From Streptomyces sp. SID3343 (GTDB lineage: Bacteria > Actinomycetota > Actinomycetes > Streptomycetales > Streptomycetaceae), in NCBI RefSeq assembly GCF_009865215.1, contig NZ_WWJX01000766.1:1-43773 (forward strand): a stretch of 43,773 nucleotides of DNA. The letters are read 5' to 3'. Made by a program: the position numbers and the translations under genes. Below are positions 1 through 43,773 of the stretch, piece after piece (position 1 is the first letter of the stretch; each line of letters begins with the position of its first letter). The notes beneath the pieces were generated by a model. The model was not told where the DNA came from. It worked only from the letters and a program-made list of their open reading frames with translations, and made no database searches.

Positions 1-313
1 CCTCAACCCGAGCAGATTGAAGACACTTCCTAGGACGCCTGGTTCACCGAACACGAGTCGACGAACGACCCGGTGCCGCAGCCTCGCGACGACACCGGAG
101 AGAGGGGGCCCGAAACCGTCCCGAGACCCCCGTCGCCGTCCTGGCCCCGGGCGATCCGGGCCGTCCGCGCCTGGATCGCTCCCTGGATCGCGCTGCAACG
201 CTACTGGCGGGCATGGTCGAACGCGCCCCCACCCACACAGTTACAAGCCCTGATGAACTCGGTCGGTCCAGGCCACGGCCTCCACCTTTACCTCCCGAAC
301 TAACAAACCACCG
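1..313. other. Left flank, no convincing gene
   Basis: Several overlapping frames are open, but none gives a recognisable protein. A plus-strand frame from a GTG at 73 to a TAA at 301-303 contains a Trp/Arg-rich stretch (WIAPWIALQRYWRAW) that could be the tail of a gene beginning outside the window. It ends just before the insertion element. I assign nothing here. Confidence 0.4.
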
Positions 314-331
314 CTAGTGTGATGCGCCAGA
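314..331 (+). repeat. IS630 left inverted repeat
   Basis: The sequence ctagtgtgatgcgccaga is the exact reverse complement of 1663-1680. The TA at 315-316 is the presumed target duplication. Confidence 0.93.
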
Positions 332-363
332 TTTTCCAGCTCTAAGTTGCTAGCGTCTTTGTC

Positions 364-1680
364 ATGTCGCGTTCGGCGGAGTTCGTGTTGACGGAGGACG
401 AGCGTGGCGAGTTGGAGCGCTGGTCGCGGGGTTCGTCGAGGTTGGCGGTGCGGGCGCGGATCGTGTTGCGGTGCGCCGAGCCCGACGTCGTGTACGCGCG
501 GGTAGCCGCCGACCTGGGCGTGTCGGAGATGACGGTCGGCAAGTGGCGGAAGCGGTTCGCGCGGTCGCGGCTGGAGGGCTTGGAAGACGCGGGCCGATCC
601 GGTCGGCCGAAGGCCGTCCTGGTGTTGACGGACGTCGAGCGTGCGCAGTTGACGCGGTGGGCTCGTCGGGCGAAGACCTCGCAGGCCTTGGCGCTCAGGG
701 CCAGGATCGTCCTGGCCTGCGCGGACGAGGCGTCGAACAAGGAAGTGGCCGTTCGTCTGGGCACCACGGCGTCGATGGTGACCCGATGGCGGCGACGGTT
801 CGTGGAGTCCCGACTGGAGGGCCTGGCCGACGAGTTGCGGCCGGGCCGACCGCCCTCGATCCTCCTCGACCGGGTCGAGGACGTCGTCGTCGCGACATTG
901 GAAACCTCGCCGCGGGACGCCACCCACTGGTCGCGGGCCTCGATGGCGGAACGCACCGGCCTGTCGAGGTCGACGATCGGACGGATCTGGCGGCGGTTCG
1001 ACCTCAAACCCCACGTCCGGGACACGTTCAAGCTCTCCACGGACCCGCAGTTCGTCGAGAAGGTCGTCGACGTCGTCGGGCTCTACCACCATCCGCCGGA
1101 GAAGGCCGTGGTGCTGTGTGTGGACGAGAAGTCCCAGGTCCAGGCGTTGGATCGCTCGCAACCGGTTCTGCCGATGATGCCGGGCATGCCGGAACGGCGC
1201 ACCCACGACTACCAACGACACGGCGTGACGAGCCTGTTCGCCGCGTTCGACATCGAGGACGGCAGCGTCATCAGCTCGCTGCATCGTCGCCATCGGGCCG
1301 TGGAGTTCAAGAAGTTCCTGGTCAGGATAGACAAGGCCGTGCCGGCCGAACTCGACGTGCACCTGATCTGCGACAACTACGCCACCCACAAGACCCCCGC
1401 GATCAAGGCATGGCTGGCGCGGCACCCACGCTTCCACGTCCATTTCACGCCCACCGGCTCCAGTTGGATCAACCAGGTCGAGCGATGGTTCGGACATCTG
1501 ACCGACAAGCTGATCCGCAGAGGCACCCACAGATCGGTCCAGGCCCTCGAAGCCGACATCCGTGAATGGATCCGGACCTGGAACGAGGACCCGAGACCGT
1601 TCGTCTGGAGCAAGTCCGCCGACGAGATCCTCAATTCCCTAGCGAAATATATCGCCAGAATTTCTGGCGCATCACACTAG
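364..1680 (+). CDS. IS630-family DDE transposase
   Basis: Cut-and-paste transposase of 438 aa acting on the flanking inverted repeats. The N-terminal part (about residues 1-170) holds two similar helix-turn-helix units, each ending in a K/RWRxRF-type segment, which recognise the element ends. The catalytic RNase H-like core follows: first Asp in VLCVDEKSQ, second Asp in ICDNYATHK, and Glu in SSWINQVERWF, in the spacing expected for IS630. Length is normal for the two-HTH type and no frame break is present. The ATG at 364 is the first in-frame Met after the left repeat; no clear ribosome-binding site precedes it. The stop TAG lies inside the right inverted repeat. Confidence 0.95.
   Translation: MSRSAEFVLTEDERGELERWSRGSSRLAVRARIVLRCAEPDVVYARVAADLGVSEMTVGKWRKRFARSRLEGLEDAGRSGRPKAVLVLTDVERAQLTRWARRAKTSQALALRARIVLACADEASNKEVAVRLGTTASMVTRWRRRFVESRLEGLADELRPGRPPSILLDRVEDVVVATLETSPRDATHWSRASMAERTGLSRSTIGRIWRRFDLKPHVRDTFKLSTDPQFVEKVVDVVGLYHHPPEKAVVLCVDEKSQVQALDRSQPVLPMMPGMPERRTHDYQRHGVTSLFAAFDIEDGSVISSLHRRHRAVEFKKFLVRIDKAVPAELDVHLICDNYATHKTPAIKAWLARHPRFHVHFTPTGSSWINQVERWFGHLTDKLIRRGTHRSVQALEADIREWIRTWNEDPRPFVWSKSADEILNSLAKYIARISGASH
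1663..1680 (-). repeat. IS630 right inverted repeat
   Basis: Perfect reverse complement of the left end. It contains the last codons and the stop of the transposase, so element end and gene end coincide. Confidence 0.93.
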
Positions 1681-2044
1681 CGCACCGACCACATCCACCA
1701 CCGCACACTGGACCTGCATCGCTCCGCCCCCGGCCGACACCGCCGCGAGAGCACAGTGTGCGTCAACCGCGCGGACGTCCATTTCGGCCTGAACGCGCCA
1801 GGGCACCCGAACACGTGGTCGTTCGCAACGCGTGCTCGTCCGACCCGACCGTCGCCGCAGTGCCGTGCCCGTGGGGCGTCGAAACCGTGCCGCGCTCCAA
1901 GAAGTGGCACCGCGCCGACCTCGACGAGCGCCGGGGCCTGCCGGCCTGGGTGGGCAACCCGGCCGCAGCCGGGCCTCGCCGGCCGAGCTCCAAGCGGTGA
2001 CCGCGGGCGCCTGATCACGCCTGCCTCGACCTCGCGCTCGTTAC
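1681..2044. other. Gap between IS630 and the MarR-GNAT gene
   Basis: GC-rich sequence open in several frames on both strands. One plus-strand frame reads a stretch (ETVPRSKKWHRADLDERR) that looks mildly protein-like. It has no start or recognisable family, so I do not call a gene. Confidence 0.4.
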
Positions 2045-2058
2045 CTGACTAGAGTCAG
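2045..2058. promoter_or_regulatory. Putative MarR-type operator
   Basis: CTGACT-AG-AGTCAG is an exact inverted repeat with 6-bp arms and a 2-nt centre. It ends 3 nt before the ATG of the MarR-GNAT gene and covers the ribosome-binding region. The position fits autorepression by the N-terminal MarR domain. No experimental support. Confidence 0.65.
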
Positions 2059-2061
2059 AGA

Positions 2062-2961
2062 ATGGATGCCGAGCAGATCGAGCGGGTACGGCGGTTCAAC
2101 CGCACCGTCACCGAACGGGTGGGCGTGCTCCACGAACGCTATCTGGGGCGCGATCGGCCCATCGGCGAGGCTCGGCTGCTCTGGGAGATCGGCGAGCAGG
2201 GCCGGGACGTACGGCGGCTGCGCGAGCGCCTCGGGCTCGACTCGGGATATGTCAGCCGTCTGCTGCGCTCCCTGGCGACCGACGGACTGGTGACAGTGGA
2301 GCCGCACCCCCGGGACAGACGGGTGCGTACCGTCCGGCTCACCGACGCAGGCCGTGTGGAGCGCGCCACGCTCGACGGCCGCAGCGACGAGTTGGCCGGC
2401 TCGCTGCTGGAGCCGCTCAACACCGACCAGCGCGCGCGGTTGGTCGCCGCCATGGCCGAGGTGGAGCGGCTGCTGACTGCGGCGACGGTCACGCTGGACG
2501 CCGTCGACCCGGACCACCCCGACGCCCGGCACTGCTTGGAGTCCTACTTCAGCGAGCTGCAGGAAAGCTTCGACACCGGCTTCGACCCCGAGCGGAGCCT
2601 GCTGCCCGACGCGGGCGAACTCCGGCTGCCGCACGGCCTGTTCCTGGTCGCCCGCTTGCACGGTGAACCCGTCGGGTGCGCCGGCCTGAAACTCCCGCCC
2701 CGCGCCCCCGGCGAGATCAAGCGCATGTGGGTCGCACCCCACACCCGGGGCCTGGGCCTCGCCCGCCGGCTGCTGACCGAACTGGAGGCACGGGCGGCCC
2801 GGCACGGCCACGACGTACTGCGCCTGGACACCAACAAGGCGCTCGACGCCGCGATCGGCCTGTACCGCTCCCACGGCTTCCGCGAGGTCGCCGCCTTCAA
2901 CGACGAGCCCTACGCCCACCATTGGTTCGAGAAGCCGATCGCCGGACCAGCGTCGGGGTAG
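2062..2961 (+). CDS. MarR-GNAT fusion: regulator with acetyltransferase domain
   Basis: A 299-aa two-domain protein. Residues about 10-145 form a winged helix-turn-helix of the MarR family, with recognition region LGLDSGYVSRLLRSL and wing HPRDRRVRTVRLTDAG. Residues about 150-295 are a GNAT N-acetyltransferase with the acetyl-CoA loop RGLGLARRLL. The fusion is widespread in actinobacteria; it is generally assumed to sense or modify a small molecule and control nearby genes, but the substrate is unknown. The ATG follows a palindromic site typical of MarR operators, suggesting autoregulation. No likely target gene is adjacent: an IS lies upstream and decayed sequence downstream, so the partner may have been lost. 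Confidence 0.92.
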   Translation: MDAEQIERVRRFNRTVTERVGVLHERYLGRDRPIGEARLLWEIGEQGRDVRRLRERLGLDSGYVSRLLRSLATDGLVTVEPHPRDRRVRTVRLTDAGRVERATLDGRSDELAGSLLEPLNTDQRARLVAAMAEVERLLTAATVTLDAVDPDHPDARHCLESYFSELQESFDTGFDPERSLLPDAGELRLPHGLFLVARLHGEPVGCAGLKLPPRAPGEIKRMWVAPHTRGLGLARRLLTELEARAARHGHDVLRLDTNKALDAAIGLYRSHGFREVAAFNDEPYAHHWFEKPIAGPASG

Positions 2962-3706
2962 AGCCCGCGCGAGTCGGCCGGTACAGCGGCGGCGACCGAG
3001 CTGAGTCGGAGGCCGCCCTCGCGCCGGCCCGCGAGTTCAAGGCCCACGCCCCGCACTGCCGGGTAATTTTGGCGGTGTACGAGATGAAGAGGCTGGGACG
3101 GGACGCGCCGGAACTGACGGCCCCGTCCGACCACTTGACCGCCCACGGTCTGGTGCCGGAGATGCTCGCCGGGCCGCTGCCCGGGACCCACGGCCCCACC
3201 GGGCCGGGCGCATCCTGTCAACAACACCGGTTGCCTGCCCGGCCCCACCTGCACCGGGTCCGACGGCCTGTGGGGACCGGGCTGGGCGAACAACCCGGCC
3301 AACCCCAACTACCCCCCGAACCGCACCCCGTTCCTGGCATACACCTACGCCGACGCCGCGCACCCGAGCGACTGGCCCTACCAGGAACGAGTGGGGCCGT
3401 GTCGCGGGCATCGGGTGACGGCGCGGGCGTCCAAGGTTCGGTCCACCGCGCGGAGTTCGGTCGGGTGGGCCTTGCGGGGCATCGGGAACACGTCCGGTCC
3501 GACGACCGGAGCGTGTGGTCGCCCCGCTCGCGGTCGTCGTGGCGGGGATCGGTCATGTGTTCGATGGGCAAATTCGCGGCCGGTCCCGGGCCGCCTTCGA
3601 CTCGCGGTCGCGTACGAGTTGTCGCAGGGGCCTTTCGCGGCCCTCGGGGACGTGGTCGCTTCGCACGGTAGGCGTACGGTCCGAGGATGGGGACCGTGCT
3701 CGCGGG
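2962..3706. other. Long gap with a possible remnant of a secreted protein
   Basis: No intact gene. On the plus strand, 3211-3390 reads without stops as a Gly/Asn/Pro/Trp-rich peptide (segments NNTGCLPGPTCTGSDGLW and PNRTPFLAYTYADAAHPSDW). Its composition looks like an exported protein, not frame noise. It has no start and merges into non-protein-like sequence near 3395. I cannot name the family. Confidence 0.3.
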
Positions 3707-3919
3707 TCAGCCGTAGGTGAAGAACAGTGCCCACGTCACGTGGTTGTAGCCGCACGCCGACCGGTCGTACGTCCACAGGCCCTGGTCGACGCCCCTGGCG
3801 CGCGTCGACTCGCACGAGAAGGCAACCTCGCCCACCGTCCACGGGTTTTCCCAACGGAACCGACCATCCGTCCCGGATCCTGCAAATCCACAAGCCACCG
3901 GCCGGACAAAGCCGAGCAA
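3707..3919 (-). pseudogene. Possible 3' fragment of a secreted protein, family unknown
   Basis: The minus-strand frame ending at 3707 reads a protein-like tail with several aromatic residues and two Cys (segments WENPWTVGEVAFSCEST and YDRSACGYNHVTWALFFTYG). The upstream part runs into a 15-bp direct repeat and has no signal peptide or ribosome-binding site. I read it as the C-terminal piece of a small exported protein whose start is lost. It could also be a chance open frame. Confidence 0.3.
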
Positions 3920-3976
3920 GACACCAAAACCCAGGACACACAGCCAAGATCCAAAGTCCCAGATCCTGCAAATCCA
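3876..3976 (+). repeat. 15-bp direct repeat pair
   Basis: gatcctgcaaatcca occurs at 3876-3890 and again at 3962-3976, 86 bp apart, in a locally A-rich patch. It could be the footprint of a past rearrangement. No mobile element is visible between the copies. Confidence 0.6.
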
Positions 3977-4262
3977 ATGGTCAACGCATGATCAATTCGA
4001 CAAGTTCTTTCAAAACAGCCGGGACGGAGCAACCGCCGGATCACGTTCAGGCCAATCTCCAGGACGGCCGGCACGCGCTCGCGCGAAGGCTTCCACGGCC
4101 GGACAGGCCGGCGTCACCAGCACAGCATCGAGAACCGGAAAGCGGCCTGAAGCACCTTCAGCCTCTGACAGCCCGTCCCGGCAACCGGCAGCAGACGGCC
4201 GAAATCGTGCGCTCGGCAAGAGCGCCGGAACCACGGCACGGGAACAACGCGTATCTCTTGCC

Positions 4263-4706
4263 ATGGACAATGCCTCTGGGTACAGCGCCCCGTACGCCTT
4301 CATGATCCCGCTGATCCTCGGTTCGTTTGTTCTGATCATCGGAGTGCGGAACATTGGCAAGACCAGAAAACTGCGGCGAACCGGAGCAATGGCGAACGGG
4401 GAGGTTATCCGTCATAGCCACAGCTCCAGCGACAGTGGACAGAAATTGCACTCCCCCATTGTGGCGTGGCAGACCCCTGAAGGCAGCGAACATGAATACT
4501 GCCCCAGCATGCACAGGAGCGGGAAGGGCCGCTTCAAGCTGGGCACCCGTGTGGTGATCTACTACGATCCGGCCGATCCTGACCGCGCCATTCTCAAGGG
4601 CTACGACGGAGGCTTCGGCTATTGGCTCTTCGCGGTATTCGGCGCCGTGGTATTCGGCATCGGGTTGTTCCTTCTCGCAACGGTGCCCCAGGGTGGCTCT
4701 TTTTAG
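4263..4706 (+). CDS. DUF3592-like membrane protein
   Basis: A 147-aa protein with a transmembrane helix near residues 10-28, a central soluble beta-rich domain (about 35-115) and a second helix near 119-141. The central part holds the pattern typical of DUF3592: a P-V/I-V-x-W/F-type strand (HSPIVAWQT) and a late VVIYYDPADPDRA segment. Function of the family is unknown. The N-terminus is hydrophobic from residue 9, so it probably sits in the membrane with the beta domain on one side. It stands alone, and the sequence around it is degenerate. Confidence 0.75.
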   Translation: MDNASGYSAPYAFMIPLILGSFVLIIGVRNIGKTRKLRRTGAMANGEVIRHSHSSSDSGQKLHSPIVAWQTPEGSEHEYCPSMHRSGKGRFKLGTRVVIYYDPADPDRAILKGYDGGFGYWLFAVFGAVVFGIGLFLLATVPQGGSF

Positions 4707-4762
4707 CAAAGCAGGGCCTGCGCCGCCGTCCGGCCCGGGGGCGGCCCCGGGTCCCCTCACGC

Positions 4763-5340
4763 GGGCGCTTCGCCGGCACCGGGTGCGTCCGCACTGCGAG
4801 CCCTGCAAAGTCTCGAACGGCCGCGACGTCGCGGTGATCGCCCATCCCCCGGGTCAGGAAATCCGGTTCGACTGGACGGAGTTGCCCGATCCGCCCGAGC
4901 AGTCGGGAGCCGCGAACACACCCATCTGTTGGTCGGCGCGCTCGCGCATTCGAGTCGGTGGCGGGCGGTGATCGCCGAATCCAAGGACTTCCCGCACTTG
5001 GTCCAGGTTCACAAGCCGGGTGGGGGATGCTGGTGACGCGCCGGCTCGGCGAGGACTACCTCCACATCGTCACGGCCGGCCGGGCCGTGGCCGCCCGCCA
5101 TCACCGCGTCCCGCGCGGAGGGGGGCAGAGCATCCGCGACGCCGGCCATGTGATCGCCCTGGAACGCGCGGTGTTGGAGTCGTTCACCGACCGCGAGCCC
5201 TGCCGGACCAAGATTCGGCGCCCGCTCGCCCAAGCCGCCCTGGAGGAGGCCGACCGCCTGCGGAACGCAAGTTCCGGGGCGAGTTCGGCCAAGCGTGTGG
5301 TGATCGACATGTCCGCCTATACCGCCGACCGCCGTGGTCA
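4763..5340 (+). pseudogene. IS21-family transposase (IstA) remnant, internally deleted
   Basis: Pieces of the large IS21 transposase appear in order. First is RRHRVRPHCEPC followed by VIAHPPGQEIRFDWTELPD (start of the DDE core with its first Asp). After a frame change near 4915 comes HLLVGALAHSSRWRAVIAES and KDFPHLV. The sequence then jumps near 5015 to the C-terminal part (RRLGEDYLHIVTAGRAVAARH, then RDAGHVIALERAVLESFTDR), which ends around 5340. Most of the catalytic core and the N-terminal DNA-binding region are absent, and no IstB helper ATPase gene is nearby. The element is dead. Confidence 0.8.
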
Positions 5341-5710
5341 GGGCGGCGATCAGCCGGGCATGGCGACGTCGGCGGGCAGGCAGGTCCAGGCGGGCGGGAA
5401 TCGCGGTCACTCACGCACCATGCCGCGCCGCATCCGCCGGTGCCTCCCGTTCTCGTGAACATCACCCCAGCCGATCGGCAGGCGCCTCCCGGCGTCATGA
5501 CGAACCGACTTCACAGCTCATGATCAAAGCCACGCGGACGCGGTGCGCGGGTGCGTGCGGGCGGTCAGGGCATGTCGCCGGACCAGTGCAGGCGGCCGTC
5601 CGGCGGGGTCGCGTGGTCGTACATCGACCGGCCGCCGGCGTAGTGCCCGTAGGTGGCGATCAGGGCCACGCCGTGCGGATACGGCGGTTGCCGGTCATCG
5701 ATTCCGTTGG
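5341..5710. other. Gap between IS21 remnant and pentapeptide gene
   Basis: No intact gene. On the minus strand, 5565-5720 reads a protein-like tail (NGIDDRQPPYPHGVALIATY, then SMYDHATPPDGRLHW) ending in a TGA at 5565. It is not in frame with the pentapeptide gene stop just upstream. It may be an alternative C-terminus reached by another frame, or the end of a lost gene. Confidence 0.35.
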
Positions 5711-6825
5711 TCAGGGACTCGTGGTCCTTGTGGGGGCAAGTGTCAACCCCGCCGGTACGGGGATCCCGGCCGCAAACGACAAGCCGGGCGGGCAGCTCCC
5801 CGACGCGCCGGAGAAGTCGACTGTGCCCCCGGAAAATTGTGCGCCGACGAAGCCGATCGCGCCGCCGGAGAACTCCGCGCCAGAGAAGTCGACCGCGCCA
5901 CCGGAGAACTCCGCGTTGACGAAGTCGACCCTGCCGCCGGAGAGCCGCCGGAGAACTGTGCGTGGGTGAAGCCGACCCTGCCGCCGGAGAACTGCGCGCG
6001 GGAGAAGACGACCGCGCCGCCGGAGAACCTCGCGCCGACGAAGTCGACCGCACTGCCGGAGAACTGCGCGCGGGAGAAGTCGACCTTGCCGCCGGTGAAT
6101 TGTGCGCGGGTGAAGTCGACGGTACCGGTGAGGCCGGTGGTGGGGTCGGCGGTGAAGACGGCTTGGGTGAAGTCGCCGCCGTCGAAGACGACGTCGGTGA
6201 AGTCGAGGTCGTGGCCGCGCCAGGAGTGAGGGTTGGTGGCGGGGTCCAGGCGTAGGTGGTCGCGGACGAGGCGGATGACGGTGTGGCGCACCTGGCGCAG
6301 GGCGAGGTACTCGTGGTGGGCGATGGTGTCGCCGGCGGGCAGGGCGGTCTCGGGGGTGTAGGGCAGCCGGAGGTAGGCGCACAGGACGTCGATGCAGGCT
6401 TGACGGAGGTTGGTGGTGGTGGGGGCGTCGTCGGCGAGGCCGGTGAGGGCATGGACGCCGCCGAGGCGGACGGCGGGTGATTCGTGGCCGAGTTGGGTGA
6501 CGGCGGTGGTGAAGCGTTCGGTGTGCAGGGGGGTGGCTTCGCGTAGTGCGGCTTCCTCGTCGACGCGTTGGCGTCGGTAGGCGACGACGAGGGCGCCGGC
6601 GCCGGCGACGACACCGAAGGAGAGCTTCACGAGGTCGAAGAGGGTCTTCGAGGACAGTCGGCGTTCGTGTTCCAGGCCCTGGGCGTCGAGGAGGTTCCAG
6701 GTGACGGCGAACACGGCTGCGGCGATCAGCACGGCACCGGTGAAGACGAGGGCCAGGACGGGTCCCACGGGCCACAACCGCAGCCCACGACGCCCGGGCG
6801 CGCGACGCAACGGGAGAGGACTCAT
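5711..6825 (-). pseudogene. Membrane-anchored pentapeptide-repeat protein, frameshifted by an 11-bp duplication
   Basis: The protein starts at an ATG at 6825, preceded by GGAAGG at good spacing. Residues about 15-40 form a transmembrane helix and residues about 65-85 a second hydrophobic segment, followed by a charged linker. Residues about 185 onward are pentapeptide repeats of the A(D/N)FxG type (DFTRAQFTGG, DFSRAQFSGS, VVFSRAQFSGG), which fold into a right-handed beta helix. At 5933-5954 an 11-bp unit is duplicated and shifts the frame. Without it the repeats continue (DFVNAEFSGG, DFSGAEFSGG) to a TGA at 5711. Actinobacteria carry many such membrane-tethered proteins of unknown role. Confidence 0.85.
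5933..5954 (+). repeat. 11-bp tandem duplication that breaks the pentapeptide frame
   Basis: gccgccggaga occurs twice head to tail at 5933-5943 and 5944-5954. Removing one copy restores a continuous repeat pattern across the joint. Eleven is not a multiple of three, so the duplication is the frameshift. Confidence 0.9.
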
Positions 6826-6989
6826 ATCCGGGCCTTCCGTTGTCCGCACGGGGGCCCACCGACCGGCTCGGCACCGGTCGTGCCGTCGGGAGACGGGGGG
6901 GTCGTCCTGACCCGTCCCGTACCAACGGCGGGGGTAGGCAGGGGTGTTGTCGGTCATGGTCGCGACCGTACGCGCCGGGCCCAGCCGGC

Positions 6990-8011
6990 GTGGACGGATT
7001 GGTATTCTCTCGTCACCCACGACCACAAGTCGGGTCTGTGGCTGATGGAAGGGCTCTACTTCAAGGGCGCCGAGGACGAGGACGGCACCAAGATCCCCGC
7101 AGGCGAACTCCGGCACGACCCCTGGGTCGTGATCGAGATCGTCTCCCGGGCCATCGCCGTGATGGAACGGCTCCCCCCGTCCGCTGGTCTTCCCGAGGTC
7201 GATCGACCCCCACACCCGCCAGTGGGCGAACCAGAAGCGCCGGGGAGGCGCCCGCACCGGCCACGGCATCGTCAAGGACCTGACTGCCTTCGTGGCCTGG
7301 GTCAACACCCACTGCGAGGCGCTGGGACGCCGCCCGGACGCGATCCCTGCCGACGAGCACGGATCGCTGGCACCCAGCCGATTCCGGCGCACGTTGGCGT
7401 GGTTCATCCGCCGTCGGCCGCAGGGCTGATCGCCGCCTCGATCCAGTACGGCCATGCCCATATTCGGATGCTCCAGGGCTATGCTGGGACGTTCGAGTCC
7501 GGCTTTCCCGACGAATTCTCCTTCGAGGACTGGCTGTTCCGCATCGAGGGCCTGGCCGAGGACGAGCAGAAGCTCGCCCACGGCGAGCACGTCAGCGGCC
7601 CGGCTGCCGATGCCTATCACTTTCGGGTGACAGCGGCGAGTCGTGAGTTCGCCGGCCGCGTCCTGACCAGCGAGCGCCAGGCCCGCGACCTCGTCGGCAA
7701 CCCGCTCCTGCAGATCCACCACGGCCAGGGCATGACCTGCGTCCTCAACCCGGCCACCGCCGCCTGCCGGCTCCGAGGGACGGCCGACGGCCCGATGGTC
7801 ACCCCCGACCTGAACGACTGCCGCCCCAAATGCCCCAACCTGGTTCGCACCGACCGCGACATCGAGCACGTCCGCGAGCAGGCGGCCGGCCTCGCCGAGA
7901 TCGTCGCCAACCCCCCTCGCCCCACCACTGCGACACGAGCGTGGCCGACACGAGCTCGACCGGTTGAGGCGGATCATCGATGCGCACCAGCAAGGAGCCG
8001 CCGACCTATGA
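6990..8011 (+). pseudogene. Tyrosine-recombinase-like integrase, N-terminus missing, three frame breaks
   Basis: The C-terminal half of a large actinobacterial site-specific integrase. It runs through GLWLMEGLYFKGAEDEDG and PWVVIEIVSRAIAVMERL, then LAPSRFRRTLAWFIRRRPQG (catalytic Arg region), then YGHAHIRMLQGYAG (His and the nucleophile Tyr). A Cys cluster follows (MTCV, ACR, DDC/DCRPKCPN). Frame breaks lie near 7175 (C6 run), 7427 (G3 run) and 7920 (C6 run). Correcting each by one base gives a continuous reading that ends in TGA at 8009-8011, overlapping the next start by ATGA. About 400 N-terminal residues of the usual protein are not present upstream, so it cannot be functional even if the breaks are consensus errors. 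Confidence 0.85.
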
Positions 8012-8436
8012 CGAAGATTCCGCTCAACGGCGAGACCGACCCGACCCGCCGGGCGATCATCACCGCAATGAACCGGCTCCTCGCGGGAACCCCGCAGCGG
8101 TCCAACGGCCGGCTCAACATCACCCGGCCGGCCATCGAAGCCGACCTCAAGCGCCGGCACCTCACCCACCAGCACCCCGACCTCAAAAACCTCTCCCAAG
8201 AGCAGGTCGCCAAGAGCGAGGCCCAACGGCGGAGCCACGTCCGGTCCGCCGACACCTTCGAGGAGCTCAAGAGGAAGCACATCGACCTTCAGGCCCACTG
8301 CCGGTTTCTGGAGGCGCGGCTCCAGAACTACGCGACCGCTCTCGATCTGATGGCGCTGGAGAACACGGCGCTGTCCGGCCGGGACGCCGAGGCGGCCAAG
8401 GTCCGGGTCATGCCACGGCGGCCGCACATGCCATGA
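8008..8436 (+). CDS. Integrase-coupled coiled-coil protein
   Basis: A 142-aa soluble protein. Its N-terminal half (about 10-70) looks like a small helix-turn-helix (GRLNITRPAIEADLKRRHL). Its C-terminal half is a predicted coiled coil (FEELKRKHIDLQAHCRFLEA). The ATG overlaps the stop of the integrase frame (ATGA), and an AAGGAG lies 10 nt upstream, so the two were translationally coupled. The same pair recurs in actinobacterial mobile elements, where this gene probably assists integration, as an excisionase or accessory DNA-binding factor would. That role is inference from position. The frame is intact although its partner is broken. Confidence 0.8.
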   Translation: MTKIPLNGETDPTRRAIITAMNRLLAGTPQRSNGRLNITRPAIEADLKRRHLTHQHPDLKNLSQEQVAKSEAQRRSHVRSADTFEELKRKHIDLQAHCRFLEARLQNYATALDLMALENTALSGRDAEAAKVRVMPRRPHMP

Positions 8437-8476
8437 GATCGCCGACGCAAGGAGGTTCCTCTTGGTCGGGTGCTCT

Positions 8477-9010
8477 TCAGAGTGAATCCCACCAGCGCAA
8501 GGAGGTGTCGGTCGGCGCCTCAGGGCTCCCGAAGTGGAACGGCACCCCGAATCGCTCCGCAAGGGCCCGCCCAACGGTGCTCGCATCCTCCGCCTCCGGC
8601 CAGGGCGGCACTTCGCCATTGAACAAGCGCAAGTCTCCGCCGTATTGGACCAGCGCAAGATCGTGCTCGGCGTTCGGCGCGGTCATGACGGCAAGGAGGC
8701 GGACGAACCATCCCTCGGTATCTCCGTCCCACACGGCCTCGATCGCGGCCGGCCGACGGGGAAGCCCTCTGACCTTGGCGGTCAGCGCGTCGAGGTTCAA
8801 AGGTGCGGTCGGGACACGGGGAACACGCAACAGCCCCAGTGCAGCACAGCGCTCCGTGACCAGGTCCATGCACTCATGAATGCCCGGCACGGGCTGCGGG
8901 GAGGCGTCCCGGATGGCCTTGATCGCTTGAACGTGGTGCTTCTTCGCCAGAAGGGCATCTATGCGGTCCTGCGCTCCGGCGGGCAGAGCGCCCCACACTG
9001 GGTTTTCCAT
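8477..9010 (-). CDS. Hypothetical protein with L7/L12-like N-terminal segment
   Basis: A 177-aa protein starting at ATG 9010. Residues about 12-35 (DRIDALLAKKHHVQAIKAIR) resemble the helix-loop-helix of ribosomal L7/L12 C-terminal-like modules found in many Streptomyces hypothetical proteins. The remainder is acidic with aromatic residues (AVWDGDTEGWFVRLLAVM and ALVQYGGDLRLFNGEVPPW) and ends in RWWDSL. No catalytic motif is visible. An open frame extends upstream to 9154, but that part is Ser/Arg-rich noise. The ribosome-binding site is weak. It is convergent with the integrase-coupled gene. Function unknown. Confidence 0.7.
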   Translation of the reverse strand: MENPVWGALPAGAQDRIDALLAKKHHVQAIKAIRDASPQPVPGIHECMDLVTERCAALGLLRVPRVPTAPLNLDALTAKVRGLPRRPAAIEAVWDGDTEGWFVRLLAVMTAPNAEHDLALVQYGGDLRLFNGEVPPWPEAEDASTVGRALAERFGVPFHFGSPEAPTDTSLRWWDSL

Positions 9011-9053
9011 AGCCGTATTCAAGCGTGAGGACCACCCAGAGGGGCAACACCAT

Positions 9054-9636
9054 TGTTGCTCGGACGGCGGACCTGTTCGGCGGCCTGAGCTGCGAACTCT
9101 CTCGGTTCTACGCACCAACTGGCGTGAGCAGTATGGCGGGATAACAGCCGGCATGGTTCCTCAACTTGCCCGAATAGGCGCGGAGTTCGGTATCGCGTGC
9201 TTCTCCGGCGGCGGATTCGACGGGCTCGCCGACAAGCACGACGCCGCCATGCGGGCGGCCGCCACCGGAATGAAGTCGTGCATCCTGCATCTGGGCGACT
9301 ACGACCAGAGCGGTGAACACCTGTTCGCCTCGCTCGCCGAGGACGTCATCGCGTTCGCGGCGGCCGCCGGCGCCGAAGTGGAGTTCGAGCGGGTCGCCGT
9401 CAACCGCAGAGCAGGTCGCCCTCTACAACCTGTCGACCGCGCCGCCCAAGCCCACCGACCGGCGGTCGTTCTCCGGCACCGCCACCACCCAGGCCGAGGC
9501 CCTGCCGCCCGACATCCTGGCGGCCATCGTTCGCCAGGCCATCGAGGCTCGCCGCGACCCGGCGGTCCACCAACGGACCCTGGAGCGCGAGGAGATCGAG
9601 CGCCAAGCCGTGCGCGAGAGGCTGGGGCGGGGCTAG
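9054..9636 (+). pseudogene. TOPRIM-like protein remnant, 5'-truncated and frameshifted
   Basis: The region reads NWREQYGGITAGMVPQLARI, GIACFSGGGFDGL, then a TOPRIM-like strand with acidic pair in CILHLGDYDQSGEHLF. The end is EQVALYNLSTAPPKPTDRRS and EALPPDILAAIVRQAIEAR. The frame changes near 9405, where deleting one A restores VTAEQVALY. The family resembles the TOPRIM half of topoisomerase VI A/Spo11-like proteins found in actinobacterial accessory regions. Metal-binding acids (GDYD) are present. No N-terminal part or start was found. The stop at 9636 overlaps the stop of the convergent small gene. Confidence 0.65.
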
Positions 9637-9878
9637 CCGGCGCCGATCTCGGCCGGAGTTCCCTCGGTCTCCAACTCGGAGATCCTGCGATCCATCTTCT
9701 TGTCCTCGGCGTACTTGCGGTACTTGTTCACCCCGTATGCCACCCCCGAGGCCGCAGCGCAGAAGGCCATGTACGTGACCGCCGACTTCTGCCCCTGCGC
9801 CCGGTAGAACGCCCTCAGAGCATCGGGGCCGCCGCGTTCTCCCGCTTCCTGAGTAAGCCTCGTCCAGGCGTTGCCCAT
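9633..9878 (-). CDS. Small membrane protein, function unknown
   Basis: An 81-aa protein with an amphipathic N-terminus (residues 1-28), one transmembrane helix (about 32-50, SAVTYMAFCAAASGVAYGV) and a charged tail (KYRKYAEDKKMDRRISELE). The ATG at 9878 follows a GGGA at reasonable spacing. It converges with the TOPRIM remnant, sharing 4 nt at the stops. It looks coding by residue composition. No family recognised. Confidence 0.65.
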   Translation of the reverse strand: MGNAWTRLTQEAGERGGPDALRAFYRAQGQKSAVTYMAFCAAASGVAYGVNKYRKYAEDKKMDRRISELETEGTPAEIGAG

Positions 9879-10130
9879 GCGTCATTCCCATCTCCGAGGC
9901 AGCCGTCGGCTCCGCGCCGCTCCGGTTGATGACAGCTGCGGCACCCGCCGTCGGCTGGATACTACTGGCCTCCGGTGCCCGCTGACCGCCACTTCGCGCA
10001 CCTGGGGAAGCGGCAGGTGCTGTGCGCCACCGAGAGCCGAGTTCACGAATCCTGAAACCAGTGGTGGCCGCGATGTCAGTGGTCAATGAGGTCCTCCCGC
10101 TGAGCACCGATGTGCTGACGGGAGGTCAGG

Positions 10131-11571
10131 ATGGCGATGGGACGCCTGCGGAAGGACTCGCGCGATCCGGTCGTGATCACCCGGGGGCGATGAGCCACTG
10201 GCGGTGTCGGCGCGACGTGTGCGGGCGGGAGGTGAAGGCCCGGTACTCCAACGTGAAGCGCGGTGTCGGGATCTGCCGGTGGTGCGCGCCGAACGCCCCG
10301 GCCCGACCCCGCAGACGCCGCCGCCCTGATGCGTACGGCAGGGTTGGAGCCCCTGGGGCCTTGCCCAGGCACCGACACTCCGTGGCCGTGTCGTTGCACG
10401 GCCTTCGGCGCCACCGTGACGCCGACCCACGGGTCCATCAAGCAGGGCCAGGGCGGGTGCCGGCCTTGCTCCCGCAAGAAGGCCGGGGTGGGCATCCGTC
10501 AGGCATGGGCCCGCCGCCGGGAACTGCCCCGAACCGACGGCGAGCAGGCCGCCACCGAGCTCCAGATGTTCGGTCTGACACCGCTGGAGTCATACCCGGG
10601 CCCGGCCGGGCCGTGGGCCTGCCGTCACGACACCTGCGGTCGCGACGTCGAGATCCCGACAACCTGCGCCGCGGCCTACGGGCATGCCCGTACTGTCCAC
10701 CTGCACCGGACGGACGTCGTCGCCGGCCGGCGGACGAGGCCGAGGCCCTCATGCGCGCCGCCGGCCTGGAGCCACTGGAGCGCTACTCCGGCCACCGCCG
10801 GCAGGCGTGGCGCTGCCAGTGCACCGGCTGCGGAAGCGAGACCCACCGTCCCTCGGGGGCATCCTGGCAGATCAAGGGGGCTGCCGACGCTGCGCCGACA
10901 TGAGAGCGGCCGAGGCCAGGAAACCCGACTCCGAGGTCGCGACCGCCGACATGCGCGCGGCCGGACTGGAGTTCCTGGAGCCCCTGGAGCCGTACGCTAC
11001 CTCGACGACTCCGTGGCGGTGCCGCTGCACGACCTGCGGCAGCGAGGTCTCGCCGACGCTCATGAAGATCCGCACCGGCGGGGGTTGCCGGTTCTGCGCC
11101 GGCCACGGCTTCGACCTCACCGCCCCCGCCCGCGTCTACGTCATGCAGCATCACCAGCACAACGCGGTCAAGGTCGGAATCGGCGGCACCGCTGGCCGCA
11201 ACGAACGGGTCAACCACTACCGCCGATCCGGCTGGGTACTCGCCCGGGACTGGCACTTCGCCACCGGCATCGAGGCCCACGCCGTCGAGCAAGCCGTCCT
11301 CCAGCACCTGCGTGAAGCCGGCCACGACCCCTACCTCAACCGGGGCACCATGCCGAACGGCTGGACCGAGACCTTCGACGCGGACCTCGTCGCCCCCACC
11401 ACGCTCGCCGCGATCGTCGAGACCACCATCGAACGCCTCGCCGGAACGCAGACGCCCGCGGACCATCCTGCGGCCCGAGCGCTGGAGTGTCCGCTCAGGC
11501 ACTGCCGCTTCCCAGCGACGGCCATCGGCCAACAAGGCCGGCCGCGACCAACTCCTCCTGTTCTGAGATGA
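10131..11571 (+). pseudogene. Modular zinc-ribbon repeat protein with GIY-YIG-like C-terminus, four frame breaks
   Basis: After GGGAGG and an ATG at 10131 the region encodes a chain of similar modules of about 50 residues. Each has a leader like MRAAGLEPLE followed by W-x-C-x-C/R and CG, then a distal C-x-x-C (for example WRCRCTTCGSEVSP then CRFCA). Five modules can be followed to about 11110. The C-terminus (ARVYVMQHHQHNAVKVGIGG to QAVLQHLREAG) looks like a GIY-YIG/T5orf172-type nuclease fold. Frame breaks near 10185 (G5), 10310 (C4), 10655 (C3) and 10876 (G5) are each fixed by one base. It would be a roughly 480-aa DNA-binding nuclease if intact. Nuclease assignment is by eye. Confidence 0.65.
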
Positions 11572-11638
11572 GTGGTTGCCACGGCCGTGGGCGGTGCCGC
11601 GATCGGCACTGCCCTCCCCCGCTCCCTCCCGATGACCT

Positions 11639-12292
11639 CTACTGCTCCGGATCGTCAGCAGGGCGGTAGACAGCTCGATCGGCGTTGACGCGCTGGAGGA
11701 TGCCGTCCGCGGCGAGGTCGCGCAGGATCTGCCGGGCGCGCTTCTCGTCGACGGCGTGGCCGATCTCGTGGAGCGCGGCGACGGAGCGCTGCGCGTCCCA
11801 CTCTCCGCCCTCGCCGGTGATCGCCTCGGCGAGGCAGTCCTTCTGGCCGGCGAGCTCGCCCTGCTGGTGGGTGGCGACAGCGACCTGGAATGCGGGAAGG
11901 GCATCAGTGCGGATGCGGTAGCCGGCGACCTTTCCGAAACCGGGGCCTTCGGCGAGGACTGGCGAGACCTGGTCCGCGATCCACCAGTCGCGACGGACGC
12001 CGCGCTTCAGCGCGGCCTTGAACGCGCCGCTGCTGCCCGTGAGCTTGCCCTCGCCATGCGGACCGCGCAGAACATCGGCCGGCACATAACCGTCCTCACG
12101 GCTGGCTGCCTCGCGCAGAATGCGCTGCGCGGTGGCCGGAAGGGAGAGGTAGTAGCGGGAGGCCGTCTCCGGGTCGGCCCAGTCGGTGGCCGGTCCGGTG
12201 GCCTTCAGGCTGCCGGCGTGTTCGCCGAGCAGGGCCAGGAGAGCCTTCTGGAAGGCGGGATCGGGGTCTTCGACAATCAGGTGGAGCTTCAC
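11639..12292 (-). CDS. DUF6416-like hypothetical protein
   Basis: A 217-aa protein if it starts at the GTG at 12292, which has AAGGGA upstream and gives MKLHLIVEDPDPAFQKAL; the frame is open to 12346. Residues about 40-90 (ASRYYLSLPATAQRILREAA) and 105-135 (SGAFKAALKRGVRRDWW, then PGFGKVAGYRI) match the pattern I associate with DUF6416. The C-terminal 60 residues resemble a winged helix (RARQILRDLAADGILQRV). It could be a small DNA-binding regulator or part of a mobile-element cargo. The DUF number is from memory and the function is unknown. Confidence 0.7.
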   Translation of the reverse strand: MKLHLIVEDPDPAFQKALLALLGEHAGSLKATGPATDWADPETASRYYLSLPATAQRILREAASREDGYVPADVLRGPHGEGKLTGSSGAFKAALKRGVRRDWWIADQVSPVLAEGPGFGKVAGYRIRTDALPAFQVAVATHQQGELAGQKDCLAEAITGEGGEWDAQRSVAALHEIGHAVDEKRARQILRDLAADGILQRVNADRAVYRPADDPEQ

Positions 12293-12540
12293 GTCATTCC
12301 CTTGCCGGAAGAGGCGAGTAAGAGCGCGCCTTGCGAGCAGAAGCATAGAGGGATGGCACTCGCCAAGAAAGCCCTTAATCTCGCTATCTTCGCTCTCAAA
12401 GACGAGATGCGTCGAGGGCGCCGCCGCGCAACAGAGTCAGGGAAAGGGCCGTGGCGCGCGTCCGGGGTGAACCTCCCGGCGAGCCCGTGCACCACAGGTG
12501 TTGCACCGGATATGGTCGCCCCGACCGCTTCTGAGCTGCG
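12293..12540. other. Intergenic region upstream of the DUF6416-like gene
   Basis: Locally less GC-rich than its surroundings, especially 12360-12410. It probably holds the promoter of the leftward gene. No clear -35/-10 pair could be fixed by eye. Confidence 0.35.
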
Positions 12541-12945
12541 TGAACCCTTACCGCACGCTCGTGACGCCCCGGAGAAACATCGGCGACTTCGACAGCAGCG
12601 GCGAGGACGTCGAGCGGGACTGGGTCGCGCGGACGGGGTGTTGGGCGCGTACGGAGCGGGTGCTGCTCACCGATGAACAGGTGAGGGCGTACGAACTGCC
12701 CGCCACCGAAGGCAAATGCGGCGACCCGCGATGGCCGGCGTTCGCCGCACGCCACGGCATCGACGTCGACCACCCCGTCCGATGGGAGGTCGAGGCGCCG
12801 GCGCCCACCGAGCTCCGCCGCCTGGTCCTGGCCGCCGTCGAACCGTCATCAACCCCGCGACGCCCTGGCCGACGTCGTCGCCAAGGAGGACAGGCAACGG
12901 CGGGAGTTGCTCGCCTTCCTGGCCCGGCGGCTCGTGACGTTCGAC
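12541..12945 (+). pseudogene. Second TOPRIM-like remnant
   Basis: The plus strand reads NIGDFDSSGEDVERDWVART (TOPRIM acidic pair GDFD), then VLLTDEQVRAYELPATEGK and DPRWPAFAARHGIDVDHPV. After a frame change near 12845 it reads RDALADVVAKEDRQRRELL. The order and wording match C-terminal halves of topoisomerase VI A-like proteins in actinobacterial accessory DNA. No N-terminal half or start is present, and restoring the frame needs more than one base change. It shares the GDxDxSGE signature with the remnant at 9.1-9.6 kb but is a different subfamily. Confidence 0.6.
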
Positions 12946-13101
12946 CGGTCGCGCGCCGTCAGGCGCCCCCCACATGGGGGTGTGAGGGGAGCCGGCGTGC
13001 ACAGGACAAGCGGGTGCGCGTGCCGTCGGACCGTGGCCCACCTCTCGTCGTATCCGCGCGGGGGCGTGGGCACGTGCAGCGAGCGCGCCGTCTGCGACTG
13101 G

Positions 13102-13137
13102 GCCCGGCACGTGGACCGGTTCGTCCACGTGCCGGGC
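13102..13137 (-). terminator. Hairpin terminator for the RHS/small-membrane operon
   Basis: A perfect 15-bp stem (13102-13116 with 13123-13137) and a 6-nt loop lie 11 nt beyond the stop of the last small membrane gene. No T-tract follows, as is common in streptomycetes. Confidence 0.75.
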
Positions 13138-13148
13138 GAGAGGAGCTG

Positions 13149-13340
13149 TCAAACCAGTCGGCCCACGATCGCGAAGGCGCCGACGGCGAACAGAATCACG
13201 CCGGTGGCCACGAACGTGAATCTGCTCCTACGGGGGGACAGGCCACGCGAGGATCGTGCCGCGTCGGCGCCCAGTCGGGGTCCGAGCCAGGCCGACACGA
13301 TTCCGAATACGCACGCCATGAGGCCGAAGACGATGATCAT
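13149..13340 (-). CDS. Small two-helix membrane protein downstream of RHS
   Basis: A 63-aa protein from ATG 13340. Helix 1 covers about residues 1-18 (MIIVFGLMACVFGIVSAW) and helix 2 about 42-60 (FVATGVILFAVGAFAIVG), joined by a basic loop (SSRGLSPRRSR). It starts 2 nt after the stop of the preceding small gene and is followed by a strong hairpin, so it is the last gene of a short operon that begins with the RHS gene. Possible roles are an immunity or accessory membrane protein for the RHS product. This is inference from position only. Confidence 0.7.
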   Translation of the reverse strand: MIIVFGLMACVFGIVSAWLGPRLGADAARSSRGLSPRRSRFTFVATGVILFAVGAFAIVGRLV

Positions 13341-13342
13341 GT

Positions 13343-13510
13343 CTACCCCTGCGTCCGGTTGCGGCGGCGGTACCGCAGATACAGCGGAATCACGACGGCC
13401 GTGGCCACCACCCACGCGATCAGGAAGACGACCAGGAGCCATCCCGGTCCTTGACGGCCGGCAAGCAGCATTCCGTCCTCGACTCGGGCCGAGGTGGTCG
13501 CGACGTCCAT
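13343..13510 (-). CDS. Tiny single-helix membrane protein downstream of RHS
   Basis: A 55-aa protein starting at ATG 13510, with GGGAGGA at ideal spacing (13516-13522 region). It has an N-terminal soluble stretch (MDVATTSARVEDGMLLAG), one transmembrane helix (about 24-44, WLLVVFLIAWVVATAVVIPL) and a basic tail (YLRYRRRNRTQG). The start lies 16 nt after the RHS stop, and its own stop is 2 nt before the next small gene. The ribosome-binding site and operon spacing are the main evidence. Candidate immunity or chaperone-like partner of the RHS protein; function unknown. Confidence 0.7.
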   Translation of the reverse strand: MDVATTSARVEDGMLLAGRQGPGWLLVVFLIAWVVATAVVIPLYLRYRRRNRTQG

Positions 13511-13526
13511 GAGGGTCCTCCCGAGG

Positions 13527-14570
13527 CTAGTCGATGACCTGTGTGTATTCGACGCTTATGCCGCAGTACGGGGTGCTCGCCTTGGTGCCGAACGCGCCGC
13601 CGTACGACCAACTGCCACTGTTCGAGCGGAGACGCTTGCCGGGCCCGCCGAGCACTTGCCGCCGGCCCCCCAGCCGTCACTGACGTTGCCCGTCGAACCC
13701 TCGGCTCCGGCGCCTACTCCCGGCAGGCCGATTCCCGGACTCGGGGTGATGCCGACCTTGCCGTGATGGTCCACGGAGGCGCTCAAGCCGAGGCAGACGC
13801 CGAAGCAGGCTTCCCCTCCGATCTTGAGCGACCACGTTCCGGTCGGGTCCGCCCGGTTGATCGGGTCGCCCGCCGCGTAGGCGTACCCGTTGGCCTCGCG
13901 GCCTGCGGGGTCGGACTGAGTGAAGCGGCCCACCGTGGGGTCGTAAGCGGGCTCCGGTGGTGTCGAGGTAGGTGCTCGTGTAGCGGAGTGGGTTGGGAAC
14001 TGCCTCGGTGGTGGTGCGGGCGTTGCCGTACGGGTCGTACGTGTAGGTGTTGACCTTGTTGCCGAGCTTGTCCGTCATCGCGATGACGGAGCCCTGGGCA
14101 TCGGTGAGGTAGTAGTAGTAGTGGGCTTCGCCGGCGCTCATGGCTGTGAGGCTGCCCGAGGGTTCGCGGACGAATCCGGTCTCGACACCGTTGTCCACGG
14201 TGGCGGTCAGGCCGAGGGGGGCCGGCGTAGAACGTCGTGGCACCGGAGGTCAGGCGTTCACCGTTGGTGGTGCCGGCGTAGGTGTTGTTCGTGGTGGTGG
14301 ATCCGCGGGTGAGGGCGGTGAGTTGGTCGAAGTCGCCGTACGTCTCGCCGGTGCGGGGCAGGCCGCCGCCGGCGGCGGTCTCGTTGCCGTTCGCGTCGAA
14401 GGTCCAGCCGCTGGTCGACGTCTGGTTCGCGGCGTTGTAGGTGTAGGTCGTGCCCGCGGAGCCGCACGCGGTGGTCGTGGTGGAGGTGGCGGTGAGGTTC
14501 CCGGCCTTGTCGTAGTAGTAGAGCCACGCGGCGAGTTGGGTGTTCGCGAACGAGACACCGAAACACACGA
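13527..14570 (-). pseudogene. RHS/YD-repeat protein, 3' part, frameshifted
   Basis: YD repeats appear in order: YYYDKAGNLTATST, TYTYNAANQTS, WTFDANGNETAAGG and FDQLTALTRG. The RHS-associated core follows (HYYYYLTDAQGSVIAMTDKL, NTYTYDPYGNART, GRFTQSDPAGREANGYAYAA, GDPINRADPTG). A C-terminal tip of about 105 residues ends SYGGAFGTKASTPYCG...VID at a TAG at 13527. Single-base frame breaks lie near 14225 (C6 run), 13945 and 13625. The start and most YD repeats are missing; the 5' boundary is near 14570. RHS proteins form secreted shells that carry a variable toxin tip. I do not recognise the tip here as a known toxin. Confidence 0.85.
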
Positions 14571-14849
14571 TGCGCCACATGAGGAAAAACCACGCATCCC
14601 TCATGCTTCGCCGGTACCCGGCAAAGCCTGGCGAAGGGTGTGGACTCTTGGCTGGTTGTTTCCTGTTTCCCGGTTCCTGTGCTGCATTCGTCTATTCGGG
14701 TGATGCAGGCGACCCGCCGGCGCGCATGCTCGCCGAGTACGGCGGTCGAGTGTTTCGGACGGCCGGCCGACGTGTCCGGGATGCGAAGCCTGATTCGGAA
14801 AGGGTTCACGAAGACGGTGAAGATCGAAAAAATGGAGGTGTTGGAATTC
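14571..14849. other. Junction between RHS remnant and biosynthetic cluster
   Basis: GC is noticeably lower here than to the left. The stretch probably holds the methyltransferase promoter. The methyltransferase frame is open from 14640, but the first 60 codons do not look like protein. Confidence 0.4.
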
Positions 14850-15578
14850 GTGTCGAACTGCGAGAGCATGTACTCCGGAAGTGTTGGCCACGATCCGAGG
14901 AGCGTTTGCGTGACGGACTGGAATCAGTTGCTGACCGACGAGCAGTTCATCGCCCGCCATCCCGAGGGAAACTTCTACCGTTTCCTCGGAAAAGTCGAGG
15001 ACCTTCATTCCGTTCGACCGCTGCGCGCGTGGGACCTGTGCTGTGGGGCCGGACGCCACACTGTTGCCATGGCCCACCGGGGGTGGGAGGTGTATGCCTC
15101 CGACGGCGCAGAGACAGGCATAGAGGAAACCGTGCGATGGTCGACCTCGGAGGGCTTGGAGAAAAGGGTTCGAACCGCGGTCGCGGACATGGTGGAATGT
15201 CCCTGGCCGAACATCGATTTCCATGCCGTCGTTTCGTGGGATGCCATCCATCACAACACGGTGGACAAGACGCGCAGGACAGTGGAGAACGTTCTGGCTC
15301 ATCTGGTACCAGGCGGCCTGTTCCTCGGCTCCGTCGCCGGTGACAAAGCTTGGAAGAACGGCCACGGCGAGGAGATCGAGCCTGGGACATTCATTGCCGA
15401 CGTGGGTGCGGACATCGGTGCGACACATCACTTCTACACTCTCGCCGAAGTCGAGGCATTGCTCGAAGGTTTCGAGATCGCAGTCGTCGGCGAATATATG
15501 CGTTACGCGAAGGACGATCGGCAGCTAAACCCGTTCGGGTCCACGACGTGGCGATTCGTCGCCCGCCGGCCGGTGTGA
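14850..15578 (+). CDS. Class I SAM-dependent methyltransferase of the cluster
   Basis: Transfers a methyl group from S-adenosylmethionine; acceptor unknown. I place the start at GTG 14850 because GGAGGTG lies 9-10 nt upstream; ATGs at 14781, 14832 and 14868 are alternatives. The protein is about 242 aa. SAM motif I is WDLCCGAGRHTVAMA, motif II around VYASDGAETG, and motif IV VVSWDAIHHN (a D/N acid-polar loop). It ends in STTWRFVARRP. The gene converges on the MFS gene and their 3' ends overlap by 54 nt. It probably tailors the cluster product, for example by N- or O-methylation. Codon third positions are less GC-rich than in neighbouring regions. Confidence 0.88.
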   Translation: MSNCESMYSGSVGHDPRSVCVTDWNQLLTDEQFIARHPEGNFYRFLGKVEDLHSVRPLRAWDLCCGAGRHTVAMAHRGWEVYASDGAETGIEETVRWSTSEGLEKRVRTAVADMVECPWPNIDFHAVVSWDAIHHNTVDKTRRTVENVLAHLVPGGLFLGSVAGDKAWKNGHGEEIEPGTFIADVGADIGATHHFYTLAEVEALLEGFEIAVVGEYMRYAKDDRQLNPFGSTTWRFVARRPV

Positions 15579-16799
15579 TTCCTCGCCGCGCTCGTAAAGT
15601 GGCGATCTGAGCAGGTGTGCGAACGCGATCGCCAGGCACAGCAGAAAGGCACCGGACCACAGAATGGTGGGTCCGGCGCTCTGGAAAACGAGCTGGCCGA
15701 TCGGGGCCCCGACGACCAATCCGAGATTCCACGAAAACGAGTAGGCACCCTGATAGGACGCTGTCCGTCCGGCGGGCGCGTGATCCGCGATGAAAGCGGA
15801 AGCCATGGGTACTTGCAGAATCTCCCCGAGAGTCCATACGGACACGCACAGCAGGTACCCGGGCGTGCTTGCCACAAGGATGTTGAGCCCGAATCCGACA
15901 CCGACGAGTCCGGCGGCGGCAACGAACGATCGATGTCGAAGACGACGGGCCACCGGTCCCGAGAGCGGCTGCAGCACGACTACCAGTACTCCGCTGAAAG
16001 CCAGCACCAGGCCGATGCGACCGGGTGAGAGCCCGTTGTGCCGCATGTCCAACGGAAGCGCCCCCTGCTTTTGCATGTAGACGCAGGACAGCAGGAACGA
16101 GAGCAGGACGAAACCGCCCACCGTTCGCGACGAGAACGGCTCGAGGAGATCCCGAACGGCTCCGCGGACACCGCGGCGTTCGTCTCGTCGCACCGGCGCG
16201 ATCTCGGGCAGCGCCAGGGACAGGGCGGCGTAGACCGCGGCGCCGACGGCCGTCAGAGCGAACAACGAGGCCGGAACCGCCTGCAGCAGGAGCCCCGCCA
16301 GGAGGGGTGCGAACGACGCACCGATGTTGTGCGCCCAGTAGAGCAAGCCGTACGCGCGTGTCCGTTGCGGCGGCGCCACGAGTGCCACGACCAGGGCGGA
16401 CGACGCCGGCCGATGGATCGCCGAGAGAACACCGATGAGGAACACGAGCCCCACGACCAGTTGGAGGTCGCGGCTCACCACGAGGGCGAGGGCCGTCGCG
16501 AGCGCGAGTAGTTGCGAGGCCATGATGGTCCGTCGCGGGCCGATCCGGTCGGCGAGCACGCCACCGATCAGTGCGGCGCTCACCGAACCCGCGCCGTACA
16601 CGCTCAGGGTGAGGGCGACCGCGGAACCGGTGGCCAAGCGCTGGTCCGTGAGGTAGAGCGCGAGAAACGCGGGCGCCAGCAGCCCGAGCCGATTGACCAC
16701 CGTTCCGGCCCACAAAACCCAGAACCGACCGGGCAATCGCCTCGGTTGGCTCTCCGTCGCGCTGGGGCCGTCCACAGGGGTCTCACCGTTCTTGTCCAA
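15525..16799 (-). CDS. MFS efflux transporter of the cluster
   Basis: A 424-aa, 12-helix major facilitator protein, likely a proton-driven exporter giving self-resistance or product release. The TTG start at 16799 has GGAG 7 nt upstream. The loop 2-3 signature is GGVLADRIGPRRTIM. Helix 1 starts near residue 27 (WVLWAGTVVNRLGLL), and a long basic central loop (about 200-225) separates the halves. It is the last gene of the minus-strand operon, 60 nt after the ATP-grasp gene, and its 3' end overlaps the convergent methyltransferase. The substrate is presumably the small peptide made by the cluster. Confidence 0.9.
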   Translation of the reverse strand: MDKNGETPVDGPSATESQPRRLPGRFWVLWAGTVVNRLGLLAPAFLALYLTDQRLATGSAVALTLSVYGAGSVSAALIGGVLADRIGPRRTIMASQLLALATALALVVSRDLQLVVGLVFLIGVLSAIHRPASSALVVALVAPPQRTRAYGLLYWAHNIGASFAPLLAGLLLQAVPASLFALTAVGAAVYAALSLALPEIAPVRRDERRGVRGAVRDLLEPFSSRTVGGFVLLSFLLSCVYMQKQGALPLDMRHNGLSPGRIGLVLAFSGVLVVVLQPLSGPVARRLRHRSFVAAAGLVGVGFGLNILVASTPGYLLCVSVWTLGEILQVPMASAFIADHAPAGRTASYQGAYSFSWNLGLVVGAPIGQLVFQSAGPTILWSGAFLLCLAIAFAHLLRSPLYERGEESHRPAGDESPRRGPERV

Positions 16800-16859
16800 G
16801 TCCCGTCTCCAAGTCCCTTCTCGAACCGGTCGGCGTCACGGGTGACCTGCCGTTGCGTG

Positions 16860-18119
16860 TTACTCCGCCCATCGCGGCGTGAGTGTGCGTGCGGCCTGAT
16901 CCAGGCGCGCGTCGACCTCGGCCGCGCTGTGGGAACAGGCGATGACCGCCGCCAACACGCATCCTGTGTAGTCCCGTGGTGGCAGGAGCACGTTGTCGCC
17001 GAGCGAGCGTTCCACCGTCACGTGCTCGACGCCGGGCACCGCGAGGGCTCGCTCGATTCCCCTGAATCCCCCGAATCTGCCCTCGTGTTCGGCAATGATC
17101 TTGACGACACCCGCGAACATCGACGGAGCGCCGATCCCTGTCGCGGGCGTCAGTGGGCGACTGCCGACGGACAGTCGGAGCACGTTCTCGTAGAAGGGCT
17201 CCTTCGTCGCGAGCGGCACCAGGTGTGACGTGATGTAGTCGCCGCCGACCCGTGCCGCCACCTCGATGAGGCGGATACGGTCACGGTCGACCTTGCACTC
17301 CAGGTGGAATGCGCAGTTGTCGAGGCCGCAGACGCGGATGACCTCACTCACCAGTGCCCGCACTCGGTATTGCTCCCTCGAACCGAGTGAGGTGGGGAAG
17401 ACGTGTCGGATCTCCAGGTGGAACGGTGGCGATGTGGTCTTGTCCGTGATGCCGACGACGATCACCCGGCCGTCGTGGACGTACCCCTCGACGCTGTGTT
17501 CCGAGCCCTCGAGGTACTCCTCGTAGATGAGTTCGCCCGGGGCACTCGCGAATACCGGATGAACAGCGCTTTGGGCGTAGGCCGAAAGGGTTCGGTGGGC
17601 GTGTTCGAGCTCCTGCTCGGAGCACACCTGGAAGACCCCCATGCTGCCCATGGAGACGGTCGGTTTGAGCACGGCCGGGTATCCGATGTCCGCCGCCGCC
17701 GCCGCTGCCTCGCGCCACGTGCGTACGAGCGCGAAGCGTGGGAGCAGGGACGATCTGTCCCGCAGGGACTCACGCATCAGGTATTTGTTGCGGGTGATGG
17801 CGGCTGCCGGTAACGGGGTTCCGGGCAGCCCGAGTCGGTCGGCAAGGGCTGCCGCCGGGACCACGTCACGATCCCGCCAGGGGACGACTCCCACGATGTC
17901 GTGGCGATGTGCCAGCTCGCCTCCCGTCTTCAGGACGGCTGCCACGTCGTAGGTGTCGGTGATCGACACTTCGCGCACCAGTCCACGAGGCAGGTCGTCG
18001 GGTGGTCGATCGGTGATCAGGAGCACCTCGTATCCCAGTCGGGATGCCGCGCGCAGTGTGGGCAGGTAGGCCAGTTGATGCGTTCTCAGGTTGAAGAAGG
18101 CGATGCAAGGAGATGTCAT
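16860..18119 (-). CDS. ATP-grasp amino acid/peptide ligase 1
   Basis: A 419-aa ATP-grasp enzyme of the carnosine synthase/L-amino-acid-ligase type. It would activate a carboxylate as acyl phosphate and join it to an amine. ATP-binding Lys is in VLKPTVS (K152), the Gly/Ser-rich loop at 155-163 (TVSMGSMGV), an adenine-binding acidic patch in YEEY (200-201), and Mg-binding Glu in FHLECK (E274) and LIEVAAR (E286, then R290). The ATG at 18119 follows GGAGAGG at ideal spacing and starts 18 nt after the glutamate mutase E stop. Together with the second ligase it could build a di- or tripeptide. A role as phosphoribosylglycinamide-type or D-Ala ligase is less likely from context. Confidence 0.88.
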   Translation of the reverse strand: MTSPCIAFFNLRTHQLAYLPTLRAASRLGYEVLLITDRPPDDLPRGLVREVSITDTYDVAAVLKTGGELAHRHDIVGVVPWRDRDVVPAAALADRLGLPGTPLPAAAITRNKYLMRESLRDRSSLLPRFALVRTWREAAAAAADIGYPAVLKPTVSMGSMGVFQVCSEQELEHAHRTLSAYAQSAVHPVFASAPGELIYEEYLEGSEHSVEGYVHDGRVIVVGITDKTTSPPFHLEIRHVFPTSLGSREQYRVRALVSEVIRVCGLDNCAFHLECKVDRDRIRLIEVAARVGGDYITSHLVPLATKEPFYENVLRLSVGSRPLTPATGIGAPSMFAGVVKIIAEHEGRFGGFRGIERALAVPGVEHVTVERSLGDNVLLPPRDYTGCVLAAVIACSHSAAEVDARLDQAARTLTPRWAE

Positions 18120-18137
18120 ATATTCCTCTCCGGGTGA

Positions 18138-19502
18138 TCAGCGGCGCCCGACGGTGATGGAGGGATCGCCGGGGCCGGCGAAGAAGTTGATGTCCCTCGT
18201 GAGTTGCTCGATCAAGTCCGGTCGAGGGCCGGGGCCGGACGCTTCCAGCAGGGACTGGTTGCGTCGTGAGGTTGCCGTGGAGAAGGGGAGGTTGCTCGAC
18301 GTCAGGTAGCGGATCGCGCCCGTCGGGTCCCGCATCGGAATGATGTCCGAGCGGGCCAGCCTGCTCGCGCTGAACGGGATGTCCAGGCGCCCGTCGGCGA
18401 ACGCCTGGGGAATCTCCGCACGCGGATCGCCGCATGCGAGGATCGGCTCGACCAACTCTGCGACCTCGCGCTCGATCCAGTCGGCCTCCTCGGACACCTG
18501 GTCCTCGTTGACGGTGACGAAATCGAGCAGGGATGTGGCGGCAAGCCCGGTCGTGGCCAAGCCCTCGAGATTCGCGTGTGTATCGGGGATCCCGAAGGCT
18601 TCCTGGTGGGTCTTGGTGAGCACTTTGGTGGCGCGGCCCAGTCGTGCGACCAGCGCTCCATAGAAAATGAGGGCGTCCGCGCGGGGGCGTTCCGCGGGAA
18701 ACGGGCCCATGTACTGGTGCAGGACCGGGTAGACGTGGGCATCGCCGGGCAGATACCGACGGGCCAGCCGCGGAATGCATCGCAACGTGGCCACGTCCTG
18801 GATGACCTCGCCGCCTTGCGGATACGCGATGGACAGACACCGTACGCCTTCTCGCGCCGCCAGCCACGCTTCCAGGACACTGATCGCCAGGCTCGTGGAA
18901 GGTGGGATCAGCACGGCCGTGAGGGTGCCGAAGAACTCGCGGTCGACGACGATGCCCTGTCGGGCGAGGTCGCCGCACACGGCGTCGACGTCGCGCCAGA
19001 CGGCCAGTGACTCGCTCAGGGGGAAGTTCTTGGCATACGGCAGGTTGTAGCAGATACCGCCCCCTTCGAACGCCGTGATGCCGCTGGCGATGGTCACTTC
19101 GAAGAGTGCCCAGGGATGGGGTGAGCCGTGCCGGATCTGGATCGGGGCCTGGGTGGCCTCGTTGAGTTCGCGTCCTCGCTGCCAGCCGTGTGCCACCAAC
19201 GGGTACCCGTTCAGGTCCTGCGGGTTCGCCTTCACGCAGCGCGATGCCTGCGCGAAGCGACGCATCCGGGTGTGCGCGTCGATGGTCAGCGTCTGAATGT
19301 CGGGGCGCGCGCCTTCCTCCAAGTCCTGAAGCAGCCTCAACTGGGCCGCCTGGCTTCCCACCCCGCACCGCGCCTGTACCGCCACACGACCGTCACGATG
19401 CGCCGCGCGCAGTACGTCGGCAACGCTCGGCTTGTTCAGCGAGCGTATGTAACCCACGCTGTCCGCGAGATCGGGTACGGCTGACGGAAAGCGGGCACTC
19501 AC
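18138..19502 (-). CDS. Glutamate mutase E (epsilon) subunit
   Basis: The catalytic TIM-barrel subunit of adenosylcobalamin-dependent glutamate mutase, which interconverts L-glutamate and (2S,3S)-3-methylaspartate. It has 454 aa (clostridial enzyme about 483). Counting by eye, the substrate-binding Arg trio of the clostridial enzyme (R66, R100, R149) maps to R45 (VQARCGV), R79 (TIDAHTRMR) and R124 (IQIRHGS). E171, Y177 and Y181 map to E146, Y152 and Y156 in [15 protein letters not shown]. The offsets are constant. The GTG start at 19502 overlaps the S-subunit stop (GTGA), matching the two-subunit enzyme. In actinomycetes this pair usually serves natural-product pathways. Confidence 0.95.
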
Positions 19503-19966
19503 GATGCCCTGGTCGACGAGAGCTGCGACGCGGAGGACCGCAACCTGTCGAGGGTGCCCGGTAGTTCGGCCGCGTCCTCCAACACGACGTCGACCCCCAG
19601 CGTGAACAGGCGCTCCAGGTCGCGGGGCGACTTGTGGCTGCCGACCGAGAGGTTCCCGCCGAGAATCACGGGGCAGGTGATCAGGCCCGCCGCGCGTATC
19701 GCCGGCAACTCGCGCAGATCCTCGTGGGCGTGCCCGTTCAGACTTCCGATGATCACGGCCTCGGCGTCCGGGTGTTCCGCGCACGCCTCGACGAACTCGG
19801 CGACCGACGTATTGACCCCCAGATTCACCACGTGGTAACCGCGGTCTCGCAGCGTGCGCGCGATGAGGTGGTTGGCCACCGCGTGGGCGTCGCTTGCCGC
19901 GACCCCCAGGATGACGGTGCGCAACGCGGTGGTTCGACTACCGTTGGTGCTTGGGCCAGTCCTCAC
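19499..19966 (-). CDS. Glutamate mutase S (sigma) subunit, B12-binding
   Basis: A 155-aa cobalamin-binding Rossmann-like subunit. The GTG start at 19966 has GAGGAG 7 nt upstream. The histidine that ligates cobalt and its Asp partner are present (ASDAHAVA: D26, H28), followed by YHVVNLGVN, the GSLNG loop (74-78) and LGGNLSVG (G103-G104). Two positions differ from the usual DxHxxG...SxL...GG pattern: the motif Gly is Ala31, and the first Ser of SxL aligns with Gly74. The rest is normal, so I expect function. The gene follows the second ATP-grasp ligase after 49 nt and is coupled to the E subunit. Confidence 0.92.
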   Translation of the reverse strand: MRTGPSTNGSRTTALRTVILGVAASDAHAVANHLIARTLRDRGYHVVNLGVNTSVAEFVEACAEHPDAEAVIIGSLNGHAHEDLRELPAIRAAGLITCPVILGGNLSVGSHKSPRDLERLFTLGVDVVLEDAAELPGTLDRLRSSASQLSSTRAS

Positions 19967-20015
19967 GACAACTCTCCTCGGTTTCGTATGTGGGGCGTCG
20001 TTCGTCGTCGCATGG

Positions 20016-21284
20016 TCACGCGACGACGAACATCCGGTCGCATATTCGGCGTACCTCGGCGAGATCCTGATCCAAGGTGGGCCGGTCGGGCGCCTGCATT
20101 TCGATCCGCAACATCGATCGGGCACCGTCCTGACGCGGCGTCACCACGTCACCCGTCTGCTTGCGAACCACGACCCGGTCGACGCTTTCGAGGCGCTCCA
20201 GTGCGTCGAGCCCGCGCAGGTCGATCAAGGTCCCGCTGGTGCTCGGGTACGGAGTGACCACCGCCGACGCGTTGTGCGTGATGGTTCGCAGGGCGCACGG
20301 TCGGGCGCCTCGCAGGGTTTGCGCCCAGCTCCGCATCAGGTCGATCCCGAATGCCCGGCGCAACAGGATCGGCCGATTGGCGCCCGGTCGTCCGGCGACC
20401 TCGATCAAGCGCGGGCCCTGTGGTGTGTGGATGAACTCGACGTGCGCGACACCGACGGTGATTCCCAGAGCTCGTAGTGCCTGGCAGGCAAGCTCTCGCA
20501 TCCGCGTCTGTGTCGCCTCGTCCAGGCTGGACGGCGTGATCCGGGCGAAGTGGTGGAAATCCGTGCCGCCCATGTCGGCCCCGGTCACCACGTCCACGAC
20601 CGGGGTGGTGGAGATCGTCCCGTCGTGCGCGAGGCAGTCGACGGAGTGGTTCGTGCCGGGCATGAACTCTTCGACCAGGATCTCGGCGGCCACGTCGGTG
20701 ATGTCGTGCTCTCGGGCGAAGCCGGGCAGTTGTGTGGCGAGGTGCTCGTAGGCGTCGCACAGTCGCGCCGGATCGGCGCACAGCGTGACGAAGTAGCTGC
20801 CGTACAGATTGCCGGGTTTGAGTACCACGGGGTAGCCGATCCGAGCAGCGGTATCGAGCGCTTCTGCCCGGTCGCGTACGGCACCGGTTCGGCAGGTGGT
20901 GTGAGCGCCGATCCGCGCAAGAAACAGCTCGCGCATACGGGACTTGCTGCGCACGTTGTACGCGGCTTCCGGCGACAGGGCGGGCAGGCCGAGACGTCGT
21001 CCCACCTCGGCGCACAGTCGGACGGTGGCTTCGTCGATGTTGATCAGTGCGAGGCGGTGGGTTCGGCCGAGGTCGCGCACCCGATCGCAGACCGCCTCGG
21101 GACCGTCCGAGAAGCTCAGTTCGGCCGGCACCGTAACGCCCTGCGGTATCTCGGAGTTCAGGGGGCTGTCGGTATTGCGCAACAATCCGACCGTGAGTCC
21201 GGCTTCCAGGAGCGGGGCGTAGAACTCCGTGCGCTGTACCGTTCCGAAGAAGAGGTACAGCTCGGGATTCATCTCATCGGACAT
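20016..21284 (-). CDS. ATP-grasp amino acid/peptide ligase 2
   Basis: A 422-aa ATP-grasp ligase, only distantly similar to ligase 1. ATP-binding Lys is in VVLKPGNLYGSYF (K156, loop 157-165), the acidic hinge in LVEEFMPG (E205-E206), and metal-binding residues in HVEF (E283), LIEVAGRPGAN (E295, N303). The start is MSDEM at 21284, overlapping the aminotransferase stop by 11 nt. MNPELYLFFG at 21272, which begins 2 nt beyond that stop, is an equally good choice. It probably forms an amide bond between amino acids made in this operon. Which ligase acts first cannot be told from sequence. Confidence 0.87.
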   Translation of the reverse strand: MSDEMNPELYLFFGTVQRTEFYAPLLEAGLTVGLLRNTDSPLNSEIPQGVTVPAELSFSDGPEAVCDRVRDLGRTHRLALINIDEATVRLCAEVGRRLGLPALSPEAAYNVRSKSRMRELFLARIGAHTTCRTGAVRDRAEALDTAARIGYPVVLKPGNLYGSYFVTLCADPARLCDAYEHLATQLPGFAREHDITDVAAEILVEEFMPGTNHSVDCLAHDGTISTTPVVDVVTGADMGGTDFHHFARITPSSLDEATQTRMRELACQALRALGITVGVAHVEFIHTPQGPRLIEVAGRPGANRPILLRRAFGIDLMRSWAQTLRGARPCALRTITHNASAVVTPYPSTSGTLIDLRGLDALERLESVDRVVVRKQTGDVVTPRQDGARSMLRIEMQAPDRPTLDQDLAEVRRICDRMFVVA

Positions 21285-22470
21285 CGGCGAAGAATCCCTC
21301 CAGACGGTCCAGGCCGAGCAGGATGTCCTTCTCGTCGATGGCGTACGACAGGCGGAAGAACCCGTCGAGGCCGAAGGCGCTTCCCGGCACGACGGCGACC
21401 GCGGCGTGCTCCAGGAGCATGTCCGCCAGCACGTCGGCGTCCGTGATGCGTCGCCCCTGATGGCTGCGGCCCAACGCATCCCGGCAGTCGACGAAGAAGT
21501 AGAACGCACCGTCCGGGAACCGGAATCGCAGGTGGGGAATCCGCCCCAATCGATCGGCCACCAAGGACCGGCTTCGTGCCAGCGTCACCAGGACGTCCGC
21601 TCGGAAGGCGTCCTCCGCGCCGGCCGCCGCCGACACCAGACCGTGCTGGACGACACTCGAAGCGTGCGAAGTCGTGTGACTTTGCATCTTCTTCATGGCG
21701 TCCACCACTGCCGGCGCCGCGTGCACGTACCCGATCCTCCAGCCCGTCACGGCGAAGCTCTTGGAAAACGAGTTCACCGTCACCAGGCGTTCCTGGACGT
21801 GGGGTGCGACCGACAGAAGGGACACGTGCCGAGCCGGCGGGTGGACCAGCGAGCTGTAGCACTCGTCGCTCACGAGCCACACGTCTCGTTCCGCTGCCCA
21901 GTCGGCTATCTCGCGCAAGTCCTCGGCTGGATACACCGCACCGGTGGGGTTGTTGGGAGTGTTGACGAGGATCGCCTTGGTACGGTCCGTCGCGTGCCGC
22001 TCCAGTAGCTCGCGGGTGAGCCGGAAGTCGTTCTCCGTCGTGTCGACGGCGACCGGGCGTCCTCCCGCCAGGAGTACCTGGCTGACCAGGCTGCCCCAGT
22101 AGGGCGCCGGGACCAAGACTTCGTCCCCCTGTTCGACCACCGCCAGTACGGTCAAGTACAGGCCGTACTTGGCGCCGTTGGTCACCACGATCCGGTCCGA
22201 ATCGACGAGCGTTCCGGTCTCGACACTCATCCGTGCGGCAATGGCGTCGCGCAGAGCCGGGATTCCCGCAGTGTCCGTGTATCGGTTCGTGGCGTGTGAG
22301 AGGGCTTCGGAAGTCGCGGCCAAGACCCCGGTCGGCGGTAACGAGGCGAGCTCACCGGCCGCGAAGTTCACCACGTTTCTGCCTTGGGCGGACAGCAGAC
22401 GGGCTTTGTTTCTGGCACCCGATGTCCTGGATCCCGCCACCGATGCCACCCGAGCGGCGAGTTTCGTCAC
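21274..22470 (-). CDS. Class I PLP-dependent aminotransferase of the cluster
   Basis: A 398-aa fold-type I aminotransferase of the aspartate aminotransferase group. PLP-binding Lys is K237 in SFSKSFAVTGWRIGY. Other cofactor contacts are NTPNNPTG (170-177) and SDECY (D202, Y205). The carboxylate-binding Arg near the C-terminus is in FFRLSYA. The GTG start at 22470 overlaps the stop of the PEP mutase-like gene (GTGA), so the two are translationally coupled. This suggests that it aminates the 2-oxo acid made by that enzyme, or supplies the matching oxo acid by working on 3-methylaspartate. Both readings are inference. Confidence 0.92.
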   Translation of the reverse strand: MTKLAARVASVAGSRTSGARNKARLLSAQGRNVVNFAAGELASLPPTGVLAATSEALSHATNRYTDTAGIPALRDAIAARMSVETGTLVDSDRIVVTNGAKYGLYLTVLAVVEQGDEVLVPAPYWGSLVSQVLLAGGRPVAVDTTENDFRLTRELLERHATDRTKAILVNTPNNPTGAVYPAEDLREIADWAAERDVWLVSDECYSSLVHPPARHVSLLSVAPHVQERLVTVNSFSKSFAVTGWRIGYVHAAPAVVDAMKKMQSHTTSHASSVVQHGLVSAAAGAEDAFRADVLVTLARSRSLVADRLGRIPHLRFRFPDGAFYFFVDCRDALGRSHQGRRITDADVLADMLLEHAAVAVVPGSAFGLDGFFRLSYAIDEKDILLGLDRLEGFFADVR

Positions 22471-23357
22471 GACGTCAACAGCTCCTCCGCCGCACCCCTG
22501 AGGTACAAGGCCTCGTCGCGCCGTAGCTCCTTCACTCCCACCAGATCGAAGACATGCTCGAGTGAGACCATGCGGTCGCGGAGAATGCTCGAACGCCCGT
22601 CGGCCCGCAGAAGTCGGAGATTTTCCTCGATGGCCTTGATCGACGAGCGCATGGCTTGATTGGCGAAGATCACGATGCGGTAGCCGAGCTCGTGTAATTC
22701 CTGGGCGCTCACCCGATCGTAGGTCGTCGGAACTGCGACCAAGGGAACGGCGGAGTCCCATTTCTCGGCAAAGGTGACCAGTTCGTCGGACACAGGCTGC
22801 TTCGAGTGCACCAGTACGGCGTCGGCCCCTGCCTCGGCATAGGCGTAGGCGCGGTCGAGCGCTTCCTGAATACCGTTCCCGGCGATGAGCGCCTCGGTGC
22901 GGGCGATGACGAAGAAGTCCGGATCCGTCTGGGCTTCCTTGCATGCCCTGATCTTGAGTGCGTGCTCGCGCAGGGGCACGAGGTTTCGTTGCACTCCTTC
23001 GTAGAAGCTGCATTTCTTCGGGAATTCGTTGTCCTCGATGCAGATGCCGGCGATGCCATGGCGCTCGAACATGCGCGTTGTCACCGCAGCATTGATCGCA
23101 TTGCCGAAACCGTTGTCGCAGTCCGCGATGATCGGGATATCCACCGCTTGGGCGATGATGTCGCACTGCCTGAGTTGGTCGGTCATCGTGAGGATGTTGG
23201 CGTCCGGCACACCGAACGAGGCCGCAATCTCGAAGCCGCTGCCCCAGATGGCATCGAACCCGGCGTTTTGTCCGAGACGCGCGGTCATCCCGTCATGAGC
23301 CCCGATCGCGGTGAGGTTCGACCGCTCGGCAAGTAATGCAAGGATCCCGTGATGCAT
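22467..23357 (-). CDS. PEP mutase/isocitrate lyase superfamily enzyme with hybrid active site
   Basis: A 296-aa TIM-barrel protein closest in wording to PEP mutase and phosphonopyruvate hydrolase (WGSGFEIAASFGVPDAN and DPDFFVIARTEALIAG). With a constant offset of 6 to mussel PEP mutase, D52, D79, D81, E108, K114, R153 and H184 match D58, D85, D87, E114, K120, R159 and H190. The hallmark loop EDKxxPKxNS reads EDNEFPKKCSF here: Lys116 is Asn110 and catalytic-loop Asn122 is Cys116. Cys at that position is the catalytic residue of isocitrate and methylisocitrate lyases (K-R/K-C-G-H). It may form or break a C-C or P-C bond; which one is open. First gene of the operon; the ribosome-binding site is weak. 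Confidence 0.9.
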   Translation of the reverse strand: MHHGILALLAERSNLTAIGAHDGMTARLGQNAGFDAIWGSGFEIAASFGVPDANILTMTDQLRQCDIIAQAVDIPIIADCDNGFGNAINAAVTTRMFERHGIAGICIEDNEFPKKCSFYEGVQRNLVPLREHALKIRACKEAQTDPDFFVIARTEALIAGNGIQEALDRAYAYAEAGADAVLVHSKQPVSDELVTFAEKWDSAVPLVAVPTTYDRVSAQELHELGYRIVIFANQAMRSSIKAIEENLRLLRADGRSSILRDRMVSLEHVFDLVGVKELRRDEALYLRGAAEELLTS

Positions 23358-23436
23358 TCGAATCCATTTCGTTTGTGTTGGGACGGCGAGTCGTCGCCGA
23401 TCAAATCCGAATCGAGACGCAGCTCGTCGGACGTCA

Positions 23437-23469
23437 GACCCCCTGGGGGTCGACTGGCGCGGAGCGCCA
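23437..23469. promoter_or_regulatory. Two adjacent palindromes upstream of the operon
   Basis: A 15-nt palindrome with 7-bp arms (GACCCCC-T-GGGGGTC, 23437-23451) is followed 3 nt later by TGGCGC-GGA-GCGCCA (23455-23469). They lie 80-112 nt upstream of the first start codon. They could be regulator binding sites or leader-RNA hairpins. Confidence 0.5.
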
Positions 23470-23837
23470 ATTTACGCGGCGATCTTCGTGTCGCCGGGCG
23501 CCCCTCGAGGGCTACGGCCGCATGTCCTGTCGGCAAACTCGACGTTAACAACCGACGGGCTGCTCTGGGAAGGGGTTTCTTCCCGAGAACGGTTCGTGGA
23601 AGATCATTCACCGGAAACACGAGATCCTTCCGCTCTTTCACGGAGAGCGCGAACTGCTCGCGACCTGCGGGAATATGGACCGGCAAAGATCGTCGCGGTA
23701 AAGCGGAACCAATCGTTCTCGTCGAAACTGCCCTACGGCAACGCTGCGGATCCAAGGCGGGATACACAAGGATGCGCCCTGTTCGAGAGCTGAATCCGAA
23801 AGGTGGCGTTGGCCCGTTTTCGGAGGAAATATAACGC

Positions 23838-23865
23838 GCCGTATCCCATGAGCCGTATCCCATGA
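23838..23865 (+). repeat. 14-bp tandem duplication
   Basis: gccgtatcccatga occurs twice head to tail (23838-23851, 23852-23865) in the noncoding stretch upstream of the operon. Likely a slippage product. Confidence 0.8.
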
Positions 23866-24697
23866 TGAGCACCGCGATGGCGTGGGAGGCCGTGGTCCGT
23901 CGCCGGCGGCGATGCCTCGGAACTGCCCGAGCACCTACGCCGGTCACTGACCCGAGTCCGTGCAACGGACCGGCCCGACACGCCAACTGCGTTTTACGAC
24001 AAGGATGTTGGTCTGCTACGTCGACCCACACGGCCCGTGGCAACGTGGCGGGACGGAAACACCGACGGATTGCCGCGTGCGGTGTGTGGGGTTGGTCGGT
24101 TCGGGGGCAGGGGTGAGATGAGGGTTCGGGTCCGGTCGGGGATCAGGGGAAACGTCGGTGAAGACGGCTCGGTAGGAAAAGGGGCGAGGACGGCGTCGGT
24201 GGTGTGTTCGAGGGTGAAGGGCTGTCCGCCACGAGCCCGTTCGCGTCCGAGGATGGCTTCCAGTCGGTTCCGGCGTTCTCCCCGGCATGCGGCGGGGGTG
24301 GACCGTGGTGGCGTCCACCTGGTCGGGGGTCGCGGTCTCGTTGTTCTCGAAAATTTCGAGAATGGGGATTCCTTTCGGTCGGGACATGTCCTCGCGGGGG
24401 CAGGCTGTTCGCCGGCCGATTGAACCCGCCTGTTCACGGTGGCGGAGCATCTACGCCGCGGCTGTTTCGTCGACGAGCGCGGGTGAGCGGCATGCCCGGT
24501 CGCGGGCGCGACGTTCGTGTGGCGCTGAAGAGGCAGCGAGAACCGAGGAGGCGGCCACGCGGGTCGACCTCCTGCGGGACTCTTGCGACTGGGTAAAGCC
24601 TCTTCGGTCGAGACGGTGCGCGACAACGGCTTTCGGGCACGACCGAAAGTCCCTGGCCACCGGCTGCGGTGGCGAATCAACGGATATTAGGGGACAT

Positions 24698-25711
24698 ATG
24701 TTACGTATCCATTTCACTGCCCGGGATCTGGCGGGGGTGGCGTTCGCTCACCACACCGCGCTTCCGATCAGCGAGGCGGTGATGAGTCTGCAAGTCCTGC
24801 GCCAAAGCTCCGTCCCGCTGTTTCGGGCGTGGCGGCGTTACGTCCTGGAACGGTTGCCCCCGCACGCGTCGTTGCTCGGCTCGTTGGTCCCGGCTGCGGG
24901 CTGGGTACCGGACTTCCTCACTCCCAGCGCGCCGGCGTTCCCCGGCGCGGGAGCCTTCGAGGCGATACGAGCCACACCACGCGAACGCCTCACGACCGAT
25001 GTGCGCCGCCTGTCGGCGCATCGCCGCCCGGCGGCGTGGGTACGCCAACTGGCAGACGGGGACAAAGAAGCCCTGGACGTCGTGGCCGACACCCTGGCCG
25101 CTTACAACGACGTCGCCATAACGCCGTTCGCCGACCCCATGCGGGCCGTACTGGACGCCGACCGGGCCTGGCGTGTCGAGACCATGGCACGCGCCGGGGT
25201 TGGCGCCGTGCTCGCCGGACTGCACCCGCAGGTGCATTGGCACGAACCAGTCCTGGAACTCCCCGCCCTACCCGGACAAGGCGACATCGACTTCCACCTG
25301 GAGGGTCGCGGACTCCTCCTGTGCGGGCACGTCTTCTGCGGCCTACGCCCTCGGGCGCTGCTCAACGACGTCGACACCCCCGTGCTGATCTACCCACCAC
25401 TGCGCGACCTCTCGGCGAACGGCCTCGTCTCCGAACCGCCCCGCCCCCGGGAGAACGCACCCAAGGCCCTGACAACGCTACTGGGCCGCACCCGCGCAGC
25501 CGTACTGCACGCCCTCGCGGGCCCGGGCGGCCACACCACCACACAACTGGCCCGACACCTTGGCATCTCCCCCGCATCCGCCTCCGAACACGCCGCAGCC
25601 CTTCGCGCCGCCGGCCTGATCGTCAGCCTTCGCCAGGCCAACACCGTTCTGCACACCGCCACCGCCCTGGGCACCACTCTCCTCGCGACCACACACCACT
25701 CCCCCGCATGA
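24698..25711 (+). CDS. ArsR-type winged-helix transcriptional regulator
   Basis: A 337-aa protein from ATG 24698, with AGGGG about 6 nt upstream. The long N-terminal part (about 1-245) is the DUF5937-like domain common in streptomycete ArsR-type regulators; it begins with MLRIHFTARDLAGVAFA and may bind a ligand. The C-terminal part (about 258-325) is a winged helix-turn-helix with recognition segment TTQLARHLGISPASASEHAA. No Cys-rich metal site is visible. It is divergent from and distant to the biosynthetic operon (1.3 kb), so a regulatory link is possible but unsupported. Remnants of IS elements follow it. Confidence 0.85.
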   Translation: MLRIHFTARDLAGVAFAHHTALPISEAVMSLQVLRQSSVPLFRAWRRYVLERLPPHASLLGSLVPAAGWVPDFLTPSAPAFPGAGAFEAIRATPRERLTTDVRRLSAHRRPAAWVRQLADGDKEALDVVADTLAAYNDVAITPFADPMRAVLDADRAWRVETMARAGVGAVLAGLHPQVHWHEPVLELPALPGQGDIDFHLEGRGLLLCGHVFCGLRPRALLNDVDTPVLIYPPLRDLSANGLVSEPPRPRENAPKALTTLLGRTRAAVLHALAGPGGHTTTQLARHLGISPASASEHAAALRAAGLIVSLRQANTVLHTATALGTTLLATTHHSPA

Positions 25712-25834
25712 ACCGGCGAGGCCACGGCGCCGGGACTGTCAAACGTTCACCCCTCATCGGTAGGACCAGCGACTCATCCTCGGGGGACCCGCCCGGAATC
25801 CGCCACGGCACGACGACACCAACGCCTGACCGCG

Positions 25835-25939
25835 GCGATAAAGGAGAACTTCGCGGCGAATCACGAGACCTACGGATATCGGCGCGTCCACGCCGTCCTG
25901 GCCCGCTCCGGCGAGGCTGCCTCGCCGGAGCTGGTCCGG
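25835..25939 (+). pseudogene. IS3-family OrfB fragment
   Basis: About 35 codons reading AIKENFAANHETYGYRRVHA, VLARSGEAASPELVR. This matches the HTH_21 segment just before the catalytic core of IS3 OrfB transposases. It stops abruptly where the IS701 piece begins (near 25939), so a rearrangement joined the two. Confidence 0.75.
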
Positions 25940-26640
25940 GAGGATCGACACCTGCCGAATAGGGGTGTTCGCCGCCTATGCCTCGCGACGGGGCCGGGCC
26001 CTGGTCGACCGCCGGCTCTATCTGCCGAAGTCGTGGACGGGCGAACGGAATCGATGCGACGCGGCGCGGATCCCCGCCGATCGGGCCTTCGCCACCAAGC
26101 CCGAGATCGCCCGCGTCGTGATCGCGCGGACCCTGGCCGCCGGGATGCCGGTCGGGTGGGTCGCCGCCGACGAGGCGTTCGGGCACGACTTCAGGTTCCG
26201 GCGCTTCTGCGAGGAACACCATGTCGCGTGTCGTGGCGGTCCCGAAATCACAGCACGTCACCTCGACGGCCGTGGGCGGATCGACCCGCTGATCGGCCAC
26301 GCACCCGCCGAGGCGTGGATACGGATGTCGTGGGGCGACGGCGCGAAGGACCCGCGAACGTACGACTACTGTAAGCGTGCGCGAGGCAGCCGACGATCCC
26401 TGACTTCGACGACGAGGAACTCGGGCCTGGGCGTTGGAAGTCGGCCCGACGAAGCCTGAGCGATCCCTCGGACATCGCGTACTTCCTCGCCGTCGGCCCC
26501 GAGCACACACCACTTGTCGAACTCGTGCGCGTCGCGGGCGCCCGATGGACGATCGAGGAAGGCTTCCAGGCCGCGAAGAACGAGTGTGGCCTCGACGAGT
26601 CCGGCGTCTCCCCGGTGCCGAAGGTGGAACGGCTCCGATC
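25940..26640 (+). pseudogene. IS701-family transposase, C-terminal half
   Basis: Starts within the codon region RIDTCRIGVFAAYASRRGR and continues through VDRRLYLPKSWTGERNRC, GWVAADEAFG (second catalytic Asp), and RMSWGDGAKDPRTYDY. After a frame change near 26370-26450 it reads ARRSLSDPSDIAYFLAVGPE and RWTIEEGFQAAKNE (catalytic Glu), fading near 26640. The N-terminal half is missing here, but a matching N-terminal half lies on the opposite strand at 29.9-30.2 kb, ending just where this one begins. Confidence 0.82.
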
Positions 26641-27189
26641 TCGTGCGCACGCGTGTGGTCGAAGCCGCTGTTCGTCTCACGCATGGAACCCGGCGCGTTG
26701 GACGCCCAGTTGCCGGCGTCAACCACCTACGCGAAGCAGCTCCCGGGAGGGGCACGGCGACGGGGCGTTGGACGACGTCGCCGCGGCGGACGTGGACTGC
26801 GGCGCGGCGTCGGGGTGTTGGGTCGATCGCGGGGCGGAAGTCCGGGCGGGGGTGGTTGGGCGCCCCGCTGTCGGCCGGGTGGGCGGCACAGCGCGTGGCA
26901 CCGGTGGGCACGGCCGGGGCGGTGGCCGTGCCGGACGGGCTCCGAGCCAGGCGCACCTGTGGGCAGGCGTTCGGGATCGCGATGGGCGCGGCGGCCCGCC
27001 TGTCGGGAGCAGGTCGGGCACTTCGAGGTCTGTTCGCCCGGACCATCGGCTCCCCCGCCGCGCTCGCCTGGTCGGGGATGCGAATCAGGCGCCGGACTGT
27101 TCGACGCGACGCTCCAGGGTTCGGAGATTTCGTTCGCGTGCCTCGAATACGCCGTCTGCGGGTGCCGGTTCGGCGTCGAAGGCGGATCG
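26641..27189. other. Gap without a recognisable gene
   Basis: Very GC-rich and open in most frames. No family-like segment was seen on either strand. Probably decayed sequence between the transposase piece and the HAD remnant. Confidence 0.4.
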
Positions 27190-27418
27190 GGCAGAGGTGC
27201 CGGAACTCGTGGTGCCAATCCGGGTCGAGGCGCCGGCCCGGGTGCTCCTCGACCAGCGCCGTGTGCTTCTCGCGCGAGGACCCCACGAAGTGTTCGACGA
27301 GTTCGGCCTCGGTGAACGCGCACCCCAACGCGGTCCTCACCTCGGCGGGGACGCGAATGGCGATCCGCTCACTGTCCACGAACACGCCGTCGCAATCGCA
27401 ATCGCAATCGAGGATCAC
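27190..27418 (-). pseudogene. HAD-family hydrolase, N-terminal remnant
   Basis: From a GTG at 27418 the frame reads the HAD motif I with Asp nucleophile, DCDGVFVDSERIAIR, then TEAELVEHFVGSS, the start of the cap domain seen in beta-phosphoglucomutase-like phosphatases. After about 75 codons it turns into non-protein sequence, so the rest of the enzyme (motifs II-IV) is gone. Just before motif I the codons for Asp-Cys are repeated by a hexanucleotide repeat. Confidence 0.65.
27392..27409 (+). repeat. Hexanucleotide repeat in the HAD motif
   Basis: Three exact copies of gcaatc. On the coding strand they encode repeated Cys-Asp pairs directly in front of the catalytic DxDG motif. Confidence 0.8.
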
Positions 27419-27460
27419 CGGATCGAACGCGGTCCGCGTTCCGGCCGACAGCCTACGAGG

Positions 27461-27961
27461 CTACGCCTCCCGGCCGTCCTTCCCGAAGAACTCCGCGCCC
27501 TGGACGTAGGCCATCGCCGCCACAAACTCCGGGTCGCCCAGTCGCCGTTCGAGTTCCTTCGGGGCGACGTCCTCGATCCGCGACTGGATCCACCACAGAT
27601 TGCCGAACGGGTCGCGGACCCGACCCACCCGGTCACCGAAGAACAGGTGGGTCACCTCGGTGACCGAGGTGCCGCCGGCCGCCACCGCGCGCCGGTGCAC
27701 CTCGTCCGCGTCCTCGACGTAGAGCCGCAGGAAAGCGGACGGTGCGGGGGTCGTCGGGTCGATGTCGAACATCATCACCATCGCGTCGCCGATTTGAACC
27801 TCGGCGTGCTGGATGCGACCGTCCGCGCCGACGAAGCGCGAGCCCGCCGCCTCCTCGGCGCCGAACGCTTGGGTCAGGTAGTCGATCAGACCCGCCGTGT
27901 CGTGCGCCAGGATCCACGGCGTGACGGTGGTGTAGCCCTCGGGAATGGTCTTGACGCTCAT
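27461..27961 (-). CDS. VOC (glyoxalase/bleomycin resistance-like) family protein
   Basis: A 166-aa protein with the paired beta-alpha-beta-beta-beta units of the vicinal oxygen chelate fold. Unit 1 covers about residues 8-65 (TPWILAHDTAGLIDYLTQAF) and unit 2 about 75-135 (FLRLYVEDADEVHRRAVAAG, then DPFGNLWWIQSR). It is closest to PhnB/YdcE-like proteins of unknown substrate. The ATG at 27961 has GGAGG 7 nt upstream. It is divergent from a WYL regulator across 128 bp, an arrangement in which the regulator commonly controls the VOC gene. Confidence 0.9.
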   Translation of the reverse strand: MSVKTIPEGYTTVTPWILAHDTAGLIDYLTQAFGAEEAAGSRFVGADGRIQHAEVQIGDAMVMMFDIDPTTPAPSAFLRLYVEDADEVHRRAVAAGGTSVTEVTHLFFGDRVGRVRDPFGNLWWIQSRIEDVAPKELERRLGDPEFVAAMAYVQGAEFFGKDGREA

Positions 27962-28089
27962 GTCGCTGCCTCCGGTGACAAGCTCTTGGAACGGGAATCC
28001 GGCGCTCTCGGCGCCGCCGCCTCGGTGTCTTCGACGATATTCGCCATATAGGTCGGATCCTGTCCGCAAGGAATGGCATCCTCGAAACC

Positions 28090-29172
28090 ATGACCGTCGC
28101 GACGCCCGCCCGCCTGCTCGGCCTGCTGTCCCTCCTCCAAACCCCGCGGGAGTGGCCCGGCAGCGAATTGTCCGCCCGCCTGGCGGTGAGCCCGCGCACG
28201 ATTCGCCGCGACATCGAGCGGCTGCGCGAGCTCGGCTACCCGGTCCAGGCCACCCGCGGCGCCGAGGGCGGCTATCGGTTGGTCGCCGGGACGGCTATGC
28301 CGCCGTTGCTGCTCGACGACGAGGAGGCGGTCGCGATCGCGGTGGGGCTGCGCTCGGCTGCCGGGAACGCCGTCGCCGGGATCGAGGAGGCGTCCGTGCG
28401 GGCGCTGGCCAAGCTGGAGCAGGTGTTGCCGGCGCGGCTGCGCGGGCGGGTGCGGGCGCTGGCCGGCGCTACCGTGCCGTTGGTGATGTCCGGTCCGACC
28501 GTGGAACCCGAGGCACTTGCCGTGCTCGCCGGCGTGATCGCCAACCGCGAGAAGCTGCGCTTCGTCTACCGCACCGCCGGCGGAGCGCAGAGCGCGCGCC
28601 TGGTCGAGCCGAACCGGCTGGTACCCGCCGGGCGCCGCTGGTACTTCGTCGCGTACGACGACGATCGTGCCGACTGGCGCAGCTTCCGGGTGGACCGGAT
28701 GGGCGACCTGCGCCCGACCGGTGCGCGCGTGGCCGCCCGCACGTTGCCCGATCGAGACGCCGCGGCCTACGTGGAGCGCACCAGGCTCGCCGCCGCGCCG
28801 ACCCACCGGGCCGACGCCACGCTGTACGCGCCGGCCGAGCAGATCGCCGCCAGGCTCGGCGACGCACTCGATCTCGAAGCGGGCGCTCGTCTCGAAGCGA
28901 TCGACGCCGAGAGCTGCCGGCTCACCGGCTACGTCGACACGCTCGAATGGCTCGCGTTCCGACTGTCCATGCTCGGCTGCGAGTTCGAGGTACACCAGCC
29001 GCCCGAACTCAGGGAGCATCTGCGTGCCCTGGGCGGTCGGGTCACCCGCGCGGCGGGCGACCCGACCGGTCTCGTGCCGACCCTTGTTGGGCATCGGTCG
29101 GAGGTCACGGCGCAGGAAGTCGACTCGGCCCGCCGGGAGGCGACGGACAGCGCCGGGGTGTCCAAGCGGTGA
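28090..29172 (+). CDS. WYL-domain (YafY-type) transcriptional regulator
   Basis: A 360-aa regulator. Residues about 5-60 form a DeoR-like winged helix (LAVSPRTIRRDIERLRELGY, then GGYRLVAG). Residues about 145-225 are the WYL ligand-sensing domain (RLVEPNRLVPAGRRWYFVAY), and about 240-330 the WCX-like C-terminal extension. Such proteins bind small molecules or nucleic acid ligands. The last 35 or so residues (after RVTRAAGDPT) look less conserved and run into the neighbouring transposase remnant. The natural stop may have been changed by that insertion. It probably controls the divergent VOC gene. Confidence 0.92.
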   Translation: MTVATPARLLGLLSLLQTPREWPGSELSARLAVSPRTIRRDIERLRELGYPVQATRGAEGGYRLVAGTAMPPLLLDDEEAVAIAVGLRSAAGNAVAGIEEASVRALAKLEQVLPARLRGRVRALAGATVPLVMSGPTVEPEALAVLAGVIANREKLRFVYRTAGGAQSARLVEPNRLVPAGRRWYFVAYDDDRADWRSFRVDRMGDLRPTGARVAARTLPDRDAAAYVERTRLAAAPTHRADATLYAPAEQIAARLGDALDLEAGARLEAIDAESCRLTGYVDTLEWLAFRLSMLGCEFEVHQPPELREHLRALGGRVTRAAGDPTGLVPTLVGHRSEVTAQEVDSARREATDSAGVSKR

Positions 29173-29189
29173 AGCTCCAGTGCGCTTTC

Positions 29190-29818
29190 GAGGGGCGAAC
29201 GCGGCCAGGTGCTTCTTCCAGGTCCAGCGGTGGGGGTTGTTCGAGCCGCCGGCGTCGGCAGTGATCGGCAACCGGCCGGCGTCGGGGTGGCGTTCCCGTC
29301 CGCGGCTTGGCCATCGGCGGCGTATGGACTCGGCCGCGAACTCGGCGGTGTCGTGGTCGGTCCCGACGTTGACCCAGCCGGTGCTGGTGGCGATGTCGTG
29401 GATTCCGTAAGGAATGGGGACGCCGGATGGCCCCGCGACGTGAGGTTCGAGGCCAGGGCCCTCAGCGACAGGGTGGTCCATGGGGGCGGGGAGACGGGAT
29501 CACGCCGCGTGTGCGGTTCGATCAGCGCCTCGAATGCCGCCAGTAGGCCGGGTTTGGTGACCGTCAACGGCTTGCGGCCGGCCCCCGGAGCCCGAACTGC
29601 CTCGTCGGCACCGGGTCCACGGCCGGCTCGGTGACGCCGCGTGCGATGGTGGCGATGCTGGTCCCCGAGGCGACAGCGACCGAGGTGATCCCGCCGTGGC
29701 CGATGGCGGCGGCCTCGCCGGCCAGGTACAGCCGACGGCGGTGCTCGTCGAGATGCGGCAGGATCCGGTCGAACTTGGCCTGTAACGCGGGGACGGGCGG
29801 ACGCACGTTCTTGGCCAA
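29190..29818 (-). pseudogene. ISAzo13-family transposase remnant
   Basis: Reading leftward, the N-terminal part KFDRILPHLDEHRRRLYLAG, IGHGGITSVAVASG is followed after a frame change by KPGLLAAFEALIEPHTRRD, WTTLSLRALASNL. Then a large deletion joins to IPYGIHDIATSTGWV, GTDHDTAEFAAESIRR and ITADAGGSNN (catalytic-core Asp region). The middle, about 150 residues, and the C-terminus are absent. This is the order of ISAzo13 transposases. The element is dead; no terminal repeats were seen. Confidence 0.78.
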
Positions 29819-29865
29819 CTATTCCACCAACTCATGCTGAGCAAGCAGTCATTGAGATACAGGCG

Positions 29866-30185
29866 CGCCGGCGGTGCCGGTGTATGGATGTTGGACATCG
29901 GCCGAGGCGGTGCCCTTCTTCAGGAAGCCGGTGTCGTCCACGACCGGGACGGCACGTCGGTCGTCGGTCGCCGGTCGTCGGTCGCCGGTCGTCGGTCGTC
30001 GGTCGTCGGTCGTCGGTCGTCGAGATGCTCGACCACGAACTTCCGTACGTCGTCCCGGGCTTCGGCCGCATCCCGGTCGGCCGCGTTCGACAGGCGCTGC
30101 AGCCGGTTCGGCCGGGTGTGACCGGCCTGCTCGGCGACCGGCCACCCGTTCTTGCGCTCCAACGGAGGCATCAGCCGCGCATGTA
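29866..30185 (-). pseudogene. IS701-family transposase, N-terminal half, interrupted by a 7-bp tandem repeat
   Basis: Reading leftward: MPPLERKNGWPVAEQAGHTR, LQRLSNAADRDAAE, DDVRKFVVEHLDDR, then a 63-bp tandem repeat, then in another frame VPVVDDTGFLKKGTASADV (first catalytic Asp) and QHPYTGTAG, where similarity stops. The C-terminal half is missing here, but a plus-strand piece at 25.9 kb starts at the very next residues of the family. Confidence 0.8.
29959..30021 (+). repeat. 7-bp tandem repeat, nine copies
   Basis: Nine head-to-tail copies of ggtcgtc; copies 2 and 4 read ggtcgcc. It sits inside the transposase reading frame between VVEHLDDR and VPVVDDTG. Unbroken 7-bp arrays change length easily by slippage. 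Confidence 0.92.
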
Positions 30186-30519
30186 CGCCAACGCCGCGGC
30201 TCGCGGCCCCGCATGGGCGAACCTCGACCCGAACCGATCGTGCAACCCGTTCAACCCCGCCGCCCACGACCGCGCCGGCCCGACCCCGACGACACCGTTC
30301 ACGAATGGTCCGACGAACAGCCTGACCTACAGTCACGACCTATGCGGTTGCAGTACCAGTGCCGCCAAGTGAAGGGAACAAGGCCGGCAGACGAATGTCC
30401 TGTGTCTTTGGCAGGACTCCTGTTGTTGCCCCACCCGTGTCCCCCGTCTCCTGCCAGTGTGGTGCCCTGACTTTCGTTCGGGGGGTCCAAGGCGATGGAC
30501 GACGGTTCCAGGGGGTGAC
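30186..30519. other. Gap before the two-gene membrane module
   Basis: A plus-strand frame (30180-30371) reads a Pro/Asn/Thr-rich peptide ending SLTYSHDLCGCSTSAAK. It is without a ribosome-binding site and runs out of the transposase remnant. I do not call it a gene. The last 150 nt are less GC-rich and probably hold the promoter of the next genes. Confidence 0.4.
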
Positions 30520-30876
30520 GTGGAAGTCTGGCAGGCAAGTCTGTGGGGGTTCCTGGGTGCCGGAGCGGTGGAAGCTTTGGATTTGTACGGGGCTATCCGT
30601 CGTGTTCGTGCATATCCATGGAGAGTTGAGCATGAGGTCCCTTTAGGGCCCTATTTGCTTTCCGTGGTATTGAGATTACTCCTTGGGGTCGGTGTTGCCG
30701 CGGTGTTCGCTGCCGCCGGCCAGGCCGGTGGGCCGGTGGGTGTCGTCGCAATCGGCGTCGCGGCTCCCAAAGTCCTCGAACAGCTCGCGCGTACCGCGCC
30801 TGCCGGCGGGTCCGCCCGACCTGTCGGGCCCGGCGAATCACCCGCCATGGCAGAAGGGCGACTCGATGCGGACTGA
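30520..30876 (+). CDS. Small membrane protein of a two-gene module
   Basis: A 118-aa protein starting at GTG 30520 with AGGGGG upstream (MEVWQASLWGFLGAGAVEAL). It has a hydrophobic N-terminus and two helices near residues 42-60 (YLLSVVLRLLLGVGVAAVF) and 68-82. I recall close relatives as unnamed genes in Streptomyces accessory regions; function unknown. Its first half has less GC at third positions than its neighbours, which suggests transfer. The next gene starts 11 nt before its stop, so the two are coupled. Confidence 0.75.
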   Translation: MEVWQASLWGFLGAGAVEALDLYGAIRRVRAYPWRVEHEVPLGPYLLSVVLRLLLGVGVAAVFAAAGQAGGPVGVVAIGVAAPKVLEQLARTAPAGGSARPVGPGESPAMAEGRLDAD

Positions 30877-31747
30877 GAGCTTCGCCGGACGGCTTCTGGC
30901 GGCCGTGGGTCGAGCGACCCCGGCCTTCGCCCCGTCACAACAACCCTCGCGTCCCGGCCTTCGCGGTCAGGTGCTCGCGGCGGTCCTGCGGACGACGCCC
31001 GCCTACACACCGCGCCCGACGACCCCACACCCGAGAACGAACGAAGCCGCGATCGCCGAAGTCGGCCCCCGGCCTGCGGACCCGACCGCGCCGGCGCCGA
31101 TCCACCGGCACCCCCGGCCCGTTGACGCGAACGTGCCCGAGTCGATTCACCGGCGCCCCCGACCCGTTGACGCGAACGTGCCCGCGCCGATCCACCGGCA
31201 CCCCCGATCCGCCGATACGCGTCGCCAAATCTTGGGGTTCGCCCTTGCGGCGACAGCAGCGGTCACAGTGGGGAGCATCGTCGTGGCCGACCTCGCCATG
31301 CCGGAGCAGGACAACTCGTCGGGCAACGCCAGGCGGTCGGAGCCCACTCCCGACGGCAGTACCACGGCGCGGGTCCGCATCCTTGCGGTGGAGACCCCCG
31401 ACGGCCGCCCGGCAACAGGCGATCGGGCCGACATCCGAGTGGCGGTGGACGTCCCTCCCAGCCAAGGCGATGCGCTGTGGCTGGTCGTCAAGGTCGCCGG
31501 CGAAGGCACGCCACCTGGCCTTCGCTACTACGCGCAGGCGACGATCGACGCGACCGTGGGTACCCATGTCGTCTCCCTCGACCTGAGGACCGTACCCACG
31601 GGGTCCCACCGGGACTTCCTGGTCGTAACCGCCGACGCGTCCGCGCAGAAACGCCTCGTAGAGAATCTCCGCAGCGACGGAAACAGTGCATGGGACGTCA
31701 ACCGGACGCAACTGCCCTACGGCGCAACCCCGATCGCAATCTCCTGA
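30866..31747 (+). CDS. Membrane-anchored protein with 15-residue repeats
   Basis: A 293-aa protein from ATG 30866 (GAAGGG upstream), overlapping the previous gene by 11 nt. The cytoplasmic N-terminal part has two similar start-like units (LLAAVGRATPAF and VLAAVLRTTPAY), then a His/Pro/Arg-rich repeat (IHRHPRPVDANVPES, 15 residues, 2.5 copies). One transmembrane helix follows (about 113-135, ILGFALAATAAVTVGSIVV), then an extracytoplasmic domain of about 150 residues rich in beta strands (ALWLVVKVAGEGTPPGLRYY). No enzyme motif is present. With the preceding membrane protein it forms a two-gene module of unknown role. Confidence 0.75.
   Translation: MRTESFAGRLLAAVGRATPAFAPSQQPSRPGLRGQVLAAVLRTTPAYTPRPTTPHPRTNEAAIAEVGPRPADPTAPAPIHRHPRPVDANVPESIHRRPRPVDANVPAPIHRHPRSADTRRQILGFALAATAAVTVGSIVVADLAMPEQDNSSGNARRSEPTPDGSTTARVRILAVETPDGRPATGDRADIRVAVDVPPSQGDALWLVVKVAGEGTPPGLRYYAQATIDATVGTHVVSLDLRTVPTGSHRDFLVVTADASAQKRLVENLRSDGNSAWDVNRTQLPYGATPIAIS
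31100..31210 (+). repeat. 45-bp tandem repeat within the membrane-anchored protein gene
   Basis: Units begin at 31100, 31145 and 31190 (the third is partial). The spacing is exactly 45 bp and in frame, so copy-number change would keep the protein intact. Confidence 0.85.
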
Positions 31748-32828
31748 AACACCCACCGAGCATCGGTTCACCGGGTCGGGTCGCCCGGTTCGGCCGAGCG
31801 GAGTGGTCGTCGACGCCCCCGACGAGGATGCGGGGTGGCGCCACCACCATGGGTCGGGGACCGAGTGCTCGGCCGCCGTCGACGACCGTGGCGACCCGCA
31901 CCGGATGTTGGGGGCCTTGATCCGCGGCGTCCGGAGCCGGACGCGATGTTCGTCCGGCGGGGCCACGCCCTGTTGTGGAGCCGGTTCCGGTAGCAGAGGT
32001 CGTCGTCGTTCCCCGGCGTCCGCGTCCCTCCTTCACCGAAGGCCACAGGCACTCGACACCGGAGGCACGTCCAAAGGCTGAGGTTCGGGCAGTTGCGCCT
32101 CGTTCGAGGATCGGTTGGGCGTCGCGGTGCCTGCGCAGGACCGCCTCGAACGTGGCGTAGGGGTCGTCGGGGGGCGGTGGTTGCGGCGGGGCGAGTCCGC
32201 GACCCGTACGACCAGGAGATACTTCCGTCCTCGGGACGGCCGAAGAGCGCGAGTGCTCGGGCGTTCACGTCGCTGTGGATCGCCTTCCGGGCGCAGGTGG
32301 CCCGGGCGGCCCTCGGACGAGAGCCACCCGGATGAGTGACCCGTAAAACCGTCTACGGCGGGCAGGTACACCCCGGGCGCGGTTCCGGGTCCTCGGGGAA
32401 GGAAGGCCCGAACCGCGCCCGCCCGTGGTGCGACGCCCGGTGAACGAGGACCGGGCACAGCGGACGCGGGCGTTGCGACGTTCGGTCACCGTCTGTCCGT
32501 CCGGGCCGGTGGTCTGGTCGGGGCGTATGGGTACATGTACCGCACGGAGCGCGCCCACCGGCCGGCCGTGGTCGTCGACCGGGCTCGGCGGATCGTCGCC
32601 GGCGCGGCGCCGGCGTGACCTTGGGACAGCTCCGGGATCGGGCGATCTCCGAGCAGCCGGCGCCGAACACACCACGGTGGGACCGGGGTCGCCGTGTGGA
32701 GGTGCAGATTCCCTGCGGATTCACGCCGGCCCCGGCCGTGTTCGACGCCTTCCCTCGAAACGGTAATCCATCTTCGGAAGCGACGGCGTCGTTCCCGGGG
32801 ACCGTTTCGAATTCGACGGGGAACTCCG
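31748..32828. other. 1.1-kb stretch without an intact gene
   Basis: On the minus strand between 32280 and 31980, two frames read protein-like pieces (DVNARALALFGRPEDGSISW, and DDPYATFEAVLRRHRDAQPI). They could be one frameshifted gene. I could not identify a family, a start or a consistent frame. The rest shows no coding signal. Confidence 0.4.
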
Positions 32829-32879
32829 AAACGGGCTGTGGTCCGACTCGGGTTCCCCGAGTCGGACCACAGCCCGTTT
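32829..32879 (-). terminator. Strong bidirectional hairpin terminator
   Basis: A perfect 24-bp inverted repeat (32829-32852 with 32856-32879) with a 3-nt loop. The outer base pairs are A-T, giving a T-run on both strands. It lies 28 nt beyond the stop of the small hydrophobic protein gene on the minus strand. Confidence 0.9.
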
Positions 32880-32907
32880 TGCTTTGTGTCGCGGCCCGGC
32901 GGCGCTG

Positions 32908-33078
32908 CTACCAGCGGTACCAGCGGGCACGGCGACCGCCGCTGCCGGCCGAGCGAAGCACGAACCCGAGCGCCCACACGACCAGGACGACCACGGCGAT
33001 CCACCACAGTGCCTGCAACGCGAAACCGGCACCGAAAAGAATCAGGGCGAGAAGCAGGACTATCAGCAGGGGAATCAT
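32908..33078 (-). CDS. Small hydrophobic membrane protein
   Basis: A 56-aa protein from ATG 33078 with GGAGG 8 nt upstream. Two closely spaced hydrophobic helices (MIPLLIVLLLALILFGAGFA and WWIAVVVLVVWALGFVL) are followed by a short basic tail (GGRRARWYRW). It matches the hydrophobic-protein family common in Streptomyces, whose function is unknown. Monocistronic, with a strong terminator 28 nt downstream. Confidence 0.85.
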   Translation of the reverse strand: MIPLLIVLLLALILFGAGFALQALWWIAVVVLVVWALGFVLRSAGSGGRRARWYRW

Positions 33079-33279
33079 CGTTTTTACCTCCGACCCACGT
33101 GTGCCCCACTCATTCGAGCGCATGCCTGGGAAGAGGGTTGTTTACCGGGGGCCTTTCCGGTGAGGATTCGGTGCCCTTCTCGCTGCCTCCCAAGTGGTTT
33201 TACCGCCGTTCCCCGGCGGCGCGACGAGGCCGGGGCCCGGTCCTGGCCGGCACCACGCCCGGACGTCGCCTTTCGCGCG

Positions 33280-33879
33280 ATGAGGGACGACTCCGCCCGC
33301 CACCAGGTCAACCACGCCCAGGTGGAACAGGGCCGGCAGGCCCGCGAGCACTTCGAGGAGGCCGGCTCCGTCGCCCCGTTGCCCCGGCGGCCCGCCGGAT
33401 CGATCGGTCGGTGGAGTTCCTGGACTGGGTCACGGCCTGCCACGCATTCGTCCCGGCGGCCGGCCGGGGCGTCTCGGGCATGCGTAACCGCCAACTGCGC
33501 GACGACGAGCGCACGTTCGTGCACGAGAGCGTCGCCCGGGTTCGAGCGACGCTGGACTGGATCGAGACGGCCGTCGACTCCGGGCGGGTAGACGTCGACG
33601 GTGAACCGGCTCGACTCCTCCAGGGCAAACAGGCGATGCCCCGGGCCTCCGAGCGCGGATCGCCGGCTACAACGTGGAGGCCTGGGGCGCTCGTTGAACG
33701 CGCTGCGGCCCGACCGCTTCCCCTTGTTTGCCGAGCGCACCGCGGCGGGCCGGACACTGTACGGGAGAGTCGAGCGTGTGCTTCGCCGCTGGGCCCTCGT
33801 CGACCTCGGGGGCGACGTCGTCGGGCTGCCCGAACGGTGGCCGCACCGCCTCATCGGCACGGAGCCGGCCGCCGCGTGA
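33280..33879 (+). pseudogene. Hypothetical gene with two frame breaks
   Basis: Three consecutive open pieces look coding: MRDDSARHQVNHAQVEQGRQ from ATG 33280; then VEFLDWVTACHAFVPAAGRG and TFVHESVARVRATLDWIETA after a break near 33385; then TAAGRTLYGRVERVLRRWAL and GGDVVGLPERW after a break near 33655. The last piece resembles an S1/OB-like strand pattern. Single-base changes in GC runs would join the first two. No family recognised. Confidence 0.45.
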
Positions 33880-34174
33880 CGCTTTCGTTGCCCGGCGGTG
33901 GGGCGGGGCCCGCACTCGACGGGTCGGTCCCGAATGCCTGCCGTAGGTTCGCGGCCATGGACACGAACACGAACACCAGCCCGAGGTAAGCGAGCTGAGC
34001 AGGCCGGCCGACCCGCTCGGAGCGTCGGCGTTTGCCTGCGCTCGACCGAGCCCACCCTCGTAGGACCGGGCGTTCGGTACTACGACCCAGAGGCCGTCGT
34101 CACCAGTGACTTCCTGAACGGAAGAACCGCCTACCTCGGGTTCCGCTCGGAGGTTCTCTCGGACTGGAGTCGGC

Positions 34175-34441
34175 TTGGATGCCGTCGAGGAAGCCGAGCA
34201 CAAGGCCGACCTCGACGAGCCGTTCACGGCGGACTGGCCCCTGTCGGGCCGCAGCGCCTACCTCCGATCCATGGCCGACGACCCGTATGAGGCCGCCGAA
34301 TTCCGTAACGGCGCCGGCACCCAAATCGTCGTCTCAGTACCGTTCGACTCGGGCGGGGGCTGGATCATCGAATCCAGAGAGCCCCTGGCGGCTGCCCGAG
34401 CAGCTCTCGGCGTCGACGTGAAGGAGGGCACACGTCCGTGA
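34175..34441 (+). CDS. Small acidic hypothetical protein
   Basis: An 88-aa acidic protein (MDAVEEAEHKADLDEPFTAD, then ADDPYEAAEFRNGAGTQIVV and GGGWIIESREPLAAAR) beginning at a TTG at 34175. Just upstream in another frame is VRYYDPEAVVTSDFLNG, which may be the displaced N-terminus of the same gene, so the true gene could start near 34070 with a frame break near 34170. The Trp/Glu/Arg pattern recalls small immunity-like proteins; this is only an impression. Confidence 0.5.
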   Translation: MDAVEEAEHKADLDEPFTADWPLSGRSAYLRSMADDPYEAAEFRNGAGTQIVVSVPFDSGGGWIIESREPLAAARAALGVDVKEGTRP

Positions 34442-34549
34442 CCGACCCAGACGCCCGGCGCGTCCGGGGCCGGGGCGGGTCTTGGATGCGCCGTCCTTGG
34501 TGGCGACCTGACGACCGGGCTGTTCGCGCCGGGGTTGGGTGTGCGGAGG

Positions 34550-34771
34550 TCATGTCCAGAGGCCGAGAGCGAGGATCACGAGTGTGGTGAGGGCCAGAAT
34601 GAACAGGCCGCCACACCCGTCGCCGGGGCCGGAGTTCTTCGACCGCTTCGGCGACGATTTCTTCGGTCGTTTGGCGCCCGTGTGCCTGGGGCAGTACCGC
34701 TCGCCCGGTCTCGTCGGCCGGCCGCAGTTCGTCCCGCCGCCACCCTTGATCGTCGTCCTTTGACAGCCCAT
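34550..34771 (-). CDS. Small zinc-ribbon-like membrane protein
   Basis: A 73-aa protein from ATG 34771 with GAGGGG 6 nt upstream. The N-terminus carries Cys3, a Cys in TNCGRPTRPG and a CPRH pair, arranged like a small zinc knuckle. A basic linker (GAKRPKKSSPKRSKNSG) and one C-terminal transmembrane helix (about 55-72, LFILALTTLVILALGLW) follow. The topology suggests a membrane-tethered zinc-binding or nucleic-acid-binding peptide facing the cytoplasm. No family name known. Confidence 0.65.
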   Translation of the reverse strand: MGCQRTTIKGGGGTNCGRPTRPGERYCPRHTGAKRPKKSSPKRSKNSGPGDGCGGLFILALTTLVILALGLWT

Positions 34772-35437
34772 GAAAGCCCCCTCGACCGTGGTGACTCCAT
34801 GTTGTCGAAGTCCCTTGCGGTGTGCGGGGCTTCGCGCATACTGATCGGCTTTCGTGGCGGATCACGAGGGCTGAGGTGGGAGCCTCTCGGAGTTGGTGCC
34901 CGGGTACACCGCAAGCGGCGGGCAGCGGCAGGCCATGCCTGTCGTGGGTGCCGAACTCCGGCGTGGGCGATTTCGGCAAGTTCGAGAAACCCTGCGTTGC
35001 GCCCCGGCCCGAGCACGGCGCAGTGGCGGGTGAAGATGGTGGGGTGGGTGGCGGGCTCGTGCCGAGACGCGGCCGGGGTGCGTGGGAGACGGCGTTCGCT
35101 GCAGGTCGGCGGTCGTGCGGCCGTCGCCCACCGTGATCGCGAAGGGGACCTCGAAGTACCCCACGCACATGTCGAGGCCGAGATGACGGGGACGGCGGCC
35201 AGGCTCGGGGACGGCGCGGGCGAGGGGGATACCGGCGTCGGGGGTAAGCGTCGGCACGCTCCGGGCGCGAAAGGCGGGAGCGGGGTCTCGGCGGCGCGGT
35301 CCCCGGGAAGGGTGGGAACGGCCTCGGCGAACTCGACGACGGTCCCGACGAGTCACCATTGCGGGGGTGGGCGCCGACGAAGCCGACCCGGGCTCCCCGG
35401 CCTCGCCATATACGGAGTACAGGGTTTACGACGCACG
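34772..35437. other. Gap without a confirmed gene
   Basis: A minus-strand frame near 35210-35120 reads LGLDMCVGYFEVPFAITVGD, which is protein-like, but the surrounding sequence is not. No start, ribosome-binding site or family was found. The remainder shows frame noise only. Confidence 0.4.
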
Positions 35438-35736
35438 ATGAAGCCTCTCGCCCCCATGGGCCCCCATCGCCGGCACCCGGAGGTGCTGCCGGGCGCGGCC
35501 GGGGAGAGACTGCTGAAGGTCGTGAACGCCGCGAGGGACCGGCTGGTGGTGACCTGGCTTGCCGACGGCGAGCTGTGGATCGCCTTCCCGACGGCAGGGA
35601 TTTCCGCTTCGCCACACCGGACACCTGGGGCGAGCCGGACGCGGCGGCCGCCGCGCAGGTCATCGACAGCTACGGCACGGCCCGGGTGACGGCCTGGGAT
35701 CGCATCCACCCTCGACTCGCCACCCGATTCGCGTAA
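35438..35736 (+). pseudogene. Small hypothetical protein with one frame break
   Basis: From ATG 35438 the frame reads ERLLKVVNAARDRLVVTWLA, DGELWIAFP and then breaks near 35593 in a C3 run. Adding one C continues as DGRDFRFATPDTWGEPDAAA and YGTARVTAWDRIHPRLATRF to a TAA at 35736. The reconstructed protein is about 99 aa. No family recognised. Confidence 0.55.
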
Positions 35737-35879
35737 ATCGACCACGACGGCGAAATCCCTTCGATAGAGGGGGCGTTGATTCGCTAGGAGGTCGACCGGC
35801 TGCCCGGTGGCGGAGGCCCGCTGCCGCTGTGGCTGTGGTCCCCCGTCACTGGCATGACCGGCGTCGACGTCGACTTGCG

Positions 35880-36225
35880 TCGGCAGGCGTTCCTTCGGAG
35901 ATTCGCCCCCGGGCTCAGTGGCCCGGCACCTTGTTCCGGCAAGCCACTCTCGACCGCACCCACATCCCCGACGACGTTCTCGATCTCGCCCGCGCCGCGC
36001 ACACGGCTGCGGCTTCGCCACGCCGAACGCCTCTACGCCGAAGCGGAGCAGACCCGCGACCCACGCGCGCTGGTAGGGCCGGCCGTGTTGCGGGAGGACG
36101 CGGGGACCGTGAGGGCGCCGACTTCCTGTGTCGCGAGGCCGCCGGCGTCGGACGCCCCCGCGCGCTGACGTGGCTGTCCCGGCTATGGGAGCAGAGGGGG
36201 ACCGCGAAGGGGCCCTTGGCCCGCG
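35880..36225 (+). pseudogene. TPR-like repeat protein remnant
   Basis: Pieces in different frames read TLDRTHIPDDVLDLARAAHT, RHAERLYAEAEQTRDPRALV, then GDREGADFLCREAAG and RPRALTWLSRLWEQRG. The helix-pair wording (GDREGAxxLxRxAA) is that of Sel1/TPR-like arrays in large streptomycete proteins. Two or more frame changes and no start: a fragment. Confidence 0.5.
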
Positions 36226-36475
36226 CGGCCACCGACCCCGGACATCTCGAGGAATCGACGGGGTCGGCCATGGTGCGGGAAGCGGCGGGTGACCAAGCGC
36301 GCCGAGAAACCACGTGCTCACGACCTCGACGCGGTGTGTCCACGACACGGTTCCCGTCATCGGGTGACTTTGGCCCCGATATGCGCGTTATATCGGCTTT
36401 GGTTGGCGATCATGAGTGTTGCGCTCGGCAGCCCGCCGAAGCCCACCCGACCGCCATCCCTCGAAAGGGGCGACC

Positions 36476-37027
36476 ATGACGACCGCCATCGCCGATCCGA
36501 TCACCGTCAAGCTGAACGCGCTGTTCTCCGTCACCGACACCGACACGGACGGCTACGTGGACTGGGCCGACTACCAGCGGATCGTCGACCGCTACCTCAC
36601 CGCTTACAAGATCGATCGGAACGACCGGCGGGCCCGCTCGCTGACCACCGCCCACCAGATGTACTGGATGGAACTGCTGCGTCACGCGAACGGCCCCGAC
36701 CAGCTGAACAGGGAGCAGTACCAGCACGCGAACCGGGCGGCGAGCGTCGACACCAGCCGCTTCAACATGGTCGAGGGCCTCGCCCACGCCATCTTCGACG
36801 TCATGGACACCGACGACGACAACACGATCAGCAGGTCCGAGTTCAAGCGGTTCCTGGACGTGTGGGGCATCGACGCCCCGGACGCGATGGACACGTTCGC
36901 GCGGCTGGACACCGACGGCGACGGGGTCATCAGCCGCCACGAGTACATCCGCGCGATCCGGGAGTTCTTCTACTCCCCCGACCTCGACGCGCCGGGCAGC
37001 CTGTTCTTCGGTCGCCTCGGCAGGTGA
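36476..37027 (+). CDS. EF-hand calcium-binding protein (calerythrin-like)
   Basis: A 183-aa soluble four-EF-hand protein of the calerythrin/sarcoplasmic type. Canonical Ca-binding loops are DTDTDGYVDWAD (21-32), DTDDDNTISRSE (111-122) and DTDGDGVISRHE (145-156). A degenerate second site (HANGPDQLNREQ, about 70-81) lacks the first Asp. The ATG at 36476 follows AAAGGGG. It is alone, with a strong hairpin 6 nt after the stop. Streptomycete homologues are thought to buffer calcium; a specific target is unknown. Confidence 0.95.
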   Translation: MTTAIADPITVKLNALFSVTDTDTDGYVDWADYQRIVDRYLTAYKIDRNDRRARSLTTAHQMYWMELLRHANGPDQLNREQYQHANRAASVDTSRFNMVEGLAHAIFDVMDTDDDNTISRSEFKRFLDVWGIDAPDAMDTFARLDTDGDGVISRHEYIRAIREFFYSPDLDAPGSLFFGRLGR

Positions 37028-37032
37028 CGGAA

Positions 37033-37064
37033 CGGCGGAGGACGCCGACCGGCGTCCTCCGCCG
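37033..37064 (+). terminator. Hairpin terminator of the EF-hand gene
   Basis: A perfect 14-bp GC-rich stem with a 4-nt loop begins 6 nt after the stop codon. No T-tract. Confidence 0.85.
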
Positions 37065-37721
37065 TGTCCCGGCACCGTCGCCCGTTCCGCGTCCGGCCAC
37101 GAAACCACCGGATGCGACCGCACCAGCGGCTGCGGGGTCGGGCTGGTCCCATATCCGCACGACGACCGCTGTGTCGGGTGACGCGCAACGGCGCCGTGCG
37201 TCCTGTGCGCCCGCACGTTCGCCCAGCCGCAGCCGCGCGTACAGCCGCACACCACAAGTGAATCCGTGCGCCGACGACTCCGCGTCGATCCAGAAGATCG
37301 TCGCGGAGCTCGCCATCCCAGGCAGGGTGCACGTTCGACTCCGCGCGACGCGTCTGTGGTCCGCTGCGGAGCGCGCCGCTTTTCGCAGGGGCCGCTGCCG
37401 TGTCGCCTACAGCGGGGATTTGCAAAGAGTCCGGCCCTTGACCGTCAAGGCCGGTTGCCCCGGGATCGAGATTTCTGCCTCTGCTGAACACAGCCCAGTC
37501 CGGTCAGGGGCAGGTCGCTGTACGCCTGGTCGATGTGGCCCATGTGCCAAAGGGTCGACGACCCGTCCGTGGTGCCTTCCGCCCGGATGGTGAGCGTTGC
37601 CAGGGGGGATCGGTGAAGACGTCCGGCGCGGGCTCGAAGCGGGACCGGTTCCGGGGTGGCCCGTGCGGTGAAGGCCGACGTCAGCCAGAGTGTGAGGAGG
37701 GCGCCACATACGGCTGAACCC
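37065..37721. other. Gap downstream of the EF-hand gene
   Basis: No intact or recognisable gene on either strand. Several Arg/Pro-rich open frames are typical high-GC noise. Confidence 0.4.
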
Positions 37722-38018
37722 GTGAGTGCTGCGGCCCGAGCGCGACCGTTCGTCCGGAGAGTCGCAGCCAGCGCGCGAGGATGGGCACGGGCCTACACGG
37801 TCCTTCTGTCGTCACTCGCCCTCGCTGCCACGCTGCCCGCCCCGACCGCTTTGTGGGTCCTCGCCCACCCACACAGAGAGGGATTCCATACCCCCGAACC
37901 GGTACCTGTCGGCGACCAGGTCGCGCTGGTCCTGGCACTCACCGCCGTCAACGCCGCCGTGCTGTGCGCCACCGCCTTCGGCCGCCGCGCCGGCAACCAC
38001 TTCGCCTACGGCCACTGA
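37722..38018 (+). CDS. Small two-helix membrane protein
   Basis: A 98-aa protein if it starts at GTG 37722. Helix 1 covers about residues 26-47 (YTVLLSSLALAATLPAPTALW) and helix 2 about 68-86 (VALVLALTAVNAAVLCATAF), with a basic N-terminus (ARPFVRRVAASARGW) and tail RRAGNHFAYGH. The ribosome-binding site is poor and the frame is open further upstream, so the start is uncertain. A hairpin with a short T-run about 150 nt downstream may terminate it. Confidence 0.5.
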   Translation: MSAAARARPFVRRVAASARGWARAYTVLLSSLALAATLPAPTALWVLAHPHREGFHTPEPVPVGDQVALVLALTAVNAAVLCATAFGRRAGNHFAYGH

Positions 38019-38164
38019 ACCCGACGACGCGCGGCGACACCACAGCCGCAGCCGTCGGGAGTGGAGGCCCAGGCCCACCTCCGCACCCGCCAGTGCCAGG
38101 TGGCGAGTGACCCGAGGAGTCGCACATACAGCGTAACCGACCGGGACGCGGGCCGATCCGGGTC

Positions 38165-38203
38165 CGGGTCCCGGCCTTGGCGACCCTGTGGCCGGGGCCC
38201 TTT
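38165..38203 (+). terminator. Hairpin with T-run
   Basis: An 11-bp stem (38165-38175 with 38189-38199, one G-T pair) is followed by TTTT. It suits termination of rightward transcripts. It lies just before the stop of a convergent gene. Confidence 0.55.
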
Positions 38204-38223
38204 TCGCCCGTTCCTCGGCTCGC

Positions 38224-38526
38224 TCAGGATCCGTCCCATATCCCCAGACGCTTGAGTCGGCGCTGCCGAAGTCGCTCGCCGCCGGCCACGAGGGTAAAGA
38301 TGATTCCCATGATCAGGCCGCCCAGCATGGCGAGCAGGACGCTACCGATTCCGCGCTCGGGTGACACCACCAGAAAGAGGAGCGCGAAGGGGACGGCCAG
38401 ACAGAGACCGGCACTGATCGGGTGCCGGGCCGCCCACTTCTGGCTTCGGGTCGGACGTCGCTGTCCACCCAGGAGCCGATCCACGGCCCAGAACGAATCG
38501 CCCAGAGACCGCCGCAAGTTCGCCAC
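38224..38526 (-). CDS. Small membrane protein, Streptomyces-type
   Basis: About 100 aa from a GTG at 38526 (the frame is open to 38556). It begins ANLRRSLGDSFWAVDRLLGG, followed by a basic stretch (QRRPTRSQKWAARH). Two helices near residues 42-58 (AGLCLAVPFALLFLVV) and 64-82 (GSVLLAMLGGLIMGIIFTLV) follow, then a basic tail (GERLRQRRLKRLGIWDG). The design matches a small membrane protein family common in Streptomyces. Function unknown. Confidence 0.7.
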   Translation of the reverse strand: MANLRRSLGDSFWAVDRLLGGQRRPTRSQKWAARHPISAGLCLAVPFALLFLVVSPERGIGSVLLAMLGGLIMGIIFTLVAGGERLRQRRLKRLGIWDGS

Positions 38527-38674
38527 GGCAAAAGGGTAGGGCAGCCCGGTCGGCAACTCGTGGGCGAGGGCTCGTGGTTGAGGACTGGTGGTCGAGCAGC
38601 GGCCTGTGGTCCGCCAAGCTCGCCGACGTCATTTCTCGGGTTCCGGCTCAGGTTGTGTGGTGTGCGACTGTGCG

Positions 38675-39262
38675 TCACAGAAGCGGGGCCAGGCGACTTC
38701 TTTCGGGATGGGCGCGCAGTGCCGGTGACGTGAGTTCCAGCGCGCGGTTGTCCTTGCCGGCCGTCATGTGGTCGAGCCATCGCTCGTACCAGCCGAGGAA
38801 GTCGCGGGCGGAGGAGACGTTCGGGCCCCAGAAGCCGTCCGAGTTGCCGATGACGATCCGTCCGGTGAGGGGGCCGGTCACCGCGATGAGGGCCATGTCG
38901 GTGCATCCCATCTCGATGATGTGCAGAAAGAGATCGCGCTGGGCTTCGCCGGGGACGACGCCGCTGAATCCGCGGGCGGTGCCCGGTGGGTCCATCGTGT
39001 AGAGAGGAGGCCGCTCGGGGCCGGTGGGGTCCGACAGGCCGTAGAACGGTGCGGCGCCCGAGCCGGCGATGTGGAGCAGGAACTGCCGGTAGGCGTTGGG
39101 GAGGACGACCGCGTGGGTGTCCTCGAAGGCGGTCAGCCGGGAGGCTGGGACGGTCGGGCCGAGTCGGAATCGGTGCCGCTCTTCGCCGAAGGAGTGGCTG
39201 CGATGGGGGTGGAACGGGACGGCGGCCAGTTTGCGGCGGATCCGGGGGATGCGGGTGTCCAC
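38675..39262 (-). CDS. SMI1/KNR4 (SUKH) family protein
   Basis: A 195-aa protein from GTG 39262 with GAGAAGAG upstream. The SUKH fold is recognisable from about residue 40: TAFEDTHAVVLPNAYRQFLL, HIAGSGAAPFYGL, then GIDM-like core MGCTDMALIAVTGPLTGRIV and GNSDGFWGP, with the C-terminal helix FLGWYERWLDHM. SUKH proteins often act as immunity factors against secreted nuclease toxins. No toxin gene is adjacent here, so it may be an orphan immunity gene or have a housekeeping role. Length is normal for the family. Confidence 0.85.
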   Translation of the reverse strand: MDTRIPRIRRKLAAVPFHPHRSHSFGEERHRFRLGPTVPASRLTAFEDTHAVVLPNAYRQFLLHIAGSGAAPFYGLSDPTGPERPPLYTMDPPGTARGFSGVVPGEAQRDLFLHIIEMGCTDMALIAVTGPLTGRIVIGNSDGFWGPNVSSARDFLGWYERWLDHMTAGKDNRALELTSPALRAHPERSRLAPLL

Positions 39263-39741
39263 GGATGCTCTTCTCTCGTTCCCGACAACCTATCGTGCAC
39301 GCGGGTGTCCGGACAGCGGCCCGGTCGATGGTCACGACCGCGTCGGGCGCAGTGTCACAGAGGTCGGAACCGAGGCGGTGGGCAGGCGGCAACGTCGGGC
39401 TGTGGTGGCGGTGTTCGCGAGAGCCTTTGCTGCGTTCCGGCTTCGACTCCGCCCCGGATTTGCACATTTCGAGGGGGTTTGGGGGTGTCGCGAGGTTTGT
39501 TTTCCAGGGGTCTCATCGTGACCGGGGATGGTCGTGCAGACGGGATGCTGTCGGTTCGGTGTCGCGTGGTTGACACCGGGGTTACGACGCGGGCGGTGGT
39601 CCGGGAATCGGCTCGTCGGGCCGCTTCGCCGCCGGTGGTGATGCCGGACGTTCGTTCCCGACAGGGCTGTCGGTGCGGCCGGCCGGACGTGGGCCCGACG
39701 GTGGCGCCGCACGATGGGTACTCGCGTGGCGCCCACCCGCG
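39263..39741. other. Gap upstream of the SMI1/KNR4 gene
   Basis: No gene recognised. The part at 39460-39560 is less GC-rich. The promoter of the leftward SMI1/KNR4 gene should lie within its first 100 nt. Confidence 0.4.
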
Positions 39742-40065
39742 TCAGGGACGAGTTGCGGGGCTTTCGGGGGAGGTTGTGGCACCGGCGACGATGGCCTGCA
39801 GTGCCGCGACGTGGCCGTCGAAGGCGTCCCGGCCGGCGTCGGTCAGGCGGGCCCGTACCTTGCGACGGCCGCCGCTGAGGCGACGCTCGGTGGCGAGGTA
39901 TCCGGCTTCCTCCAGGGTGGCGAGCTGCTTGGACAGCGCCGATTCGGACAGCCCCAACGTTTCCTTGAGGAAGGCGAACTCCGCCCAGTCGGCGGCGGCC
40001 AGGGTCGCCACCAGAGTCAGCCGGGTGCTGGGATGGATCAATTCGTCGAAACGCGCCTTCGTCAT
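39742..40065 (-). CDS. Winged-helix regulator (MarR/PadR-like), second gene of the pair
   Basis: A 107-aa regulator of the winged helix DNA-binding type: IHPSTRLTLVATLAAADWAE, recognition helix LGLSESALSKQLATLEEAGY, wing RLSGGRRKVRARLTDAG, and a C-terminal dimerisation helix. Its ATG at 40065 overlaps the stop of the upstream membrane gene (ATGA), so it is co-translated with it. The two inverted repeats upstream of the operon are probable binding sites, giving autoregulation. Confidence 0.9.
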   Translation of the reverse strand: MTKARFDELIHPSTRLTLVATLAAADWAEFAFLKETLGLSESALSKQLATLEEAGYLATERRLSGGRRKVRARLTDAGRDAFDGHVAALQAIVAGATTSPESPATRP

Positions 40066-40523
40066 GCCCGTGCCCAACGGCGCAGGACGCTCAGGATCTC
40101 CGGCCCGCCGAAGCCGATGACGGCCGCGATCAGCGCGCCCGCCCAGATGCTCGCGTGGTCGGCGCCGTCGGCGTGCAACGCGAAGGCGGCAAGGATGGTG
40201 ATCACGACGAGCCCGAACAGCATGCCGACCACGACCAGGGGGGTGCGGCGCCCGGCAACGGCCGCGCCGACCCGCAGTCGGTCCGTGCGCCGGCGACCGG
40301 CGAGCAGGCGTGATGCGACTATCCCGTGCCCGGCGCCGAAGGCCGCGGCCGCGGTCCCGCCCAGCCACGGCGACACGTTGCCGAGTACGCCCAACCCGAG
40401 CCAGCCGGCCGCCATCGCCCACCAGTAGCCGCGGGGCAGACCGACTTCGTCGGCCACCAGGCGTTGGGCACGATCGACGGCGTCCAGCGCGGCGCGGGCC
40501 TGCTCGGGAGCGGTGTTCGTCAT
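40062..40523 (-). CDS. Four-helix membrane protein paired with the regulator
   Basis: A 153-aa integral membrane protein with an N-terminal soluble helix (ARAALDAVDRAQRLVADEVG). Hydrophobic segments lie near 32-50 (YWWAMAAGWLGLGVLGNVSP), 55-70, 95-115 (PLVVVGMLFGLVVITILAAF) and 125-142. The gene pair (membrane protein plus MarR-like regulator) is common in actinobacteria and its function is unknown. The ATG at 40523 follows a GGAAAGTGAGG stretch, and the operator sites lie directly upstream. Confidence 0.85.
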   Translation of the reverse strand: MTNTAPEQARAALDAVDRAQRLVADEVGLPRGYWWAMAAGWLGLGVLGNVSPWLGGTAAAAFGAGHGIVASRLLAGRRRTDRLRVGAAVAGRRTPLVVVGMLFGLVVITILAAFALHADGADHASIWAGALIAAVIGFGGPEILSVLRRWARA

Positions 40524-40534
40524 GACGGAGCCTC

Positions 40535-40581
40535 ACTTTCCTGTCGGGAAACACAGAGTTTCACTTTCCCGGTTGGAAAGT
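40535..40581 (-). promoter_or_regulatory. Promoter region with two operator copies
   Basis: The site ACTTTCC-n5-GGAAAGT is perfect at 40563-40581 and imperfect (ACTTTCC-n5-GGAAACA) at 40535-40553. The centres are 28 bp apart, just upstream of the membrane protein/regulator operon. A TTGACT on the minus strand overlaps the perfect copy and could be the -35 box. Likely autoregulatory. Confidence 0.7.
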
Positions 40582-41267
40582 CAAGGTTCCGGGCCGATGA
40601 CAGCCGTGCGGCCGAAGCCGCCGGTGACTCCGTACGGCGGGTGACTCCGTACGGTGGGGGAAGCCTCACGGCACCGGCCGGCCGGCGACCTCGGACCCGA
40701 CCGCCCGGTGGGGATCACCCCAGCGCCGTCCGCTCGGTGTGGGCCGGCGGTGGCCGTGTGGGGGGCACGTGAGCCGACCGAGACCGGTGTCACCGCGGGC
40801 TCCTCGGCGGAGAACGGCCAGGCCCGCCCGGGTGCGAGGCCACCGCTCTGGCCGACAACGAACAAGCAGGCCGACGGCTGCCGTTCACGAGGCCGACGAC
40901 ACCGGCGGATCACCGGCACGAGACCGGCACCGACCCGGCGGACATGTCCACGTTCGTGGGTGTCGTGTTCGGGTTGGTCGGTGTCGTCGCCGGTTGTCGG
41001 TGCGATGTCCGTGTTGGGTGCCGCTGGTGGGCGGGGGCGTGCCGGGTCCGCGAGGCCGGGTGTGCTGGTTGGGAGCGGGCCTGTTCGGTCACGGTGCGAT
41101 GGTGCGTGCGCCCGGCTGCCGGGGGCGTGGTGGTGACTGCTGCGTAGCGGTTGCGGTCGCCGCTCGTCCCGGCGAGCACCCGGGCGCCGAGTTCGTGGGC
41201 GTGGCGGCCCCGATCCGTTGCCCGGCGCTGTGCGGCCGTTCGCCATGGTTGTACGAGGACAGGGCTC
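40582..41267. other. Gap with a 17-bp tandem repeat
   Basis: No gene supported. A 17-bp unit (gtgactccgtacggcgg) is repeated at 40624-40640 and 40641-40657 with minor change. On the minus strand near 41250, SSYNHGERPHSAGQR faintly recalls transposase tails but is too short to call. Confidence 0.45.
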
Positions 41268-42356
41268 TCAAAGAGCGCGTCGGTACTGGCGGGGCCAGGC
41301 CGCTTGGTCCTTGGGGCGCTTGCGCAGGGCGAAGTACGGGTCGCGCAGGAGGGGGCGCCCGATCATCACGGCGTCCACCCGGCCGCTCGCCACCAGTTCG
41401 CCGGCCAGGGACAAGTCGTCGATCTGCCCGACCGAGGCGACCGCGAGTCCCGTGGCGTTCTTCAGCATTGCCGCGAATTCGACGTGTACCCCCTGTTGTG
41501 TCGGCGGGCGGGCGTGCGTGTCGCGCACCACCAGTCCGGACGTGACATCGAGCAAGTCGATGCCCACGGCCGCGAGTTCCTTGCCGAACATCATCGCCTC
41601 GTCGAGGGAGATCCCGCCTTCGATCCAGTCCGTGGCGGTGATCCGGACGAAGACGGCCTTCTCCGCCGGGAACGCCTCCCGAACGGCACGGGCCACGCGC
41701 AGCGCGAGGCGCATGCGGTTCTGTGGGCTTCCGCCGTATTCGTCCGTCCGGTGATTGGCCGGCGGGGAGAGGAACTCGTGTAGGAGGTACCCGTGCGAGG
41801 CCTGGATCTCGACCACCTGGTACCCGGCCAGGTGGGCCGTCCGGGCCGCGCGGGCGAAGGCGTCGACCACCTCGTCGATGTCGGCGTGGTCGGCCGCCCG
41901 GGGTGCGTTCAGGTCGCCGAAGGGAACCGCCGACGCCCCGATCGTCTGCCGGCCGCCCTCGGCCACGCCGACGGAACCGTTTTGCCCCTCCCCCACCCAG
42001 GGCAGTTGGTGTGACCCCTTCCTGCCGGCGGCCTGCAACTGGACTCCGGGAATACTGCCGCGCTCGCGTATGAACGAGGTCAAGCGCCGGTGCGCGGTGG
42101 CCTGTTCCTCGTTCCAGATGCCGAGGTCCGCAGACGTGGTCCGGTGCAGCGCCCCTACGGCATTGGCCTCGACCATGATCAGTCCGGCCCCGCCGACCGC
42201 TCGTGAGCCGTAATGGACGAGGTGCCAGTCGGTCGGCTTTCCGTCGGAGCCCGCGGCGTATTGGGCCATGGGAGACATCCACACTCGATGGGGGACCGTG
42301 ACGTCCCGCAGTCGCAGCGGGCTCATCTCGGGTCCGATGAACTCTTGGCTGGACAT
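41268..42356 (-). CDS. NADH:flavin oxidoreductase/old yellow enzyme (YqjM-like)
   Basis: A 362-aa FMN-dependent ene-reductase that reduces activated C=C bonds with NAD(P)H. It is a TIM barrel of the YqjM class: N-terminal MSPMAQYAAGSDGKPTDWHL, substrate-binding His pair in SHGYLLHEFLSPPANHRTDE, FMN-phosphate segment SGRVDAVMIGRPLLRDPYFA, and the C-terminal Arg finger region WPRQYRRAL. The ATG at 42356 has AGGAAGAG about 10 nt upstream; the frame is open to 42389. It follows the alpha/beta hydrolase gene after 167 nt and may be co-transcribed. Confidence 0.94.
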   Translation of the reverse strand: MSSQEFIGPEMSPLRLRDVTVPHRVWMSPMAQYAAGSDGKPTDWHLVHYGSRAVGGAGLIMVEANAVGALHRTTSADLGIWNEEQATAHRRLTSFIRERGSIPGVQLQAAGRKGSHQLPWVGEGQNGSVGVAEGGRQTIGASAVPFGDLNAPRAADHADIDEVVDAFARAARTAHLAGYQVVEIQASHGYLLHEFLSPPANHRTDEYGGSPQNRMRLALRVARAVREAFPAEKAVFVRITATDWIEGGISLDEAMMFGKELAAVGIDLLDVTSGLVVRDTHARPPTQQGVHVEFAAMLKNATGLAVASVGQIDDLSLAGELVASGRVDAVMIGRPLLRDPYFALRKRPKDQAAWPRQYRRAL

Positions 42357-42523
42357 TGGCCGGGCTCTCTTCCTGGTGAAGTAGCGCATCGGTGACCCCG
42401 GTTGCGATGACGGGACTGTTCCCGCACGGGGATCCGGGGCACGGCGAAGTCTTGTCGGGGTGCGTTGGGCGATCGGCGGAGCGGATATCGGGGAGGGCGC
42501 TGTCGTGTCGCACCGACGCCTTG

Positions 42524-43321
42524 TCAGCCGCTGATGTCGGTCAGGAGCTTTGCCGTGTCCTTGGGGGCCTCGACCGGGAAGTGGTGGCTGCCCAGGTCGA
42601 CGAGCACGATGTCGAGGCGGTCGCGGTAGCGGTCGATCGCCTCCTGTGTCACCAGGTCACGGATCGCGAACACGGTGATCGGCTGCCTCGTCTCGCGCAG
42701 CGCCGCGTCCATGTCCCAGCGCACCAGGCCCTCGATGGAACGCAGCCCCGCGGGCTGCCGCACGGCGACCATCCTCTCGAAGTACGCGTCCTCGAGGGCC
42801 GGGTCGGTCCCCGCCGGCGAGCCTCCCTCCACCAGGCCCCGGACCGCTCCGGCGAAGTCCTCGCGGAACATGCGCACCGTCGCCTCGGCCCGTTCCTCGG
42901 TCGCCGCCGGGAACAGCGACAGATAGTGCAGCGCGTCGAGGGCGACCACGCGCGTGATCGTGTCGGGCAGCAGTCGGGCGACCTCGACGGCGACCGCCCC
43001 GCCGAGGGAGTGCCCGGCCACGACCGCCGTGCGCACCGATTCGGCCTCCAGCACCGCGGCCACGTCGCGGGCGAACTCCGCCATGGTCCACACCTCTCGT
43101 GTCGACCGGGACTCGCCGTGTTCGGCGAGGTCGACCGCCAGGACGCGATAGTGCTCGGGGAGGTGCTCGGTCACCGCGTCGAAGTCGCCGCGGTCGCACC
43201 CCCAGCCGTGGACCAGGACCACGGTCGGACCGTCGACCGGACCGGCCGCCGTGTACCGGATGGTCGTATGGCCCGAACGCCGAACCTCAAGGCTCGTCTC
43301 GGTCCCGTTTCCTGTTGTCAC
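42524..43321 (-). CDS. Alpha/beta hydrolase
   Basis: A 265-aa alpha/beta-fold hydrolase. Oxyanion motif VHGWG (about 37-41), nucleophile elbow AGHSLGGA (Ser about 105), acid in the late strand region (FAIRDLVTQ) and catalytic His in GSHHFPVEAP near 248. The GTG start at 43321 follows AAGGAG 5 nt upstream. The substrate cannot be told; homologues cleave esters or C-C bonds. With the downstream old yellow enzyme it may form a small catabolic or detoxification unit. Confidence 0.92.
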   Translation of the reverse strand: MTTGNGTETSLEVRRSGHTTIRYTAAGPVDGPTVVLVHGWGCDRGDFDAVTEHLPEHYRVLAVDLAEHGESRSTREVWTMAEFARDVAAVLEAESVRTAVVAGHSLGGAVAVEVARLLPDTITRVVALDALHYLSLFPAATEERAEATVRMFREDFAGAVRGLVEGGSPAGTDPALEDAYFERMVAVRQPAGLRSIEGLVRWDMDAALRETRQPITVFAIRDLVTQEAIDRYRDRLDIVLVDLGSHHFPVEAPKDTAKLLTDISG

Positions 43322-43385
43322 GGTGTCTCCTTGATCGGGATTTCGTAGGTGCGGTCGGTTGTGATGAAGACGGCGGTCGCCGGAA

Positions 43386-43419
43386 CCCGTGCCGCCGGCG
43401 AGCGCGCCGGCGGCACGGG
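43386..43419 (-). terminator. Hairpin between the hydrolase and an upstream minus-strand remnant
   Basis: A perfect 15-bp GC-rich stem (43386-43400 with 43405-43419) with a 4-nt loop. It lies about 55 nt beyond the stop of a short minus-strand open stretch ending at 43474 (VIPAPEIAVITFSVLVPRPN), which has no start codon. Confidence 0.65.
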
Positions 43420-43599
43420 GGCGTGAGGGGGTGCTTCACTCAGGTGCGGGGCCGTGACGGCCCGGCGCTTCGGTCAGGTCTGGTTCGGGCGCGGGACGAG
43501 AACGGAGAACGTGATCACCGCGATCTCCGGCGCAGGGATTACGCCTACGCCTTGGGGCTCGCGGGTGGCGGACAGCGCGAGTACGTTCCCGACGACCTC

Positions 43600-43676
43600 G
43601 CAGTGATCGTTGCGTTAGCGATCTGAACGTACCACAAAAGCATCGATCACTGCGTCAAAAAAGCAGCGATCGATGC
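43600..43676. repeat. Three copies of a 14-bp element, two forming an inverted repeat
   Basis: gcagtgatcgttgc (43600-43613), the inverted gcatcgatcactgc (43640-43653) and gcagcgatcgatgc (43663-43676) share the core gcag-y-gatcg-w-tgc. The last two form a stem with one mismatch around an A-rich 9-nt loop. The patch is clearly A/T-richer than its surroundings, suggesting an operator/promoter region. No gene start is assigned to it; the rest of the right edge to 43773 shows no gene. Confidence 0.7.
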
Positions 43677-43773
43677 AATAGAGGTGGATCAGCGCGTCGC
43701 CGGAGCAGCCTGCGGGCGCCGCCGCGGTGAACCGCTCGGTGCGCACGGGGGCCGGAGCGCAGGTCGCGGGCCC

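Follow-up and report, generated by a model that had tools for sequence, protein, structure and literature searches.

Glutamate mutase serves at least two kinds of actinomycete pathway, those of vicenistatin-type macrolactams and friulimicin-type lipopeptides, where it supplies 3-methylaspartate to the natural product. Both use adenylation enzymes with a PKS or NRPS. A different logic underlies the phosphonoalanine tripeptides, which are made by a PEP mutase (PepM), an aminotransferase and two ATP-grasp ligases. In a Streptomyces cluster the four genes pnaABCD alone suffice for phosphonoalamide production (PMC11867202). As described in the available part of that paper, the cluster also holds a transporter, its transaminase belongs to the aspartate-aminotransferase superfamily, and the peptides consist of proteinogenic residues behind an N-terminal phosphonoalanine; no glutamate mutase appears there. 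The motif EDKX5NS is given as defining PEP mutase in the parts available of four studies (PMC12723261, PMC6697681, PMC8931226, PMC9426474).

The locus described here combines elements of both. It lies in a stretch of 43,773 nucleotides (positions 1 to 43,773 of contig NZ_WWJX01000766.1, Streptomyces sp. SID3343), the whole of which we call the window. The Pna-type set of PepM, aspartate-aminotransferase-like transaminase and two ATP-grasps is present with a transporter, a likeness drawn by gene family from the available description of pnaABCD rather than from PnaA-D sequences or the PepM motif, which is atypical in the window. Unlike the Pna cluster, the locus also encodes glutamate mutase, and unlike the vicenistatin and friulimicin types it has no adenylation enzyme, PKS or NRPS among its eight genes by Pfam. 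The initial annotation had read PEP-mutase-like enzyme, aminotransferase and ATP-grasp as the logic of phosphonoalanine peptides. The related operons below and the available part of PMC11867202 back this, and its pathway logic was largely right. It had also known of no characterised cluster with such a gene set, and an exact-term literature search likewise found none described. The same search found no paper pairing glutamate mutase with PEP mutase or ATP-grasp, and relative to that literature the pairing of the two mutases appears to be new.

Gene content and layout

Seven minus-strand genes run from PepM to the MFS transporter (Table 1), with junctions of -4, -11, +49, -4, +18 and +60 bp. 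Because these junctions are so tight, the seven genes very likely form a single predicted operon. The set is not a chance one, since the PepM-aminotransferase-ATP-grasp order recurs in Planctomycetota and in a methylococcal bin. All eight proteins score above the curated Pfam cut-off. The genes and families are thus as first annotated, as are the MFS gene, the overlapping or near-abutting junctions (-11 to +60 bp) and the methyltransferase converging at the operon end, which overlaps the MFS gene by 54 bp. The suggestion of a methylated product is unsupported: the methyltransferase gene is convergent, and tblastn against the stretches with related operons gave it no match. The identity of the host is uncertain, as the assembly carries a contamination rating of 6.69% and one accessory gene of the contig went unmatched at 1e-80 in three genomes of the same genus.

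Table 1. Genes of the locus, with positions in the window
Product	Position	Strand	Matches and proposed role
PepM-like enzyme, 296 aa, EDNEFPKKCS	22467..23357	-	PF13714 189 bits; TIGR02320 272.6 bits
Aspartate-aminotransferase-like PLP enzyme, 398 aa	21274..22470	-	Aminotran_1_2 232 bits; proposed phosphonopyruvate transaminase
ATP-grasp ligase 1, 422 aa	20016..21284	-	ATP-grasp_4 58 bits; proposed substrate phosphonoalanine
GlmS, B12-binding subunit of glutamate mutase, 155 aa	19499..19966	-	PF02310 (B12-binding) 45 bits; PDB 1be1/1i9c
GlmE, catalytic subunit of glutamate mutase, 454 aa	18138..19502	-	PF06368 (Met_asp_mut_E) 374 bits; PDB 6h9e/1cb7
ATP-grasp ligase 2, 419 aa, L-amino acid ligase C-terminal domain	16860..18119	-	PF13535 (ATP-grasp_4) 90 bits, PF18603 (LAL_C2) 37 bits; PDB 3vot/BacD; proposed to act on 3-methylaspartate or dipeptide
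MFS transporter, 424 aa	15525..16799	-	PF07690 (MFS_1) 145 bits; proposed exporter
SAM methyltransferase	14832..15578	+	PF13649 (Methyltransf_25) 53 bits; convergent with operon, putative member

An altered PEP mutase motif

The most informative feature of the locus, absent from the initial annotation, is a break of the defining PEP mutase motif. The PepM-like protein of the window reads EDN-X5-CS instead of EDKX5NS. Its score against TIGR02320, a curated equivalog model, also falls below the cut-off of 319.55 bits, as does that of a Sorangium relative adjoining a phosphonopyruvate decarboxylase (285.7 bits). Fold and residues, in contrast, are those of a PEP mutase. The AlphaFold model (mean pLDDT 93.3) has PEP mutase 5unc as its closest PDB fold (TM 0.93/0.96), and in the fold search the protein is 45% identical to 5unc vs 27-31% to lyases. 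We take the mussel PEP mutase active site, in numbering and roles, to be W44, D58, D85, D87, E114, K120, S123, R159 and H190. The window protein keeps W38, D52, D79, D81, E108, K114, S117, R153 and H184, and the exceptions are N110 (mussel K116) and C116 (mussel N122). Within the EDN-X5-CS class D81 is conserved at 90% or more and the other listed residues at more than 97%. A set of 101 EDN rows, of which 95 come from pattern loci, five are second copies and one is the window protein, was compared with 23 EDKX5NS rows. Only columns 110 (K/N), 116 (N/C) and 124 (Q/R) separated the two classes; H21, W38, D52, D79, E108, D109, K114, S117, R153 and H184 are common to both. The context also fits, in that the adjacent aminotransferase, of the operon lineage described below, could consume phosphonopyruvate. 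It is the only visible partner for this compound, since no phosphonopyruvate decarboxylase above cut-off was found in the window's genome.

Cysteine at position 116 has another possible meaning. C-C lyases of the PEP mutase/isocitrate lyase superfamily have a catalytic cysteine at the corresponding place, and the window enzyme carries it in PKKC, as does 4iqd (PKKCGH). The protein could then be a cysteine-using C-C lyase or synthase, acting for example on a keto acid from 3-methylaspartate, with a peptide free of phosphorus as the product; the score below the PEP mutase cut-off would agree. However, the cysteine is followed by Ser, the PEP mutase residue, rather than by Gly-His, and identity is higher to 5unc than to the lyases.

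We therefore looked at relatives. A pattern with Phe-Pro-Lys and Cys fixed and K or N permitted at the third place, scanned against 84,980 species genomes, matched 110 loci, of which 101 are PepM-like. All 101 are EDN-X5-CS. The motif columns thus co-vary, with Asn at the Lys place in 101/101 Cys enzymes though the pattern permitted Lys, and because the two columns change together (Lys to Asn with Asn to Cys) they pose a clean enzymology question. In a PepM tree of 95/101 pattern loci (matches under 240 aa were dropped) and five second copies (L168, L169, L170, L172 and L173), EDK forms one clade, and EDN needs three changes and may not be a single clade.

Neighbour content was read by targeted tblastn, clustering without a gene model being swamped by shadow frames. 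PpdA lies near 49/101 PepM-like loci, PpdB near 45/101 and AEP transaminase near 25/101; a phosphonopyruvate decarboxylase (PpdA/PpdB) or AEP transaminase is found at 51/101. Examples of these neighbours were confirmed by family models, with the decarboxylase subunits tested falling below curated cut-offs and matching sulfopyruvate decarboxylase almost equally. The PepM-like protein shares a single open frame with a nucleotidyltransferase at 77/101 loci, and at 72 of the 86 having more than 800 bp downstream. PpdA, PpdB, AEP transaminase and aminotransferase were all unseen in the available stretch of 44/101 loci, 20 of which have more than 2 kb downstream; since loci are at most 8 kb long, a missing Ppd is often a missing flank. 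Among controls, PpdA occurs in 11/19 canonical PepM loci, a rate not comparable with that of the EDN-X5-CS class because these controls had only 1.5-kb flanks, and in 0/22 GlmE neighbourhoods and 0/9 non-PepM pattern matches.

These decarboxylase and AEP transaminase neighbours, with the nucleotidyltransferase fusions, make EDN-X5-CS look like a second PEP mutase class. They reversed our initial lyase idea, which came from the cysteine alone. The 50/101 class loci where neither decarboxylase nor AEP transaminase is seen would suit a lyase, but the other 51 would not, nor would operons with the same PepM, aminotransferase and ATP-grasp genes and no glutamate mutase match. We consider the lyase reading unlikely. 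The full proposal is that EDN-X5-CS marks genuine PEP mutases of a second class, one scattered widely and dropped by EDKX5NS-filtered surveys, with a member here joined to glutamate mutase for a 3-methylaspartate phosphonopeptide; judged from sequence, we put its chances at about even. In the open-licence literature we found no assay of any EDN-X5-CS enzyme in print. If the proposal is true, the EDKX5NS test is too narrow for phosphonate genome mining, and many organisms gain phosphonate genes dropped by the motif filter; hosts among the 80 of 110 loci listed are Planctomycetota, Binatia, Nitrospirota, Acidobacteria, Rokubacteria, Sorangium and others. One study that filtered by EDKX5NS offered, in its available part, pepM-independent phosphonate synthesis as one of two hypotheses (PMC9426474).

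Ancestry of the two gene modules

Trees indicate that the window PepM, aminotransferase and ATP-grasp 1 have common ancestry with PepM operons elsewhere. Among 60 chosen PepM rows (36 EDN, 23 EDK and hydrolase 2dua), the window protein falls in one clade with the PepMs of planctomycete and methylococcal PepM-aminotransferase-ATP-grasp operons (support 100/99). The aminotransferase joins four from the operons, to the exclusion of 16 others, with support of 92/92, short of the threshold of 95 that the program itself sets; 20 of the loci fetched entered this tree, without the short pieces L195, L199, L202 and L205. ATP-grasp 1 groups with four ATP-grasps of PepM operons (100/99) in a tree that took in 10 of the neighbourhood proteins, limited to 350-470 aa with fused and short ones left out.

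These operons (L122/L168, L096/L169, L119/L170, L121/L172 and L079) resemble the window in an EDN-X5-CS PepM followed by an aminotransferase of the window lineage and, where the contig continues, an ATP-grasp of the ATP-grasp 1 lineage. L079 stops inside the aminotransferase. The order is PepM-AT-ATP-grasp-MFS-GGT in L168 and L169 and PepM-AT-GGT-ATP-grasp-MFS in L170, where the gamma-glutamyltransferase sits between aminotransferase and ATP-grasp. L168-L170 differ from the window in this gamma-glutamyltransferase and in an MFS protein without detectable similarity to that of the window, which has no tblastn match in the planctomycete operon stretches. No ATP-grasp was found in the operons beyond the ATP-grasp 1 match, and GlmE and GlmS have no match in L168-L170 or L172.

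The second module has other relatives. GlmS and GlmE are adjacent, as expected of glutamate mutase, and GlmE is identical at all eight positions that we presume to be catalytic (R66, R100, R149, E171, Y177, Y181, K326 and E330), which upholds the glutamate mutase first annotated. GlmE far exceeds its PF06368 cut-off (26.6). Other curated models fall short: 336 bits against a cut-off of 390 for TIGR01503, 82 against 136 for TIGR01501, and 98 against 110 for NF002612, methylaspartate mutase subunit S, the best match of the B12-binding protein. The B12 motif of GlmS is D-A-H-A-V-A (DxHxxA) rather than DxHxxG, and its relatives in L034, L039, L047 and L050 also have Ala at the Gly place. Both ligases have the ATP-grasp core of L-amino acid ligases (PF13535 above cut-off), and ATP-grasp 2 alone passes the LAL_C2 cut-off. 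It groups (100/100) with an ATP-grasp, 47% identical, of a GlmS-GlmE neighbourhood in the same bacterial family (L050 of G187), which differs from the window in also holding a desaturase-like protein, an FAD protein and more ATP-grasps. PepM has no match in the 22 GlmE neighbourhoods opened (20 of the 27 matches other than that of the window, plus two on plasmids), and the closest GlmE (72%, G018) has neither an ATP-grasp nor a PepM match within 10 kb.

Proposed pathway and distribution

The two modules are probably joined, yielding a small exported peptide that holds phosphonoalanine and 3-methylaspartate. We infer the following steps. In module A the EDN-X5-CS PEP mutase would convert PEP to phosphonopyruvate. 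The aspartate-aminotransferase-like enzyme would transaminate this to L-phosphonoalanine, drawing the uphill mutase step forward, and ATP-grasp 1 would activate phosphonoalanine or add to it. In module B, GlmS-GlmE with coenzyme B12 would turn L-glutamate into 3-methylaspartate, and ATP-grasp 2 may then join this either with a further amino acid or with the phosphono unit. The simplest product would be a di- or tripeptide containing both units, exported by the MFS protein. If true, this is a concrete cluster of ~8 kb for a new kind of phosphonopeptide.

The operon might instead yield two independent peptides, one with phosphonoalanine and one with 3-methylaspartate. Each module is found elsewhere without the other and has its own ATP-grasp lineage, but the tight junctions, one transporter and one operon make this as unlikely as a lyase. 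Less likely still is a phosphonoalamide-like cluster in which 3-methylaspartate is a minor or alternative block of loose ligases. PnaC has a wide range of amino acid substrates and PnaB can use several dipeptides, according to the available part of PMC11867202; yet a dedicated B12 mutase in the operon would be costly for a minor block, and the ATP-grasp 2 lineage is found beside glutamate mutase in one neighbourhood. A PEP mutase-like reaction with arsenic in place of phosphorus, recalling the arsonopyruvate proposed for actinomycete bisenarsan, is hardly credible and was rejected, as that proposal, in the part of the paper available, uses EPSP synthase and phosphoglycerate mutase homologues, not a PepM homologue (PMC12159101), and by Pfam neither family is among the eight window genes.

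The joined set was not found in a second genome. No near DNA match was seen on plasmids; the two plasmid PepM matches opened, of Priestia and Arthrobacter, with no glutamate mutase annotated, accompany phosphonopyruvate decarboxylase or thiamine-pyrophosphate genes. The window's EDN-X5-CS motif is absent elsewhere in 391 order and 396 phylum genomes (each set including the window's own), and at 1e-84 PepM matched only the window's own among 394 class genomes. Within the family, PepM matches at 1e-60 occur in 33/297 genomes, one of them the window's own, and the 19 read of the other 32 all carry EDKX5NS.

A compact, very likely operon and its proposed product

The cluster comprises seven minus-strand genes; a methyltransferase gene, at most a putative member, converges on the MFS end of the operon, overlapping it by 54 bp. 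This layout, with overlapping or near-abutting genes, had been read in the initial annotation and is borne out by the coordinates, the gaps and the Pfam/NCBIfam families. Reading downward from 23357, the intergenic gaps are -4, -11, +49, -4, +18 and +60 bp. GC content is 65.6% in 14832-23357 versus 69.4% in the remainder of the 43.8-kb contig. The host assembly carries a contamination rating of 6.69%, and one gene elsewhere on the contig had no near match in the same-genus genomes searched.

Genes of the cluster in the window, with the convergent methyltransferase
Gene	Coordinates	Strand	Family evidence
PepM-like	22467-23357	-	Pfam, NCBIfam
Class I/II aminotransferase	21274-22470	-	Pfam, NCBIfam
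ATP-grasp (ATP-grasp 1)	20016-21284	-	Pfam, NCBIfam
GlmS	19499-19966	-	Pfam, NCBIfam
GlmE	18138-19502	-	Pfam, NCBIfam
ATP-grasp (ATP-grasp 2)	16860-18119	-	Pfam, NCBIfam
MFS	15525-16799	-	Pfam, NCBIfam
Methyltransferase	14832-15578	+	Pfam

The contig also holds a transposase gene with a DDE_3 domain (PF13358; 364-1680), which we take to be of IS630 type, a fragment with YD/RHS-like repeats judged by eye and no Pfam match (13783-14604), an ArsR-type regulator divergent from the operon (25001-25711; start uncertain, frame opening at 24287) and a protein bearing EF-hand pairs (36476-37027).

We infer every reaction of the proposed pathway. In the most likely scheme, the PepM-like enzyme would convert PEP to phosphonopyruvate, which the aminotransferase would turn into phosphonoalanine; no phosphonopyruvate decarboxylase above the cut-off was found in the window's genome. 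GlmES would convert glutamate to 3-methylaspartate, the two ATP-grasps would form peptide bonds and the MFS protein would export the product. The phosphono half has a precedent in the Streptomyces phosphonoalamides, for which the available text of PMC11867202 describes it as fully shown in vitro: PnaD and PnaA yield phosphonoalanine, PnaC makes dipeptides and PnaB couples phosphonoalanine to them. On that model, as far as this text sets it out, the PnaB-like role would fall to ATP-grasp 1, and a dipeptide containing 3-methylaspartate would be the product of ATP-grasp 2. We file the cluster with the phosphonoalanine-peptide clusters; what is new in it is the B12-mutase module and a PEP mutase of an alternative class. 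In the open-licence literature, exact terms never paired glutamate mutase with PEP mutase or ATP-grasp, and none of the four papers combining methylaspartate, phosphonate and biosynthetic gene cluster concerned such a cluster by title or abstract start.

A variant class of PEP mutase-like proteins

EDKX5NS is the field's recognition motif for PEP mutase in the accessible parts of PMC12723261, PMC6697681, PMC8931226 and PMC9426474. The window protein reads EDNEFPKKCS, replacing Lys with Asn and Asn with Cys, and its PEP mutase equivalog score is 272.6 bits, below the cut-off of 319.55. The Cys site corresponds to Asn122 of mussel PEP mutase. A PepM match also occurs in 32 further genomes of the family; 19 of these matches were read, and every one keeps EDKX5NS. 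A profile search found three further proteins above the PF13714 cut-off in the window's genome, none reaching 1e-60 against the window protein. Taken alone, the variant motif and sub-cut-off score would mean that it is no PEP mutase; on motif, score and relatives by themselves it is perhaps a lyase using a catalytic Cys. The AlphaFold model (mean pLDDT 93.3) best matches 5unc (TM 0.93/0.96), with the hydrolase 2dua so close behind (0.88/0.92) that the fold does not separate mutase from hydrolase or lyase. Two tests, motif and curated score, go against the putative PEP mutase assignment; its basis is context, residues and fold.

One scan of 84,980 species genomes with the DNA-level pattern ED[NK]-x-FPK-x-C[ST] returned 110 loci, and at 101 of them the product is a PepM-like protein sharing 39-61% identity with that of the window. 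All 101 carry Asn, though the pattern also permitted Lys. The other nine were chance matches, not PepM-like. Complete isolate genomes among the 80 loci listed of the 110 are two Sorangium and one Minicystis; most listed titles are metagenome bins. The motif was absent from all others of the 391 order and 396 phylum genomes searched. Aligned with 23 EDKX5NS proteins, the classes separate at just three columns, 110 (K/N), 116 (N/C) and 124 (Q/R, ~90% in each class), and share the other active-site residues. With these columns masked, EDKX5NS forms a single clade (support 95 in the first PepM tree, 100/99 in the second); monophyly of EDN-X5-CS is not supported. Four loci from actinobacterial bins (L063, L075, L078, L110; 39-43% identity) form a deeper EDN-X5-CS branch with DGNAGGGN in place of DCDNGFGN, and phosphonopyruvate decarboxylase adjoins here too.

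Neighbours were counted in stretches of up to 8 kb. Phosphonopyruvate decarboxylase alpha and beta subunits occur in 49 and 45 of the 101 loci and AEP transaminase in 25, with at least one of the three in 51. Decarboxylase subunits, AEP transaminase and aminotransferase are all missing from 44, 20 of them despite >2 kb downstream. The alpha subunit occurs in 11/19 canonical PepM loci (flanks of 1.5 kb), 0/22 GlmE neighbourhoods and 0/9 non-PepM pattern matches. The Sorangium L104 subunits score 143 and 174 bits for TIGR03297 versus 133 and 157 for sulfopyruvate decarboxylase (NCBIfam), all four below curated cut-offs; PhnW-AepZ is the top NCBIfam match of the transaminases at L142 and L161 (305 and 315 bits; cut-off 361). 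PepM and a nucleotidyltransferase share one open frame in 77/101 loci (72 of the 86 with >800 bp downstream). The available text of PMC6697681 gives such fusions for ~60% of EDKX5NS enzymes and reports 22 fused proteins discarded for lacking the motif. Some of these probably belonged to the EDN-X5-CS class. Together with the controls, this decarboxylase, transaminase and nucleotidyltransferase context says that EDN-X5-CS enzymes are predicted phosphonopyruvate makers. No assay of one appeared among the matches listed in the open-licence literature. A squalene-hopene-cyclase-like match (~320 aa) occurs in 12/101 loci (including L117, L086, L061, L071 and L143), in most directly downstream of the fusion.

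Two probable gene histories

The nearest PepMs to the window's (59-61% identity) lie in planctomycete and methylococcal operons, L121, L122, L079 and L096, in which an aminotransferase gene comes after PepM and then, if the contig extends further, an ATP-grasp gene. Gene order is PepM-AT-ATP-grasp-MFS-gamma-glutamyltransferase in L168 and L169 (long stretches of L122 and L096) and PepM-AT-gamma-glutamyltransferase-ATP-grasp-MFS in L170 (of L119). No GlmE or GlmS match was found in these three long stretches. The methylococcal aminotransferase is split in two pieces in its contig, one with an internal stop. The window PepM forms one clade with the four (100/99), and ATP-grasp 1 groups with four operon ATP-grasps (100/99). 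In its own tree, the window aminotransferase joins those of four operons and is separated from 16 others of the same and related genomes (92/92, below the program's 95 mark). By these groupings, the three adjoining window genes have a history in common with a PepM operon showing no glutamate mutase. The L119/L170 PepM is divergent (42%) and outside the clade; its aminotransferase and ATP-grasp do group. The planctomycete gamma-glutamyltransferase genes (L168 8904-10640, L170 13897-15630) hint at gamma-glutamyl phosphonopeptides or extracellular product release.

GlmE retains eight of eight checked positions, which we take to be catalytic in the Clostridium cochlearium enzyme. The GlmS B12 motif is DAHAVA, with Ala for the final Gly of DxHxxG, as in the relatives compared. 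At 1e-60, GlmE matched in 27/297 family genomes, the window's own counted. Among 22 GlmE neighbourhoods, 20 of them in these genomes and two on plasmids, ten had an ATP-grasp match near GlmE and none a PepM match. ATP-grasp 2 pairs with the ATP-grasp of one such neighbourhood, in family genome G187 (47% identity, 100/100). On a Rhodococcus plasmid, a further relative (39.6%) belongs to a cluster that also encodes lysine 2,3-aminomutase and monooxygenases.

The 22 neighbourhoods (L034-L055) may represent a group of 3-methylaspartate clusters related to one another. Seventeen have a fatty-acid-desaturase-like membrane protein near GlmS-GlmE (PF00487 on one example), often with a PLP decarboxylase-like or quinone oxidoreductase-like protein (named by eye) or ATP-grasps. 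A recurrent cluster in L039 and L047 holds, by eye, an acyl-CoA dehydrogenase, transglutaminase-like and TrpB-like proteins, two ATP-grasps, GlmS-GlmE, an AMP ligase and a carrier protein.
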